This document shows, one piece after another, positions 1-57,456 of a DNA stretch of 57,456 bases. The stretch's first letter is position 1. Each line of letters starts with the position of its first letter. Source of the DNA: Ignavibacteriota bacterium (GTDB lineage: Bacteria > Bacteroidota > Ignavibacteria > UBA10030); contig PMZI01000045.1 of the NCBI GenBank assembly GCA_003170475.1, forward strand, positions 130,608-188,063. Reading direction: 5' to 3'. Position numbers and translations under genes: made by a program. The notes beneath the pieces were generated by a model. It worked only from the letters and a program-made list of their open reading frames with translations, searched no databases and was not told the origin of the DNA.

Positions 1-900
1 AAAGTTGACGACATCCCTGCCTTTTTGAAAACTCCCGAGCACGAGAAACTGGGGAGCGATTACAAAGTCGATTTCACGCCTCATGTGCTCAAGGTCATCG
101 AGCATCTGAAGATTGATGTACTGATCACGATCGGCGGTGACGATACACAGAGCTACGCCGTCCGAATGCACAAGGAAGGAATCCCTGCGATTGCCATTCC
201 AAAGACTATGGACAATGATGTCTTCGGGACGGACTACTGCATAGGATTTTCGACCGCAGTGACGAGGAGTGTGGATTTCATTACGGCACTTCGGACAGTT
301 GCAGGTTCTCACGAACGCGTTGCCATCGTCGAACTCTTCGGCCGCAATTCGGGGGAAACTTCCCTGATCTCGGCATACCTCGGCGGAGTCGACCGCGCAT
401 TGATTTCGGAAGTCCCGTTCGATGTCGAAAAGCTGGCTCGCTTTCTCGAACAGGATAAAGCGCGCAACCCCAGTAACTATGCAATTGTTACCATTTCTGA
501 AGGCGCACATCTTCTGGGCGGACAGGTTGTCGAGTACGGCGAGGAGGATGCTTACGGTCACCGGAAACTCGGCGGTATCGGTGCCGTCACAGAGGAGGCA
601 CTGAAGAAGCTGCTGGGAGCCCACACCGTATATCAGAAGGTTGCCTATTTGATGCGAAGCGGCGAGCCTGATGCGTTGGATCGGATGGTGGCCATCAGCT
701 ATGCGAATCTTGCAACGGACCTTGCCTTGAAGCATGAATTTGGAAGAATGGTTGCTCTTCGGGAAGGAAAATACACTACCGTTCCCATCGAGACGTTGAC
801 TCAAGGACTGAAGCGGGTTGATGTCGCAGAGCTCTATGACGTAGAGAACTATCGGCCGAAGGTTGCTCACCTCCTTGGAAAGCCGATGTTCCTGTACTAG
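1..900 (+). CDS. 6-phosphofructokinase, PPi-dependent type (5'-truncated by window edge)
   Basis: C-terminal 299 codons of a phosphofructokinase; the reading frame is open at base 1, so the true start lies upstream. The enzyme phosphorylates fructose 6-phosphate in cytosolic glycolysis. Visible motifs are [21 protein letters not shown] and TISEGA. In E. coli PfkA the first two read GGDGS and IPGTIDND. Here the residues equivalent to Gly104 and Gly124 are Asp and Lys, the pair known in the family to exclude ATP and favour pyrophosphate as phosphoryl donor. I therefore infer a PPi-PFK, which would be reversible. The gene ends in a TAG followed closely by a strong hairpin terminator. Family assignment is near certain; donor specificity is inferred from two residues. 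Confidence 0.93.
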
Positions 901-946
901 AAGAGCATCGTCGTTGATTCACTCTCCGTACAGGAGAATCTGTTGA

Positions 947-984
947 AAAGAATCCCGCCCTTTCTGGAGCGGGATTCTTTTTTT
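947..984. terminator. Bidirectional intrinsic terminator
   Basis: AGAATCCCGC and GCGGGATTCT form a perfect 10-bp stem around a 10-nt loop, followed by a run of T on the plus strand and preceded by a run of A. It can therefore stop the phosphofructokinase transcript and the convergent peptidase-like gene. Confidence 0.9.
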
Positions 985-1017
985 GGTCCGACGGTCCGGG
1001 AGTGAGGGGAAATAAAT

Positions 1018-1899
1018 CTAGCGGGATTTCCTTTTCTTCCGCCTTGAGTCGTATACCGGCAGGACTCCGTATTCGCTCGCGGCCCAGAGGGCGAGGATCG
1101 CCGTAATTCCTGCGATACCGCGTTTTTCATCATGGCTCGGAAGTACCAATCCATAGGTGTCGGCAACGAAATGCAGATGGCTCAGGACGCGTTTTGCCTG
1201 CGAGCGTTCGATCCATCCGTGCCACAAGTCGACCTGCTCAATAATCATTGCCTCGTGACGCCGGAGAAACTCTCCGAGAGAAATGAAATTCTCGCGTTGA
1301 GGCGTGCGCGGTCTGCACAACTTCAGTAAGTCTTCCAGGTATTCATTCCACAATCGTGCAAATCCCCGGTTGTTGGGCTTGCGCAGGAACTTGGCCCGGG
1401 CGATCGAGAAACGCGCCTTTGTCCGAACGCGGAAGCGGGGCATCACCGGATGGAAATCGAATATTGTCTGGACGGCAGTCTTGTCACGATCATCTCGCTC
1501 GTGATACGTCCAAAGCTTCTTCAGGTCCTTCCAGGAAAGAATATTCAGAACGGACTTTTCTCTGCTATCAAGGATGATGAACTTGCCTCGTTCGACTTTG
1601 ACGGCAGTGATCCAATGGTTCCATTCTTGTACGCAGAGGAGCACAGGGATGCCCTTTTGCAGATAGGAAACCAGTTCGCGTCGCGCAGTTTCCGAATCAT
1701 ACCGGCGAAGGAGCGTCAAATCGCAGTTGAATCGCCTGGCGGCTTTCGCAAGCTGGAATTCATCGGTTCCCGACCACCACCGAGTGCCGGCAAGTTCGGT
1801 GATTTCGTCCTCGTCTGCGAGGATGCCAAGCATGACGAGGCCGTGCTTCAGGGCGAATGGCCCGCATTGCCAGAGGTTTGGTTGAGGGTAGAATCCCAT
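1018..1899 (-). CDS. Peptidase C39-like / papain-fold protein, 293 aa
   Basis: The first ~140 residues resemble the C39 cysteine peptidase fold. There is a Gln-Cys-Gly-Pro motif (QCGPFALKHG, Cys near residue 12), a central His (WNHWITAV) followed about 15 residues later by Asp in ILDSR, the Cys-His-Asp order of C39 peptidases. The C-terminal ~150 residues are basic, rich in Trp and Arg, and not recognised. There is no signal peptide or membrane segment and no ABC exporter beside it, unlike bacteriocin-processing C39 domains, so a cytosolic stand-alone protease or amidase-like role is only a guess. It converges on the phosphofructokinase. The ATG at 1899 gives the complete N-terminal active-site region. 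Confidence 0.6.
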   Translation of the reverse strand: MGFYPQPNLWQCGPFALKHGLVMLGILADEDEITELAGTRWWSGTDEFQLAKAARRFNCDLTLLRRYDSETARRELVSYLQKGIPVLLCVQEWNHWITAVKVERGKFIILDSREKSVLNILSWKDLKKLWTYHERDDRDKTAVQTIFDFHPVMPRFRVRTKARFSIARAKFLRKPNNRGFARLWNEYLEDLLKLCRPRTPQRENFISLGEFLRRHEAMIIEQVDLWHGWIERSQAKRVLSHLHFVADTYGLVLPSHDEKRGIAGITAILALWAASEYGVLPVYDSRRKKRKSR

Positions 1900-1992
1900 A
1901 GACGATGCATCCTGACGTTAAGTGTGGAAAAACCTACCGAAACTTTGATGAAAGGTCAATAATGATGACATTGGCAGATCGAGTAAAGTCGG

Positions 1993-2021
1993 TTGTCTGG
2001 GTGTCGAACTTTCTGTATCTT
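1993..2021 (+). promoter_or_regulatory. Candidate promoter for the CPXCG gene and mutS
   Basis: TTGTCT, 17-base spacer, TATCTT followed by GGG. The expected start site would fall only about 5 bases before the ATG at 2033, so a transcript from here would be almost leaderless. By-eye prediction. Confidence 0.4.
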
Positions 2022-2032
2022 GGGAATAGCCA

Positions 2033-2227
2033 ATGAAAGAAGAGCTTTCGGGCATCTACGTCTGTTCCATCTGCGGGGTCGAAAACGAAACGTTGGTAGA
2101 CCCCTCCGCTGGTGTGCGTCAAACCTACGTCGAAGACTGCGCTGTCTGCTGCCGGCCACAGGTGCTGACGATTCTGATCGACGAAGCCAGTGGATTTGTC
2201 GCCGTGCAGGCAGAATTCGAAGGATAG
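2033..2227 (+). CDS. CPXCG-type cysteine-rich small protein, 64 aa
   Basis: A small acidic protein with two cysteine pairs, CSICG near residue 11 and CAVCCRP near residue 37, in the arrangement of the CPXCG cysteine-rich family, presumably a zinc-binding knuckle. The canonical CPXCG is CSICG here. The function of the family is unknown to me. It lies 26 bases upstream of mutS on the same strand, so the two are probably cotranscribed. The region before the ATG has only a weak GGGAA, and the candidate promoter is very close, so translation may be leaderless. Confidence 0.75.
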   Translation: MKEELSGIYVCSICGVENETLVDPSAGVRQTYVEDCAVCCRPQVLTILIDEASGFVAVQAEFEG

Positions 2228-2253
2228 CCATTCTCAAGAAGGCAAATGCAGCA

Positions 2254-4863
2254 ATGTCAACGCCATTGATGAAACAATATCAGCAGGTCAAAGCGAAGCA
2301 CCCGGACACGATTCTGCTGTTCAGGATGGGTGACTTCTACGAGACCTTTGAAGAGGACGCGAAGACAGCCGCAAAAGTCTTGGGGATAACACTCACGAAG
2401 CGGGGCAACGGTGCTGCAGGCGAAATACCGCTCGCCGGCTTTCCTCATCACGCGATCGATGCCTATCTACCCAAACTCCTCAAGGCGGGCTATCGAGTCG
2501 CCGTATGCGAGCAGCTTGAGGATCCGAAGCTGGCCAAGGGGCTTGTGAAGCGGGATGTGACCGAAGTGGTGACCCCGGGCGTTGCATTTTCCGACAAAGT
2601 GCTCGAGCAGAAACAAAACAATTATCTGGCTGCAGTCTCACTCCCTTCGCCGCTGGCGCAAGGGAACGAACTCGTCGGTTTCGCATTTGTTGACGTGTCC
2701 ACTGCAGAATTCAGTGTTACTGAGTTTCCTCTCCGGCAGTTAGCTGAGCAAATAAGTATCCTTCAACCTGTCGAGTTTCTTGTGCAGAAGCGCGACTTCG
2801 AGACTGTGGAAAGCATCCTGCGCGGAAAGTTTCGGGGCTTGTATAGCAAAGTCGATGACTGGGTCTTCAACGGCGACTACAGCTACGAGATTCTTGTCAC
2901 TCACTTCAAGACGCAATCCTTGAAGGGGTTCGGAGTTGAACATCTGAGGTGCGGCATCGTCGCAGCCGGTGCGGTCATGCACTATCTTCAGGAGACTCAG
3001 AAGGCGAACCTGCCCCATATCAAGAAGATTGCGCCGTTCGACACGAGCGACTTCATGGTGCTCGATGCGTCGACGAAGAGGAATCTCGAGATTACCGCGT
3101 CGTTGTCGGGACAGTCGGATGGCACGCTCTTCGCAGTGCTCGACCGAACACAGACTGCGATGGGGGGGAGACTGTTGAAAGGGTGGGTGAATCGGCCGTT
3201 GAAACGGCTGGATGCAATCCAACGCCGATTGGGCGCCGTCCGTGAGCTGTTCGGGAGTGACAGGGTTCGAAGCGATATTCGGGAAATCCTCGAGCAGGTT
3301 GGGGACCTCGAACGCCTTGTCGCGAGGATTGCGACAGGAAGGGCAAATCCTCGAGAGATCAGACAACTACAGAAGTCTCTGTCCTTCATTCCCTCAGTCA
3401 AGGCTCACATTGTCAATCTCATTTCTCCAACACTCAAAGAGATGCATGGAAAGCTCGATCCTCTTGAGGCGCTGGTGAAGCTCATCCAGAATGCGATTGA
3501 GGATGATCCTCCGATTTCTCTTTCCGAAGGTGGAGTCGTGAAGAAGGGATACAACAAGGAACTGGATGATCTTCGCTCGATTCACTTCAGTGGAACGGAT
3601 TGGATCGCGCGGCTGCAGGCAGACGAACGTCAACGCACTGGAATTTCCACGCTCAAGGTCGGATTTAACAATGTTTTCGGCTACTACATCGAGATCACCA
3701 ATACTCATAAGGACAAGATCCCTGCCAGTTACATTCGAAAGCAGACGCTGACGAATGCAGAGCGCTACATTACTCCTGAACTCAAGGAGTACGAAGAAAA
3801 AGTACTCAATGCGGAAGAGAAGATTCTCACCCTCGAAACGAGGATCTTCAACGAGGTGCGACTCTCCATATCGGAATACTCGGGCAGCATCCTGGAAGAT
3901 GCACACATTCTTGCGACGTTGGATTGCTATGTTTCTTTGGCTGATGTCGCCGTTGAAAACAACTATGTGTGCCCGGAAGTTGATGAATCGCTGCGGCTTG
4001 AGATCAAAGAGGGGCGTCATCCGGTCATTGAACGGTTGCTGCCGCCCGGTGAACGGTACACCGCCAACAGCACGCTCATGGACGTCGAGGAAAACCAGAT
4101 CCTCATTGTCACAGGTCCGAATATGAGCGGCAAATCGAGTTATCTCCGCCAGGTCGGATTGGTAGTCTTGCTCGCGCAGGTGGGGAGTTTCGTTCCTGCC
4201 GCCGAAGCGCATGTTGGTCTCGTCGATCGGATTTACACGAGAGTCGGCGCGAGCGACAATATCGCTTCCGGCGAGAGCACGTTTCTTGTAGAAATGCATG
4301 AGGCAGCGACGATCGTCAACACGGCAACGAACCGCAGCTTGATTTTGCTTGATGAAGTAGGCCGTGGCACAAGCACCTTTGATGGCATCAGCATCGCGTG
4401 GGCTCTGACAGAGTATCTTCACGGCCGGATCGGTGCGAAGACGTTGTTCGCCACCCATTATCACGAGCTGAACGAGCTTGCGGATCTATTTCCACGTATC
4501 AAGAACTACAAAGTGGATGTTCGCGAGTATGGTGACAAGGTGATTTTTCTGCACAAGGTTGTTCCGGGCTTTGCTGATCACTCCTATGGAATCCAGGTGG
4601 CCCAGATGGCGGGTTTGCCGGAAGAGGTGACAGAACGGGCGAAGAAGATACTGAAGAACCTGGAAGAATCGGAACTGAACGTTCATTCGAGCGGAAGGCA
4701 GTTGAAAGGGCGCATCCCGCCTCCGGATATCCAGATGACATTGTTTGAGGTGAAAGATGACAAGTTGCGAGATGAAATCCGGAAATTGAATGTCGAGAAG
4801 ATGACTCCCTTGGAAGCGCTGCAAAAACTCGTCGAACTTCAAAAGCGTATCGAGGAGAAGTAG
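2254..4863 (+). CDS. mutS: DNA mismatch repair protein MutS
   Basis: A full-length MutS of 869 aa, the ATPase that recognises mispaired and looped-out bases. The N-terminal mismatch-binding domain carries the Phe-x-Glu motif in GDFYETF (near residue 27). The C-terminal ATPase has Walker A GPNMSGKS (near residue 621), Walker B LLDEVGRGTSTFDG and the ATHYHEL segment. The frame is open further upstream to 1993. The ATG at 2254 is chosen because it is preceded by AAGAAGG at 2237-2243 and because the protein then begins MSTPLMKQYQQVK, as MutS proteins do. No mutL is visible in the window. Confidence 0.98.
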   Translation: MSTPLMKQYQQVKAKHPDTILLFRMGDFYETFEEDAKTAAKVLGITLTKRGNGAAGEIPLAGFPHHAIDAYLPKLLKAGYRVAVCEQLEDPKLAKGLVKRDVTEVVTPGVAFSDKVLEQKQNNYLAAVSLPSPLAQGNELVGFAFVDVSTAEFSVTEFPLRQLAEQISILQPVEFLVQKRDFETVESILRGKFRGLYSKVDDWVFNGDYSYEILVTHFKTQSLKGFGVEHLRCGIVAAGAVMHYLQETQKANLPHIKKIAPFDTSDFMVLDASTKRNLEITASLSGQSDGTLFAVLDRTQTAMGGRLLKGWVNRPLKRLDAIQRRLGAVRELFGSDRVRSDIREILEQVGDLERLVARIATGRANPREIRQLQKSLSFIPSVKAHIVNLISPTLKEMHGKLDPLEALVKLIQNAIEDDPPISLSEGGVVKKGYNKELDDLRSIHFSGTDWIARLQADERQRTGISTLKVGFNNVFGYYIEITNTHKDKIPASYIRKQTLTNAERYITPELKEYEEKVLNAEEKILTLETRIFNEVRLSISEYSGSILEDAHILATLDCYVSLADVAVENNYVCPEVDESLRLEIKEGRHPVIERLLPPGERYTANSTLMDVEENQILIVTGPNMSGKSSYLRQVGLVVLLAQVGSFVPAAEAHVGLVDRIYTRVGASDNIASGESTFLVEMHEAATIVNTATNRSLILLDEVGRGTSTFDGISIAWALTEYLHGRIGAKTLFATHYHELNELADLFPRIKNYKVDVREYGDKVIFLHKVVPGFADHSYGIQVAQMAGLPEEVTERAKKILKNLEESELNVHSSGRQLKGRIPPPDIQMTLFEVKDDKLRDEIRKLNVEKMTPLEALQKLVELQKRIEEK

Positions 4864-4917
4864 CGGGCTGCAAGTGAATGTAACCCCACCAGTAATTCAA
4901 CCAGCGAAAGAGACCTC

Positions 4918-5523
4918 ATGGAACAGAAACCGGTTCGAGAGATCCGAAACCATCGATTGAGCCATATCCCGATTCTTAAAGTTGATCCCATCGTGATTGA
5001 ATCAAAGTTCGGTCACGGATGCTCTATGTCCAACTGCAATGCCACCTGCTGCCAACATGGGGTGATGGTGGATCTACAGGAAAGAGACAAGATCCTGCAG
5101 CATGCTGATCTTGTCAGAAAACACATGGAGCCGGAACAAGAGCATGATTCCTCCCAATGGTTCGACCCCGAAGATGAACCGGATACGGACTTTCCGTCGG
5201 GGCGGGCGATTGGAACGCAGGCGAATGAACGGGGGTGCATCTTCCTGATGAAAGATGGACGATGTGTGCTTCAGTTCGTCGCGGCAGAAGAGGGGATATC
5301 CAAACACACTTTGAAGCCGTTCTTCTGTTTCGCGTTTCCGGTAACGATAGAAACGGGCGTCCTGACCATCGATGATCCTGATTTCACAAATCGCCCCGAA
5401 TGCTGCAGCATGGTTCCCGGTGGAAATCACTCTGTCCTGGAAGTGTGTGCTGAGGAGTTCGAATTCGTGCTTGGCGAGGAGGGGATGAAGGAACTCACTG
5501 AGATGGTACACCCCAAGAAATAG
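4918..5523 (+). CDS. DUF3109/YkgJ-like cysteine-cluster protein, 201 aa
   Basis: A cytosolic protein with many cysteines in spaced clusters: GCSMSNCNATCCQHGV near residue 35, GCIFL-x5-GRC near residue 105, FFCFAFPV near residue 140 and ECCSM near residue 160. This is the layout of DUF3109/YkgJ proteins, thought to bind zinc or an iron-sulfur cluster. Function unknown. It follows mutS by 54 bases on the same strand and could be cotranscribed. A second, more typical member lies at 49892-50464. Family assignment is by motif pattern only. Confidence 0.7.
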   Translation: MEQKPVREIRNHRLSHIPILKVDPIVIESKFGHGCSMSNCNATCCQHGVMVDLQERDKILQHADLVRKHMEPEQEHDSSQWFDPEDEPDTDFPSGRAIGTQANERGCIFLMKDGRCVLQFVAAEEGISKHTLKPFFCFAFPVTIETGVLTIDDPDFTNRPECCSMVPGGNHSVLEVCAEEFEFVLGEEGMKELTEMVHPKK

Positions 5524-5853
5524 CCGCTCTCGCCACGTCAGATCTCACAACCTCAGTTGAATTGCACGAAGTCTCCTCGAATCCCTCTGCGGATCGATGG
5601 GGATCGATGGTGGCTGTTTAGCATATTTCCGCCTTTTGCACCCCCTGCTTTAGTACTCGCAAGCCCCAAAAGGAATCCTCTGGACTCCTCCGTCTCCGTC
5701 TCACCGCATGTCTCCCTCATCACAATCGCGCAAATCGAACAGAAATCGGCAATTTCTAGACAGTACAAAAGCTCGAAAGCGCGGATTGTCGCAGAGAGAT
5801 TATCTCCTGGCGGTCTTGCAGGGAGGGCCAGCAAAAAAAAAGAAAGATTTCAC

Positions 5854-5882
5854 TTGACAAATGCCTCTGCGCGTATTATATT
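5854..5882 (+). promoter_or_regulatory. Promoter of the TetR/export operon
   Basis: TTGACA, 17-base spacer, TATATT followed by GG: a nearly perfect sigma-70-type promoter about 130 bases upstream of the tetR ATG. It is the best promoter match in the window. Confidence 0.8.
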
Positions 5883-5973
5883 GGAAACCAATAAGACGAT
5901 ATACGTTTCCACCGTATTTGACATCATAAACGCAAAGACATTGAATTAACGAATCAATGTATATTAGGAAACG
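5883..5973. promoter_or_regulatory. Candidate TetR operator half-sites
   Basis: GGAAAC at 5883-5888 and CGTTTCC at 5904-5910 form an inverted pair immediately downstream of the -10 box; a third copy, GGAAACG, sits at 5967-5973. The position over the start site and the TetR gene next door suggest autorepression. Inference only. Confidence 0.4.
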
Positions 5974-6011
5974 GCAAACACGCTTACAGTATCTAACTTC
6001 TCCCTATAGAG

Positions 6012-6638
6012 ATGACGACAGAATTAGAATTACGCGATGTAATCCTGGAGCACGCTCGAAACGAGTTTTTGGCGCGCGGCTTCAGCAAGGTTACAGTCGA
6101 CGAAATCGCTTCTCACTTGGGAATAAGCAAGAAAACCCTCTACAAATCTTATCCTAGCAAGGAGGAGCTGCTTCGAGCCTCTTTGCACTCGATGATGCGC
6201 TCCGCTGGGTGGGAGCTGGAGCGCATCGTTTCTTCCGACAAACCTCTCGTTGAAAAACTTTCTGCGGCGATGGTGACTATGGGGACCTACCTCAGCAAGG
6301 TTCGCAAGGAAAGCATCATCGACCTCCAGCGTTCTGCACCGACCATATGGAAAGAGCTTGACAAGTTTCGGAAAGAGCATATCATCAGCCGAGTTGTCGC
6401 CATGGTCACTCAGGCGAAAGCTGAAAACATCTTACGTCACGAGGTTCATGAAGAGGTGGTTGTCGAGATGCTGATAAACTCTATTCAGGGGATTGTGAGT
6501 CCGGATGTCCTGATGACTCATTCGTTTTCTGCTGAGCAGGCCATTCGGAGCATCGTGACTGTAATGTTTCAGGGAGCACTGACGGACTCTGCAAGAAAAG
6601 AGCTCCGTTCATTAGATCGCAAACAGGAATCTTCCTAA
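6012..6638 (+). CDS. TetR/AcrR family transcriptional regulator, 208 aa
   Basis: The N-terminal helix-turn-helix of TetR regulators is clear (FLARGFSKVTVDEIASHLGI then SKKTLYKSYPSKEEL, residues ~18-55); the C-terminal ~150 residues form the variable ligand-binding and dimer region. As first gene of an export operon it is most likely the local repressor of the membrane fusion, ABC and TolC genes, released by an exported compound, as for TetR-controlled YbhG-type exporters. The ligand cannot be read from the sequence. The ATG at 6012 has only a weak AGAG upstream. Confidence 0.92.
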   Translation: MTTELELRDVILEHARNEFLARGFSKVTVDEIASHLGISKKTLYKSYPSKEELLRASLHSMMRSAGWELERIVSSDKPLVEKLSAAMVTMGTYLSKVRKESIIDLQRSAPTIWKELDKFRKEHIISRVVAMVTQAKAENILRHEVHEEVVVEMLINSIQGIVSPDVLMTHSFSAEQAIRSIVTVMFQGALTDSARKELRSLDRKQESS

Positions 6639-6654
6639 CACCTTGAAGGTCGAA

Positions 6655-7608
6655 ATGAAAACACAACTATTCTTGTTCATATGCGCGGCCGGTGTCATCG
6701 GCTGCGGCTCGAATCACAAAGGCGTGATCGAGGCCAGCGGAACACTCGAGGCCACGGAAGTCAAAGTGAGCGCGAAAGTTCCCGGTCAGATCGAAATAAT
6801 TCGCGTTCAGGAAGGGTCCCAGGTGCAGGCAGGGGATACGCTCATCATCTTGGACCGGTCGACGTTGGAGCTTCAGTTCAAACAGGTCCAGTCCGGGTTT
6901 GAGGTCGCGGACGCACAGTATCGTTTGCTGCTGAACGGCGCGAGGTCCGAAGACATCCGTCTCGCAGAAGATGCACTTCGCCAGGCTGAGGCGTCATATA
7001 AGAACGCAAACGACGACTACAACCGAATGAAAGAACTCCTAGCGAGTAATACCGTCACGAGGAAACAATTTGACGACGCAGAATCGAGATACACGATTGC
7101 AAAGGCGCAGCTGAGTTCGGCGGGACAAGGGCTTGCCAAACTGAAGAACTTCGCAAGACCGGAGGATCTCGCCGCAGCTCGTGCACGCGCGAGTCAATCA
7201 CAAGCCTCGGCGGATCTTCTCAAGAAGCAACTCGTGGATGCTGTCGTGGTGGCCCCGGTAGCGGGCACCGTCACTCATATCCCTGTAGAACAAGGAGAGC
7301 TGGTGAGTATGGGTGCTGTCGCTGCATCGATCTCCCGTCTCGACAAGATGAACTTGATGATTTACGTCAGCGAGACGGAGCTTGGAAAAGCTAAGCTCGG
7401 AGGAATGGCGGATGTTTACATTGACACCTATCCGGACAAAGCGTTCGCGGCGAAGATTGTCTACATCTCGTCGATTGCAGAGTTCACCCCGAAAAACGTT
7501 CAGACAAAAGAAGACCGCACGAAGCTTGTGTTCGGAGTGAAGCTGGAGATCGAAAACAGAGAAGGCGTGTTGAAATCCGGGATGCCGGCGGACGCATATG
7601 TCCGCTAA
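6655..7608 (+). CDS. HlyD/YbhG-type membrane fusion lipoprotein
   Basis: A periplasmic adaptor of 317 aa linking inner-membrane ABC permeases to TolC. The N-terminus is a lipoprotein signal with lipobox VIGCG (Cys near residue 17). Then come half of the biotinyl-lipoyl domain (SAKVPGQIEIIRVQEGSQV), an alpha-helical coiled-coil hairpin (residues ~75-190), the second lipoyl half (VVAPVAGTVTHIPVEQGELV) and a beta-barrel domain. The start at ATG 6655 is chosen over the in-frame TTG 6643 because GAAGG lies 5 bases before it. It is followed 9 bases later by the first ATPase gene. Confidence 0.92.
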   Translation: MKTQLFLFICAAGVIGCGSNHKGVIEASGTLEATEVKVSAKVPGQIEIIRVQEGSQVQAGDTLIILDRSTLELQFKQVQSGFEVADAQYRLLLNGARSEDIRLAEDALRQAEASYKNANDDYNRMKELLASNTVTRKQFDDAESRYTIAKAQLSSAGQGLAKLKNFARPEDLAAARARASQSQASADLLKKQLVDAVVVAPVAGTVTHIPVEQGELVSMGAVAASISRLDKMNLMIYVSETELGKAKLGGMADVYIDTYPDKAFAAKIVYISSIAEFTPKNVQTKEDRTKLVFGVKLEIENREGVLKSGMPADAYVR

Positions 7609-7617
7609 GAAGAATTC

Positions 7618-8565
7618 ATGAATGCCATTGAATTGCGATCAGTGAGTAAGTCCTTCGAGGGCCGCGTGGTCGTCGATGCTGTCTCCCTTCAGGTGAGCAA
7701 AGGGGAGATGTATGCACTCGTCGGTCCCGATGGCGCCGGGAAGACGACCACGATTCGAATGTTATGCGGCATTCTTCCGCCGGACCAAGGTGAACTCACG
7801 GTATGCGGCTACGACGTTCAGAAGCAGCCTGGGGAGGTCAAGAAGAGAATCGGCTACCTATCGCAGAAATTCAGTTTGTATGGAGATCTCTCCGTCGACG
7901 AAAACATCGAGTTCTTTGCAGAGATACACGGAGTAACGGACTATCGCGAACGTCGGGAGGAATTGCTTGAGTTCACGCGCCTGACTCCCTTCCGGGGTCG
8001 ATACGCTGAGAAGTTGTCCGGAGGCATGAAGCAGAAACTCGCGTTGGCCTGTACGTTGATCCACACTCCGGAAGTCATCTTCCTGGATGAGCCGACCGCA
8101 GGCGTCGATCCCGTGTCCCGTCGAGATTTCTGGAAAATCCTCTCAAACCTGCTGAAGAACGGGATCACCATCTTCATGACCACCCCTTATCTCGATGAGG
8201 CAGAACGGTGCATGCATGTAGCAATGATGAACGAAGGTAGGATCCTCGTGGCCGAAAGTCCCCAAGACCTGAAGAAGATGATGAAGGGAACAATCATCGA
8301 ATTGGTTTGTTCGGACATTCGAAGGGCTGCATCACTCTTAAAAGCAGAGAACTGCGTACAGGAAGTCCAGGCGTTCGGAGATCGGCTCAACATCAGGGTC
8401 TATGATGAACGGAAGGACATTCGTACGGTCGTTGCCCTGTTGGAAAAGAACTCTATTGAGGTGATGGATCATAGAGTGGTCACTCCATCGCTGGAAAACG
8501 TATTCATTTCGCTCTTGTCGGGCCAGGGAGCCGGACAAGTTCTTGAGGGAGGTCAGGGAGCATGA
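7618..8565 (+). CDS. ABC exporter ATPase, first (partly degenerate) copy
   Basis: An ABC-2-type nucleotide-binding protein of 315 aa. It has Walker A GPDGAGKTT (near residue 36), Q-loop LSQKFSLY, signature LSGGMKQKLALA and Walker B VIFLDEPTAGVD. In the H-loop the usual His is replaced: the sequence reads TTPYLDEAE, Pro190 where the partner ATPase in this operon has His. With the GPDG variant of Walker A this suggests an ATP site with reduced hydrolysis. E. coli YbhF carries two such domains fused in one chain; here they are separate genes flanking tolC. The stop overlaps the tolC start by 4 bases. Confidence 0.93.
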   Translation: MNAIELRSVSKSFEGRVVVDAVSLQVSKGEMYALVGPDGAGKTTTIRMLCGILPPDQGELTVCGYDVQKQPGEVKKRIGYLSQKFSLYGDLSVDENIEFFAEIHGVTDYRERREELLEFTRLTPFRGRYAEKLSGGMKQKLALACTLIHTPEVIFLDEPTAGVDPVSRRDFWKILSNLLKNGITIFMTTPYLDEAERCMHVAMMNEGRILVAESPQDLKKMMKGTIIELVCSDIRRAASLLKAENCVQEVQAFGDRLNIRVYDERKDIRTVVALLEKNSIEVMDHRVVTPSLENVFISLLSGQGAGQVLEGGQGA

Positions 8566-9875
8566 AAAGAACTGTCGTAGTGGCGGGCGTTCTGTGCGCA
8601 ACTATCGTGTCATTGACATTCGGGCAGAGGAGGACTCTCACGATCGAAGAGAGCCTCACCATCGGGTTGGAGAATAGCAAGGTCCTTCACGCCTCGCAAA
8701 TGAAATCAGAGTACGCGGAAGCCAAAGCGCGAGAAGTGTCTGCCTCGTTGTATCCGTCGCTCAAGCTCCAGGCATCCTATCAACGACTCAGCTCCGTCCC
8801 GGAGTTCAAGATTCCGTTTCCCGGCATTCCCACGATCTTTCCCTACATCGCGGACAACTATGTGGCGCGCGCATCTTTCCAACAGCCGATCTTCACAGGA
8901 TGGAAATTGCAGGGAGCTGCAGACAACGCATCCTACCAGGCTGATGCGACGAGGATCGATGTGACAAAAGACAAAGGCGAGCTTATTTTCAACATCAAGT
9001 CGGCATATTGGAATCTCTTTCGAGCGAGAGAAATCAAGCGGTTGGCGGATGAAAACGTATCACAGGTCTCTGCTCATCTGGATGACACCGGAAACCTCAT
9101 GAAGCAGGGGCTGGCAACGACCAACGATCTTCTCAAGGTGAAGGTTCAGTTGTCGAATTCCAGGATCCTCCAAAGCGATGCCGTCAACAATGTGCGAGTG
9201 GCGACCATTGTCTTCAACTCCACGGTCGGACTTCCGCTCCAAACGGAAATCGATGTTGTGTCACAGTTGACTCCAACCTCCAAAGAATTTGGAGAGCTTC
9301 AAAAGCTTTTGACTGTCGCAGTCGTGCAACGCCCGGAAATCCTCGCCATGGATTCGCGTGTCAGAGCGTCCGATGCGGCAATTGTCTCTGCGGCCGGAGG
9401 ATGGTTCCCTCAGATCTTCCTCACAGGGAACTACTACTATTCCAGGCCGAATCAACGAATCATCCCCTTGCAGGACGAGTTTAAGAACACCTGGGATGTC
9501 GGTGTGTCAATGCAGTTCGACCTGTGGAATGGGCTCACGACCCTTCATCAGACGAGTCAGGCGAGGTCTCAGTATGAACAAAACAAGGATATCCTCTCAA
9601 CTCTCAAAGACGGCGTTACTCTGGAAGTGACCCAGAATTATCTGAACTATCGGCAAGCGAAAGAGCGAATCCAGCTTTCGGAGCTCAGTGTGCAGCAAGC
9701 GAATGAAAACTACCGAATGGCTTCCGAGAAATTCAAAACAGGGCTTACCACAAGCTCCGAGCTCCTCGACGCGGAGGTGGCGTTGTTGCAGTCGAAGCTG
9801 CAACTGACGCAGTCGCTCGTCGACCACGAGCTTTCAGAAGCAAGGCTCACCAAATCGGTTGGGGATTCTCAATAA
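8562..9875 (+). CDS. TolC family outer membrane efflux protein
   Basis: An outer-membrane channel of 437 aa with a Sec signal peptide ending near TFGQ (residue ~22) and two homologous long helical halves (for example ESLTIGLENSKVLHASQMK at the start, and NYLNYRQAKERIQL with ELLDAEVALLQSKLQL near the end). It provides the exit duct for the exporter. The ATG overlaps the end of the first ATPase gene (ATGA), indicating translational coupling. The position between the two ATPase genes is unusual. Confidence 0.93.
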   Translation: MKRTVVVAGVLCATIVSLTFGQRRTLTIEESLTIGLENSKVLHASQMKSEYAEAKAREVSASLYPSLKLQASYQRLSSVPEFKIPFPGIPTIFPYIADNYVARASFQQPIFTGWKLQGAADNASYQADATRIDVTKDKGELIFNIKSAYWNLFRAREIKRLADENVSQVSAHLDDTGNLMKQGLATTNDLLKVKVQLSNSRILQSDAVNNVRVATIVFNSTVGLPLQTEIDVVSQLTPTSKEFGELQKLLTVAVVQRPEILAMDSRVRASDAAIVSAAGGWFPQIFLTGNYYYSRPNQRIIPLQDEFKNTWDVGVSMQFDLWNGLTTLHQTSQARSQYEQNKDILSTLKDGVTLEVTQNYLNYRQAKERIQLSELSVQQANENYRMASEKFKTGLTTSSELLDAEVALLQSKLQLTQSLVDHELSEARLTKSVGDSQ

Positions 9876-9911
9876 AGAGTAGGGAGAACGTTTCAACGGG
9901 GATTTGAGGAC

Positions 9912-10847
9912 ATGAACGCCATTGAAGTTCAAGATCTGACGAAATGTTTCGGCAAGTTCTGCGCCGTTGACCACATAAACTTTGAGGTCAAATCAGGGGA
10001 GATCTTCGGGTTTTTGGGTGCCAACGGCGCAGGCAAGTCCACGACGATTCGTATGCTTTGCGGACTTCTGCAGTCGACTTCCGGGACGGCTCGCGTAGGA
10101 GGTTTCGACATTAACACGCAGCCGGAAAAGGTAAAGGAACACATCGGATACATGTCGCAGAAGTTCTCTTTGTACGAAGACCTGACCGTGGATGAGAACA
10201 TCAACTTTTATGGAAAGATCTACGGCCTCACGGACAGCGATCTTGGCAAGCGCAGAGCATGGGTTCTGGAAATGGCAAATCTGAAGGGCCGCGAGCGCAG
10301 CATCACCGGGACCCTGTCGGGGGGATGGAAACAGCGGCTTGCTTTAGGGTGTGCCGTGCTTCATCGGCCTCGTATCGTGTTCCTCGATGAACCAACGAGC
10401 GGGGTCGATCCACTCATGAGGCGCAAATTCTGGGAGCTTATCAACGAGCTCTCTGCCGATGGCGTCACGGTCCTTGTGACAACGCACTTCCTTGAGGAAG
10501 CTGAATACTGCAACGATATCATCCTGATCAACGCGGGGAGAATCATCGCGGGGGGAAGCCCAAAGGAATTGAAAGAGGAGCACATCAAGACTCCGATTCT
10601 GGAAGTCCAATGCTCCAACGTTATCGAGGCCCTCTCGCTGTTGGAGAAGCAACCATGGGTTGTTGAAACGTCTGTATTCGGAATCTACCTCCATGTCACC
10701 GTTTCCGAGGAACGTCTAGCACGTCGAGAGATTATCAGACTTCTGAAGGAGAACGATATCCAGGTAGATCATATAGAACGGATTACGCCTTCGCTGGAAG
10801 ACGTCTTCATCTATCTTCTGGACCAAGAAGCGAAACGGGCCGCCTAG
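9912..10847 (+). CDS. ABC exporter ATPase, second (canonical) copy
   Basis: An ABC-2-type ATPase of 311 aa with all catalytic motifs intact: Walker A GANGAGKST, Q-loop MSQKFSLYE, signature LSGGWKQRLALG, Walker B IVFLDEPTSGVD, and H-loop TTHFLEEAE with His192. It is clearly paralogous to the ATPase at 7618-8565 (both begin MNAIE and share the order of all motifs). The two probably form the heterodimeric motor for the two permeases that follow 8 bases downstream. Confidence 0.95.
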   Translation: MNAIEVQDLTKCFGKFCAVDHINFEVKSGEIFGFLGANGAGKSTTIRMLCGLLQSTSGTARVGGFDINTQPEKVKEHIGYMSQKFSLYEDLTVDENINFYGKIYGLTDSDLGKRRAWVLEMANLKGRERSITGTLSGGWKQRLALGCAVLHRPRIVFLDEPTSGVDPLMRRKFWELINELSADGVTVLVTTHFLEEAEYCNDIILINAGRIIAGGSPKELKEEHIKTPILEVQCSNVIEALSLLEKQPWVVETSVFGIYLHVTVSEERLARREIIRLLKENDIQVDHIERITPSLEDVFIYLLDQEAKRAA

Positions 10848-10855
10848 GAGAGTGC

Positions 10856-11983
10856 ATGTTTAAAAGGCTGATGCCGATCATTAAGAAGGAATTCCGACAC
10901 ATTCGCCGAGACCGGCGCGTATTGGCGATTCTGACGTTGGTGCCGGCTGGGCTCTTGCTTCTCAATGGCTATGCACTGAATTTCGATGTCAATCACATCA
11001 GAATGGCTGTTGTTAATCAGGACAAAGGTCCGGTGTCCAGGGAGTTCATCAACTCGTTTGTCACCTCTGGCTATTTTGATTATGTGCAGACGATGTCCAC
11101 ATCCGAGCAAGCGACGAATCTGCTGGATGACGGACACGTGCGGATGGCTCTGGTTATTCCCTCTGATTTCTCCGATCACCTGCTCTCCAATTCAAGAGCC
11201 ACTGTTCAGATCCTTGTCGACGGAATGGACGCCAGTGCCGCCACCACCATCGTCGGGTATGCTCAAGCTGTCGTTCTCCAATATTCACAAAAGATTGTAT
11301 TGAGCAATCTCGCAAAGATTGGCAAGGCAAATTACATTCCCATGAACTGCGAAGCCCGAATTTGGTACAATCCAGAGTTAAAGAGCTCAAAGTTCCTTGT
11401 TCCCGGTCTTATCGGCTTCATTCTTGCGATCACTTGCGTTATTGCTACTTCACTTTCCATTGTGCGGGAAAAGGAGCGAAACACAGTCGAGCAGATCAAC
11501 GTCTCGCCGATTCACTCCTTCGATTTCATCATCGGCAAGCTGATTCCTTACGCAATGATCTCCCTGGTCGCTGCCGCGCTCGTTCTTGTGGCAGCGTATT
11601 TCCTCTTTGACGTGGTTATTAAGGGAAGCATCCTGTACCTGTTTGGAGCGACGTTGCTTTTCATCACGGCAGCCCTGAGCCTCGGTCTGATGGTGTCGAC
11701 GATTTCCGACAGTCAGCAAGTGGCTTTTCAAATCGCCACCATTGTGTCCATCGTTCCAACGATTGTCCTTTCGGGATTTGTTTTTCCCATCCGCAGCATG
11801 CCGTGGTGGCTGCAGGTGCTCTCGAATATTTCGCCGGCAAAGTTCTACCTCGTTATTCTGCGCAGCATCGTTTTGAAGGGCGTCGGGTTGGCTGCGTTCT
11901 GGCCGCAAATTATCTACCTGTCGCTCTATGCCGGTGTTCTTCTGGCGATCAGCACGTTACGCTTCAAAAAGACGATAGGATAG
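10856..11983 (+). CDS. ABC-2 type permease, YbhS/YbhR-like (first)
   Basis: An inner-membrane permease of 375 aa. One N-terminal membrane helix (residues ~25-45) is followed by a large periplasmic domain (~45-180) and five further helices in the C-terminal half. The conserved region IVREKERNTVEQINVSPIHS and SGFVFPIRSMP is typical of the ABC-2 membrane family. It pairs with the next gene; the two are about the same length and share the same plan. Substrate unknown. Confidence 0.92.
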   Translation: MFKRLMPIIKKEFRHIRRDRRVLAILTLVPAGLLLLNGYALNFDVNHIRMAVVNQDKGPVSREFINSFVTSGYFDYVQTMSTSEQATNLLDDGHVRMALVIPSDFSDHLLSNSRATVQILVDGMDASAATTIVGYAQAVVLQYSQKIVLSNLAKIGKANYIPMNCEARIWYNPELKSSKFLVPGLIGFILAITCVIATSLSIVREKERNTVEQINVSPIHSFDFIIGKLIPYAMISLVAAALVLVAAYFLFDVVIKGSILYLFGATLLFITAALSLGLMVSTISDSQQVAFQIATIVSIVPTIVLSGFVFPIRSMPWWLQVLSNISPAKFYLVILRSIVLKGVGLAAFWPQIIYLSLYAGVLLAISTLRFKKTIG

Positions 11984-11987
11984 CTCA

Positions 11988-13112
11988 GTGAGCCTTCAAC
12001 GAATCACAGCGTTGCTACGAAAGGAATTTGGGCAGCTGTTCAAGGACAAACGGCTTCTGCCGATCGTGTTCCTTGCCCCGGTACTTCAGCTCACGTTTTT
12101 AGGATTTGCCGCATCGCTCGATGTCAAGAATATTTCGATGGTGATATGCGACCTGGACAAGACCGTGGAGAGTCGGTCGTTCATTCAGTCGTTTTCAAAT
12201 TCAGGATATTTCACAATACAGTATGCTACGGAGGACTATAAGAGTGTTCAAGGTTATGTCGACAATAACAAAGTAAACATGGCGCTTGTGATTCCGCCCC
12301 GGTTTGGCGACAAGGTCCTCTCCGGAGTGCCGGCGAAAGTCCAGATACTCCTTGATGGAAGCGAAGGAAGCACCGCTGCGATAACCATGAGCTATGTTAA
12401 TCAGATTATCATGCGCAGTTCAACGGCCATTCTGACGGAGATGCTCGGTGGGAGGTCGCCCTCAGGAGGAGTCGACGCTGAAATCAGATCCTGGTATAAT
12501 CCTTCGCTGAAAAGTCGCAACTTCATGGTGCCCGGCGTGCTAGTACTCATCCTCCTTATAACGACGATGAACCTCACGGCGATGGCAATCGTCAAGGAAA
12601 GGGAGGTGGGCACGCTCGAACAACTTATGGTGACCCCCATCCGGCCAATTGAACTGATCCTTGGCAAGCTTATTCCGTTCACGCTCATCGGATTGGTGAA
12701 TGTTTCGGTCGTGCTTTCCGTGATGGTGTTCGGTTTCGACATTCCGGTGAAGGGAAGTGTGATCTTGCTCTTCGTTCTGAGTGGAGTATTCCTGCTCAAC
12801 ACGCTCGGCATCGGGCTCTTTGTTTCCACAATTTCCCGTACCCAACAGCAAGCGATGATGACAGCGGTGTTCTTCATTATGATGCCGATGATGTATATTT
12901 CCGGATTCGTGTTTCCGATTGAGAACATGCCAAAACCGCTTCAGGTCCTGTCACTCGGTATTCCCATGCGTTACTATCTCATCATCATCCGTTCCATCAT
13001 CCTCAAAGGTGTCGGGTTGAAGACTCTCTGGCCCGAAGCAAGTATCATGTTCGGGATGGGGATTACGATCCTCTCCGCCAGCGCGTTGAGATTCCGGAAG
13101 AAGCTTGACTAA
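11988..13112 (+). CDS. ABC-2 type permease, YbhS/YbhR-like (second)
   Basis: The second permease, 374 aa, with the same architecture: an N-terminal helix, a periplasmic domain, then five helices, with KEREVGTLEQLMVTPIRPIE and SGFVFPIENMP. It starts with GTG 4 bases after the preceding stop, with AGGA just upstream. It completes a six-gene transporter operon behind tetR. Homologous systems export drugs or cations, but nothing in the sequence fixes the substrate. Confidence 0.92.
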   Translation: MSLQRITALLRKEFGQLFKDKRLLPIVFLAPVLQLTFLGFAASLDVKNISMVICDLDKTVESRSFIQSFSNSGYFTIQYATEDYKSVQGYVDNNKVNMALVIPPRFGDKVLSGVPAKVQILLDGSEGSTAAITMSYVNQIIMRSSTAILTEMLGGRSPSGGVDAEIRSWYNPSLKSRNFMVPGVLVLILLITTMNLTAMAIVKEREVGTLEQLMVTPIRPIELILGKLIPFTLIGLVNVSVVLSVMVFGFDIPVKGSVILLFVLSGVFLLNTLGIGLFVSTISRTQQQAMMTAVFFIMMPMMYISGFVFPIENMPKPLQVLSLGIPMRYYLIIIRSIILKGVGLKTLWPEASIMFGMGITILSASALRFRKKLD

Positions 13113-13186
13113 TGCCCTCCCTGGAGTTCATTTGATTTTCTGGGAGAAATGAGGTAACATCTCACAGAAACCTATGCTCCGAATCG

Positions 13187-13229
13187 TCTCCAGGGCTTCA
13201 TGGTGATTGATGATTCGCCGCCCTGGAGA
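13187..13229. repeat. 10-bp perfect inverted repeat in intergenic region
   Basis: TCTCCAGGGC (13187-13196) and GCCCTGGAGA (13220-13229) are perfect inverted copies separated by 23 bases, with no T-tract after them. It could be a weak terminator of the export operon, a protein-binding site or a leader hairpin of the next gene. Confidence 0.45.
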
Positions 13230-13325
13230 AACAAGGAACAACCGTTCTGTATTGAGGGTGAAATGATTTATCCTTCCCCTGGTCATGTGGCCAACCAAAA
13301 AGCGAAAAGTGAGTACTGAAGCGTT

Positions 13326-14558
13326 ATGATGAACCAGCGCAGGATGTATCGTACGATCGAGAGTTTTGCTTCCCATGAGTTCAAGACCGACAAAGAGCTC
13401 TTGAAGCATGTGCTGAACGAGATCGTCAAAGACGAAAAGATCAATATGAAAGGAGGGCGGATCTGGCAATATGAACCTGCCTCAGATTCGTATCGCCTCA
13501 TCCATCAGATTGGTGTGATCGAACGGCTCGAGTCCGGATACAAGATCGCCCTGTCGGCTTACCCGATTTTCTACCAGCTGGCTGATCATCGTTCAGTCAT
13601 CGCAAATGAAACGGATCGCTATCTTCGAAAGAAGGGAATTCTCAAATTCTCGGCCACGGGGGTCGGCGAAAAGATTGAGACAAAGAAAGGCAAAATCCCG
13701 CAGTACATTCTTGCGTTCAATTCCGATATCATGGAAGAATCTCTGATACCGGATCTCAACATCATCAGCCTGGCGGTGACATCGCTGCTTCGCGGTCGGA
13801 GGGTCGAACGGAAGGCGTATCTTCTCGAGAAAGACCTCGACAAAGCGAGAGAAATCCAGCAGAGCATCCTCCCCCAGCACGCTCTGACGTTTCATCACTA
13901 CGAGTTGTACGGAATCTCGATTCCTGACAGGATTGTCGGGGGGGATTTTTTCGACTATCTTACCTCCGACTCGGAGAATGACCGGCTGAGTGTTGTGATT
14001 GGCGATGCGGCGAGCAAGGGATTCCGGGCAGCAGCACAGGCGTTGTATGTCGCAGGTGCATTGCGAATGGGAATCACCTATGATACGAAAATCGCCGCGG
14101 TGATGGCGCGTATCAACAAGCTGGTGAACAAGACATTTTCAGAAGAACAGTTCGTGACGATGTTCTATGCAGAACTCTCCGATGATCCAAAGGGCCTCTT
14201 GCTCTATTCGAACGCCGGCCATAACAGTCCCATGGTGTACAGAGCCGACACAAAGCAGATCGACCTCCTTGAGGCGACCGGTCAGATTATGGGCCCTTTC
14301 CCCGACGGCGTATACAAAGTGGGGAATACGCATCTTCGGAAAGACGATGTCGTCGTTCTCTACACCGACGGCGTCATCGAGGCAGTGGGAGGGGGAGAGA
14401 TGTACGGTGAACCTCGCCTGGAGCGAAAGATCACCGAATTCGCATCGCTGAGTGCGAAGGACATCTGCAAGAGATTGTTGGACGACGCGATCCAGTATTC
14501 GGCCGCGTCCGACGACGGAGACGATAAGACCATTGTTGTTATCAAGCGCGTGAATTGA
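13326..14558 (+). CDS. PP2C/SpoIIE-type serine phosphatase with GAF-like sensor domain
   Basis: 410 aa. The C-terminal ~240 residues are an RsbU/SpoIIE-type phosphatase: the helix ending AREIQQSILP, then metal-binding GGDFFDYL, IGDAASKGFRAA, AGHNSPMVYR, YTDGVIEA and DDKTIVVIK, all key Asp residues present. The N-terminal ~150 residues look like a GAF-like sensor domain (assignment weaker). Such enzymes dephosphorylate anti-anti-sigma (STAS) proteins in partner-switching stress pathways. No STAS or RsbW-like kinase gene is nearby, so its partner is elsewhere. ATG 13326 and 13329 are both possible. Confidence 0.9.
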   Translation: MMNQRRMYRTIESFASHEFKTDKELLKHVLNEIVKDEKINMKGGRIWQYEPASDSYRLIHQIGVIERLESGYKIALSAYPIFYQLADHRSVIANETDRYLRKKGILKFSATGVGEKIETKKGKIPQYILAFNSDIMEESLIPDLNIISLAVTSLLRGRRVERKAYLLEKDLDKAREIQQSILPQHALTFHHYELYGISIPDRIVGGDFFDYLTSDSENDRLSVVIGDAASKGFRAAAQALYVAGALRMGITYDTKIAAVMARINKLVNKTFSEEQFVTMFYAELSDDPKGLLLYSNAGHNSPMVYRADTKQIDLLEATGQIMGPFPDGVYKVGNTHLRKDDVVVLYTDGVIEAVGGGEMYGEPRLERKITEFASLSAKDICKRLLDDAIQYSAASDDGDDKTIVVIKRVN

Positions 14559-14591
14559 TTTCACTCTCCAGATTCATAGGTGAGGATTGCC

Positions 14592-16205
14592 ATGACTGAA
14601 CAGAAACGTATCGGCGTTGTTATTGCAGTTTCGAGCGGGTCTTTGACCTCCCTCATCGATTCCGATATCAAGACGCTCTCCCGGGAGATCAACGGCAAGA
14701 TGTATTACATCGGCCAGATTGGCAGCTACGTTCTTGTGCCCGTTGGCAAGATCATTGTTGTCGCGATGGTCTCGCAGTTCAAGAAAGTGGATTTTTCAGA
14801 GAATGGAAAACTCGCGCAGCGCTGCGTCATGGAACTGAGCCTTGTCGGGACAGTGAAGGGAGGACGCTACGAGCGCGGCGTTTCGATCATACCGCCTGTC
14901 GATGCCCTGGTTTTCATCGCAGAAGACGCTGATCTCACTGCGGTCTTCTCTGTGTTCCGTAAGTATGGATTTTCAGTGGGACAACTTTCCCTGTTTGAAC
15001 GCGAGCGGGCCTATCTCGATCCCAATAGGTTTTTCGGAAAACATCTTGCCATCCTTGGTTCCAGCGGATCGGGAAAGTCTTGCACCGTATCCTCGATTCT
15101 CCAGAAGGTCGCCCCCTATCCTGACACGAACGTGGTCATCCTGGATATTCACAACGAGTATTCTTCGGCATTCCCGGAAACGAGCCAGCATCTCGACATC
15201 GCCGAGCTCGAGCTCCCGTACTGGCTGATGAACCTTGCCGAGCTTCAGGAGACGTTTATCGACGAGCGAGACGAAAACGCAGCAACGCAGCTCACCGTGT
15301 TCAAAGATCTCATCACCGCCTCAAAGAAGGGGAAAAATCCGGAATTGGCCGACGTCATTACCGTGGATACTCCCGTCTATTTCGATCTGTCTGAGGTGCG
15401 TGCGAAGATTCAGTACTATGATTCTGAAAAGATTTCTGGTTCGACCGGAGCAAATGCCAAAGAGGGTCCCTTCTATGCGAAGTTTACCCGATTCCTGGTT
15501 CGGCTCGACAGCCGACTGAACGATCCAAGGTACACGTTCATGTTCAGGCCGAAAGAATATATACAGTCGAGCGCCTTCAAATTACTCCTGAACAGAATCT
15601 TCGGGAAGACGCAAGATTCACGTATCACGATCATGGACTTGAGCGGCGTTCCGTTTGATATCGTCAATACCATCGTTTCGTTGCTCGCCCGCCTGGCGTT
15701 TGACTTCAACTTCTGGAATGCAAATCGCCGCGATTTTCCCATACTCCTCGTTTTTGAAGAGGCGCATAACTACCTACCCTCCACGGGAGGATCGGGTACG
15801 AGTGCTGCCAGAAGAACGGTTGAGCGCATAGCCAAGGAGGGCCGTAAGTACGGCGTGAGCTGTATGATCGTCAGCCAACGGCCGTCTGAAGTCTCCGAGA
15901 CCATTCTTTCACAGTGCAACAACTTTGTCATCCTCCGATTGACCAACCCCGTGGATCAGGGATACGTGGGCAAGCTGATGTCCGATACGTTCTCGGGATT
16001 GATTGATACGCTGCCTGCTCTGCGACAGGGAGAGGCACTGATCGTGGGAGAAGCAATCCCTATGCCTTTGAGGGTACAGATCGACTTTCCCAACCCTGAG
16101 CCGAGCAGCGCCGACATCAAGTTCTTCGACAAATGGAAGCAAAGTGAAGTGCGAACGGAGATTCCAGAAGTCGTTGACCGGTGGTGGAGACAGCAGCGAG
16201 GATAG
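14592..16205 (+). CDS. HerA-like FtsK/VirB4-superfamily ATPase
   Basis: 537 aa. The N-terminal ~110 residues match the HAS-barrel region of HerA proteins. The ATPase has Walker A GSSGSGKS (near residue 156), VVILDIHNEY, Walker B LLVFEEAHNYLP (near 385), and the Arg-containing SQRPSEVSETILSQCN. HerA ATPases are ring-shaped DNA translocases that usually work with a nuclease (NurA) or, in defence systems, with Sir2 or DUF4297 effectors. No such partner is adjacent: it lies between a PP2C phosphatase (33 bases upstream) and msrP. ATG 14592 with GAGGA before it is preferred to GTG 14580. Confidence 0.88.
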   Translation: MTEQKRIGVVIAVSSGSLTSLIDSDIKTLSREINGKMYYIGQIGSYVLVPVGKIIVVAMVSQFKKVDFSENGKLAQRCVMELSLVGTVKGGRYERGVSIIPPVDALVFIAEDADLTAVFSVFRKYGFSVGQLSLFERERAYLDPNRFFGKHLAILGSSGSGKSCTVSSILQKVAPYPDTNVVILDIHNEYSSAFPETSQHLDIAELELPYWLMNLAELQETFIDERDENAATQLTVFKDLITASKKGKNPELADVITVDTPVYFDLSEVRAKIQYYDSEKISGSTGANAKEGPFYAKFTRFLVRLDSRLNDPRYTFMFRPKEYIQSSAFKLLLNRIFGKTQDSRITIMDLSGVPFDIVNTIVSLLARLAFDFNFWNANRRDFPILLVFEEAHNYLPSTGGSGTSAARRTVERIAKEGRKYGVSCMIVSQRPSEVSETILSQCNNFVILRLTNPVDQGYVGKLMSDTFSGLIDTLPALRQGEALIVGEAIPMPLRVQIDFPNPEPSSADIKFFDKWKQSEVRTEIPEVVDRWWRQQRG

Positions 16206-16304
16206 GCGTGCTTTCCGTCATCTTCGGGATGTAGTATCTCCCTGGAACAATACTCCTTTGGATCGTGTTCTCCTATCATTGTCACACATCCCTAAGGGTA
16301 CCCC

Positions 16305-17249
16305 GTGCTCATTAAACAAGCAGACGAACTTCATCCGTCCGAAATCACCCCGGAAAACGTCTACCTCAATCGCCGGACATTTATCCGCATTGCCTCTGCA
16401 GCAGGAATAGGGCTTGCATCTTCCGCGGTCTTTCCTCATCTGCTTGATAGCCAGGACCGATGGCCCCAAGGGAAGAAAGGACCGTACGATGTTAGTGAAG
16501 AAGTGAACAAGTTCAAGGACATCACGACGTACAATAACTTCTACGAGTTCGGAGTTGACAAGGGCGACCCCGCAGAAAATTCTGGGAGCTTTCATCCGAA
16601 ACCCTGGACGGTTCACATCGAAGGGGAGATTAAGAAACCGGCGACCTACAATCTTGATGACATCCTGAAGCTCTCGAAGATAGAGGATCGAATCTATCGC
16701 CATCGATGCGTCGAAGGTTGGTCTATGGTGATTCCGTGGCGGGGGTTCCCGCTCGCTGATCTCATCAAGAGAGTGGAACCGACCTCGAAAGCCAAGTACG
16801 TGACGTTTGAGACTATCTACCGCCCCGAAGAAATGCCCGGGCAGAAGCGGAGTGTCTTGGAATGGCCTTATGTCGAAGGACTCCGGATGGACGAGGCTCG
16901 TCATCCGCTGACTTTGCTTGCCGTGGGACTGTACGGGAAGGATCTGCTGAATCAAAATGGCGCTCCGTTGAGACTCGTTGTTCCCTGGAAGTATGGATTC
17001 AAGAGCATCAAATCGATAGTGAGGATCAAATTTGTTGAGAAGGAGCCGCAAACAACATGGAATCTTCTGGCTCCCAATGAGTACGGATTCTATTCCAACG
17101 TGAACCCGGATGTTGACCATCCCCGGTGGAGTCAGAAAACCGAACGAAGAATTGGTGACTTCCTGAAGCGCAAGACACTGATGTTCAACGGGTACGGTGA
17201 TCTCGTGAGCGGAATGTACACCGGGATGGATCTGAAAAAGAACTTCTAG
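16305..17249 (+). CDS. msrP: Protein-methionine-sulfoxide reductase catalytic subunit MsrP
   Basis: A molybdopterin oxidoreductase of 314 aa that repairs oxidised methionine in periplasmic proteins. A Tat signal is visible ([19 protein letters not shown], residues ~23-42). The molybdenum-ligating cysteine lies in HRCVEGWSM, followed by [10 protein letters not shown] and the C-terminal [13 protein letters not shown] region. It starts with GTG at 16305 (AAGGG upstream). The membrane heme partner msrQ follows 12 bases downstream, the standard pairing. Confidence 0.96.
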
Positions 17250-17261
17250 CTGGAGAACGTA

Positions 17262-17903
17262 GTGCCAAAGAAACAGGTGGAAATGAGGATCTTGAAACTG
17301 TTGATATTTCTCCTGGCTTTGGTGCCGGTGGCATTGTTGGCGTGGAGGGCGATGGCGGGGGAACTTAGCGCTAATCCCATCAAAGACATCACTGAAGAAA
17401 CCGGAATCTGGACCCTGCGGTTTATTCTTCTCACCCTCACCATCACACCATTGCGAAAAATTTCTGGTTGGGCTCCGCTGGCACGTTTTCGCAGGATGAT
17501 CGGTCTTTTCGCGTTCTTCTATGGCTCATTACATTTCGTGACTTACATTTATCTGGATCAGTTCTTCGTACTCGACGAGATCTTGCGAGATGTAGTGAAA
17601 CGTCCGTTCATCACCGTCGGATTCGCCGCGTTTGTGACGATGATACCGCTGGCTCTCACCTCTCCGAACCGGGTCGCAAAGTGGATGGGAGGAAAAAGAT
17701 GGCGGCTTCTCCACAGGCTGGTTTATTTTACTGCATTGGGAGGAGTAATACACTATCTTTGGTTGGTGAAAGCGGACACCCAACGACCCTTGATGTACGG
17801 AGGAATTCTTGTCATGCTTCTTGCATACCGGCTCTGGGACTATGTCCGTTCCCATCGTATCGCGGAGAAGTCGCATTCGAGGATCGAAGCGAATCCTGCG
17901 TAG
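17262..17903 (+). CDS. msrQ: Heme-binding membrane subunit MsrQ
   Basis: 213 aa with about six membrane helices and conserved histidines (SLHFVTY, LLHRLVY, GVIHYLW) that ligate heme b in the family. It passes electrons from the inner membrane to MsrP. The start is taken at GTG 17262, 4 bases after GGAGAA; ATG 17283 is a possible alternative. It forms an operon with msrP. Confidence 0.94.
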   Translation: MPKKQVEMRILKLLIFLLALVPVALLAWRAMAGELSANPIKDITEETGIWTLRFILLTLTITPLRKISGWAPLARFRRMIGLFAFFYGSLHFVTYIYLDQFFVLDEILRDVVKRPFITVGFAAFVTMIPLALTSPNRVAKWMGGKRWRLLHRLVYFTALGGVIHYLWLVKADTQRPLMYGGILVMLLAYRLWDYVRSHRIAEKSHSRIEANPA

Positions 17904-17921
17904 CCTGAAAAAAGAAACCTC

Positions 17922-18587
17922 ATGACATTCTCAGCATCACGCCGCCTGCTCACAGCACTCTGCTTCAGTTTCCTCATAACCCTCGGGGCGATCGCACAAG
18001 ACAGAATTCGCGATCTCGAGGGATCCCTCAAGACTCATCCTACCGATGAATCGATTCTGATGGAACTCGGGAAACTCTACCACGACAGGGCAGCTGCGGG
18101 TGACGCAGATGGGATCGACAAGGGCTTCCAGTGTTTCGACAGACTCCTCGCGATCGATACCGCCAATGCAGTCGCCCTCGCCTATCGCGGGGATCTCTGG
18201 GCTTTGCGAGCACAGGATTCCTGGTGGCCACCAAACAAGTGGAGCTATCTCCGGAAGGGAAGTTCCGAGCTGGATTTGGCAGTGGGGCGGGCGCCGGACA
18301 ACATGATGATCCGATTGCTTCGTGGCATGAATGCTCTCGCTGCACCCGGTTTCTTTGGAAGGCTTTCGGTCGCTCTTGAGGACTTCATTGTGCTTCTGAA
18401 GCACCCCGCCTTCCCGGAACAGTCCGTCGAGCTGCGAGTGTCGATCTACTACTATGCCGGAGTTGCCCACAAACGGGCCGATGATTACGACAGAGCTCGT
18501 GAATTGTTCAAGAAAACAATTTCACTGCTTCCAGAATCGGATTTTGCCAGGAGGGCGCAAGTCGAACTGAAGGACATGGGATCGTAG
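17922..18587 (+). CDS. Exported TPR-like protein, 221 aa
   Basis: Signal peptide (residues ~1-25, ending AIAQ) followed by a helical repeat protein with TPR-like segments: MELGKLYHDRA, GFQCFDRLLAIDTANAVALAYRGDL, YYAGVAHKRADDYDRARELFKKTISLLPES. It probably acts in the periplasm as a protein-interaction module. It lies 18 bases after msrQ and may be cotranscribed, but no functional link is evident. It converges on the DUF302 gene. Confidence 0.75.
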   Translation: MTFSASRRLLTALCFSFLITLGAIAQDRIRDLEGSLKTHPTDESILMELGKLYHDRAAAGDADGIDKGFQCFDRLLAIDTANAVALAYRGDLWALRAQDSWWPPNKWSYLRKGSSELDLAVGRAPDNMMIRLLRGMNALAAPGFFGRLSVALEDFIVLLKHPAFPEQSVELRVSIYYYAGVAHKRADDYDRARELFKKTISLLPESDFARRAQVELKDMGS

Positions 18588-18599
18588 AAATAACTCACC

Positions 18600-18986
18600 T
18601 CACCTTACCGCGTTGATCACCCGCTCAAGCTTTGCTCGTACTTCCTCTGCAATTGGCCGCACAGCCTCGTTGTCCATTACTCTTGTCATCGACATCGGAT
18701 CGAATGCTGACACGACGGTCTTGCCATCTTTCTCGTACACGATCACGTTGCAGGGGAGAAGCAGTCCGATCTGTTCTTCTGCCTGCAGCGCCTGATGAGC
18801 GAACGACGGGTTGCATGCACCAAGGATAATGTACTTATTGAAATCGACATTGAGTTTCTTTTTCAGTATCTCCTTGACATCGATCGTTGTGAGAACGCCA
18901 AAACCCTCCTTCGTCAACTCTTCCGTGACTCTCTCGATTGCGCGTTCGTACGATAATAGAACTGTTTTGGAAAAACCGTAGCTCAT
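18600..18986 (-). CDS. DUF302 family protein
   Basis: 128 aa matching the DUF302 fold: GFGVLTTIDVKEILKKKL at the first strand-helix, YIILGACNPSFAHQAL in the middle, then LLPCNVIVYEKDGKTVV and DPMSM. DUF302 proteins are small, soluble and often sit with sulfur-metabolism or redox genes. Their biochemical role is not established. It is the last gene of a minus-strand run containing two rhodaneses and an FmdB zinc ribbon. There is no signal peptide. Confidence 0.9.
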   Translation of the reverse strand: MSYGFSKTVLLSYERAIERVTEELTKEGFGVLTTIDVKEILKKKLNVDFNKYIILGACNPSFAHQALQAEEQIGLLLPCNVIVYEKDGKTVVSAFDPMSMTRVMDNEAVRPIAEEVRAKLERVINAVR

Positions 18987-19073
18987 GAAGCTATGCTCCC
19001 TCTGCGAATGGTTGCTTGGGTTGGGTGTGAATATAGGAGTTCACGAGGACGATGCCTAGCAACATGAGTGAGT

Positions 19074-19460
19074 TCATCCTCGGTTTTGGAAGTTCCATTC
19101 AGCGATGCCGCCGTTCATGCTTGCTGTTGAAAACCCAAAACGCTTGAGTCTGACCGCGGCAACCACGCTTCTATTGCCCGTCTGGCAATAACAGATGATC
19201 TCTCTGTTCTTGTGCTTGTCCAGTTCGGCTGATCGGCGCGTCAATTCGTGCAGGGGAATATGATGTGCATTTTTGAGGTGACCCTGCTGCCATTCCTTCT
19301 GCGAGCGGACGTCAAGAAGCAACACACCTCGAGTTGAATTGAGTCTCTCGACTACTTCCCCGACACTGTAGTGCGTGACCGATCGGTTCACGAAGAACCG
19401 ACGGACGGCAATGAGGATGAGCAGCGAGGCGAGAATATAGAACAGGATTTCACCCGTCAT
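19074..19460 (-). CDS. Membrane-anchored rhodanese-like protein (second of pair)
   Basis: 128 aa: an N-terminal membrane helix (residues ~4-24), then a single rhodanese domain with LLLDVRSQKEWQQGHL and active-site loop CQTGNRS. It probably handles sulfane sulfur at the membrane. Its start overlaps the end of the other rhodanese gene by 4 bases, so the two are translationally coupled. Confidence 0.9.
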   Translation of the reverse strand: MTGEILFYILASLLILIAVRRFFVNRSVTHYSVGEVVERLNSTRGVLLLDVRSQKEWQQGHLKNAHHIPLHELTRRSAELDKHKNREIICYCQTGNRSVVAAVRLKRFGFSTASMNGGIAEWNFQNRG

Positions 19461-19888
19461 TCAACCTTCTCCTGAAGTACTGGGTATTTCTTGATGTTCC
19501 ACTCGCGTATTCCTCCCGCGAGATTCACTGCATTGAATCCACTGTCCGAAAGGAGCCTGGCTGCCTTGCCGCTCCGGTTTCCTGATCGACAGTAGACAAT
19601 GATCAGCCGGTTGCGAAAAGCGTTCAGTGAACTCATCTGGCCGCGAAGATCTTGAAGAGGAATCAGGATGGCGTTCCGAAGATGCCCTGTAGAACTGTTC
19701 CATTCATCGAGATTCCGAACGTCTAGGAACACGACGGCTGTGTCACCGTACACATGGTGCACAGCTTCGTCGGCACTCATCATTTTGACATGCGGGTGCT
19801 TGTGTTGGAGGACTACAAACAAACCGATCGCGGTGAAGAGAACGAAAAGGTAACCGGAGAAGCCGTGCTTTCCCAGCGTCATGGTCAT
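19457..19888 (-). CDS. Membrane-anchored rhodanese-like protein (first of pair)
   Basis: 143 aa: an N-terminal membrane helix (residues ~10-28), then a rhodanese domain with VFLDVRNLDEWNSSTGHL and active-site loop CRSGNRS, ending in AGGIREWN. Substrate loop residues differ from its neighbour (CRSGNRS against CQTGNRS), so the pair may have different acceptors. ATG 19888 or the in-frame ATG 19882 could start it. It lies 11 bases after the FmdB-like gene. Confidence 0.9.
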   Translation of the reverse strand: MTMTLGKHGFSGYLFVLFTAIGLFVVLQHKHPHVKMMSADEAVHHVYGDTAVVFLDVRNLDEWNSSTGHLRNAILIPLQDLRGQMSSLNAFRNRLIIVYCRSGNRSGKAARLLSDSGFNAVNLAGGIREWNIKKYPVLQEKVE

Positions 19889-19899
19889 AGAAACGTCAA

Positions 19900-20130
19900 C
19901 TAGTTCAGGCCGCAGGCGCCCCCGCAGCAGCCGCCCCCCATTTCGCAGGGAGGAGCAGACGGAGAGGAACTCGCGGAGCCGCCGATGGAGACGGTCGCAG
20001 TGGAAAACAGTTTCTTGTGCTTCGAGGAACCACAGCTCGGACAGATGACATCTTCTGTTACTTCTCGCACCTTGTGGTAGACGTCATAAGTCTTTCCACA
20101 ATCGGAACACGAATAATCAAATACAGGCAT
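19900..20130 (-). CDS. FmdB-family zinc ribbon protein with Cys-rich tail
   Basis: 76 aa. The N-terminal FmdB-type ribbon is MPVFDYSCSDCGKTYDV, with a second pair VICPSCGSSK, giving four zinc-ligating cysteines. A Ser-rich linker then leads to an unusual tail PPCEMGGGCCGGACGLN with four more cysteines, resembling a metal-binding or disulfide motif. A strong ribosome-binding site (AGGAG) precedes the ATG. It heads the rhodanese/DUF302 run. Confidence 0.88.
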   Translation of the reverse strand: MPVFDYSCSDCGKTYDVYHKVREVTEDVICPSCGSSKHKKLFSTATVSIGGSASSSPSAPPCEMGGGCCGGACGLN

Positions 20131-20254
20131 TGAATCGATCTCCTAAGATTTCTTCTGCTCTCTGCAATAGTTGTCTTTGTGTGATGCAGCGGGAGGCAGA
20201 AAGGATTCAGCATTTGGCGAATCTATCCCGCCGACAGCACCAATTCCGTAGCCC

Positions 20255-23035
20255 CTAAGTTTGCTTCAGCAGCGATCGCAAGACGAATTGCAGGATTCCG
20301 TCATGTTTGTAGTAGTCGACCTCGTTCGGGGTATCGATTCGGGAGAGGACTGTGAACGTCTTGACACCTCCCTTTGGATCGGTTGCCTTTACTGTGAGTC
20401 TCTGGCGTGGCTGAAGGCCCGTCGCAATTCCTTGAATTGTATACGTCTCCAGGCCGGACAATCCGAGCGACTTACAACTTTGCCCTTCCTCGAATTGGAG
20501 GGGAAGAATACCCATCCCGACCAGATTGCTTCGATGGATTCGTTCAAAACTCTCAGCAATGACAGCACAGACGCCTTGCAATCGCGGTCCCTTTGCGGCC
20601 CAGTCTCTTGAGGATCCTGAGCCGTACTCTTTGCCGGCGATGATGATGAGGGGGATTTGCTCCTCACGAAACTTCATCGCTGCGTCATAGATTGAAAGCG
20701 GTTCCTTCGATGAGGGATGAAGAGTCCATCCTCCTTCGGTGCCCGGGGCGATGAGATTGCGCAATCTGACATTGGCGAACGTGCCTCGCATCATCACCTC
20801 ATGGTTACCCCGGCGAGAGCCGTACTGATTGAAATCCTTTTTCTGAACACCGTGATCGACGAGATACTTTGCCGCTGGACTGTTTACGGCAATCGAACCG
20901 GCCGGTGAGATGTGGTCTGTCGTCACGGAATCTCCCAGCAAGGCCAGCACTCTCGCATTGACGATATCCTGACGCAGTTTTGGTTCTTTGGGAAGACTCT
21001 CGAAGTAAGGCGCTGCCTTGATGTACGTCGATTTCTCATCCCACGCATATCGCACACCCGTTGGAACGGGCAACGACTGCCATTCTTTGCCGCCTTCAAA
21101 AACATTGGAGTATTCTTTTACGAACATTTCGGATTTGACACACTTTCGCACGGTGCTTTCAATCTCTTCCGGTGACGGCCAAATGTCTTTGAGATACACC
21201 GGCTTTCCATCGGTCCCGGTGCCGAGGGGCTCATTCTGAATGTCAATGTTCATCGTCCCGGCGAGTGCGTAGGCTACGACGAGTGGCGGTGATGCCAGGT
21301 AGTTGGCGCGAACTTGAGCATGAACCCGACCCTCGAAATTCCTGTTGCCGGAGAGCACGGAAACGGCGACGAGATCGCTTTCCTGCAATGCCTTCGAGAT
21401 CGCATCAGGAAGTGGACCGCTGTTGCCAATGCACGTGGTGCATCCATATCCCACAAGGTTGAAGCCAAGTTGATCAAGCGCGGTATTCAATCCGGCTTCG
21501 CGCAGGTAGTCTGTCACAACTTTTGAACCCGGTGCCAGACTGGTTTTTACCCAAGGCTTCGATTTCAGCCCGCGAGCCACGGCCTTCTTTGCAAGGAGCC
21601 CCGCAGCGACAAGTACCGTCGGGTTTGATGTATTGGTGCAACTGGTGATTGCGGCGATCACGACAGCACCATGGGTGAGCTGAAAGGCCGCGCCGTTACC
21701 TTGCACAGGCACGGTTTTCAGAATCGTGTCCGCCAGATTCTCCTCCTTTTGCTGAGCATCACCGGACCCAGTCTCATTGATCCAACTCGATGCGGCCTCT
21801 TTGTTCAGCGCGATCCCTTTCATTTCGAGCATCTCGACGAGCGATTTTCGATAGGATCGTTTCGCCTGGGAAAGCGGCACTCTATCCTGTGGCCGCTTTG
21901 GGCCGGCAATACTTGGCTCGACGGTGGCGAGATCGAGCTCAAGGATATCGCTAAATTCAGGCTCGGGACTGTCAGGTGTATGGAAGATGCCCTGCTCCTT
22001 GCAGTATGCTTCCACGAGTGCGACTTCTTGTTTGCTGCGGCCGGTAAAACGCAGAAAGTTCAGTGTCTCCTGATCGATAGGGAAGAAGCCCGTTGTTGCG
22101 CCGTACTCCGGAGCCATGTTTGCGATCGTTGCGCGATCCGGGAGTCCAAGCGAGGACATGCCGGGTCCGAAGAATTCGACGAATTTGCCGACGACCCCCT
22201 TCTTCCGAAGGATCTGCGTTGCCGTTAGAACGAGATCAGTGGCGGTTGATCCGGGCCGGAGCTTTCCCGTCAGTTTGAATCCTACTACTTGGGGGATAAG
22301 CATCGAAATGGATTGACCGAGCATCGCTGCCTCTGCCTCGATTCCACCGACACCCCATCCGAGAACTCCGAGGCCATTGATCATTGTTGTATGCGAATCC
22401 GTTCCGACGAGCGTGTCGGGATATGCCCACGTTTCGCTTCCTTCCTGCATCGTAAAGACGGCTTTCGCCAAATACTCTAGATTGATTTGGTGGACAATGC
22501 CCGTGCCGGGGGGAACGACACGAAAGTTCTTGAAGGCTTGTTGTCCCCAACGGAGGAATGCGTATCGCTCCGTGTTGCGTTCGAATTCCTTTTCAACATT
22601 CGACGTGAAAGCGGAAGAAGTACCGAAGTCGTCGACCTGGACGGAATGGTCGATCACGAGGTCGACCGGTTGCAGCGGATTGATCTTGTTCGGGTCACCT
22701 CCCATGGTGACCATGGCGTCCCGCATGACGGCGAGGTCTACAATACAGGGGACTCCGGTGAAATCCTGAAGCAGAACTCGGGCCGGCATGAAAGCGATTT
22801 CTCTATCAGGAATGGCTTTCGCGTCCCATGTGATCAGTGCTTCAATGTCCTCTCGGCGGACGACTCTGCCGTCTTCCTTGCGGAGCAGGTTCTCGAGGAG
22901 AATTTTGAGAGAAATGGGCAACCGGGCCAGTGAGCCAGCAAACGACTGCTCCAGCTTCTGAAGCGAGTGAATTGAATAGCTCTTTCCCTCCACAGTCAGG
23001 GTTGTTTTGGTGTGAAAAGTGTCCATTGCCTGCAT
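20255..23035 (-). CDS. acnA: Aconitate hydratase (AcnA type)
   Basis: 926 aa, full length for the AcnA/IRP family. It interconverts citrate and isocitrate in the TCA cycle and carries a [4Fe-4S] cluster. The cluster cysteines are visible in SCTNTSNP and [12 protein letters not shown]. The N-terminal region has [10 protein letters not shown], and the swivel domain has [13 protein letters not shown] and [19 protein letters not shown] 23035 is chosen because GAGGAGA lies 5 bases upstream; TTG 23038 is also in frame. A 124-base gap separates it from the FmdB gene. Confidence 0.98.
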
Positions 23036-23164
23036 CAATGTCTCCTCGGTGAGATCGCCTCGTTGTGTACGCTTTATGGATATTCACGCGCTCCTGCTAA
23101 ATATAAGAAAAAAATGCAGTGAATTCCCAGATGAATGACCTCCTCCTCGAAGAATGTCATGGAA

Positions 23165-23193
23165 CTGAAAGTCGGGTGTTTTCTGTTTATATT
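23165..23193 (+). promoter_or_regulatory. Candidate promoter of the M1 peptidase gene
   Basis: CTGAAA, 17-base spacer, TATATT followed by GG, giving a leader of about 50 bases. The -10 and its GG extension match the tetR promoter exactly. The same 211-base divergent region must also hold the aconitase promoter; a TATATTTAG on the minus strand near 23100 is a possible -10 but lacks a good -35. Confidence 0.5.
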
Positions 23194-23249
23194 GGCACAG
23201 GTTGTTCCAGATCGGCTTCCTTCATCATCGAAATGCCTACAGGATTGTG

Positions 23250-25298
23250 ATGAGACGAATCCTTCTCGCGGCAAGTCTTCTCCTCTGCGTGCAATTCATC
23301 CTCGCTCAAGAGTCTGACAGCTATCTCAAAGGAGAATTCAGAGCCCAAGAGGCCCGCAAATATCAGATGCTGGCCAAACAATACAGCACGCTCACACCGG
23401 GCCAGGAGGGATTCGATGTCACATACTATAAGCTTGACCTGAACCTCAGTGTCAATCCAACAAACTACCTGAGCGGCTCGGTCTTGATGGTGGCGAAGGT
23501 GCTGAATGACAATCTCGGATCTATCGTACTCGATCTTATGAGAGCGATGACGGTGGACACTGTGGTTGTTGGGGGCGTTCCTGTGAACTTCAGCCAGCAG
23601 AGTTCGACCCTGACGATCACCTTGAATCGTTTATATGCAAAGAATGAGATGCTCAGCGTGAGAGTTGTCTATGAGGGTGTTCCCGGAAGCTCTGGCTTCG
23701 GAAGCTTTGCATTCTTAACACACGCAACTGCTTCCGGTTCCGCTGTACCATGGGTTTGGTCTCTCAGCGAGCCGTACGGAGCGAAAGACTGGTGGCCCTG
23801 CAAGGATCACCCGGGAGACAAAGCTGATTCTGTGGATGTGTGGGTCACGTGCGACTCAAGATTCAAGGTGGGATCCGAAGGCAAACTTGTCGCGGTCATT
23901 GATAATGGAAATGGCACCATGACGCACAGGTGGCAGCATCGATATCCGATTGCTACGTACCTTGTCTCGATTGCAGTGACCGATTATTCCGAGATCTCAG
24001 GATGGTTCAAATACAGTCAGTCGGATTCGATGCAGGTGTTGGACTATGCACTCGGCACAAATGTCCCTCAGGGCACGACGAACATCGCTTCTGCCGCGGC
24101 TTCAATGAGTACGACACTCTCAATACTTCAAATCTACTCCGACCTTTTCGGATTGTATCCGTTCATCAGGGAGAAATATGGCTTTTCCCAATTCGGATGG
24201 GGTGGAGGCATGGAACACCAAACGATGACCTCCATCGTGAACTTCGGTGAAAGCCTGCAGGCTCACGAGACGGCTCATCAATGGTTTGGAGACATGATAA
24301 CAACCAGGACCTGGCCTCACATCTGGCTGAATGAAGGATTTGCGACCTACTGCGTCGCACTGTACTATGAAAGGAAATCGGGACCGACGGGCTATTGGAA
24401 TGAAGTGAACAACAATATTCTTTCCGGTATCAAAGGGACTCCCGGTTCCGTGTACGTGACGGACACATCTACTGTCGCACAGGTATTTAGTACCGCTCTC
24501 GTATATCATAAGGGCGGGACGGCGCTTCACATGCTCCGACACGTTCTCGGAGACTCTCTCTTCTTCAAAGCGATGAGGCAATACGCTCAGGATCCGCGCT
24601 TTCGATTCGCTACCGCATCGACGGAAGATTTTCAATCCGTATGCGAAGCGGCGTCGGGAAAGGGGACGGGAAGTCTCGACTACTTCTTTAAGGAGTGGAT
24701 CTACGGTGAGAAGTATCCGAGCTATCAATATCAGGTGGCGAAGCAGAAGAACGATTCATCGTTCACGGTGCGGGTGACGTTAAATCAGACCACAGGTACC
24801 AGCAACCCAAGCTTTTTCCAGATGCCCGTTGACTTCCGATTCGCCGGCTCGGGATTGGACACTATCATCACGGTCTTCAACAGTAGTCAGAATCAGGTTT
24901 TTACCTTCAACCTGCGCAGAGATCCAACAACATTCCAACTGGATCCGAACAATTGGATCCTGAAGGATGTGTCCGGGACCATGGTTAACGTCGATAAGCT
25001 TTCGGCTCTCCCGAACGAATTCGCTTTGTTGCAGAACTATCCGAATCCTTTCAATCCATCGACGATCATTCCGTATGACCTCGCTGCCCCCGCGGTCGTG
25101 CGCATCGAAGTGTATAATGCTCTGGGAGCGCTGATGGAGGTCTTGGTCGATAACCGGATGCTTGATGCGGGTAGACATCAGGTGCAATTCAATGGAACAA
25201 CTGTCGCCGGTGTTTCCCTGCCTTCCGGTGTATACTATTATCGCCTGAAAGCTTCCGGCACAATCATCCAGACAAGGAAGATGGTCTACATCCGATGA
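23250..25298 (+). CDS. Secreted M1-family aminopeptidase with C-terminal sorting domain
   Basis: 682 aa. Signal peptide MRRILLAASLLLCVQFILAQ. M1 zinc-peptidase domain with HETAH (near residue 339), then Glu after 18 residues (LNEGFA), and the catalytic-Tyr region VYHKGGTALHMLR. The substrate-binding GAMEN motif is altered to GGMEH. The last ~90 residues form a beta-rich sorting domain opening with LLQNYPNPFNPST and ending RKMVYIR, the type associated with type IX secretion in the FCB group. The protein is thus probably exported and surface-bound or released. ATG 23250, with AGGA upstream, fits the signal peptide. Confidence 0.93.
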   Translation: MRRILLAASLLLCVQFILAQESDSYLKGEFRAQEARKYQMLAKQYSTLTPGQEGFDVTYYKLDLNLSVNPTNYLSGSVLMVAKVLNDNLGSIVLDLMRAMTVDTVVVGGVPVNFSQQSSTLTITLNRLYAKNEMLSVRVVYEGVPGSSGFGSFAFLTHATASGSAVPWVWSLSEPYGAKDWWPCKDHPGDKADSVDVWVTCDSRFKVGSEGKLVAVIDNGNGTMTHRWQHRYPIATYLVSIAVTDYSEISGWFKYSQSDSMQVLDYALGTNVPQGTTNIASAAASMSTTLSILQIYSDLFGLYPFIREKYGFSQFGWGGGMEHQTMTSIVNFGESLQAHETAHQWFGDMITTRTWPHIWLNEGFATYCVALYYERKSGPTGYWNEVNNNILSGIKGTPGSVYVTDTSTVAQVFSTALVYHKGGTALHMLRHVLGDSLFFKAMRQYAQDPRFRFATASTEDFQSVCEAASGKGTGSLDYFFKEWIYGEKYPSYQYQVAKQKNDSSFTVRVTLNQTTGTSNPSFFQMPVDFRFAGSGLDTIITVFNSSQNQVFTFNLRRDPTTFQLDPNNWILKDVSGTMVNVDKLSALPNEFALLQNYPNPFNPSTIIPYDLAAPAVVRIEVYNALGALMEVLVDNRMLDAGRHQVQFNGTTVAGVSLPSGVYYYRLKASGTIIQTRKMVYIR

Positions 25299-25362
25299 CT
25301 TTGGGTGAGCGAACCATCTTGGGGGAGGTAAGCTCATCGAAAAACAAAAAGCCCGGTGTGAG

Positions 25363-25391
25363 TTGATTCAGAGACTCAGAAATGATATATT
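25363..25391 (+). promoter_or_regulatory. Promoter of the split carB cassette
   Basis: TTGATT, 17-base spacer, TATATT followed by AG, placing the start about 45 bases before the carB N-half start codon. Confidence 0.65.
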
Positions 25392-25440
25392 AGTTTCCGC
25401 TTAGTTCTTTTCCCCACATTCAGACAAGTGAACAGAGAAG

Positions 25441-26913
25441 TTGCCCAAGCGCACAGACATCAAATCCATCCTCATCATCGGCTCCGGCCCTATCGTTATT
25501 GGTCAAGCATGCGAATTTGATTACTCCGGCACTCAGGCCTGCAAGGTCTTGAGAGAAGAGGGATATCGCGTCATTTTGATCAACAGCAATCCTGCAACGA
25601 TCATGACCGACCCTGAACTGGCCGATGCGACGTATGTTGAGCCGATTACTCCCGCCGTTGTGGAAAAAATCCTTGAAAAAGAGAGGCCGGATGCCATCCT
25701 TCCGACGATGGGTGGCCAGACAGCGTTGAACATCGCTGTGGCGTTGGCAGATAGCGGCGTTCTGGAGAAATACGGAATCGAACTCATCGGGGCAAAACTC
25801 GAGGCGATCAAAAAGGCGGAAGATCGCGAGTTGTTTCAGGATGCGATGAACCAGATTGGTCTTGAATCTCCCCGCGGAAGGTTTATCCATACCATGGAGG
25901 AGGCGCTTGAGGTCGCAGAGGAAATCGGTTTGCCGATTATCATTCGCCCATCGTTTACGTTGGGAGGGACTGGCGGAGGAACTGCGTACAATCTCCATGA
26001 GTTTCGGGAAAAAGTCGAGCATGGCCTCACGAGCAGCCCGATCCGCCAGGTTCTCGTCGAAGAGTCTGTGATAGGTTGGAAGGAATACGAGCTTGAAGTG
26101 ATGCGCGACCTCAGAGACAATGTGGTCATCATCTGTTCGATCGAAAATTTTGATCCTATGGGCGTTCACACCGGCGACTCGATTACCGTAGCGCCGGCGC
26201 AGACGTTGACTGACAAAGAGTATCAGGTGATGCGCGATGCGGCGATCAAGATCATTCGCCAGATCGGAGTTGAAACCGGAGGCTCGAACATTCAGTTCGC
26301 CATCAATCCGGTGGACGGTCGGATGATCGTGATCGAAATGAATCCGCGCGTTTCCCGCTCCTCAGCGTTGGCATCGAAGGCGACGGGCTTCCCCATTGCA
26401 AAGATCGCGGCGAAGCTTGCCGTGGGGTACACGCTCGATGAAATTCCCAATGACATTACGAAAGAAACACCGGCATCGTTTGAGCCCACCATCGACTACT
26501 GTGTCGTCAAGATCCCGCGATGGGATTTCGAGAAGTTCAAAGGCGTCGATGATACGCTCGGTGTGCAGATGAAATCGGTCGGAGAGGCGATGGCGATCGG
26601 GCGGACATTCAAGGAGGCATTTCAAAAAGCGCTTCGTTCTCTGGAGCAGGGGAGATTTGGTCTGGGCGCGGACGGGAAAGATGTTTTCGATATCCGGAAC
26701 CTCCCGGAGGGCAAACGTGACGAGATAAAGAAGAAAGTCATGGATCGATTGAAGATGCCGAAGCCCAACAACGTTTTCTACATGCGATATGCTTTCCAGC
26801 TTGGGGTATCGATCGACGAATTGTTCCGTGTGACGAAAGTGGATCCTTGGTTTCTGTACAACATCAAGCAGATTGTCGATTGCGAGGAAGAGCTTTATGG
26901 GTATACTGTCTAA
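25441..26913 (+). CDS. carB: Carbamoyl-phosphate synthase large subunit, N-terminal half (split CarB)
   Basis: 490 aa covering the carboxyphosphate-synthesising half of CarB. It begins with TTG and reads [10 protein letters not shown], identical to the E. coli CarB start. It has the biotin-carboxylase-like and ATP-grasp segments ([59 protein letters not shown]). It stops within the oligomerisation domain after [16 protein letters not shown], about where E. coli CarB continues into GLNADFLRQLKRKGF. The last 17 bases overlap the next gene. The partner half is at 27366. The complete CarB makes carbamoyl phosphate for arginine and pyrimidines; the CarA subunit is not in the window. Confidence 0.96.
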
Positions 26914-27388
26914 CGTCCGACGGTGGTTGACGGCAGCAGTTTTGCTTCTGCCCGTTGTCATCTTTGCCCAGCAAACTGTCCCGCCGGACAAGGAAGGCTT
27001 GTTGAAGGGCCAAGGCATGGGGCTGGCAGAGGTGGCTGAAATCAACAACTTTCCTGGACCGAAACATACGCTCGATCTCAAAAACGAGCTCGGTCTCACA
27101 AGAGATCAGTTGAAGAAGACCGAAGCGCTGGACAAAGTAGTTGCAAGTGCGGCGCTCGCGAAAGGCGAAGAGATCGTCACTGCAGAGGAAGAACTGACGA
27201 AACTTTTCGAAGCTGGGACCATCAGCGAGAAAGCTTTGCGATCCAAACTCGAGGAAATCGCAAAATTGAGAGCCGATCTTCGCTTCATCCATTTGCAGGC
27301 ACACTTGCGAATGAAACAGATCCTGACGCCGGATCAGATCAAACGGTACGCAGAACTCAGAGGACATGAAGCAAAACTCGAAAATTAA
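26897..27388 (+). CDS. Exported Spy/CpxP-like helical protein nested between carB halves
   Basis: 163 aa. Signal peptide (residues ~1-25, ending IFAQ). The mature part is helical and charged, with two LTxxQ-like motifs ([10 protein letters not shown] and [10 protein letters not shown]), as in Spy/CpxP/zinc-resistance-associated periplasmic proteins, which act as chaperones or metal-stress sensors. It starts at ATG 26897, with GAGGAAGAG 4 bases upstream inside carB1, and overlaps carB1 by 17 bases and carB2 by 23 bases. Its presence between the two halves of a cytosolic enzyme is striking and has no obvious functional reason. Family assignment moderate; coding status strong because of the signal peptide and coupled overlaps. 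Confidence 0.8.
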
Positions 27389-29198
27389 AGATCCTTTGAC
27401 CCGGGTGACACGCGAGGCCATGCTCAAAGCCAAGCAGTATGGCTTCTCGGACATGCAACTCGCTCACATCTGGGGATCCACGGAGAAGGCCCTCCGGCAG
27501 CTTCGCAAAGAGATAGGCGTGATTCCGGTCTATAAGACCGTCGATACTTGCGCCGCTGAATTTGAAGCTCATACCCCGTATCACTACTCGACGTATGATC
27601 AGGAAAACGAGTCTGTGCGGACTGACCGCAAGAAGGTTATCATTCTCGGCGGTGGCCCTAATCGGATCGGCCAGGGAATAGAGTTTGACTATTGCTGTGT
27701 CCACGGAGTGTATGCCCTCGCAGAAGAGGGAATAGAAACAATCATGATCAACTGTAATCCGGAAACTGTTTCGACGGATTACGACACGACAGACAAACTC
27801 TATTTTGAACCGTTGACGCTCGAAGACGTTCTCAACATTTACGACCATGAGCAACCACTTGGAGTGATCGTGAGCTTTGGCGGTCAGACTCCCCTCAAGA
27901 TTGCAAAGTCTCTCGAAGACCACGGCGTCAAAATTCTCGGAACCTCCTCTGAGGGAATTGACATTGCCGAAGACCGCGAGCGTTTCGGAGCGCTGTTGCG
28001 AAAGCTGAAGATTCCCCATCCCATGTACGGAACGGCATATTCTGTGACGAACGCCGTCCTGGTGGCAGAGCAAATCGGTTTTCCCGTCCTCATTCGCCCT
28101 TCCTATGTTCTCGGCGGACGGGCGATGGAAATCTGCTACAACAGCGATGCAGTGCGCGAGTACATGAAAAAGGCCGTCGATGTGTCTCCCGACCACCCCG
28201 TGCTGATCGATAGGTTTCTGGAGGATGCGTTTGAGTTCGACGTAGATGCCGTCTGCGACGGAAAAGATGTGCTCATCGGCGGAGTCATGGAGCACATTGA
28301 GGAAGCGGGGATCCATTCCGGCGACAGTTCATGCGTCTTACCTCCGTATATGATCTCTGAGAAGAATCTTGAGGACCTCAAGATCCACACCGTGAGGCTC
28401 GCAAAGGCGCTGAAAGTCATCGGCCTGATCAATATACAGTACGCGATGAAAGACGGAGTGGTCTATGTCCTTGAGGTGAATCCCCGGGCATCGCGGACGG
28501 TTCCTTTTGTGAGCAAGGCGGTTGGTCTTCCGCTCGCGAAAATTGCGGCGAAAGTGATGGTTGGCCGAACGCTCGAAGACCTTGGAGTGAAGGATTTCGA
28601 TTATCAGAAGGTGAAACACATTTCCGTGAAAGAGGCGGTTTTCCCGTTCTCGAAGTTCCCGCGTGTTCCAGTATTCCTGGGACCGGAGATGAGATCGACG
28701 GGAGAGGTCATGGGGATTGCGTCGGAATTCGGAGCAGCGATCGCGAAAGCGCAGATGGGTGCCGGAAATACGCTCCCGACGGAAGGAAAGATTTTCATCA
28801 GCGTCAACAACAGTGATAAGAACGAAATCACCCTCGAGATAGCCAGAGGATATGAGCGATTAGGGTTTTCCTTTGTTGCGACGGAAGGAACAAGCCGGTT
28901 CTTGTGCGAACACGGCATACCGTGCGAGTCCGTCTACAAGGTGAACGAGGGCCGGCCAAACATCGTCGACCTGATCAAAAACGGAGAAATCAAGCTTGTC
29001 ATCAACACTCCGCTTGGCGAAGAGTCGCGCTATGATGAGTACTCCATAGGCTGGGCGGCCATTGAACAAAAAGTGTCCTTCATAACCACCCTCTCTGCTG
29101 CCGCATCAGCAGTCAAAGGCATCGAACAGCAAAAGAGCCACGGCATCGAGGTTCGCAGCCTTCAAGAATACCAGAAGGGAATCCCGGCCACAACGTAA
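27366..29198 (+). CDS. carB: Carbamoyl-phosphate synthase large subunit, C-terminal half (split CarB)
   Basis: 610 aa covering the rest of CarB. It starts in the oligomerisation domain (AKQYGFSDMQLAHIWG) and continues through PVYKTVDTCAAEF, the carbamoyl-phosphate ATP-grasp half (GGGPNRIGQGIEFDYCCVHG, NCNPETVSTDYDT, LIRPSYVLGGRAM, LEVNPRASRTVPF) and a C-terminal MGS-like allosteric domain (residues ~490-600). Together the halves give 1100 aa against 1073 in E. coli, so nothing is missing. ATG 27366 lies inside the preceding gene, with AGAGG just before it, so translation is probably coupled. Function requires assembly with the N-terminal half. Confidence 0.96.
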   Translation: MKQNSKIKDPLTRVTREAMLKAKQYGFSDMQLAHIWGSTEKALRQLRKEIGVIPVYKTVDTCAAEFEAHTPYHYSTYDQENESVRTDRKKVIILGGGPNRIGQGIEFDYCCVHGVYALAEEGIETIMINCNPETVSTDYDTTDKLYFEPLTLEDVLNIYDHEQPLGVIVSFGGQTPLKIAKSLEDHGVKILGTSSEGIDIAEDRERFGALLRKLKIPHPMYGTAYSVTNAVLVAEQIGFPVLIRPSYVLGGRAMEICYNSDAVREYMKKAVDVSPDHPVLIDRFLEDAFEFDVDAVCDGKDVLIGGVMEHIEEAGIHSGDSSCVLPPYMISEKNLEDLKIHTVRLAKALKVIGLINIQYAMKDGVVYVLEVNPRASRTVPFVSKAVGLPLAKIAAKVMVGRTLEDLGVKDFDYQKVKHISVKEAVFPFSKFPRVPVFLGPEMRSTGEVMGIASEFGAAIAKAQMGAGNTLPTEGKIFISVNNSDKNEITLEIARGYERLGFSFVATEGTSRFLCEHGIPCESVYKVNEGRPNIVDLIKNGEIKLVINTPLGEESRYDEYSIGWAAIEQKVSFITTLSAAASAVKGIEQQKSHGIEVRSLQEYQKGIPATT

Positions 29199-29359
29199 AA
29201 GCACTCTGGTTTTCTTCATCAATTGTCCTTCCATCTGGCACTCCTTTTTTCTTTCCGACGTCTAAACGAAGAAGCATTTGTTCATCTTGATTGGGACAGG
29301 GCTGGCAGAATTGCCCTATCTTCGTTTCCTGCGTGAATTCCAACATATTGCAAGATCCC

Positions 29360-29388
29360 TTGACTTATTCGCACTATTGATGTAAATT
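29360..29388 (+). promoter_or_regulatory. Promoter of the TPR/outer-membrane cluster
   Basis: TTGACT, 17-base spacer, TAAATT continuing as TAAATTTG, which matches both the sigma-70 layout and the Bacteroidota -7 consensus TAnnTTTG. The leader is about 45 bases. Confidence 0.7.
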
Positions 29389-29438
29389 TGGGTGTTAATC
29401 GAATCATCTCAATCTGTACTTTAAGCTTGGAGGCTTAG

Positions 29439-32400
29439 GTGCTTGGAATGGCGATAGCGTGCAGAGGGTTCGGATTTCGGCGGATTTCCATTTTGGCTGG
29501 AGCATTTTTGGCAATGATCTGCCTGGTTGGCGGACTTAGCGTTAGACTTTATGCTCAGAATCTGCCCATCCCCAATGCCAACATCGCAGAGCAGCAGGAT
29601 TACGCCTTCGCCGATGGTCTTTTCAGAGATGGGTTGTTCCAGATTGCATCGGAACAGCTTGACAAGTTTGTTAAGAAATATCCGCAAAGCGCCAGGCTGG
29701 CAGATGCTCAATTCCTCAAATGCGAATGTCTCTTTCAGTTGGAACAGTATCCTGCGGCAACTCGGGAACTCACCGAATTCGTCAAGCAATTTCCCGCTTC
29801 AAACCTCTCGGATAATGCCAGATTTCGTCTCGGTGACTCCTATGCAAAGCTTAAGCGAAATGCCGATGCTATCGAGGCATACAAGTCAATTCTGGATCAC
29901 CCAAAGAGTCCATCCATCGCCGGAGAAGCTGCATATTGGATTGGCGAGATCTACTTCAAGGATGCCGACTACAACAACGCGCTGAAGTACTATACCCTGT
30001 CTTATGAAGGATTTCCCGGGAACCGACTTCAGGACTACGCAGCGTATTCTGCTGCATGGACTAACGAGAAAAAGGGAGAATATGTAAAGGCGGCGGAATG
30101 GTACCGCATCGTGGTTGACAAGTCGCCAAAGAGTCCGCTCGTGCAGTCTTCCCGCGTGAAAGTGGGGGAGTCCTACTATTCTGCCAAGGATTATGCCAGG
30201 GCCATCGAGGAATTGACCACAGCAAAAACCGCGATCGACTCGATGAGCATTCGTGGAGAAGCTGATTACATCATCGGAGAATCATACTTCAACCTTGGTC
30301 AATACGACAAGGCTCAGAAACAGTACGAAGGATTTCTGAAAGACTACCAGGGTCATCGGCTTGTAAAAGAGGTACAATACGCGCTGGCCTGGACACTTTT
30401 CAAAGAACGTCAATTTGATCCCGCCGCAGAACTGTTCGATAAATTATCGGTTTCGGATGATCAGATTGGACAGGCTTCTCTGTATCGAAAAGGTGTGGCA
30501 AAGAAACTTGCGGGAAAACGTCACGAAGCAGCGCTGACGTTCTCGAAGGTTATTTCTCGAGATGCAGCAGGCGGATATGCCGACAATGCTCTCTATGACG
30601 CCGGCTTGATGCTCTTCGAAGACAAAAAGACCAGTGAAGCGAAAAGCTTCTTCTCGAAGGTGGTCGGGGAATTTCCGACAAGCGATGTCTTTGCCGATGC
30701 ATCAATGATGCTGGGAGAGTGCTATGCGGCAGATGCAGCCTATGATTCAGCAAGAGTTTCGTACGAAAAAGCTCTCTCGGTGCCCGACATTTCGTTTGAA
30801 ACGAAGGTCACATCCTCTTTTCAGCTGGCCTGGTGTTTGATGAAGCTTGGCAGGTCGAAGGAGGCTGCTGTCGGATTCTCGAAGTTCATTTCCTCCTATC
30901 CCGATCATCCGAAGTCTGCGGATGCCTCCTATTGGCTCGCAGAGTCTGAATATCAGGCGGGGGATCTCCGGAATGCTCTAAAGCAGTATCAGGCGATTGT
31001 CAGCGCCGTGAAGCATCCTCGACGCGAGGAGGGCATGTACGGCATCGGCTGGACGTACTACAAGCAAGGAGATTTTGTGAAGGCGATCGGTGCCTTCGAG
31101 CAGCTTATTGTCGCCTATCCTTCAGGCAAGTTTTCCTTCGACGGTCGACTTCGGCTTGGGGACTGCTATTTTCAGCAGAAGGACTACAAGAAGGCAGCAG
31201 GAGCGTACAGGACGGTCATTCGCTTGTTCCCGAAGAACGATGGGGCTGACTATGCGATGTACCAACTCGGTCAGACCTACTATCGTTCAGGGGACCATGA
31301 ACAAGCATCAGAGCAGTTCGATGCGGTGATCAAGACCTATCCCACTTCCTCCCTCGCTGACGACGCTCAATATGCGCTTGGGTGGATCAAATTCCAACGA
31401 AAAGAGTATGCTTCGGCGATCAAGGACTTTCAATCTACGATTTCACATTATCCGGCCAGTGAGCTAGTTCCCAGGGCCTACTACAGCATCGGTGACGCGT
31501 ACTACAATCTCCAGCAGTATCCAGCGGCGGAAAGCTCTTACCGGCAAGTGATTCAGAAATATCCAAAGACCCCTCTTGCAGCAGATGCTCTGAAGGGTAT
31601 TCAATACTGCCTGGTCGCTCAGGGAAAAAGCTCTGAAGCGGTGAGCACCATCGAAACCTACGTCAAAGAAAATCCCTCCTCTCCTAACAAAGAGCAGCTG
31701 GAACTCAGCAAGGCGGAACTGTTCTTCAGCCAAAAGCAGTATCAGGATGCAGCGCAAGCATATGGCGCATTTGCGACACAATATCCGCACTCGAAGTTCA
31801 GGGCTCAGGCGCTGTACTGGCAGGGGAGAAGCCTGCAGGAGACTGGTAGGGACGCCGATGCCGCACAAGTTTACTTGGATGCAGCCGACGCAACGGATGC
31901 TGCGATGAATATCAAGGGAAATGCTCTGCTTGAGAGCGCTAGAATCTCTCTTCGGCTGAAGAATTACGAGCAATCATTCAAAGTTCTCGATCGTGCCGAG
32001 AAGGACCTGGCAGGATCGGAGTTTTCATCCGTCGTCGCTTACGTAAAAGGACTTGTGTTTTACGAAAACGGGGCGGTCGATGACGCAAAACTGAAATTCG
32101 ACTTTGTGATCTCCAAGTTTGGTTCGACTCTTGAGGCGGATAAATCGCGCATTGGACTGGTTCGAATCGCGCTCAAAGCGAAGGACTTCGCATCTGCGCA
32201 ATCCTTGTCGCAGCAGGTCGCGACTTCGCGAACTGATGAAATCGGCGCCGAAGCGCAATACCTGAGTGGCGTTTCTTACCAAGAAAGCGGCGATAGACAA
32301 AATGCCGTCACGGCCTTCCTGCGTAACCGATATATTTTCCCTTCGCACGAACGATGGTTGGCGAAAGCGAATATCGGGCTGGGAAAAGCGTACGAACAAA

Positions 32401-32510
32401 TGAAAGATATTCCCAAGGCCAAAGAAGCGTATAAACAAGCGCTGAAGCTCACCAACAACGGGGAAGATTTTGAAGAAGCTTCTCAACGTCTCAAGAACCT
32501 TGGGCAATAG
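29439..32510 (+). CDS. Large exported TPR-repeat protein, 1023 aa
   Basis: An N-terminal signal or anchor (residues ~15-40, ending LYAQ) is followed by about 950 residues of tetratricopeptide repeats (for example YNNALKYYTLSYEGFP, YDKAQKQYEGFLKDY, YASAIKDFQSTISHYP), related to the YbgF/BamD style of repeat. It starts with GTG at 29439, with GGAGG 5 bases upstream; ATG 29448 has no suitable site. It probably works in the periplasm as a scaffold for the outer-membrane protein and TonB-like genes that follow. The outer-membrane gene starts 4 bases after its stop. Confidence 0.88.
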   Translation: MLGMAIACRGFGFRRISILAGAFLAMICLVGGLSVRLYAQNLPIPNANIAEQQDYAFADGLFRDGLFQIASEQLDKFVKKYPQSARLADAQFLKCECLFQLEQYPAATRELTEFVKQFPASNLSDNARFRLGDSYAKLKRNADAIEAYKSILDHPKSPSIAGEAAYWIGEIYFKDADYNNALKYYTLSYEGFPGNRLQDYAAYSAAWTNEKKGEYVKAAEWYRIVVDKSPKSPLVQSSRVKVGESYYSAKDYARAIEELTTAKTAIDSMSIRGEADYIIGESYFNLGQYDKAQKQYEGFLKDYQGHRLVKEVQYALAWTLFKERQFDPAAELFDKLSVSDDQIGQASLYRKGVAKKLAGKRHEAALTFSKVISRDAAGGYADNALYDAGLMLFEDKKTSEAKSFFSKVVGEFPTSDVFADASMMLGECYAADAAYDSARVSYEKALSVPDISFETKVTSSFQLAWCLMKLGRSKEAAVGFSKFISSYPDHPKSADASYWLAESEYQAGDLRNALKQYQAIVSAVKHPRREEGMYGIGWTYYKQGDFVKAIGAFEQLIVAYPSGKFSFDGRLRLGDCYFQQKDYKKAAGAYRTVIRLFPKNDGADYAMYQLGQTYYRSGDHEQASEQFDAVIKTYPTSSLADDAQYALGWIKFQRKEYASAIKDFQSTISHYPASELVPRAYYSIGDAYYNLQQYPAAESSYRQVIQKYPKTPLAADALKGIQYCLVAQGKSSEAVSTIETYVKENPSSPNKEQLELSKAELFFSQKQYQDAAQAYGAFATQYPHSKFRAQALYWQGRSLQETGRDADAAQVYLDAADATDAAMNIKGNALLESARISLRLKNYEQSFKVLDRAEKDLAGSEFSSVVAYVKGLVFYENGAVDDAKLKFDFVISKFGSTLEADKSRIGLVRIALKAKDFASAQSLSQQVATSRTDEIGAEAQYLSGVSYQESGDRQNAVTAFLRNRYIFPSHERWLAKANIGLGKAYEQMKDIPKAKEAYKQALKLTNNGEDFEEASQRLKNLGQ

Positions 32511-32514
32511 CGCA

Positions 32515-34221
32515 ATGACAAAACGACTTCTCATTTCAAGCGCATTGCTTTTGTTTGTGTCTCTTGAGGCGGTAGGCCAGGAGAAACCCTCTCCGTCGAC
32601 CAAACCGCAACCGGTTGTTGTCGCTCCCGGCGACTCCCTGCCAACGGCTGCGACCCAGGAGAGCACGACGAAAAGTCCGCAGACACTCCCCAAGTTTGAG
32701 CTCCAACAGTTCGTGATCACGGGGACTGCTTTCATCGATCTGCCCGATGTCGAAAAAATCGGATCCGACGAACCCATGAGCGCACCCGAGTTGTCGAACC
32801 CTCTCGATGCGCAGCGCGATCGATCGACAGTCGACTTCCGTTCGGAACAAAAAGAGATGTTCGTTCAAGAGTCGGGTATCATGAAGAGCGGACGATTGCA
32901 GGGGAGCGTTGGAACATTCCTGAGTTCGAGGTTTGGCATTTGGCTCAGTCGCAGAGATATCGACAACTACATTTTCGGTGATTTCCAGTATGGATCATCC
33001 CGAGCCTATGTCCCCTTCGCGAATAAATCTGAGGGACATATCAGCGTCACCGCCGGGTTGACGTTGAACGGGCCATCAGGGTGGTACGACCGCGGGATGC
33101 TCAAAGGTGATCTTGGGTATGGAAGCAAGACGTACCGGTTCTTCGGATCTTCGTCGCCATCCGTCACCCGGACAGTGTCACAGTTCGATCTCTCGGCTGT
33201 GTACAATTCATCAGTGGAACTTAGTTCTCAATACAGCGGTCAGGCCGGGATTTCGGTGGCAGGCATAAGCGATTCCTCGAGTTCAGTGACAGAGACCCGG
33301 TTCAATGTTGGACTCGGCTATGAATTTCTTCTGGGAAACGTCCCCATCGATGGTCGTCTGGGGCTCTCTCTGGTCTCGACGACCGGGTCGGGGGAGGGGA
33401 CGCTTCCCATGTTCGATGGCGGGCTGAAAACTCACAAGGTGTGGTTCGGCGATTTCTTCCTACAGGGAGCGGGGCAGTTCTTCATCACCCAGGGGATGTT
33501 GGGCCAGAAGCTTGCGCGTCTCTATCCCCAGATCGAGATTGGTTATCGCATTCTGGAAACCACGGTCGCAAGCATCGCGTACACTGGCCGTGTCCAGTTC
33601 AATTCGTTGGCCGGGCTCCTGCAGGCTCACCCCTATCTTGCCGCGACAGCGACCATCCGCCAATCTGACGTTCCTATTGATCTTCTCGCCCTTGTGGAGA
33701 CTGGATGGAGCGAATCCTTGCGAACACGGGTTTCAGCGCGCTATCAGTCGATCCGCGACTATCCCTTATTCACCGAAGGAGGTCGGAAGGGTTTTTGGAC
33801 GACCGCTTATTTCGGAACGACAGAACTCTCCACAATCCAGGCAGACCTATTTGCGAAGTTCACCGCAAATAGTTACTTTACACTGTCTTTGGCCGCGAAT
33901 AGCTCGAAGAACTCAGTCACCAATTGGAAGATCCCATACATTCCAGACGTCCAGTTCGACGCCGGCGCGTCGCTGGAGGTACTTCCACTGCTGAGGCTAT
34001 TCCCGACGCTCAGCGTTGTTGACCGTCGCATCCCGGACCTGTACGCTACACAGAGAATGAAGGCGTATCTCGTTCTTGCAATCAGGGGAGAATATTCCGT
34101 GATGCGATCACTTGACGTCTTTGTGGATTTTCGAAACCTAACCAATAGCAATTATGATGAGTGGAATGGATATCGTGCCACTCCTTTCGTCGCTTCTGCC
34201 GGAATAAGTGTTCGTTGGTAA
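32515..34221 (+). CDS. Outer membrane beta-barrel protein, TonB-receptor-like C-terminus
   Basis: 568 aa. Signal peptide (ending AVGQ, residue ~22), a Pro/Thr/Ser-rich linker, the segment FELQQFVITG, then alternating amphipathic strands with Tyr and Phe to the end. The C-terminal part, VDFRNLTNSNYDEWNGY to the final VRW, is like the last strands of TonB-dependent receptors, but no plug domain is recognisable. It probably sits in the outer membrane. Start ATG 32515 follows the TPR stop by 4 bases; the frame opens earlier (32470) inside the TPR gene but the signal peptide fixes the start. Confidence 0.82.
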   Translation: MTKRLLISSALLLFVSLEAVGQEKPSPSTKPQPVVVAPGDSLPTAATQESTTKSPQTLPKFELQQFVITGTAFIDLPDVEKIGSDEPMSAPELSNPLDAQRDRSTVDFRSEQKEMFVQESGIMKSGRLQGSVGTFLSSRFGIWLSRRDIDNYIFGDFQYGSSRAYVPFANKSEGHISVTAGLTLNGPSGWYDRGMLKGDLGYGSKTYRFFGSSSPSVTRTVSQFDLSAVYNSSVELSSQYSGQAGISVAGISDSSSSVTETRFNVGLGYEFLLGNVPIDGRLGLSLVSTTGSGEGTLPMFDGGLKTHKVWFGDFFLQGAGQFFITQGMLGQKLARLYPQIEIGYRILETTVASIAYTGRVQFNSLAGLLQAHPYLAATATIRQSDVPIDLLALVETGWSESLRTRVSARYQSIRDYPLFTEGGRKGFWTTAYFGTTELSTIQADLFAKFTANSYFTLSLAANSSKNSVTNWKIPYIPDVQFDAGASLEVLPLLRLFPTLSVVDRRIPDLYATQRMKAYLVLAIRGEYSVMRSLDVFVDFRNLTNSNYDEWNGYRATPFVASAGISVRW

Positions 34222-34279
34222 CAATCCGATTGTGAAGATTCTTCATTCATCAAACTCCCAAACATAGGAGGATTCATCA

Positions 34280-34972
34280 ATGCCAGATCTTAACCTGCAA
34301 GAAGAAGAATCGCTGGAGAACCTGGAAAGCTCGGGTGAACTCGGTGATGTGATGGAAACAACCGAAGAAGCCCCTGCGAAAAAAGGGGGTGGGATGGGCA
34401 TGATTCTGGTCATCGTTCTTGTTCTCGCCGTTGTTGGAGGCGGGGCTTTTGTGCTCAACAAACTTGGAGTGGTTCATCTGTGGGGAAAGAAGCCTGCGCC
34501 AGCCGTCGTGCAACTTCCTGAACAACAGCCTGCGGAGCAAACGACCGCCCAGGCCACCGAGGGGAATCAAGCGCAGATGATCGAGACGCCACCGGTTGAC
34601 GAAAAAGTCAAGGCTCCCGCTACGAAGAAAGGCGAGGAGAAAGTTGCGACGAAGTCATCGTCAAAACCTGCTCCAAAGCCTGCCGTTAAAGAAATGCCGG
34701 CTCCTGCGGCATCAAATGCCGGAAACATGAAGGGGGAATACACCGTGCAGGTTTCTGCGTGGCGTGAGAAGGGTATCGCCGATGAGATGGTGAAACGACT
34801 TGGAGAGGCCGGATATCCTGCATTCGTGGAAGATCGGGCGTATAAGGGCGGTACGTGGTACACCGTGCGCATCGGTCGCTATGGGTCACGGAAAGAAGCG
34901 GAATCGGCAACTCAAAACTTCGGGGAAGAACTGAAGACAAACTATTGGATTGACAAAGTGAAGGCGAAGTAG
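34280..34972 (+). CDS. Membrane protein with C-terminal SPOR domain
   Basis: 230 aa: an acidic cytoplasmic N-terminus (residues 1-35), one membrane helix (MILVIVLVLAVVGGGAFVL, ~41-59), a long Ala/Pro/Lys-rich periplasmic linker (~70-150) and a C-terminal SPOR domain (YTVQVSAWREKGIADEMVKR to YWIDKVKAK). SPOR domains bind denuded septal peptidoglycan, so a role in division-site or envelope remodelling is likely. A strong AGGAGG precedes the ATG. Confidence 0.92.
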   Translation: MPDLNLQEEESLENLESSGELGDVMETTEEAPAKKGGGMGMILVIVLVLAVVGGGAFVLNKLGVVHLWGKKPAPAVVQLPEQQPAEQTTAQATEGNQAQMIETPPVDEKVKAPATKKGEEKVATKSSSKPAPKPAVKEMPAPAASNAGNMKGEYTVQVSAWREKGIADEMVKRLGEAGYPAFVEDRAYKGGTWYTVRIGRYGSRKEAESATQNFGEELKTNYWIDKVKAK

Positions 34973-35111
34973 AGCCTTGATGGTTCGGGAAATCCGAAGC
35001 AAAGAAATCAAGAAGACAATTCAGCGTAAAGAATTCGTTCGACAGGCCACGTCGTGGGGGGGATGCATCTGGAGTATTTGACGGTGCTGAAGACGGTGGA
35101 AGGGGAGTAAG

Positions 35112-36056
35112 ATGTCGGATCTCTATGTTTTTCTGCAGAGGACACGATCGTGGTATGGTGCGGTCGAGTTGGTGCAGACGTATCGACGCAACATGCGGCG
35201 TGGGCTGACTGTCTCCCTCATTGCTCACGTGATCGTGCTGGGAATCTACTGGCAGTTCTTCTACACGAAACCTCCTGAGAATCAGGCTCGCGAAATTCGG
35301 ATCACGACCTACGATGAACTCGCGGTCGTGCCTACCATCGGCCAATCTGAGTTTGGCATCAAAGCATATCCGATCGTCGCCAATGCAATGGAAAGTGGTG
35401 ACGAGAAACCCGACCGAAAAGCGCGTCCCTCAAAAGGCTTCACGACGAGGCGGCCGGGGAGTCAACCGCGCGCAATGGGGAAGGGCATCGGGGATCTCCC
35501 CTCTGTGCTTCCGAATGACAAGATCAACGCCAATAGTCTGGCCCCTGTGGAGCCGACATCAACGTGGGATCGAAATGATCCTGTCGGAGGAAGCAACGGA
35601 AACCCTTTGAACAACGTTAAGGGTGGCACGGTTGTGACGGGGAAAGATGGAGCAGTGCCAAGCGGACCGGCGTCATCGGGGATCGGATCTGCTGCAAAGC
35701 CTGCGCCGGGATTGTATGGAACCGGTGGCCACGGCGGAACGGATTTCTACGGCAATGGCTCAGGGGGAGGCATAGGGTACTCGATGAAATGGTTGGCCGG
35801 CGGGAGTCGCCGGAAGGTCGCGGGGGAGCTGCCGAAATATCCTGACGGTTCCAAAGTTGAAGCAGAAATCAGACTCTTTGCTGTTGTTGATCCGACTGGT
35901 GCCATCGTAGCGCTCCATCCTGCGCAGAAGGCGGATTCGCGATTGGAAGACGCTGCATTGAAAGAAGTCCGTTACTGGCGGTTTGAGCCGCTGAAAGCTT
36001 CTCAACCTCAGGTCGAGCAGACCTGCGAAATAGCCTTCCTCTTTACCCTCAAATAA
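35112..36056 (+). CDS. Energy transducer TonB-like protein
   Basis: 314 aa: a short cytoplasmic N-terminus, one membrane helix (LTVSLIAHVIVLGIYWQFFY, ~33-52), a Gly/Pro/Ser-rich linker (~120-225) and a C-terminal TonB domain (KVEAEIRLFAVVDPTGAIV, then LEDAALKEVRYWRFEPLK). It would transmit inner-membrane energy to outer-membrane receptors. ExbB and ExbD genes are not in the window. GGGGAGTAAG precedes the ATG. A possible disrupted small gene lies in the 139-base gap before it (see findings). Confidence 0.88.
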   Translation: MSDLYVFLQRTRSWYGAVELVQTYRRNMRRGLTVSLIAHVIVLGIYWQFFYTKPPENQAREIRITTYDELAVVPTIGQSEFGIKAYPIVANAMESGDEKPDRKARPSKGFTTRRPGSQPRAMGKGIGDLPSVLPNDKINANSLAPVEPTSTWDRNDPVGGSNGNPLNNVKGGTVVTGKDGAVPSGPASSGIGSAAKPAPGLYGTGGHGGTDFYGNGSGGGIGYSMKWLAGGSRRKVAGELPKYPDGSKVEAEIRLFAVVDPTGAIVALHPAQKADSRLEDAALKEVRYWRFEPLKASQPQVEQTCEIAFLFTLK

Positions 36057-36073
36057 GACCCAACGGTCTCGCC

Positions 36074-36445
36074 TCAGCGTTCCGCGTTCTTCTTTTCTTC
36101 GGTTTGAACTTCCCGCGATTTCTCGTCTTTTCCTTGAAGAAAAAGGTAGTAGAACCCCACCTCGCCAAACGTCAGGAGCAGAAGTGAGATCGTGTCACGA
36201 TTCAGTTCCTTTCGCAGTGTTCGAAGGAACATTGAATCCGTCTGATGATAGTACCATTTGATGAAGAACTCCGGAGTGAAAAGCAGATTCGTGAACACGG
36301 TCGCGATTGTCCAGCCGACTGCGAACACAATGCCCAGGAAGGCTACAGCAAGAATGCCCTCACTCACGCCTCCTGCGCGCCGTCGCGTAATGAAAGCGTA
36401 AATCGCCGCACACACGTGGAGGAAGAAGATGAATGCAGAAGCCAT
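36074..36445 (-). CDS. Small conserved-looking membrane protein, 123 aa
   Basis: Three hydrophobic segments (residues ~3-20, ~28-52 and ~82-100) with a charged tail (GKDEKSREVQTEEKKNAER). No family recognised. It lies 36 bases downstream of the sugar-transferase gene and may belong to the same transcript. Coding status is supported by the helix pattern and tight spacing. Confidence 0.65.
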   Translation of the reverse strand: MASAFIFFLHVCAAIYAFITRRRAGGVSEGILAVAFLGIVFAVGWTIATVFTNLLFTPEFFIKWYYHQTDSMFLRTLRKELNRDTISLLLLTFGEVGFYYLFLQGKDEKSREVQTEEKKNAER

Positions 36446-36481
36446 AGACAGGTATGTTTGAGATTTCGGATCGAGGAAGCT

Positions 36482-37897
36482 TTAGTAGGCATCCTTGCCG
36501 AATAAGACAGCGTGGACAGTCTTTAAAATGATCTTGATATCAAAGACAAGCGACCAGTTCTCCACATAGTACACGTCGTATTTCGTCCGTTCCTCGATGG
36601 GCGCATTTCCCCGAAGGCCGTTCACCTGAGCCCAGCCGGTCATCCCTGTCTTTACCCTGTGTCGGTCGAGGTACTTCGGGATTTCCTTCCCGAATTGGTT
36701 TACGAAGTGCGGCCTCTCAGGTCGCGGTCCCACGATGCTCATGTCGCCCTTGATGACGTTGAGAAGCTGAGGGAGTTCGTCCAGGCTGAAGCGACGTAGG
36801 AATGTCCCCACCTTTGTCTTTCGCGGATCGTTCTTATGAGTCCACACCGGTCCAGTCTCCTTTTCTGCATCGGCCCGCATTGTCCGGAACTTGATGAGCC
36901 GGAAGGTCTTGCCATCCAGCCCTACCCGCTCCTGCCGATAGAACAGCGGCCCCTTGGAGTCCAGTCCGATCAAAACTGCAATCACGGCAATGAGGGGAGA
37001 AGATAGGATGAGGAAGAACGCCGATGTAGCCACATCGAACGATCGCTTGACGATAAGATTCCATGTTGTGAGCGGAACCGATTTGATCTTGATAAACGGA
37101 ATACCGTGAAGCTCCTTGATGCGAACCCGGCTGGTCATAAGTTCCAGCATGTCGGGCACCATCATGATCTCCGTGTTGAGCCCCTCACAGTCACGCACGA
37201 GCTCGTAAAGCTGCGGATGATCCTTGTACGTAAGAGAGACGAGAACAATGTCGACCTTGTGATCTTTGATGAACTGCGGCACGTGTGAAAGGTGACCGAG
37301 GAAATCTATCCCAGCCGTTTCCATTTCATTGAGACCATTCACAGAGAAGAAGCCGATAACACGATAGCCGAGTGATCGGTTCGAACTGATTCCGTCGTAC
37401 ATGCGGCGTGCCGTCGCGTTGGTTCCAACGATGACGACATCCCGGAGATCGTGTCCCCGGGAGTACCAGAATTGTTCGAACTTGTGTACGCAGAATCGGG
37501 TAAGTGCAATGAAGACAATCGCGGAGACTGCGAGGAGGACGAAGACCGCGCGCGAATAAGAGAACGCCCTATAGAAAAACGCCGCGCTCATGACGATGAG
37601 CATGCCGAAGAACACCAGGCGGACGACGGCGAAGACTTCGTCAGTGAAATAGACGGTTCTTCGTGACGAGTACATGTGCCTGGAGTGGAACAACAAGAGC
37701 CATGTGGGAATCACCAGAAGGGAGCCCAAAACATATGCGTTCAACACAGGCACTCCAAGTTCAACAGGAAGGAGGTCTGTGAACGGAGAATGGAACCGCA
37801 ACCAGAAAGAGAAAAGAAATGCTGCCTCAATGGCGATTGCGTCAGCAAGGACGGTGAGCAGTGGAATCAAGAAATCTTTTCGATTATGTCCAGGCAT
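36482..37897 (-). CDS. Polyprenyl-phosphate sugar phosphotransferase (WcaJ/WbaP type)
   Basis: 471 aa. Four to five N-terminal membrane helices, a central nucleotide-binding-like domain (DVVIVGTNATARRMYDGI) and a C-terminal bacterial sugar transferase domain: KRSFDVATSAFFLIL, GPLFYRQERVGLDGK, KFRTM, the catalytic Asp-Glu in SLDELPQLLNV, and VGPRPERP. It loads the first sugar-1-phosphate onto undecaprenyl phosphate, starting exopolysaccharide or O-antigen synthesis. Which sugar is used cannot be told. ATG 37897 is preferred; GTG 37909 is in frame. Confidence 0.93.
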   Translation of the reverse strand: MPGHNRKDFLIPLLTVLADAIAIEAAFLFSFWLRFHSPFTDLLPVELGVPVLNAYVLGSLLVIPTWLLLFHSRHMYSSRRTVYFTDEVFAVVRLVFFGMLIVMSAAFFYRAFSYSRAVFVLLAVSAIVFIALTRFCVHKFEQFWYSRGHDLRDVVIVGTNATARRMYDGISSNRSLGYRVIGFFSVNGLNEMETAGIDFLGHLSHVPQFIKDHKVDIVLVSLTYKDHPQLYELVRDCEGLNTEIMMVPDMLELMTSRVRIKELHGIPFIKIKSVPLTTWNLIVKRSFDVATSAFFLILSSPLIAVIAVLIGLDSKGPLFYRQERVGLDGKTFRLIKFRTMRADAEKETGPVWTHKNDPRKTKVGTFLRRFSLDELPQLLNVIKGDMSIVGPRPERPHFVNQFGKEIPKYLDRHRVKTGMTGWAQVNGLRGNAPIEERTKYDVYYVENWSLVFDIKIILKTVHAVLFGKDAY

Positions 37898-37990
37898 TCT
37901 TGAGTGCACGATTTTGGAAAGAGGAAAGTTCGGAACACGGGTCCCGGATGCAACGGTTTGACCGTATGAGCTATTCAGACCAATGGCGGG

Positions 37991-38596
37991 TTACCCAAAC
38001 ATCTCCTGTTCTACTTCCTGAAAAATGATATGACCGATCGTGATATGTCCTTCCTGTATTCGCTGTGTGTCGCTCGATGGGACCATCACTGCAAGTTCGA
38101 CAAGATCTTTGGATTTGCCCCCGTCTTTTCCGAGGAGGGCGATAGTTTTCATACCTTTCTCGCGGGCCTTTCGAAAGGCGTTGTTCACACTTTCAGAATT
38201 GCCGCTCGTGCTGAGCCCGATTAAGATGTCGCCTTCGTTCCCGAGGGCCTCGACTGATCGGGCAAACACATTGTCATAGCCGATATCATTTGCACCCGCT
38301 GTCAGCAGGGATGAATCAGCCGTGAGGGCGATGGCTGGCAGGGCGGGGCGCTGAAGTTTCGGATTGAGTCGAATGACAAATTCCGTGGCAAGATGCTGAG
38401 CGTCAGAGGCGCTTCCGCCGTTGCCGCACAGAAGTATCTTTTTCTTCTTGTTAAAGGCCTCAATAATCATATCAATCGCCTTGATAATTTCAGAGACACA
38501 CTGCTCGGCGATCTTCTTTTTTGTTTCGGCGCTCTCCTTCAGAGAGTCGAGGATGAACTTCTGACGGTAAACGAGCGTAAGCGGTAAATGCGCCAT
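37991..38596 (-). CDS. gmhA: Phosphoheptose isomerase (SIS domain)
   Basis: 201 aa with one SIS domain: LLCGNGGSASDAQHLATEF, IGLSTSGNSESV and the zinc-site and catalytic C-terminus EGHITIGHIIFQEVEQ. Its length and these motifs match GmhA, which converts sedoheptulose 7-phosphate to D-glycero-D-manno-heptose 7-phosphate for LPS heptose. It lies 15 bases after the GGGP synthase gene in the clpS-alaS run. Confidence 0.9.
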   Translation of the reverse strand: MAHLPLTLVYRQKFILDSLKESAETKKKIAEQCVSEIIKAIDMIIEAFNKKKKILLCGNGGSASDAQHLATEFVIRLNPKLQRPALPAIALTADSSLLTAGANDIGYDNVFARSVEALGNEGDILIGLSTSGNSESVNNAFRKAREKGMKTIALLGKDGGKSKDLVELAVMVPSSDTQRIQEGHITIGHIIFQEVEQEMFG

Positions 38597-38611
38597 AGGT
38601 ACTTTGTCTGA

Positions 38612-39376
38612 TTAATTTGTTCGGGAGCGAGGCGCCCGGGAATGCACGGCCTCGGCAAATTCCTTGATGAACGAGTGATGGTTGTTGTGTTCCGTGACAG
38701 TTCCGGTGACGACAAAGGAGGCGCCCGCCTCAACTTTTCTTCGAGCTTCCTCAGGAGTTCGGATTCCGCCCCCAACGATGACAGGGAGAGCGCAATTGCT
38801 TGCGATGGCACGAAGCATCTCTTCGGGCACAGAAGCGTTCGCGCCGCTGCCGGCATCCAGGTACAGGATCTTCATTCCGATGATCTCGGCCGCGAGGGCA
38901 TGGGCAACGGCAATGTCGGCCTTGTCCCGGGGAATTGGTTTTGTGTTGCTCATAAATTCGGCGGATGTTGTGTTTCCCGCCTCGATGAGCATGTAGCCTG
39001 TCGAGATGGGTTCAAGGCCACTACGTCGGATGATCGGAGCGGCGATCACCTGGCTGCCAATCAGGTGCTCCGGGTTGCGGCCGCTGATGAGAACAAGAAA
39101 AAGTATTGCATCCGCGATCGAGGAAACCTGCATGATGCTGCCCGGGAAGATGAGTACGGGGACGGATGTATTCTGTTTGATCGTCTTCAACTGCTGCTCA
39201 AACTCGTCTGTTGACATCAGGCTTCCGCCTACCAGAAATCCGTCAACACCCGCCTCTGTTGCTTCCTGGATGAAGGAGGGAAGTTGATCCCGCTTGTTCT
39301 TGTCCGGGTCAAGCAGGATGAAATAGCCAGCACCGCGCTCTTTGCGGACGTCGAGAAGTCGATCGAAAGTGGTCAT
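38612..39376 (-). CDS. Geranylgeranylglyceryl phosphate synthase family protein
   Basis: 254 aa TIM-barrel with the PcrB/GGGPS signature: FILLDPDKN near residue 20, GVDGFLVGGSL, VLIFPGS, GYMLIEAGNTTS, KILYLDAGSGA and PVIVGGGIRTPEEARR. GGGPS makes the ether bond between glycerol-1-phosphate and a C20 prenyl chain, the first step of archaeal lipids. Bacterial members of the family (group II) exist in the Bacteroidota; their product in vivo is poorly known. It lies 9 bases after alaS. No glycerol-1-phosphate dehydrogenase is in view. Confidence 0.92.
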   Translation of the reverse strand: MTTFDRLLDVRKERGAGYFILLDPDKNKRDQLPSFIQEATEAGVDGFLVGGSLMSTDEFEQQLKTIKQNTSVPVLIFPGSIMQVSSIADAILFLVLISGRNPEHLIGSQVIAAPIIRRSGLEPISTGYMLIEAGNTTSAEFMSNTKPIPRDKADIAVAHALAAEIIGMKILYLDAGSGANASVPEEMLRAIASNCALPVIVGGGIRTPEEARRKVEAGASFVVTGTVTEHNNHHSFIKEFAEAVHSRAPRSRTN

Positions 39377-39385
39377 AATGAGTGC

Positions 39386-42235
39386 CTAGTTGCCGGTCAA
39401 CATTGTCTGTACGATTGATGGCGTCGCTGCCAGCGCCTCAGGGAGTTTTGAAACGTCCTTGGCGCCGGCTGTCGCCAGATGTGCCTTACCACCGCCTCCA
39501 CCGCCCATGAGTTTGGCAACGCTTCCCACGATCTTTCCCGCTTCGAGTTTCTTGCTGCCTGCGAGATCGTCTGTGACGACGCAGACGAGAGAAACCTTTC
39601 CGTCGATGATGGCTGCGAGCAGGCCTACGCCCCTTCCGAGCTTGGTCCGGAGAGCGTCTCCGAGGAGTTTCAACTCGTCCACTGACTGAGCCTCGACCTG
39701 AGTCGAAACAACCTTGACATCCTGTACCAACTTCGCGGTGTTCACGAACCCGTCTATGGTTCCGGCCTGAGATTGTAGCCTGTATTTCGAAAGCTCACGA
39801 TCGATGAGCTTGCGCTTGTCGGCGAGGTCGAGGATGAGAGACTCAAGAGACAGTCCGCGCTCGGTCCGGGCAATAAAATGTCCACGGAGGTTTTCCGCGT
39901 AGCCTTTCGGAGAGGTTGGAGCGTGTCGCAGAACACCGGTCTGTGCCTGAAGCTTCGCCAGGGAGGATTCGAATTCCGACGCCAGCGGGCTTTTGTGTGC
40001 TTTGAGCTGGACACTGAGATCCTGGAGTTCCTGGAACTGGATCTCCGCATACCCAAGTCTCTCTTCGGCATTACGATCCTGCAGTTTCATCAGCTCGAGC
40101 GCGTACTCCGCGGTCACTGCTTCGACCCTGCGAACACCGCTCGCGACGCTCCCCTCCGAGCGAAACTTGAAGTAACCGATGTCCCCCGTAGAGTGCACAT
40201 GGGTTCCACCGCAGAACTCCCTGGAATAGTCGCCGAATTCGACAACATTCACCCGATCGCCATACTTGTCCCCAAAGAACATCAGGGCTCCCATCTTTTT
40301 CGCATCGTCAAAGTGAATGTCCCGATAATGATGAAGCTTGATGTCTTCCTGGATTTTCTGATTGACAGCATCTTCAATGGCAGAAATCTCTTCCTCGCTC
40401 ACTTTGGAGAAATGAGCGAAGTCGAAGCGGAGATAGTCCGGTGCAACAAGCGAACCCGCCTGATGAACATGCGTTCCCAGCGTCTTCCTCAGTGCAGCGT
40501 GAAGAAGATGTGTGGCTGAGTGATTGCGCATGATCGATCCGCGCCGCAGCGCATCGACCTGGGCTCGTACCTTTTCGCCCACAATGGTCGGAGCAGGTTC
40601 CTTCAGGATGTGAACATTGAGATTGCCGACCTTTTGAGTGTCGTGCACGTTGAACGTCTGCTGGGCGATCCTCAGCACTCCCTGGTCGCCGACTTGTCCG
40701 CCGGCCTCGCCATAAAACGGCGTGGCATCGAGGACGAGGAGGTGACGGTCACCTTTGACGATCGTGGCTTCAACGTCGAGCTGGTCATACCCGACGAATT
40801 TCAACCGATTCTCGGCGATGTCTTTGGCAAATTTCTGAAGAATGTCCCGCCCTGGCAGATCGATTCGTTCCGAGTCCTCATGTGCTCCGGACGCCACCGA
40901 GATCGATGACCCGGAGACGCGGGAGCGGTCACGTTGCTTCTCCATCAATTCTGTAAATCCCACAACATCAACTTTGAGGCCACGTTCCGTCGCGAGCAAC
41001 TCGGTGAGATCGAGAGGGAAACCGTAGGTGTCGTACAGCTTGAATGCATCATCTCCCGGAAATGTCTTCGAGTGACCAATCTGTTGCGCCACCTGTTCGA
41101 AAATCTCCAGGCCGCGGTCGAGAGTCGCGTTGAAGGATTCTTCTTCGCCGCGGATAATCTTCTGGATATGGTCCTGCTTGTCCGTCAGCTCCGGAAAAAT
41201 GATATTCATCGTCTCGGCGAGCGTAGGGACCAACTTGTAGAGGAAGGGATCGTGCATGCCGAGGTTACGTCCGAACCTGGCGGCTCGTCGGAGCAGTCGG
41301 CGCAAGACATAGCCCCGTCCTTCATTCGAAGGAGTTGCGCCGTCTGCGATGGCAAACGTGAGAGCTCGGACGTGATCAGCAATCACTCGCATCGCAGTAT
41401 CGGTGTCGAATTGCTGCTTGTCGATGCCGGAGAGGCGACCATCGTAGGTCTTTTCGGTGATTTCGCACGTGCGACGGATCAAAGGCATGAAAACATCCGT
41501 GTCGTAATTCGAGAACTTATTCTGAAGAACTGCGCAGATGCGCTCGAATCCCATCCCCGTATCCACATGCTTCGCGGGGAGGGGGGTCAATGTTCCTTTT
41601 TCATCACGATTGTATTGGATGAAAACGAGATTCCAGATTTCCATCACTTCGGGAAGCCCTGCGTTGACCATGGAAGCTGTCGCGGTTCCGTCGGGAGTCC
41701 GGTCGATATGGATTTCGGAGCAGGGTCCACAGGGACCGGTTTCGCCCATTTCCCAGAAATTATCCTTTTCCCCAAATCTCAGAATGTGGCTGTGGTCAAT
41801 GTCCGTCACAGATTTCCAAAGCTCTTCGGCTTCACCGTCATCTTTGTACACGGTCGCCCACAACCTGTTTTTCGGCAATTTCCACACCTTCGTCAGGAGT
41901 TCCCACGCCCACTGAATCGCTTCCTTCTTGTAGTAGTCTCCAAATGACCAATTGCCCAGCATCTCAAAAAAGGTGTGGTGATAGGTGTCCCTTCCAACCT
42001 CTTCCAGATCATTGTGTTTGCCGCTCACACGAATGCATTTCTGTGTATCTGCCGCACGGCTATAGGAACGCTTCCCCTGTCCCAGAAAGACATCCTTGAA
42101 TTGATTCATGCCGGCATTCGCGAAGAGGAGAGTCGGATCGTTGTACGGAACGACCGGAGAACTCGGCACAATAGCGTGGCGCCGTTCGGCGAAGAACTGC
42201 AGAAAGCTCTGTCGTACTTCTGATGAGGTCATCAT
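39386..42235 (-). CDS. alaS: Alanyl-tRNA synthetase
   Basis: 949 aa. The catalytic core has FANAGMNQFKDVFLG, HHTFFEMLGNWSFGDYYK and ETGPCGPCSEIH. The editing domain has HSATHLLHAAL (HxxxH) and CGGTHVHSTG. The C-Ala domain ends with GGGGGGKAHLATAG. It charges tRNA-Ala and clears mischarged Ser/Gly. ATG 42235 or 42232 is likely; the frame reaches a TTG at 42241. It follows clpS by 21 bases. Confidence 0.98.
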   Translation of the reverse strand: MMTSSEVRQSFLQFFAERRHAIVPSSPVVPYNDPTLLFANAGMNQFKDVFLGQGKRSYSRAADTQKCIRVSGKHNDLEEVGRDTYHHTFFEMLGNWSFGDYYKKEAIQWAWELLTKVWKLPKNRLWATVYKDDGEAEELWKSVTDIDHSHILRFGEKDNFWEMGETGPCGPCSEIHIDRTPDGTATASMVNAGLPEVMEIWNLVFIQYNRDEKGTLTPLPAKHVDTGMGFERICAVLQNKFSNYDTDVFMPLIRRTCEITEKTYDGRLSGIDKQQFDTDTAMRVIADHVRALTFAIADGATPSNEGRGYVLRRLLRRAARFGRNLGMHDPFLYKLVPTLAETMNIIFPELTDKQDHIQKIIRGEEESFNATLDRGLEIFEQVAQQIGHSKTFPGDDAFKLYDTYGFPLDLTELLATERGLKVDVVGFTELMEKQRDRSRVSGSSISVASGAHEDSERIDLPGRDILQKFAKDIAENRLKFVGYDQLDVEATIVKGDRHLLVLDATPFYGEAGGQVGDQGVLRIAQQTFNVHDTQKVGNLNVHILKEPAPTIVGEKVRAQVDALRRGSIMRNHSATHLLHAALRKTLGTHVHQAGSLVAPDYLRFDFAHFSKVSEEEISAIEDAVNQKIQEDIKLHHYRDIHFDDAKKMGALMFFGDKYGDRVNVVEFGDYSREFCGGTHVHSTGDIGYFKFRSEGSVASGVRRVEAVTAEYALELMKLQDRNAEERLGYAEIQFQELQDLSVQLKAHKSPLASEFESSLAKLQAQTGVLRHAPTSPKGYAENLRGHFIARTERGLSLESLILDLADKRKLIDRELSKYRLQSQAGTIDGFVNTAKLVQDVKVVSTQVEAQSVDELKLLGDALRTKLGRGVGLLAAIIDGKVSLVCVVTDDLAGSKKLEAGKIVGSVAKLMGGGGGGKAHLATAGAKDVSKLPEALAATPSIVQTMLTGN

Positions 42236-42256
42236 GCCCAACGTATTCCCAACAAA

Positions 42257-42535
42257 TCAGTACTGTATTTGTGTATGAAGCGCAATTTCTTCAAGAATTC
42301 CCGAGACCTTGACACATTCTCCCATGGGCCCTTCGAAAACTGCTGCCTTCCCGGAGTTGTGTACTTCCCAAGTGAGGCCTTCTGCCTTGGAGGAATCGCA
42401 GCGCAATGCCTTGATGAGCTGTCCAATGACCTCCTCGAAAGAGTGGACTTCGTCATTGAACAGAATGACCCTGGCGGGCGGCTGCACGAGCACTTCGCCA
42501 TCTGATATATGCTCGATTGTAGTTTGTTGCGTCAC
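42257..42535 (-). CDS. clpS: ATP-dependent Clp protease adaptor ClpS
   Basis: 92 aa. The ClpS core is clear: VILFNDEVHSFEEVI (Asn-Asp of the N-degron pocket), the central helix, and the strand TWEVHNSGKAAVFEG followed by GECVKVSGILEEIAL. It delivers N-end-rule substrates to ClpAP-type proteases. It begins with GTG, with GAGGG 8 bases upstream. First gene of the clpS-alaS-GGGPS-gmhA run; its promoter is listed separately. Confidence 0.93.
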   Translation of the reverse strand: MTQQTTIEHISDGEVLVQPPARVILFNDEVHSFEEVIGQLIKALRCDSSKAEGLTWEVHNSGKAAVFEGPMGECVKVSGILEEIALHTQIQY

Positions 42536-42584
42536 AGCTTCAACCCTCGGCGATGCCTCGCTTGATGAACCAAAACTGACTCAA

Positions 42585-42613
42585 ATAGTACTCAAAAATC
42601 GGCACTGATTCAA
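42585..42613 (-). promoter_or_regulatory. Promoter of the clpS-alaS operon
   Basis: On the minus strand: TTGAAT, 17-base spacer, TACTAT followed by TTG. The leader to the clpS GTG is about 43 bases. Confidence 0.65.
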
Positions 42614-42640
42614 GAACTCAGCCGTCTGAGGTCCATCGCC

Positions 42641-42680
42641 ATAAACAAAAAGGCATCCCATAGTACGGGATGCCTTTGTC
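42641..42680 (-). terminator. Intrinsic terminator after icd
   Basis: AAAGGCATCCC (42649-42659) and GGGATGCCTTT (42667-42677) form an 11-bp stem with a 7-base loop. Read on the minus strand it ends in a T-run, 20 bases after the icd stop. Confidence 0.92.
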
Positions 42681-42696
42681 TTCAACCAAGTTTCGC

Positions 42697-43944
42697 TTAC
42701 ATGTTCTTGATGATCGCTTCGCCGAACTCGGAACATTTGACTTCTTTAGCCCCTTCCATCAGTCGTGCGAAGTCGTACGTTACGACACGGGACTTGATGG
42801 TCTTGTCGAGCCCCTGAATGATGAGATCGGCAGCCTCCTTCCAACCGAGATAGCGGAGCATCATTTCGCCAGAGAGAATCACAGATCCTGGATTCACTTT
42901 GTCAAGGTTGGCATACTTTGGAGCTGTTCCGTGTGTCGCTTCGAAGATAGCATAGCCGTTCTCGTAATTGATGTTGCCCCCCGGGGCGATGCCGATGCCA
43001 CCGACTTCCGCCGCAAGGGCGTCAGATATGTAGTCACCATTCAGGTTGAGCGTTGCTATCACATCGTATTCTGCGGGACGTGTGAGAATCTGCTGCAAGA
43101 ACGCATCGGCGATGACATCCTTGATAATGATGCCGTTCGGCAATTTGAGCCACGGCCCGCCATCGATCGGCACTCCGCCGAACTCCGTCTGCGCGAGTTC
43201 ATAACCCCACTCGCGGAATCCGCCTTCGGTATATTTCATGATATTGCCTTTGTGCACCAACGTCACCGACTTACGCTTGTTTTCGATCGCGTAACGAATC
43301 GCAGCGCGGATAAGTCTGAAGGATCCTTCCCGGGAAACCGGTTTGATTCCGATGCTGGAGGTCTGAGGGAAGCGGATTTTCTTCACACCCATTTCAGTCT
43401 GAAGGAAGTGGATGATTTTCTTTGCCTCGGGTGTTTCAGCCTTCCACTCAATACCGGCATAGATGTCCTCCGTGTTCTCCCGGAAGACAACCATATCGAC
43501 AAGTTCAGGGTGCTTGACAGGAGAAGGGACTCCGGTGAAATAGCGCACGGGCCTAAGACAGACATACAGATCGAGCATTTGTCTAAGGCTGACATTGATG
43601 GAGCGGATCCCTCCGCCAACGGGGGTCGTCAACGGCCCCTTGATCCCGACGATGTGGTCTTTAATCGCCTCGAGGGTATCATCATGCAGCCAGGTGTTCG
43701 GACCGTAGACGACATTCGCCTTCTCGCCCGCAAAGACTTCGAACCACACGATGATGCGCTTTCCTCCGTACGCTTTCTGGACCGCCGCTTCCAACACTCG
43801 CTTTGAAGCGCGCCAAATGTCGGGACCCGTTCCGTCGCCTTCGATAAACGTGATGATGGGACGATCGGGAACGGCCAGTTTGCCGTTCTCAAATGTGATC
43901 CTCTGTCCATTGGAAGGAGGAGAGAGCTTGGCATAGGTGCTCAT
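42697..43944 (-). CDS. icd: NADP-dependent isocitrate dehydrogenase
   Basis: 415 aa, close to E. coli Icd along its length. The substrate motif [20 protein letters not shown] contains the serine phosphorylated in E. coli. It is followed by [48 protein letters not shown] and HGTAPKYA. The Lys-Tyr of APKYA and the Tyr and Arg of TYDFARL are the NADP determinants, so NADP use is likely. It yields 2-oxoglutarate and NADPH. The stop is followed by a strong terminator; the start lies 25 bases after the damaged HIT gene. Confidence 0.97.
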
Positions 43945-43969
43945 TGCAGGGTGTACTCCTTACGAGGAA

Positions 43970-44408
43970 TTACGTAGTGCGATTGATATACTCCCGGATG
44001 CGCTGACCGTAGGCCGCCATCTGACCATCCGAGTATTGGTTGAGTGTAGTTCGAAACGGATATTGTCGTCCCCATACCGCGGCGTTGCATGCCAGTGAAA
44101 ATGAAAGACCGACTGTCCGGCAATTTTGCCGTTGTTCGAGAAAATGTTGAAACCCTCAAGCCCAAGGGCTTCCACCAGAGCGCGGGAAACCCGTTGCGTC
44201 ACCTCCACGATGCCGCCTAAGGACTCCGGCGGGAGCTCAAGAAAAGTTTCGCTGTGACACCTCGGGATGATCAACGCATGCCCCAAATGAATGGGCCTCG
44301 TATCCAAAATGGCTGTTGCGTCGTTGTTCTGATACAGCACTTCAGCCGATGCGGATTGATGAATGATATCACAAAATGCGCAGTTCGTCTCGTGGGCCTC
44401 ATTGCCAT
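43970..44408 (-). pseudogene. HIT-family nucleotide hydrolase gene with two apparent frameshifts
   Basis: A HIT protein is encoded in three successive frames. The middle frame (44340 down to ~44050) gives LDTRPIHLGHALIIPRCH and the histidine triad QSVFHFHWHATPRY. The same frame extends upstream through TNCAFCDIIHQS, the usual HIT N-terminus, but reaches a stop without ATG, GTG or TTG; an ATG (44408) exists in another frame and needs one extra base. After DDNIRF the expected C-terminus (QYSDGQMAAYGQRIREYIN, stop at 43970) also needs one extra base. As sequenced, only a truncated protein from GTG 44340 could be made. Either a decaying gene or two one-base sequence errors. Confidence 0.8.
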
Positions 44409-44424
44409 ATTCGGAAACGCAACG

Positions 44425-44453
44425 AACTTATCAAAAAAAACTCCGAAAGTCAA
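44425..44453 (-). promoter_or_regulatory. Candidate promoter of the HIT/icd transcript
   Basis: On the minus strand: TTGACT, 17-base spacer, TAAGTT. It lies just before the proposed HIT start and could also drive icd. Confidence 0.5.
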
Positions 44454-44521
44454 AAGGGTTTGGAGAATTCGGCGTTTCGTCGAACTAGTAGAGATTTCTG
44501 ATGATCGCGTTCTGGGAATGC

Positions 44522-44550
44522 TTGTTTCTCATGGCAGCTTTCCTTACCTT
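44522..44550 (+). promoter_or_regulatory. Candidate promoter of the TPR lipoprotein gene
   Basis: TTGTTT, 17-base spacer, TACCTT, about 50 bases before the ATG at 44606. Weaker than the other promoters listed. Confidence 0.35.
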
Positions 44551-44605
44551 AATCAGCCGTGTCTCACAAAAACCTACAACACAATACGATGAAGGGGGTT
44601 GTTCG

Positions 44606-45982
44606 ATGAAATCCCATGTACTTAGACTTTTCATTCTCCTCAGTGTCGCTTCGTTCATGTTTTTCGGGTATCAGTGCGGTTCGCCCGAATTCACAGGTGC
44701 GAAGGTGCACATGCAGCAAAAGAACTGGAAGGAGGCAATCCGCCTTCTCGAAGTTGAAGTGAAAAAGAATCCGACGAACGAAGAAGCCTGGTTCTTCCTT
44801 GGCGGCCTGAAGGCGGACCAAGGTGATCTTGCAGGTATGAACGCTGCATTCAATGAATGCCTCAAGATCTCTCCCAAGCATGCTCCGGACATCAAAGCCA
44901 CGCGCTACAATAAGTGGGGACAAAGCCTGAACACAGGCGTCAACCTGCTCGAGAAGGCCACTGCTGATTCTTCCCAGTATTACGAACTCTCGATCGCAGC
45001 ATTCAAGAAGGCGATCGAAGCATGGCCCGATACTGCGTTGACCTATCGATATTTGGCATATGTCTATAACAATAAGGGCGACTTCGACAACGCCCTCATC
45101 AATTTCAAGAAGGCGTGGGACCTGGGAAAAGACGTCGAGTCAATTAAGCGCGCCGGGAAAATCTACCTCATCAGAGGCGATGATCACAAGAGCAAGTATG
45201 AGACGACAAATGCCGTGAATCTCAAACTCGCCAAGTCGCTTGCCGAACTGAAGAACGCATCAACGAAAGACAAGATCAAGGATCTGATCGGATTGCCAGA
45301 CACCATGATCAAAGTTCCAAAGAACCTGACGAAAGTCACGTGGCAGTATAAGAAATACGATGCCTCCTTCTCCTTCGACGGCGAAAAGCTCGTTGACAAG
45401 AAACTCAGCAGTTACAAGGTCTCCATTGATTCAACGGAAGCTCGCCTTGCATCAACGGAATACCTGAAGGCGGTTGAATATCTGGAAATCGCGCGAAACG
45501 CTGATCCAAAAGACAATGAGGCGTTGAATGCTTTGCTCAAAGCCTACATTGAGGCCAACCGTATCGAGCCTGCGGTTCGCGAGTTCGAGAAGGCGGTCGC
45601 CAGCGATCCCAGCAAGACCAATCGCTACATCCTTGGGGTGCTGTACCGGACAATCGGAAAGTTCGATGAGTCGATAAGGGAGTTCAAGGAATCCAACAAA
45701 CTGGATCCGAACGATTGTGAGGTGATGTTCGACATCGCTGCAACGTACTACAACTGGGGTGTCGACATGATCAAGGTTGCCGAGGACAAGAACGAGCCAA
45801 GCGAAGCGTACAAAGAGAAATTCCAGGCCGCGCTGCCGTTCATGGAAAAGGTCTCCGAGTGCAAAAAGGACGATGCCAACGTCTGGGAGACAATGGGAAC
45901 GATCTACGCTCGTCTCGGACAACAGGACAAAGCCATGAAAGCCTTCGACCAGGCTGACAAGATTCGCAAAGGCGTAAAGTAG
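44606..45982 (+). CDS. TPR-repeat lipoprotein, 458 aa
   Basis: An N-terminal lipoprotein-like signal (MFFGYQCGS, Cys near residue 24) is followed by TPR repeats: WKEAIRLLEVEVKKNPTNEE near residue 40, the pair around FDNALINFKKAWDLGK, and three near the C-terminus (VREFEKAVASDPSK, FDESIREFKESNKLDP, QDKAMKAFDQADK). The middle (~residues 210-300) is a non-TPR segment. ATG 44606 has GAAGGGGG upstream; an in-frame upstream codon at 44501 would bury the signal. A terminator follows directly. Envelope scaffold by inference. Confidence 0.85.
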   Translation: MKSHVLRLFILLSVASFMFFGYQCGSPEFTGAKVHMQQKNWKEAIRLLEVEVKKNPTNEEAWFFLGGLKADQGDLAGMNAAFNECLKISPKHAPDIKATRYNKWGQSLNTGVNLLEKATADSSQYYELSIAAFKKAIEAWPDTALTYRYLAYVYNNKGDFDNALINFKKAWDLGKDVESIKRAGKIYLIRGDDHKSKYETTNAVNLKLAKSLAELKNASTKDKIKDLIGLPDTMIKVPKNLTKVTWQYKKYDASFSFDGEKLVDKKLSSYKVSIDSTEARLASTEYLKAVEYLEIARNADPKDNEALNALLKAYIEANRIEPAVREFEKAVASDPSKTNRYILGVLYRTIGKFDESIREFKESNKLDPNDCEVMFDIAATYYNWGVDMIKVAEDKNEPSEAYKEKFQAALPFMEKVSECKKDDANVWETMGTIYARLGQQDKAMKAFDQADKIRKGVK

Positions 45983-46013
45983 TCGGTCGATTTTCTTTAA
46001 AATGCATTTTATG

Positions 46014-46057
46014 AACGCCCATCGGTTTGAAACTTGGTTTCGACGATGGGCGTTTTG
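46014..46057 (+). terminator. Intrinsic terminator after the TPR lipoprotein
   Basis: AACGCCCATCG and CGATGGGCGTT form an 11-bp stem with a 19-base loop, followed by TTTTG. It also lies in the leader of the DUF3467 gene, so read-through could couple the two. Confidence 0.8.
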
Positions 46058-46083
46058 TTCGAATCGCAATGAAAGGATTTCAT

Positions 46084-46410
46084 ATGAACGATCCTATGCA
46101 GCCTCAACAAATCAGCATCGAACTTGGTGAGAAGGAAGCGGAGGGGATTTACTCGAATCTGGCCATCATTACGCATTCGCCGGCAGAATTCGTCATTGAC
46201 TTCACCCGAGTTCTCCCGGGAGTCCCAAAGGCGAAGGTGTTCGCACGAATTGTCATGACGCCTCAGCATACGAAGATGCTCGATGCGGCTCTTCGGGACA
46301 ATATCGAGAAATACGAAAAGAAGTTCGGTGAGATCAAACTCGTGGGTGATGTAGCGGGAGGCCAGCTGTTCGGGTTTCAGCCCCCCGGCGGCGGAGAGAA
46401 AATCAACTGA
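46084..46410 (+). CDS. DUF3467 family protein
   Basis: 108 aa matching DUF3467 almost throughout: ISIELGEKEAEGIYSNLAII, HSPAEFVIDF, RVLPGVPKAKVFARIVMTP, then LRDNIEKYEKKFG. Small cytosolic protein of unknown function, common in the FCB group and other phyla. ATG 46084 has AAAGGA 7 bases upstream; the upstream in-frame sequence is terminator hairpin. It converges on hslU. Confidence 0.92.
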   Translation: MNDPMQPQQISIELGEKEAEGIYSNLAIITHSPAEFVIDFTRVLPGVPKAKVFARIVMTPQHTKMLDAALRDNIEKYEKKFGEIKLVGDVAGGQLFGFQPPGGGEKIN

Positions 46411-46449
46411 ACATCGTTATACGAAGTCCGTTCTTGATCTCGTACGCGC

Positions 46450-47841
46450 TTAGAGAATATACCGGCTCAGATCCCGATCCTTGACGATGGTGCTCAATTT
46501 CTCTGTGACAAGCGCTTTCGTTACCCGGATGGTTGATGCACTGAGGGCGTCGGGCGCTTCAAAGAGCGGTTCCTCAAGAAGGGTCGTCATAATCGTGTGC
46601 AACCTTCTTGCGCCGATGTTTTCCACTTGTTCGTTTACCTCGTAAGCCACCCTCGCAATTTCCACCACGGCATCGTCCTCAAACACCAGAGAGATACCTT
46701 CTGTTTCCAGCAGCGCTGCATATTGCTTCAGGAGGGCATTCTGCGGCAACGTGAGGATCTTCACGAAGTCATCTTCCGAAAGACTCTGCAACTCGACCCG
46801 AATGGGGAATCTGCCCTGAAGCTCCGGGATCAAGTCTGAAGGCTTCGCAACATGAAATGCCCCTGAAGCGATGAAGAGGATGTGATCTGTCTTCACCATC
46901 CCATGTTTCGTCGTGACGCTGGAACCCTCGACGATGGGTAGAAGATCCCGTTGCACTCCTTCGCGTGAAACGTCCGGACCCGAAGTCTGTCCTTTGCTGC
47001 TGGCGATCTTGTCAATCTCGTCAATGAACACAATGCCGGAGTTCTCAACCCGCCGCAGCGCTTCTTTGCCTACAGCATCCATGTCGATGAGTTTCTGAGC
47101 TTCTTCCTGGCTCAGTACAAGCTTGGCTTCGCCGACAGTCAGTTTCCTGTTCTTGCTTTTCTTCGGAAAGAGATTCCCGAACATGTCCTGCATGTTGATG
47201 CCCATGTCGTCGAGGCTCATGGGACCCATGACTTGCATCAAGGGCATCTGAGAAGTCGGGATATCCACTTCGATGGTTCGGTGGTCGAGCTGACCGGCTC
47301 TCAGCATCTCACGGAATCTCTCCCGGGTCTTCTGACTCTCATCCTCAGAGCTCGGAGTGATGATCCCTTCCGATTCGGGGTTTCGCGGATGAGAGGGGGG
47401 AATGAGCTCATCCAGTATCCGCTCTTCCGCCATGAATTGAGCCTTTGCCTGAACCTCGGCAGTCTTCTCCGCCTTTACCATGTTCACGGAGATCTCGGTC
47501 AAGTCGCGGATCATGGATTCGACGTCCCGGCCGACATAGCCGACCTCGGTAAACTTGGAAGCCTCGACTTTGATGAATGGCGCGTTCGCGAGTTTTGCGA
47601 GTCGTCGGGCAATCTCTGTCTTTCCCACTCCCGTCGGACCGATCAGAATGATGTTGTTCGGCATGATCTCTTCGCGGAGATGCTCCGGGGCCTGCAAGCG
47701 ACGCCAACGGTTGCGAAGAGCGATGGCGACAGATTTCTTCGCGTTCTGCTGACCGATGATATATCTGTCGAGTTCGGAAACAATCTGGCGAGGAGTAAGT
47801 TCGCTCCTGTTTTCTGTACGAGGTTCGTTCAACGCTGGCAC
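46450..47841 (-). CDS. hslU: HslU, ATPase subunit of HslVU protease
   Basis: 463 aa AAA+ unfoldase: Walker [10 protein letters not shown], the pore motif region GYVGRDVE, an I-domain (~residues 110-240), Walker [11 protein letters not shown] and the C-terminal tail LSRYIL that docks into HslV. It begins with GTG 4 bases after the hslV stop, without a clear ribosome-binding site, so it probably relies on coupling with hslV. Confidence 0.97.
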
Positions 47842-47845
47842 TTTG

Positions 47846-48382
47846 CTAGAGTTCTTCGATGGTGATATTGGAGTTGGTATAGATGCAGATCTCAGAAGCG
47901 GTCTGGAGCGATTCCCGAACGATGTCGGGTGCGCTCATCTGGGTGTGTTTGACGAGCGTGCGGGCTGCCGCAAGGGCGAAGGAGCCGCCCGACCCGATTG
48001 CGACGATGCCATCATCGGGCTCAATCACTTCGCCGGTTCCGGAAATGACGAGTGAATTTGTTTTGTCCATGACAGCAAGCAATGCCTCGAGCTGTCGAAG
48101 GTACTTGTCCGTCCGCCACAACTTCGCTAACTCGACGGCTGCGCGAACAAGCTGGCCGCGATGCTGCTCGAGCTTCTCTTCGAACCGGTCGAGAAGGCTG
48201 AATGCGTCCGCAGCTGATCCCGCAAAGCCTACGATCACGGAGCCCTGGTGCAGTTTGCGGATCTTGTTCGCCTGTTTCTTCATCACGGTTGAACCAAGCG
48301 TCACCTGGCCGTCGCCTCCGAGAGCGACTCTTCCGTCGCGACGTACTCCAATGATGGTTGTCGCATGTGCCTGTTCAATCAT
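47846..48382 (-). CDS. hslV: HslV, peptidase subunit of HslVU protease
   Basis: 178 aa proteasome-type peptidase. The conserved core [36 protein letters not shown] and [13 protein letters not shown] is clear. The catalytic Thr of TTIIG is preceded by a 7-residue leader (MIEQAHA), as in Bacillus-type HslV rather than E. coli, so processing or an alternative nucleophile must be considered. ATG 48382 has AGGAG 5 bases upstream; ATG 48406 is in frame but lacks this. Confidence 0.96.
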
Positions 48383-48402
48383 GGGCGCTCCTGGCGGCAA
48401 AT

Positions 48403-49869
48403 TCAAATCTTTTTACGCATTCGTGCGATGGGAATGCTCATCTGTTCGCGGTATTTCGCGACTGTCCTGCGAGCGATTTTTACGCCTTGGCCACCGACCA
48501 TGGCGGCAATCTTGTCATCGTTCAGAGGTTTCTTGGAATCCTCCGCTTCAATGATGTCTTTGATGCGCTGTTTGATCACCTGGTTGGAAATATCTTCCCC
48601 TGATTCAGTCTCCAAACCCGACGTGAAAAACCGCTTAAGTGAGTGGACGCCAAACTCTGTTTGGACGTATTTGCTGTTGACCACCCGGCTGATGGTTGAG
48701 ATGTCGACCCCTACAACTTCTGCGACGTCTTTGTAGATCATCGGTTTCAGGACTTCGCCTTCTGCAAACCACTCTCTTTGCCGCTCAACAATTTGTCGCA
48801 TCACTTTGAGCAGTGTTTCCCGGCGTTGTTGGATCGATGCAATGAACCATTTTGCCGATTCGAATTTCTGCTTGATGAAGTCCTTTGCTTCTTTCGAGGT
48901 CTTCTTCGATTTCGGCGCAACAAGATCACGATAGGCTTTGTTAATGCGAAGTGTTGGAAGGCTGCGATCGTTCAGCGTAATGAGGAAATCACCCTCATCG
49001 TTCTCGACGATGAAGTCCGGGGTGATGTAGTTCTCCTGGGCCGAAAACTCTCCTTCTCCGGGTTTGGGATTAAGACGCTGAATGAGTTCGATGACCTTTT
49101 TGAGCGTGTCGAGACCAATGTGAAGGTCGCTTGCGAGGTTGTCGAAGCGTTTGAGCTTGAGGTCGTCGAAATGTTGCTGGAGTATTCTGAGGGCAAGTTC
49201 CTTGATGTGCGCTTCACACTGGATTGTTCGCGCTTGCGAGATCAGGCATTCTTGCAAGTTGCGTGCCGCGATGCCGGGAGGGTCGAGCAACTGAATTCGT
49301 TTCAGCGTCTGTTCGGCCTGCTCCATGGTGATTTCGAGGCCGAAGGAAAGATTCAGGTCCTGGACGATCAGGCTGAGATCACGGCGGAGATAGCCATCCT
49401 CATCGACGTTCCCGATGATTTCCTCAGCAATGAGAAAATCCGTGTCGTCCTGGCTCTGCAGGCGGAACTGACTGAGCAATCGTTCGGACATCGGTACGCT
49501 GGAAGCAATTGGTCGCTCATACTCCTCATCTTCGTCCTGAGCGCGATACGCTTCCGGGCTCTTGTAACCCGCGAGGTCATCATTGATATAGTCATCCAAT
49601 GTGTAGGAGTCTTCGGTTTTTGCTTCCGGTTTTTCCTCGGGTTTCTCTTCCGGCCTGTCTTCGGCAGTATCGGTCGCTGCTTCGTCGGGATCTTCCTGTT
49701 CAAGCGACTGCTCCAATTCCTCGTTTGTTTCGAGCAACGGGTTCAACTCCAACTCTGTCTTTATGCGCTGCTCGAGCGCCATCGTCGGAAGCTGAAGGAG
49801 CTTTAGATACTGGACTTGTTGCGGCGTGAGCTTGAGGCCCAACCGCATTTGTTGTGAAAGATTGATCAT
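48403..49869 (-). CDS. rpoN: RNA polymerase sigma-54 factor RpoN
   Basis: 488 aa. Region I at the N-terminus is Gln/Leu-rich ([19 protein letters not shown]), followed by an acidic Glu/Asp/Lys-Pro-rich region II (~50-100), the core-binding and HTH regions, and the RpoN box [10 protein letters not shown] near the C-terminus, which reads the -24 element. It directs transcription that needs enhancer-binding activators. It lies 20 bases upstream of hslV in the same direction. Confidence 0.97.
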
Positions 49870-49891
49870 GCTTCAAAACACTGGAGATGTT

Positions 49892-50464
49892 CTACGATGT
49901 GGTTACTCCGTTTCTTCTCGTCTCACAATACTTGTGGAACTCTTCGTACCAATTCTCCTCGAAGGCTCTGGTAAGGGAGTCTCTCAAAAACTCTGACAAC
50001 CAGATACCTTCGTTCGCTCCACGTTCAAGTGCCGGCTGACATTCGGCGATGCTTTCAAACCGCAATCGCTCTGGGATGCCCGGACCAATACGAATAGGGA
50101 ATAAGTGGCACGATATTGGCTTACGCCATACAATTTCGTTGTTTTGATATGCTTTTTCAAACGCGCATTTCGCAATTTCGCCCTCGAAAAAGGCAAAAAC
50201 GCAAGCCTGGTTCTGCACAACCTGCGTAGTATAGTCACCTTTACGTCCTTGCACAAGTCCCCGTTCTTCAATCGTGTCCTTGTGTCGAAAACTCAGGTAC
50301 TTTCTGACCGAAGGGTATGCTTTCTCAATTTCCTCCAATTCCTCCTCACGAAGGGGAGCCCCACGCGATCCAGGCATCGTGCAACAAGCGCCTTTGCAGC
50401 GCGCCAGGTCGCATGCAAACCTGATGCTGGCGATATCATCTCCAATAAGAGGCTTTTCCGCCAT
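49892..50464 (-). CDS. DUF3109 family cysteine-cluster protein, 190 aa
   Basis: A typical DUF3109 protein of the Bacteroidota: FACDLARCKGACCTMPGSRGAPL near residue 15, REEELEEIEKAYP, then ACVFAFFEG-x4-CAFEKAY and PISCHLFPIRI. The cysteines probably hold zinc or an Fe-S cluster. Function unknown. It lies 22 bases upstream of rpoN. The promoter region carries a perfect 15-base palindrome. Confidence 0.88.
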   Translation of the reverse strand: MAEKPLIGDDIASIRFACDLARCKGACCTMPGSRGAPLREEELEEIEKAYPSVRKYLSFRHKDTIEERGLVQGRKGDYTTQVVQNQACVFAFFEGEIAKCAFEKAYQNNEIVWRKPISCHLFPIRIGPGIPERLRFESIAECQPALERGANEGIWLSEFLRDSLTRAFEENWYEEFHKYCETRRNGVTTS

Positions 50465-50495
50465 ACCGCAACCCTTTTTTACCTTCCTGCGTTAA

Positions 50496-50523
50496 AGTAT
50501 AACCAATTTGGTTAAAAAACCAA
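50496..50523 (-). promoter_or_regulatory. Promoter of the DUF3109 gene with embedded palindrome
   Basis: On the minus strand: TTGGTT, 16-base spacer, TATACT, about 30 bases before the ATG at 50464. The spacer and -10 overlap the perfect palindrome TAACCAATTTGGTTA (50500-50514), a likely operator. Confidence 0.55.
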
Positions 50524-50617
50524 TGATGGCTTCCACCTTCACGAACCAGCTTGAAGTTGCCATCGAATTCCCGCAATTTTGTGCTACAACCTTTTTTCCA
50601 TGGGGTGGTCTAATCCC

Positions 50618-51217
50618 ATGTCACAATCGAATACATCGAGCGCCACAGGAATGATGCAAGATCTTGATTTGATTCAGCGTGCGAAGTCGGGGGACATGGG
50701 TGCCTTCGAACAACTTGTCTTTCGCTACGACAAGCAGGTACTGACCATCGCCGCCCGTTATGTTCAGAGTTCTGAGGATGCCAAAGACATCTATCAAGAG
50801 GTTTTTCTCAGGGTCTTTCGCTCGTTGCCGAGATTTCAGCTGAGGAGCCAGTTCTCGACGTGGCTGTTCCGAATCACAACCAACGTCTGTTTGACTCATC
50901 GAGCGAAGCGAAAACGGCATACGCACACGTCGCTCAGTCAAGATTCGGATGATGAGCACGGGGGATCCAGAGCGGAGGCGATAAGCGATTCGAGTGCGAC
51001 TGACGAGCGAGCTGAAAATTCAGACACGGCGTTTCATGTTACTCAAGCTGTCGGCACGTTGTCACCAAAGCAGAAGATGGTTTTCACCATGAAATACTAT
51101 GACGGCTATAAGATTAGAGAGATCGCTCAAATGACGGGGTTGAACGAGGGGACCGTTAAAAGGTACCTCTTTGCGGCAACGAGAAAAGTCAGAACCTCGC
51201 TGAAAGATCTTCTGTAA
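50618..51217 (+). CDS. ECF-type RNA polymerase sigma factor (first module)
   Basis: 199 aa. Sigma region 2: AFEQLVFRYDKQVLTIAARY, EDAKDIYQEVFLRVF, STWLFRITTNVCLTHRAK. Sigma region 4: LSPKQKMVFTMKYYDGYKIREIA and GLNEGTVKRYLFAATRKVR. The linker between them is long and Ser/Asp/His-rich (~residues 105-145). ATG 50618 is chosen because GGGGTGG lies upstream; ATG 50600 is possible. The anti-sigma gene follows 29 bases later. A candidate autoregulated ECF promoter lies upstream. Confidence 0.93.
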   Translation: MSQSNTSSATGMMQDLDLIQRAKSGDMGAFEQLVFRYDKQVLTIAARYVQSSEDAKDIYQEVFLRVFRSLPRFQLRSQFSTWLFRITTNVCLTHRAKRKRHTHTSLSQDSDDEHGGSRAEAISDSSATDERAENSDTAFHVTQAVGTLSPKQKMVFTMKYYDGYKIREIAQMTGLNEGTVKRYLFAATRKVRTSLKDLL

Positions 51218-51246
51218 TCCATGACTGTCAGTCAAGGGAACGAATC

Positions 51247-52215
51247 ATGAAACACAATGACTACAAAGAGCTTCTCCACCTGTCGCTCTATGACGAGCTG
51301 AATGAAGAGGATCGATCGGTACTGGATGGTCATCTGGAAGGATGTGCCGAGTGTCGTGACGAATTCGAAGAACTGAAGAAACTCAGTATCCTGTTGAGTC
51401 ATGGAGAACGGATCGAAATCACCGATCAACTACTCGACGAGGCGCGGCGCGAGCTCAGGGTGGCATTGCGTTTGGAAAATTCCAAACGTCCGTTCTGGGC
51501 CGGACTCATGGAACAGTTCGACGCTCTGACCTCGCCTGCAGGAAGATTTGCCCTGAGCGGTGTGGCAATGATTCTCGTCGGATTGACAGCGGGCTATTGG
51601 CTCTTCGCGCCGTCAGAGCCGACCGGGCTCTCCGGGATCACGCGGGCGGTGGAACCGTCTTCTTCGCAGCCGACAGAAACAAAGATCACGAACTTCAAAT
51701 TCATGGGGCAACCTCTCCAAGGAAGCGATGTTGAGTTCACATTCGATATGGTGACACCTGTCCATATGAAGGGCAATGTCAATGACGTAGCCGTTCAAAG
51801 GGTGTTGGCTCAGGCGCTGATGAACGATCATAATCCGGGCGCCCGCTTGCGCACGGTCAGCGCTATTGCCAACGACGATGTGGCATTGAAGAGCTCCGAC
51901 ACAGAAATAAAAGCGGCTCTTGTGCAGGCGGTTAAGGGTGATGCCAATGTGGGAGTGCGGAAGCAAGCCTTGAAAGCATTGCAGAGGTTCCCGCTGGACA
52001 ATGAGATCAAGGACGCATTGCTCTATGTTTTGAAGAACGAGGAGAACCCGGGTATACGGATAGAAGCTATTGCCTATCTTCAGTCGCCGGAATTCTCGCG
52101 ACAATTGGTGGATCAGGATTTGCTGAATATCTTGAAAGAGAAAATGCAGTCGGACAACAACAATTATGTTCGCACACGTGTAAAACACTTTTACGAGGAG
52201 GTTCAACAACAATGA
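51247..52215 (+). CDS. Anti-sigma factor fused to periplasmic HEAT-like repeats
   Basis: 322 aa. The N-terminal zinc-finger anti-sigma domain has the HxxxCxxC motif (HLEGCAEC, residues ~29-36), followed by a membrane helix (ALSGVAMILVGLTAGYWLF, ~102-120). After a Ser/Thr-rich linker, ~180 periplasmic residues form HEAT-like helical repeats (RVLAQALMNDHNPGARLRTV, LVQAVKGDANVGVRKQAL, ALLYVLKNEENPGIRIEAI). The HEAT region probably senses an envelope protein and controls release of the sigma factor. The stop overlaps the next gene by 4 bases. Confidence 0.88.
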   Translation: MKHNDYKELLHLSLYDELNEEDRSVLDGHLEGCAECRDEFEELKKLSILLSHGERIEITDQLLDEARRELRVALRLENSKRPFWAGLMEQFDALTSPAGRFALSGVAMILVGLTAGYWLFAPSEPTGLSGITRAVEPSSSQPTETKITNFKFMGQPLQGSDVEFTFDMVTPVHMKGNVNDVAVQRVLAQALMNDHNPGARLRTVSAIANDDVALKSSDTEIKAALVQAVKGDANVGVRKQALKALQRFPLDNEIKDALLYVLKNEENPGIRIEAIAYLQSPEFSRQLVDQDLLNILKEKMQSDNNNYVRTRVKHFYEEVQQQ

Positions 52216-53363
52216 AACGACAAACGAAATTATTCCTGGCAACCTTCGTGGTTGCCTTACCACTGCTTCTTGCGTTCGCGGGATTCGCCGATGATGATGC
52301 ACGCACAAAGTCGTTCATCGTGGGCAAGGGCGGAACCCTCGAAGTCACGGTGGATGGAGGGGATATCAGGATCAATGTGTGGGAGAAAAACGAAGTTCTT
52401 GTGAGGGCAGAAGGCCTCGATGAGTCAGATCTCAGGCGTCTCGAGATGACCCAAAGCGGCAACGACGTGCGTGTAGAGCTTCGCACGCGATGGGGCTCAC
52501 ACAACCATGCGCGGTTCGACATCACCGTTCCTTCTCAATACAATGCCTCCGTTCATACATCCGGAGGAAATATCGACGTACGAGGAACAATGAATGGCAC
52601 CGTGAAGGGTTCAACATCCGGCGGCGATGTGACGCTCGGAAATGTCACAGGCGGCAGGGTAGATATGTCGACGTCCGGCGGGAATATGAGGACTGGTGAT
52701 ATTCAAGCCGATGTGAAATTAGGTACCTCCGGGGGCGACATTGAGCTGGGGAGTGTTGGCGGTGAGGCGAATGTGAACACGTCGGGTGGAAATATCACTG
52801 TGAAAAGCGTGGGAAAGTCTCTCAAAGCGAATACATCGGGCGGCAATATCGAGATTGGCGATGTTGGTGGTGAAGCGAAGGTCTCGACGTCGGGTGGTGA
52901 CATCCAGGTCCGAAAGGTGAGCGGCAGCGCCACACTGACCACCGCTGGAGGCGATATCGAACTCGGCAGTGCCAGCGGGACCGTGAAGGCGCATACGTCG
53001 GGTGGAAACCTCAGACTGGAGAATATTTCAGGATCAATCGATGCATCGACTTCGGGTGGTGATGTCACGGCCGAACTGCGTCCAACCGGCAAAGGACGTA
53101 GCAAATTGAGTTCATCAGGTGGCGAGATCACATTGTCGCTTCCTGAAGACGCCAAGGCGACCGTCGAAGCAACGATTCGCATTCAGGGTTGGGGAAGGCA
53201 CAATAATGAGTACAAAGTCCGCTCTGAGTTCAAAGCCGACACTTACGACCAGCGAGGCGATCCCGATGAAATCAGGGCTGTCTATAAGCTCAATGGTGGC
53301 GGAGAACTGATCGAATTGAAGACTGTCAATTCCGACATCAACTTGAAAAAACTTCACAAGTAG
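52212..53363 (+). CDS. Exported DUF4097 protein with 18-residue solenoid repeats
   Basis: 383 aa. Signal peptide (~1-26). The central part (residues ~116-305) is built of about ten copies of an 18-residue unit opening with TSGG (Asp/Asn) and a hydrophobic residue, then about eleven more residues, the pattern of DUF4097 beta-helix proteins. The C-terminal ~75 residues (SLPEDAKATVEATIRIQGWG onward) close the fold. Translationally coupled to the anti-sigma gene (ATGA overlap), so it is probably part of the signalling unit: effector, ligand or regulated target. Located in the periplasm or outer surface. Confidence 0.85.
   Translation: MKRQTKLFLATFVVALPLLLAFAGFADDDARTKSFIVGKGGTLEVTVDGGDIRINVWEKNEVLVRAEGLDESDLRRLEMTQSGNDVRVELRTRWGSHNHARFDITVPSQYNASVHTSGGNIDVRGTMNGTVKGSTSGGDVTLGNVTGGRVDMSTSGGNMRTGDIQADVKLGTSGGDIELGSVGGEANVNTSGGNITVKSVGKSLKANTSGGNIEIGDVGGEAKVSTSGGDIQVRKVSGSATLTTAGGDIELGSASGTVKAHTSGGNLRLENISGSIDASTSGGDVTAELRPTGKGRSKLSSSGGEITLSLPEDAKATVEATIRIQGWGRHNNEYKVRSEFKADTYDQRGDPDEIRAVYKLNGGGELIELKTVNSDINLKKLHK
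52557..53128 (+). repeat. Tandem ~54-bp coding repeats (18-aa solenoid)
   Basis: About ten in-frame units, each opening with a codon set for T-S-G-G and mostly 54 bases long (57 or 63 in the first, second and last). They encode the DUF4097 solenoid; synonymous bases differ between copies, so the array is old rather than recently expanded. Confidence 0.85.
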
Positions 53364-53389
53364 AGCCTCCCTCTTTATTGAAGTGCTTC

Positions 53390-53423
53390 GAAACCCCCGG
53401 TTCTCAAAGGCCGGGGGTTTTTG
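53390..53423. terminator. Intrinsic terminator after the first sigma module
   Basis: AAACCCCCGG (53391-53400) and CCGGGGGTTT (53411-53420) with a 10-base loop, followed by TTTTTG. It separates the two ECF modules. Confidence 0.93.
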
Positions 53424-53492
53424 TTTGATTTTGGCTGCCATCTGCGCTAGGTTGAGGTCGAAGAAATACCAATCCATGTGCCGATGGTGTCA

Positions 53493-53516
53493 ACCGAACA
53501 CTCGATTGCGTCGTCT
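53493..53516 (+). promoter_or_regulatory. Candidate ECF-type promoter of the second sigma module
   Basis: AACC, 16-base spacer, CGTC, about 35 bases before the sigma ATG. AAC at -35 and CGTC at -10 is the common ECF pattern, and a similar AACC-16-CGAA (50544-50567) precedes the first sigma gene, so both may be autoregulated. By-eye prediction. Confidence 0.4.
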
Positions 53517-53550
53517 AATCATCGAACACCTGAAAAAGGAATTCTACTGA

Positions 53551-54105
53551 ATGTCCGCTGACCGGGAGCGGCAACTGATACTGGATGCTCAGGGTGGAAG
53601 CCACGCTGCGTTTCGAGAACTTGTCGAACTGCATATGCGGCAGGTCTACGATCTCGCATATGGGTTCGTCGACGACCATGATGATGCAGATGACGTTGCA
53701 CAGGAAGTGTTCGTGAAAGTATACCATGCGCTTAAGAGTTTCAGGCGAGAGTCGGGATTCAGCACGTGGTTGTATCGCATCACGTCCAATTGCGCACTCG
53801 ATCGATTGAAACAGAGAAAACGATCTCTCGCCCGGTTTTTACCGATGGAGGATTCTCACGCTACCCGGGTTGCGGTCCATCAGGCGGCAGACCAGAATGA
53901 ACAGAGCGTCCTCATCGAGCGGTCGTTGCACGAACTTCCGACACTTCAGCGGGCTGTCGTGATTCTGCGTCATATGGACGGGTTCTCGACGAAACAGGTC
54001 AGCGATATATTGAAGTGTTCTGAGGGAACGGTGAAAACACATCTCCACAGAGGACTCAAGAAGATGCGGAAGAAGCTGGCACATCTGAAGGATGGAAGTG
54101 TATGA
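53551..54105 (+). CDS. ECF-type RNA polymerase sigma factor (second module)
   Basis: 184 aa. Region 2: AAFRELVELHMRQVYDLAYG, DADDVAQEVFVKVYHAL, FSTWLYRITSNCALDRLKQR. Region 4: LPTLQRAVVILRHMDGFSTKQVS and CSEGTVKTHLHRGLKKMRKKL. Similar in plan to the first sigma but with a shorter linker. A ribosome-binding AAAAAGGA lies 9 bases before the ATG. Its stop overlaps the anti-sigma start by 4 bases. Confidence 0.95.
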   Translation: MSADRERQLILDAQGGSHAAFRELVELHMRQVYDLAYGFVDDHDDADDVAQEVFVKVYHALKSFRRESGFSTWLYRITSNCALDRLKQRKRSLARFLPMEDSHATRVAVHQAADQNEQSVLIERSLHELPTLQRAVVILRHMDGFSTKQVSDILKCSEGTVKTHLHRGLKKMRKKLAHLKDGSV

Positions 54106-54953
54106 GAACACATGGGACAGTCCAGGAGAACCTCTACGCGTATCTCCACGCCGAGTTGTCTGCTCCAGACCGGCTGGCGATTGAGAAACATTTAAGGTCG
54201 TGTGCACGTTGTGGCAAGGAACTCGAATCGATGCGCGAAACGATGGATCTGGTTGGACTCAAGCCACCGAAACCAAGTCAACATCGGAACGAGCTGTACT
54301 GGCAGCTGTTCGCGGAAAAGGTTGAGCGAAGGATTCAGTCGGAATCGACGGAAGTGGAGTCCCCAGCACTGGTCGGGAGGCTGGTGGACTTTCTGACGGA
54401 AAACCAAAAGCCCTTCAGCTTCGGTTTCATTTCGGCGCTGTCGCTCGGTCTCCTTGCATTGGCAGTCTGGGGCCTCTGGATCAAGGCGCCGACGCCGGAT
54501 CAGATTGCTTCCAACTCGAGCAGCGTTGGGGCAATCGGATCGCATGCCAATGTTGAAGAGACCGCCATGGAAGTGCGGGCGGAAAATTATCTCGAGCAGT
54601 CGAAAACCCTCCTCATCGGAATCATGAACACCGACACAAAGTCGATCGTCGGGTCAAAGTCGTCTCTCGATCGCCAACGAGCGATCTCCAAGACCTTGGT
54701 CCGCGAATCGCAAGAAATTTCTTCTGGCCTTACAGATCCGTCCCAGCAACGATTGCGGGAGTTGGTTGGGGACCTGGGACTGATTCTCATCCAGATCGCC
54801 AACCTTGAATCGAAACAGAGTGTTCAAGGAGTCGAGATCGTCAAGGGTGGTGTGGAACGAAACGGCATTCTCTTCAAAATAAATGTTGAAGAGATTCAGC
54901 GGGCGACACGACGATCACGCACAAAGGGAACTGAAAAACAGTCTACAATATGA
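54102..54953 (+). CDS. Zinc-finger anti-sigma factor (second module)
   Basis: 283 aa. Anti-sigma zinc-finger domain with HLRSCARC (residues ~30-37), a membrane helix (FGFISALSLGLLALAVWGLW, ~107-127), and a ~150-residue periplasmic domain of mostly helical, unrecognised sequence (ENYLEQSKTLLIGIMNTD, QRLRELVGDLGLILIQIANL). It should hold the preceding sigma factor inactive until an envelope signal arrives. The HEAT-repeat gene starts 13 bases after its stop. Confidence 0.9.
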   Translation: MRTHGTVQENLYAYLHAELSAPDRLAIEKHLRSCARCGKELESMRETMDLVGLKPPKPSQHRNELYWQLFAEKVERRIQSESTEVESPALVGRLVDFLTENQKPFSFGFISALSLGLLALAVWGLWIKAPTPDQIASNSSSVGAIGSHANVEETAMEVRAENYLEQSKTLLIGIMNTDTKSIVGSKSSLDRQRAISKTLVRESQEISSGLTDPSQQRLRELVGDLGLILIQIANLESKQSVQGVEIVKGGVERNGILFKINVEEIQRATRRSRTKGTEKQSTI

Positions 54954-54966
54954 AGGGAGATCCATC

Positions 54967-56943
54967 ATGAAAGCCAACCGGAATAACGTCTCAAGAAGGA
55001 ACGAAAGTCTTCTCCCGATTCTGCTCGCGTTGTGGATGTTGCTCGGGAGTCAAGCATTTGCGCAGCAGGGTTCAGCAATTCCCAAAACAGCACTGGCACC
55101 TGCAAGGGCAACGGCACCGACGGCAGGTGTGCAAGCCGCTGTTGCAGAGGCAACTTCTTTAAGCAGGCTTGCTTCCGAGATGAGTGAGGTTCCGATTGCC
55201 TTGGAATCGGCGGGAATCTCACTTGGACAATTGCAGTTTGAACTCGCACAGATTCCACCTCATATGGTTCTCGATACTGAACTCGAGTTGGGACTGTCCG
55301 GACACTCCGTTGCCCCGGTTGCGTTGGCGCAAGCTGCGGCCGAGGTCTCTTCCGCCGGCTACGCTTCAGCCGCGTTGTCACTCCCAAGTTTTGAGCATGG
55401 CTGGTTTGGCCAGGATGCGCCCGTCGTCGCGGGGCAGAAATCCGGAGCAGACGCCAAAGCCTATCAAAAGGCATATGATCTCGTTCTTGATAAGAAATGG
55501 ATAGAAGCTCAGAAGGAACTCGATGGTTTCATCGCAAAGTACCGAAACAGCTCCTATTCCGATGCAGCACGTTATTGGAGGTGTTACACCCAGGAAAAAA
55601 CCGGAAGTCCAAACGAGGAAGCGTTCAAGAAGTATCAGGAATTCGTCAAATCGTATCCTCACAGCCGCTGGGCCGACGATGCTACGACGAACATGATCCG
55701 TATCGGCTCTGAACTCGCAAGGCAAGGCAAAAGCGAATATGGGACGATTGTGCAATCTTTGCAGCAGGGCGATGATGAAGATGTAAAACTGACGGCACTC
55801 TATGCCCTGAGGAGCAACACGGATGAGAAGTCTCTCCCCGTGATCATGAATCTCTATGATCACTCCAAGAGCGAGAAGATGCGCGAGAAAATCGTCTACG
55901 TGCTTGGCAGCTTTGATTCGCCGCAGATTGTGCCAAAACTTATTGACATCGCGTTGAAAGACCCGAGCATGAGTGTTCGCAAGAACGCCGTGTATGCACT
56001 TGGCAACACTAAGAAGAGCGAGGCATCTGCGTCATTGAAGCAGATCGTCAAGTCACAGGCGGAGCCCGAGATTCGGACCGCAGCTCTGTATGCCCTCGCA
56101 AACGTCGGAGATCAAGACCTCATCCCGTATTTGGTGGAGATCGCGAAAAACGATCCGAATGACAAACTTGCACGATCGGCCGCATATTCCATCGCCAATG
56201 TCAATAGTGACGAGTCAACGAAAGCGCTCCAGACGCTGCTGAAGGAAGCAAAGTCGAAGGAAGTACGAAAGGCAGCGCTGTACTCTTTGGGAAACAGAGG
56301 GGATGCAGCCGCCGTGGTGACTCTCAAAGAGATCGCACTCAATGAAACCGATGTCGATATGAGCAGGCAGGCGACGTTTGCGCTCGGGAATATTCACTCC
56401 AAGCCTTCGTTCGAGGCATTGACGTCCATCGTGTCATCAGCAAAGGATGCGAAGGTCAAGGAGGCTGCTGTGCAGGCGATCGGAAACAACACCGGAAAGG
56501 AATCGCGTGAGTTTCTGAAGAAACTCGCTCTCACGGACCCGGATGACAATATCGCTCGAATGGCCGTCTGGTCTGTCGGAAATGCTCACGAGGGTTCGGA
56601 TGACTCGGATGCGAATTTCTACCTCGAGGTTCTGCACAACGCTAAGTCTTTTGAGGTAAAGAAAGCGGCGCTCTATCAGTTCGCGAACACGAACAAATCC
56701 TCGGCGGTGAAGTCTCTTTCCCAATTCGTGAAAGAGGAAAAGGATCCCGATCTTCGAATTGCGGCGATCTATGTTTTGGGGAACACAAAGAGTGATGACG
56801 CGGTTGATGTTCTGCTCGGCATCGCACGAACCGATGCTACGAAAAAGGCCCGGACCGCAGCTGTGAGCGCGTTGAGCAACATCGAGACCAAGAAGGCGCA
56901 AGATGCTTTGCTGGAGATCCTCGAAGGAAAGACGAAGGAGTAA
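54967..56943 (+). CDS. Exported HEAT-repeat protein, 658 aa
   Basis: Signal peptide (~15-36, ending AFAQ). An Ala/Pro-rich N-terminal region (~40-160) is followed by a TPR-like pair (AYDLVLDKKWIEAQKELDGF, KYQEFVKSYPHSRWADDA) and then about twelve HEAT repeats (~260-655), each ~30 residues with the motif A-x-Y-A-L-G-N (VRKNAVYALGNTKKSEA, VRKAALYSLGNRGDAA, LRIAAIYVLGNTKSDDA). Mirrors the HEAT part of the first module's anti-sigma, here as a separate protein. Probably a periplasmic sensor or scaffold. ATG 54967 has AAGGGAG upstream and fits the signal peptide. Confidence 0.9.
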   Translation: MKANRNNVSRRNESLLPILLALWMLLGSQAFAQQGSAIPKTALAPARATAPTAGVQAAVAEATSLSRLASEMSEVPIALESAGISLGQLQFELAQIPPHMVLDTELELGLSGHSVAPVALAQAAAEVSSAGYASAALSLPSFEHGWFGQDAPVVAGQKSGADAKAYQKAYDLVLDKKWIEAQKELDGFIAKYRNSSYSDAARYWRCYTQEKTGSPNEEAFKKYQEFVKSYPHSRWADDATTNMIRIGSELARQGKSEYGTIVQSLQQGDDEDVKLTALYALRSNTDEKSLPVIMNLYDHSKSEKMREKIVYVLGSFDSPQIVPKLIDIALKDPSMSVRKNAVYALGNTKKSEASASLKQIVKSQAEPEIRTAALYALANVGDQDLIPYLVEIAKNDPNDKLARSAAYSIANVNSDESTKALQTLLKEAKSKEVRKAALYSLGNRGDAAAVVTLKEIALNETDVDMSRQATFALGNIHSKPSFEALTSIVSSAKDAKVKEAAVQAIGNNTGKESREFLKKLALTDPDDNIARMAVWSVGNAHEGSDDSDANFYLEVLHNAKSFEVKKAALYQFANTNKSSAVKSLSQFVKEEKDPDLRIAAIYVLGNTKSDDAVDVLLGIARTDATKKARTAAVSALSNIETKKAQDALLEILEGKTKE

Positions 56944-56947
56944 TTCC

Positions 56948-57456
56948 ATGCTTACCCGGCGAACAATCTTGGTTCCGCTGGCATTTGTTCTTCTCGCCTG
57001 CGGAGTGACGGCCCAGGAGGTAGTGAGATGCCCAGCGCCGAGCCTCTCTCTCAGCGAGCGTTGGTGGTGGGCTTCTCGTGATGGCTCCAAGTTGATTGAG
57101 CGAAGAGAATGTTGGGTTGGGTATTCCGTAAAGCGTCGCATGTATCAAGATTCGTATGTGAACTCGGGAGCCATCTCGTCGGGCAACGGAGAGAGACGGC
57201 GCGATCTTTATGAGGTGATCTATGGAGATACCTCCGGGCGGAGGGAAGATAACCGCAGTTGGGGAGGGACAGAGAAGAAAAGAATCTTCAAGGTCCTCAA
57301 GGATGTCGCGATCTTGTTGAGAATCTCAGGGAACTTCGATGCAGAGGGATCAATACAGAAACTGGAGCTCTCAAACATGGAACTCCACGTTGATCTCAGG
57401 AACACGCCCCTGCTCTGGCTGGGTGAATCCGACGATAACCAAAGTGTTGACCTCCT
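56948..57456 (+). CDS. Exported protein of the second sigma module, 3'-truncated by window edge
   Basis: An uninterrupted frame from ATG 56948 to the last base (169 codons), starting 4 bases after the HEAT gene. The N-terminus is a signal: LTRRTILVPLAFVLLACGVTAQ, which contains a lipobox-like LLAC and also an Ala-x-Gln cleavage site like other signal peptides in this window, so lipoprotein or secreted. The rest includes ALSLSERWW-like Trp-rich sequence, a Gly/Arg-rich stretch and DVAILLRISGNFDAEGSIQKL. It resembles the DUF4097 position in the first module (exported protein after the HEAT part), but no repeat is visible yet. Family not recognised. Confidence 0.7.
   Translation, partial: MLTRRTILVPLAFVLLACGVTAQEVVRCPAPSLSLSERWWWASRDGSKLIERRECWVGYSVKRRMYQDSYVNSGAISSGNGERRRDLYEVIYGDTSGRREDNRSWGGTEKKRIFKVLKDVAILLRISGNFDAEGSIQKLELSNMELHVDLRNTPLLWLGESDDNQSVDL

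Follow-up and report, generated by a model that had tools for sequence, protein, structure and literature searches.

A group II GGGPS gene in an Ignavibacteria-type bacterium and a probable isoprenoid diether lipid pathway

The gene at positions 38612-39376 (minus strand) of the 57,456-nt stretch of DNA analysed here (the window) is predicted to encode a group II GGGPS (phosphoglycerol geranylgeranyltransferase), which likely catalyses the opening step of isoprenoid diether lipid synthesis in its Ignavibacteria-type host. The source genome also contains genes for a DGGGPS-like UbiA protein, an archaeal-type geranylgeranyl reductase (GGR), a CdsA-like cytidylyltransferase, and a GGPP-synthase-like protein, and in a survey of 61 related genomes (families f1-f6) GGGPS, DGGGPS, and GGR tend to be present or absent together. 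From these genes we infer enzyme activities, substrates, an order of steps, and a lipid product: namely, a working group II GGGPS would join a C20 prenyl diphosphate to glycerol phosphate, the DGGGPS-like enzyme would turn the product into a diether, the CdsA-type cytidylyltransferase would activate this diether, and GGR would saturate the lipid chains, with isoprenoid diether phospholipids beside ordinary bacterial ones (a "mixed membrane") as the predicted outcome. The glycerol phosphate would be supplied either by an unrecognised route to glycerol-1-phosphate (G1P) or as sn-glycerol-3-phosphate (G3P). Archaeal-type lipids in bacteria, and the glycerol phosphate isomer on which they are built, bear on the "lipid divide".

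Identity, fold, and group of the GGGPS

The open reading frame (254 aa, ATG at 39376) is intact and had been placed in the GGGPS family in a sequence-only reading of the window. Profile searches bear this out: PF01884 (141.6 bits; cut-off, 23.9), NF003198 (288.5; 247), and TIGR01769 (204.9; 161.55) all match above their cut-offs and at full length, a family match of the predicted product that is far beyond chance. It is the one GGGPS match in the source draft genome (4.08 Mb, 85 contigs, 96.3% complete). Homologues with 43-86% protein identity occur at 62 loci in other genomes, the nearest of these GGGPS-bearing records being MAGs labelled Ignavibacteriales, Ignavibacteria, Ignavibacteriae, or Bacteroidetes, which places the host among Ignavibacteria-type members of the FCB group. 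A MAG titled Melioribacter roseus (L122) also carries GGGPS.

Since the Archaeoglobus-type (TIGR04146, 30.9 bits; cut-off, 320), haloarchaeal (TIGR04147, 25.4; 300), and PcrB heptaprenyl (NF003197, 23.3; 260) models all score far below their cut-offs, the predicted product is assigned to group II, to which it is closer than to group I. In a PDB sequence search, the best match was 4jej (9.5e-57), with PcrB chains at about 1e-5. The AF2 model (mean pLDDT 88, pTM 0.89) has the TIM-barrel fold of solved GGGPS structures, and the first 27 rows of a Foldseek search made with it were all GGGPS (4jej, 4mm1, 5ndy, 5nez, 5nf1, 6jo3, and 6nke), followed by PcrB and MoeO5; TM-scores by query were 0.87 for 4jej and 0.88 for 4mm1_A versus 0.75 for PcrB 3vzx_B and 0.80 for MoeO5. 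Clustering with PcrB heptaprenyl enzymes, the outcome that the sequence-only reading had named as telling against it, was seen neither in model scores nor in PDB matches nor in the Foldseek ranking, and a PcrB identity was rejected.

Candidate pathway partners elsewhere in the genome

Four UbiA-family genes were found in the source genome, three of which correspond in NCBIfam to heme O synthase, a menaquinone-type (ubiA_other/MqnP-like) prenyltransferase, and decaprenyl-phosphate phosphoribosyltransferase. The fourth (G000:C32:56670-57512) is the putative DGGGPS by best match, with orthology assigned by rank and not by cut-off: its best models are PRK12884 (prenyltransferase; 196 bits versus a cut-off of 269) and PRK12882 (DGGGPS; 181 versus 296), with chlorophyll synthase at 78. 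When a 14-row alignment of its orthologues was compared to solved structures, MjDGGGPS (6m31) scored 202 bits and chlorophyll synthase was next at 79. The residues N62, D63, D66, and D70, as well as D180, D183, and D187, are invariant in this alignment, and we take them to be the catalytic motifs of DGGGPS-like UbiA enzymes.

The archaeal-type GGR gene (G000:C32:46227-47120) exceeds the cut-off of TIGR02032 (230.9 bits; 158.8); its best model is NF041160, for the digeranylgeranylglycerophospholipid reductase of Thermoplasmatales (256.9 bits, below the cut-off of 780), and its best solved relative is 3oz2, a digeranylgeranylglycerophospholipid reductase (219 bits). Two genes for polyprenyl synthases are also present. 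At the fifth place ahead of the DDxxD motif one of them has Phe, the residue that a review gives as the rule for type-I GGPP synthases (PMC9385802), and the other has Ala.

GGR lies 10 kb upstream of the DGGGPS-like gene on the same contig (C32), near cdsA and bamA. The genes between them encode a GT9 heptosyltransferase-like protein, a GSU2086-family protein, a CPBP protease, the CdsA-type cytidylyltransferase (PF01148, 175.2 bits), RimO, a GWxTD protein, and a BamA-like protein, and an rnhB-like gene follows (the groEL, dnaG, and rnhB labels near GGR and DGGGPS were read from sequence by eye). This order is much alike in f1 (L179) and f5 (L182-L184, two of them without a GSU2086 match), and GGR is directly beside DGGGPS in L180 and L181. 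Across the 36 genomes that have both DGGGPS and GGR over cut-off, 23 carry the two genes no more than 20 kb apart on a single contig; the remaining 13 have them on separate contigs, and in one of these, G013 (20 contigs), they are probably truly apart. GGGPS itself is on contig C46 of the source genome, rather than side by side with DGGGPS on C32.

The GT9 heptosyltransferase-like gene (L178:7407-8459, on G000:C32) scores 130.3 bits with TIGR02201 (cut-off, 170.2) and 127.0 bits with TIGR02195 (134.6). It starts 24 bases after GGR in the source genome and is found near GGR in several f1 and f5 genomes.

Joint presence and absence across related genomes

Full-length GGGPS was found in 37 of the 61 genomes and a DGGGPS orthologue likewise in 37, with both genes in 35, neither in 22, and one alone in 4 (Fisher test, 3e-12, for genomes that are non-independent by kinship). 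The real number of independent events is small, because families inherit the genes together: all 22 sampled genomes of f2, f3, f4, and f6 lack both GGGPS and DGGGPS, and the rest belong to f1 and f5. GGR matches over cut-off come from 37 of the 39 genomes in f1 and f5; among the other 22 there is a single one, in G055, whose best-matching stretch shares 26% identity with the source GGR. The four exceptions are G016 (94% complete), which has GGGPS and GGR and no DGGGPS match; G023 (72%), also with GGGPS and no DGGGPS; and G018 (81%) and G021 (69%), with DGGGPS and no GGGPS. These tallies count as lacking GGGPS three genomes (G034, G038, and G057) where a match of about 42-54 model positions and 24-28 bits raises the number over cut-off to 40/61, and they count DGGGPS as present in G017 and G020, where it lies in two contig-end fragments, and in G004 and G011, where it carries one stop each.

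Beyond the order, DGGGPS scored at least 217 bits in 15 of 19 genomes chosen from behind the 62 GGGPS loci, including 8/8 Ignavibacteria-type genomes, 5/5 from Calditrichota records, and 2/3 Neomarinimicrobiota. The other four were a Bacteroidia genome (161 bits), Saprospiraceae and Flavipsychrobacter genomes (about 80-83 bits), and one Neomarinimicrobiota genome with no match. The shared pattern of presence and absence of three pathway genes inside a single bacterial order is an argument for their joint action.

Glycerol phosphate source and the Asp174 substitution

No G1P dehydrogenase (EgsA/AraM) was found over the cut-off of model NF002022 in any of the 61 genomes, the best score in the set being 57 bits; the same model scored over cut-off in 3 of 14 control genomes. 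The best NF002022 match in the source genome (25.4 bits) is aroB (TIGR01357, 371.5 bits) and was rejected as a G1P dehydrogenase, and this same gene is the only match there to the broader Fe-ADH_2 model. The source genome is 96% complete, and the result is the same across the family. The sequence-only reading had held that a genome with no G1P source would speak against it, and in those terms the result does so. Absence of a recognised dehydrogenase does not refute GGGPS function, because Cloacimonetes GGGPS and DGGGPS genes give archaeal-type lipids in E. coli and the four MAGs of that study, as it describes them, equally lack the enzyme, some use of G3P being noted (PMC7852524). According to a passage in another paper, no mechanism of G1P synthesis other than G1PDH/AraM is known (PMC13400652).

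In GGGPS of both groups, a Tyr, a second Tyr, and a Glu are described as strictly conserved, and that Glu may polarise the G1P hydroxyl and has been proposed to bear on stereospecificity, as set out in part of a review (PMC9385802). The window GGGPS matches at Tyr128 and Tyr172, and its third residue is Asp174, not Glu, aligned with the catalytic, G1P-binding Glu of 4jej and 4mm1; the Tyr-Leu-Asp codons 172-174 are at 38855-38863 (minus strand, reckoned from the ATG at 39376). Both Tyr are invariant in 74/74 distinct GGGPS sequences, of which 48 have Glu at the third position and 26 have Asp (the set is 108 GGGPS minus duplicates and those of 200 aa or less, with near-copies remaining). Asp is found in the window clade and again in Bacteroidia-type sequences, with at least two changes on a tree of 76 rows (including two PDB rows and six rows without a label, Asp or Glu being classed by alignment column) that was used solely for the spread of these two residues and is unsure at its deepest forks and for long-branched rows.

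With Asp174 where Glu is called strictly conserved, activity with G1P is therefore not assured. The substitution is not coupled to the missing dehydrogenase, because relatives with Glu at this position, in f1 and f5 genomes, are equally without one. A literature search found no paper on a Glu-to-Asp change in GGGPS among the sources within its scope, outside which most subscription papers lay.

Residue 226, in the phosphate motif, is split evenly between Thr (37) and Asn (37) among the 74 distinct sequences. The window GGGPS has Thr226, and Thr in place of Asn here is a mark of group II, though not universal among the relatives.

The alaS-GGGPS-gmhA locus

As the sequence-only reading had reported, GGGPS is flanked by alaS upstream (a gap of 9 bases) and by gmhA downstream (a gap of 15). 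The alaS gene (alanine--tRNA ligase, 39386-42241, minus strand; TIGR00344, 936.6 bits) is preceded in the same conserved run by a gene for a clpS-like adaptor (42257-42535, minus; PF02617, 53.8 bits). The gmhA gene (sedoheptulose-7-phosphate isomerase-like, 37991-38596, minus; PF13580) is accompanied by one for a WcaJ-type undecaprenyl-phosphate glucose phosphotransferase (36482-37909, minus; TIGR03023, 475.1 bits; cut-off, 410.75). The neighbours named in that reading stand, but its "LPS operon" label is loose: gmhA falls just below the curated cut-off of TIGR00441 (199.8 versus 209.45 bits), and sugar transferases of the WcaJ type initiate exopolysaccharide synthesis.

Several other features of the window were recorded. 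A 123-aa protein with no family match (36074-36445, minus) comes after wcaJ and adjoins it in many relatives, being kept there in many f1 loci and more weakly in GGGPS-lacking families. The carB gene is split (whole region, 25441-29198, plus) into a first carbamoyl-phosphate synthase half (25441-26913) and a second half with an MGS domain (27366-29198), with a 171-aa open reading frame without a Pfam match (26873-27388) between them. Two DUF3109 proteins are encoded at 4918-5523 (plus) and 49892-50464 (minus), one a strong match (172.6 bits) and one a weak one (46.2 bits). Searches of the whole window for tRNA genes and for Rfam families at gathering score found none.

Leaving aside three loci of insufficient length, 43 of 59 evaluable loci have a gmhA on the GGGPS strand that begins no more than 200 bases after GGGPS, and 5 of the 16 evaluable loci without a close gmhA have one farther off. 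Ignavibacteria have the pair, as do 4/4 records of Neomarinimicrobiota and three of Calditrichota (L108, L119, and L130; not L139); it is absent from the Bacteroidia-type records L131, L133, L135, L136, and L138. The gene upstream of GGGPS varies: 25 of 61 loci have alaS no more than 300 bases away, and Neomarinimicrobiota have accC-, gcvH-, and gcvP-like genes there (read from sequence by eye). A larger conserved lipid operon around GGGPS was rejected, since neighbour clustering over 36 loci (L104-L139) returned the gmhA family in 22 and every other family in at most 6.

Ten gmhA regions were taken from families that lack GGGPS. Seven of them have alaS no farther than 250 bases from gmhA and no GGGPS, two (L193 and L195) have their best alaS segment at a distance of 2-3 kb, and L189 starts near a contig end. 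The alaS-gmhA run is intact in relatives without GGGPS and so is independent of it; the position of GGGPS within this run is inherited gene order and not evidence of an LPS-linked role. The gmhA gene scores at least 170 bits in 56 of the 61 genomes, including 19 of the 22 without GGGPS (none reaching the curated cut-off), and HldE passes its cut-off in 55 of the 61, including all 22 without GGGPS. In the source genome HldE scores 338 versus a cut-off of 345, the match ending at a contig end. Because gmhA and HldE are common in genomes without GGGPS, gmhA serves ordinary heptose synthesis. A second gmhA special to the lipid pathway was rejected: the source genome has one strong gmhA, with other matches at about 22 bits, and gmhA is also found in the GGGPS-lacking genomes. 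The envelope lipid role that the sequence-only reading had drawn from gene position is therefore weakly founded, in that alaS-gmhA persists without GGGPS and a different contig holds the likely partners in the pathway; of the gene order around GGGPS, only the GGGPS-gmhA pair is widely kept. Because this pair also occurs in other phyla, the simplest history would be an old GGGPS-gmhA pair followed by clean loss of GGGPS in f2, f3, f4, and f6.

Alternative explanations

The strongest competitor of the main reading, itself rather unlikely, is that the enzymes use G3P and yield archaeal chains and ether bonds with bacterial stereochemistry, Asp174 being part of the change. The lack of a G1P dehydrogenase over cut-off in all 61 genomes, the in vitro acceptance of G3P by a Cloacimonetes GGGPS (reported within PMC7852524), and the presence of Asp in the window clade at the Glu thought to bear on stereospecificity (PMC9385802, in part) speak for it. 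However, Glu is kept in 48/74 sequences, including those of dehydrogenase-lacking f1/f5 genomes, so that Asp does not track the absence; Glu to Asp is a conservative change; and G1P-type lipids are formed in E. coli, for which no such dehydrogenase is known (PMC7852524, as described there). The Asp174 clade, having no recognised G1P dehydrogenase, is a direct in vitro test case for stereochemistry. Less probable still is that the same enzymes make an ether lipid that carries, or is made with, heptose and anchors a heptose-containing envelope glycolipid. The recurrence of gmhA after GGGPS in three phyla while the upstream gene changes points this way, as does the GT9 gene next to GGR in several f1 and f5 genomes, but the strong gmhA and HldE of GGGPS-lacking genomes and the persistence of alaS-gmhA without GGGPS argue against it, and GGR adjoins DGGGPS, not GT9, in L159, L163, L177, L180, and L181. 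A reading that merges the two is about equally doubtful: a GGGPS with a shifted acceptor, as Asp174 and the lack of a recognised dehydrogenase might imply, would make diethers on G3P, possibly with further steps to an envelope lipid that bears heptose, at which the neighbouring gmhA and heptosyltransferase genes would hint.

Operation in reverse or in salvage, with breakdown of archaeal lipids, has been suggested for FCB members without G1P dehydrogenase (in a passage of PMC6431249), and no such dehydrogenase reached cut-off in the 61 genomes; it is nevertheless very improbable here, given the archaeal-type GGR and DGGGPS near cdsA and the biosynthetic behaviour of the Cloacimonetes pair in E. 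coli (PMC7852524, in part). A PcrB-type enzyme that, like its Bacillus counterpart, forms a heptaprenyl glycerol lipid with one chain has the PF01884 superfamily in common with the window GGGPS and can be set aside almost entirely on the NF003197 score and the distant PcrB structures, as well as on the DGGGPS and GGR genes. The diether pathway headed by a group II GGGPS is the preferred reading.

Comparison with known systems

GGGPS and DGGGPS are known from FCB bacteria (PMC7852524): a survey reports orthologues of both in all 12 FCB phyla covered, naming Ignavibacteria in its table for that group, and gives G1P dehydrogenase for only Fibrobacteres and Cloacimonetes among them (PMC6431249, from the parts available), a point on which the two papers disagree for Cloacimonetes. 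The FCB pathway and its missing dehydrogenase are already published. A literature search on GGGPS, Ignavibacteria, and gmhA found no paper that included gmhA. As far as the searches go, three points are new: the joint loss of GGGPS, DGGGPS, and GGR; the pairing of GGGPS with gmhA across three phyla; and the replacement of the catalytic Glu by Asp.

The source genome resembles the Cloacimonetes/FCB mixed-membrane pathway (PMC7852524, in part) in having GGGPS, DGGGPS, GGR, and a bacterial CDP-diacylglycerol synthase (here CdsA-type) and no known G1P dehydrogenase. The two differ in arrangement: GGGPS and DGGGPS are co-localised in Cloacimonetes, the only bacteria for which that study, as available, describes them side by side, whereas here GGGPS is with alaS and gmhA, and a separate contig carries DGGGPS in the vicinity of GGR, cdsA, and bamA. 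The PcrB/AraM pathway of B. subtilis (PMC9385802 and PMC13400652, each in part) begins with an enzyme homologous to the window GGGPS; PcrB belongs to group I, uses a C35 donor, and works with AraM, whereas the window GGGPS belongs to group II in a genome with no AraM/EgsA match over cut-off. The best solved sequence relative is the GGGPS of Flavobacterium johnsoniae (4jej), placed in group IIb in a passage of PMC9385802, with 44% identity and Foldseek TM-scores of 0.87 (query) and 0.91 (target). The two enzymes have identical residues at window Tyr128, Tyr172, and Thr226 and differ at Asp174, where the F. johnsoniae enzyme has Glu180.
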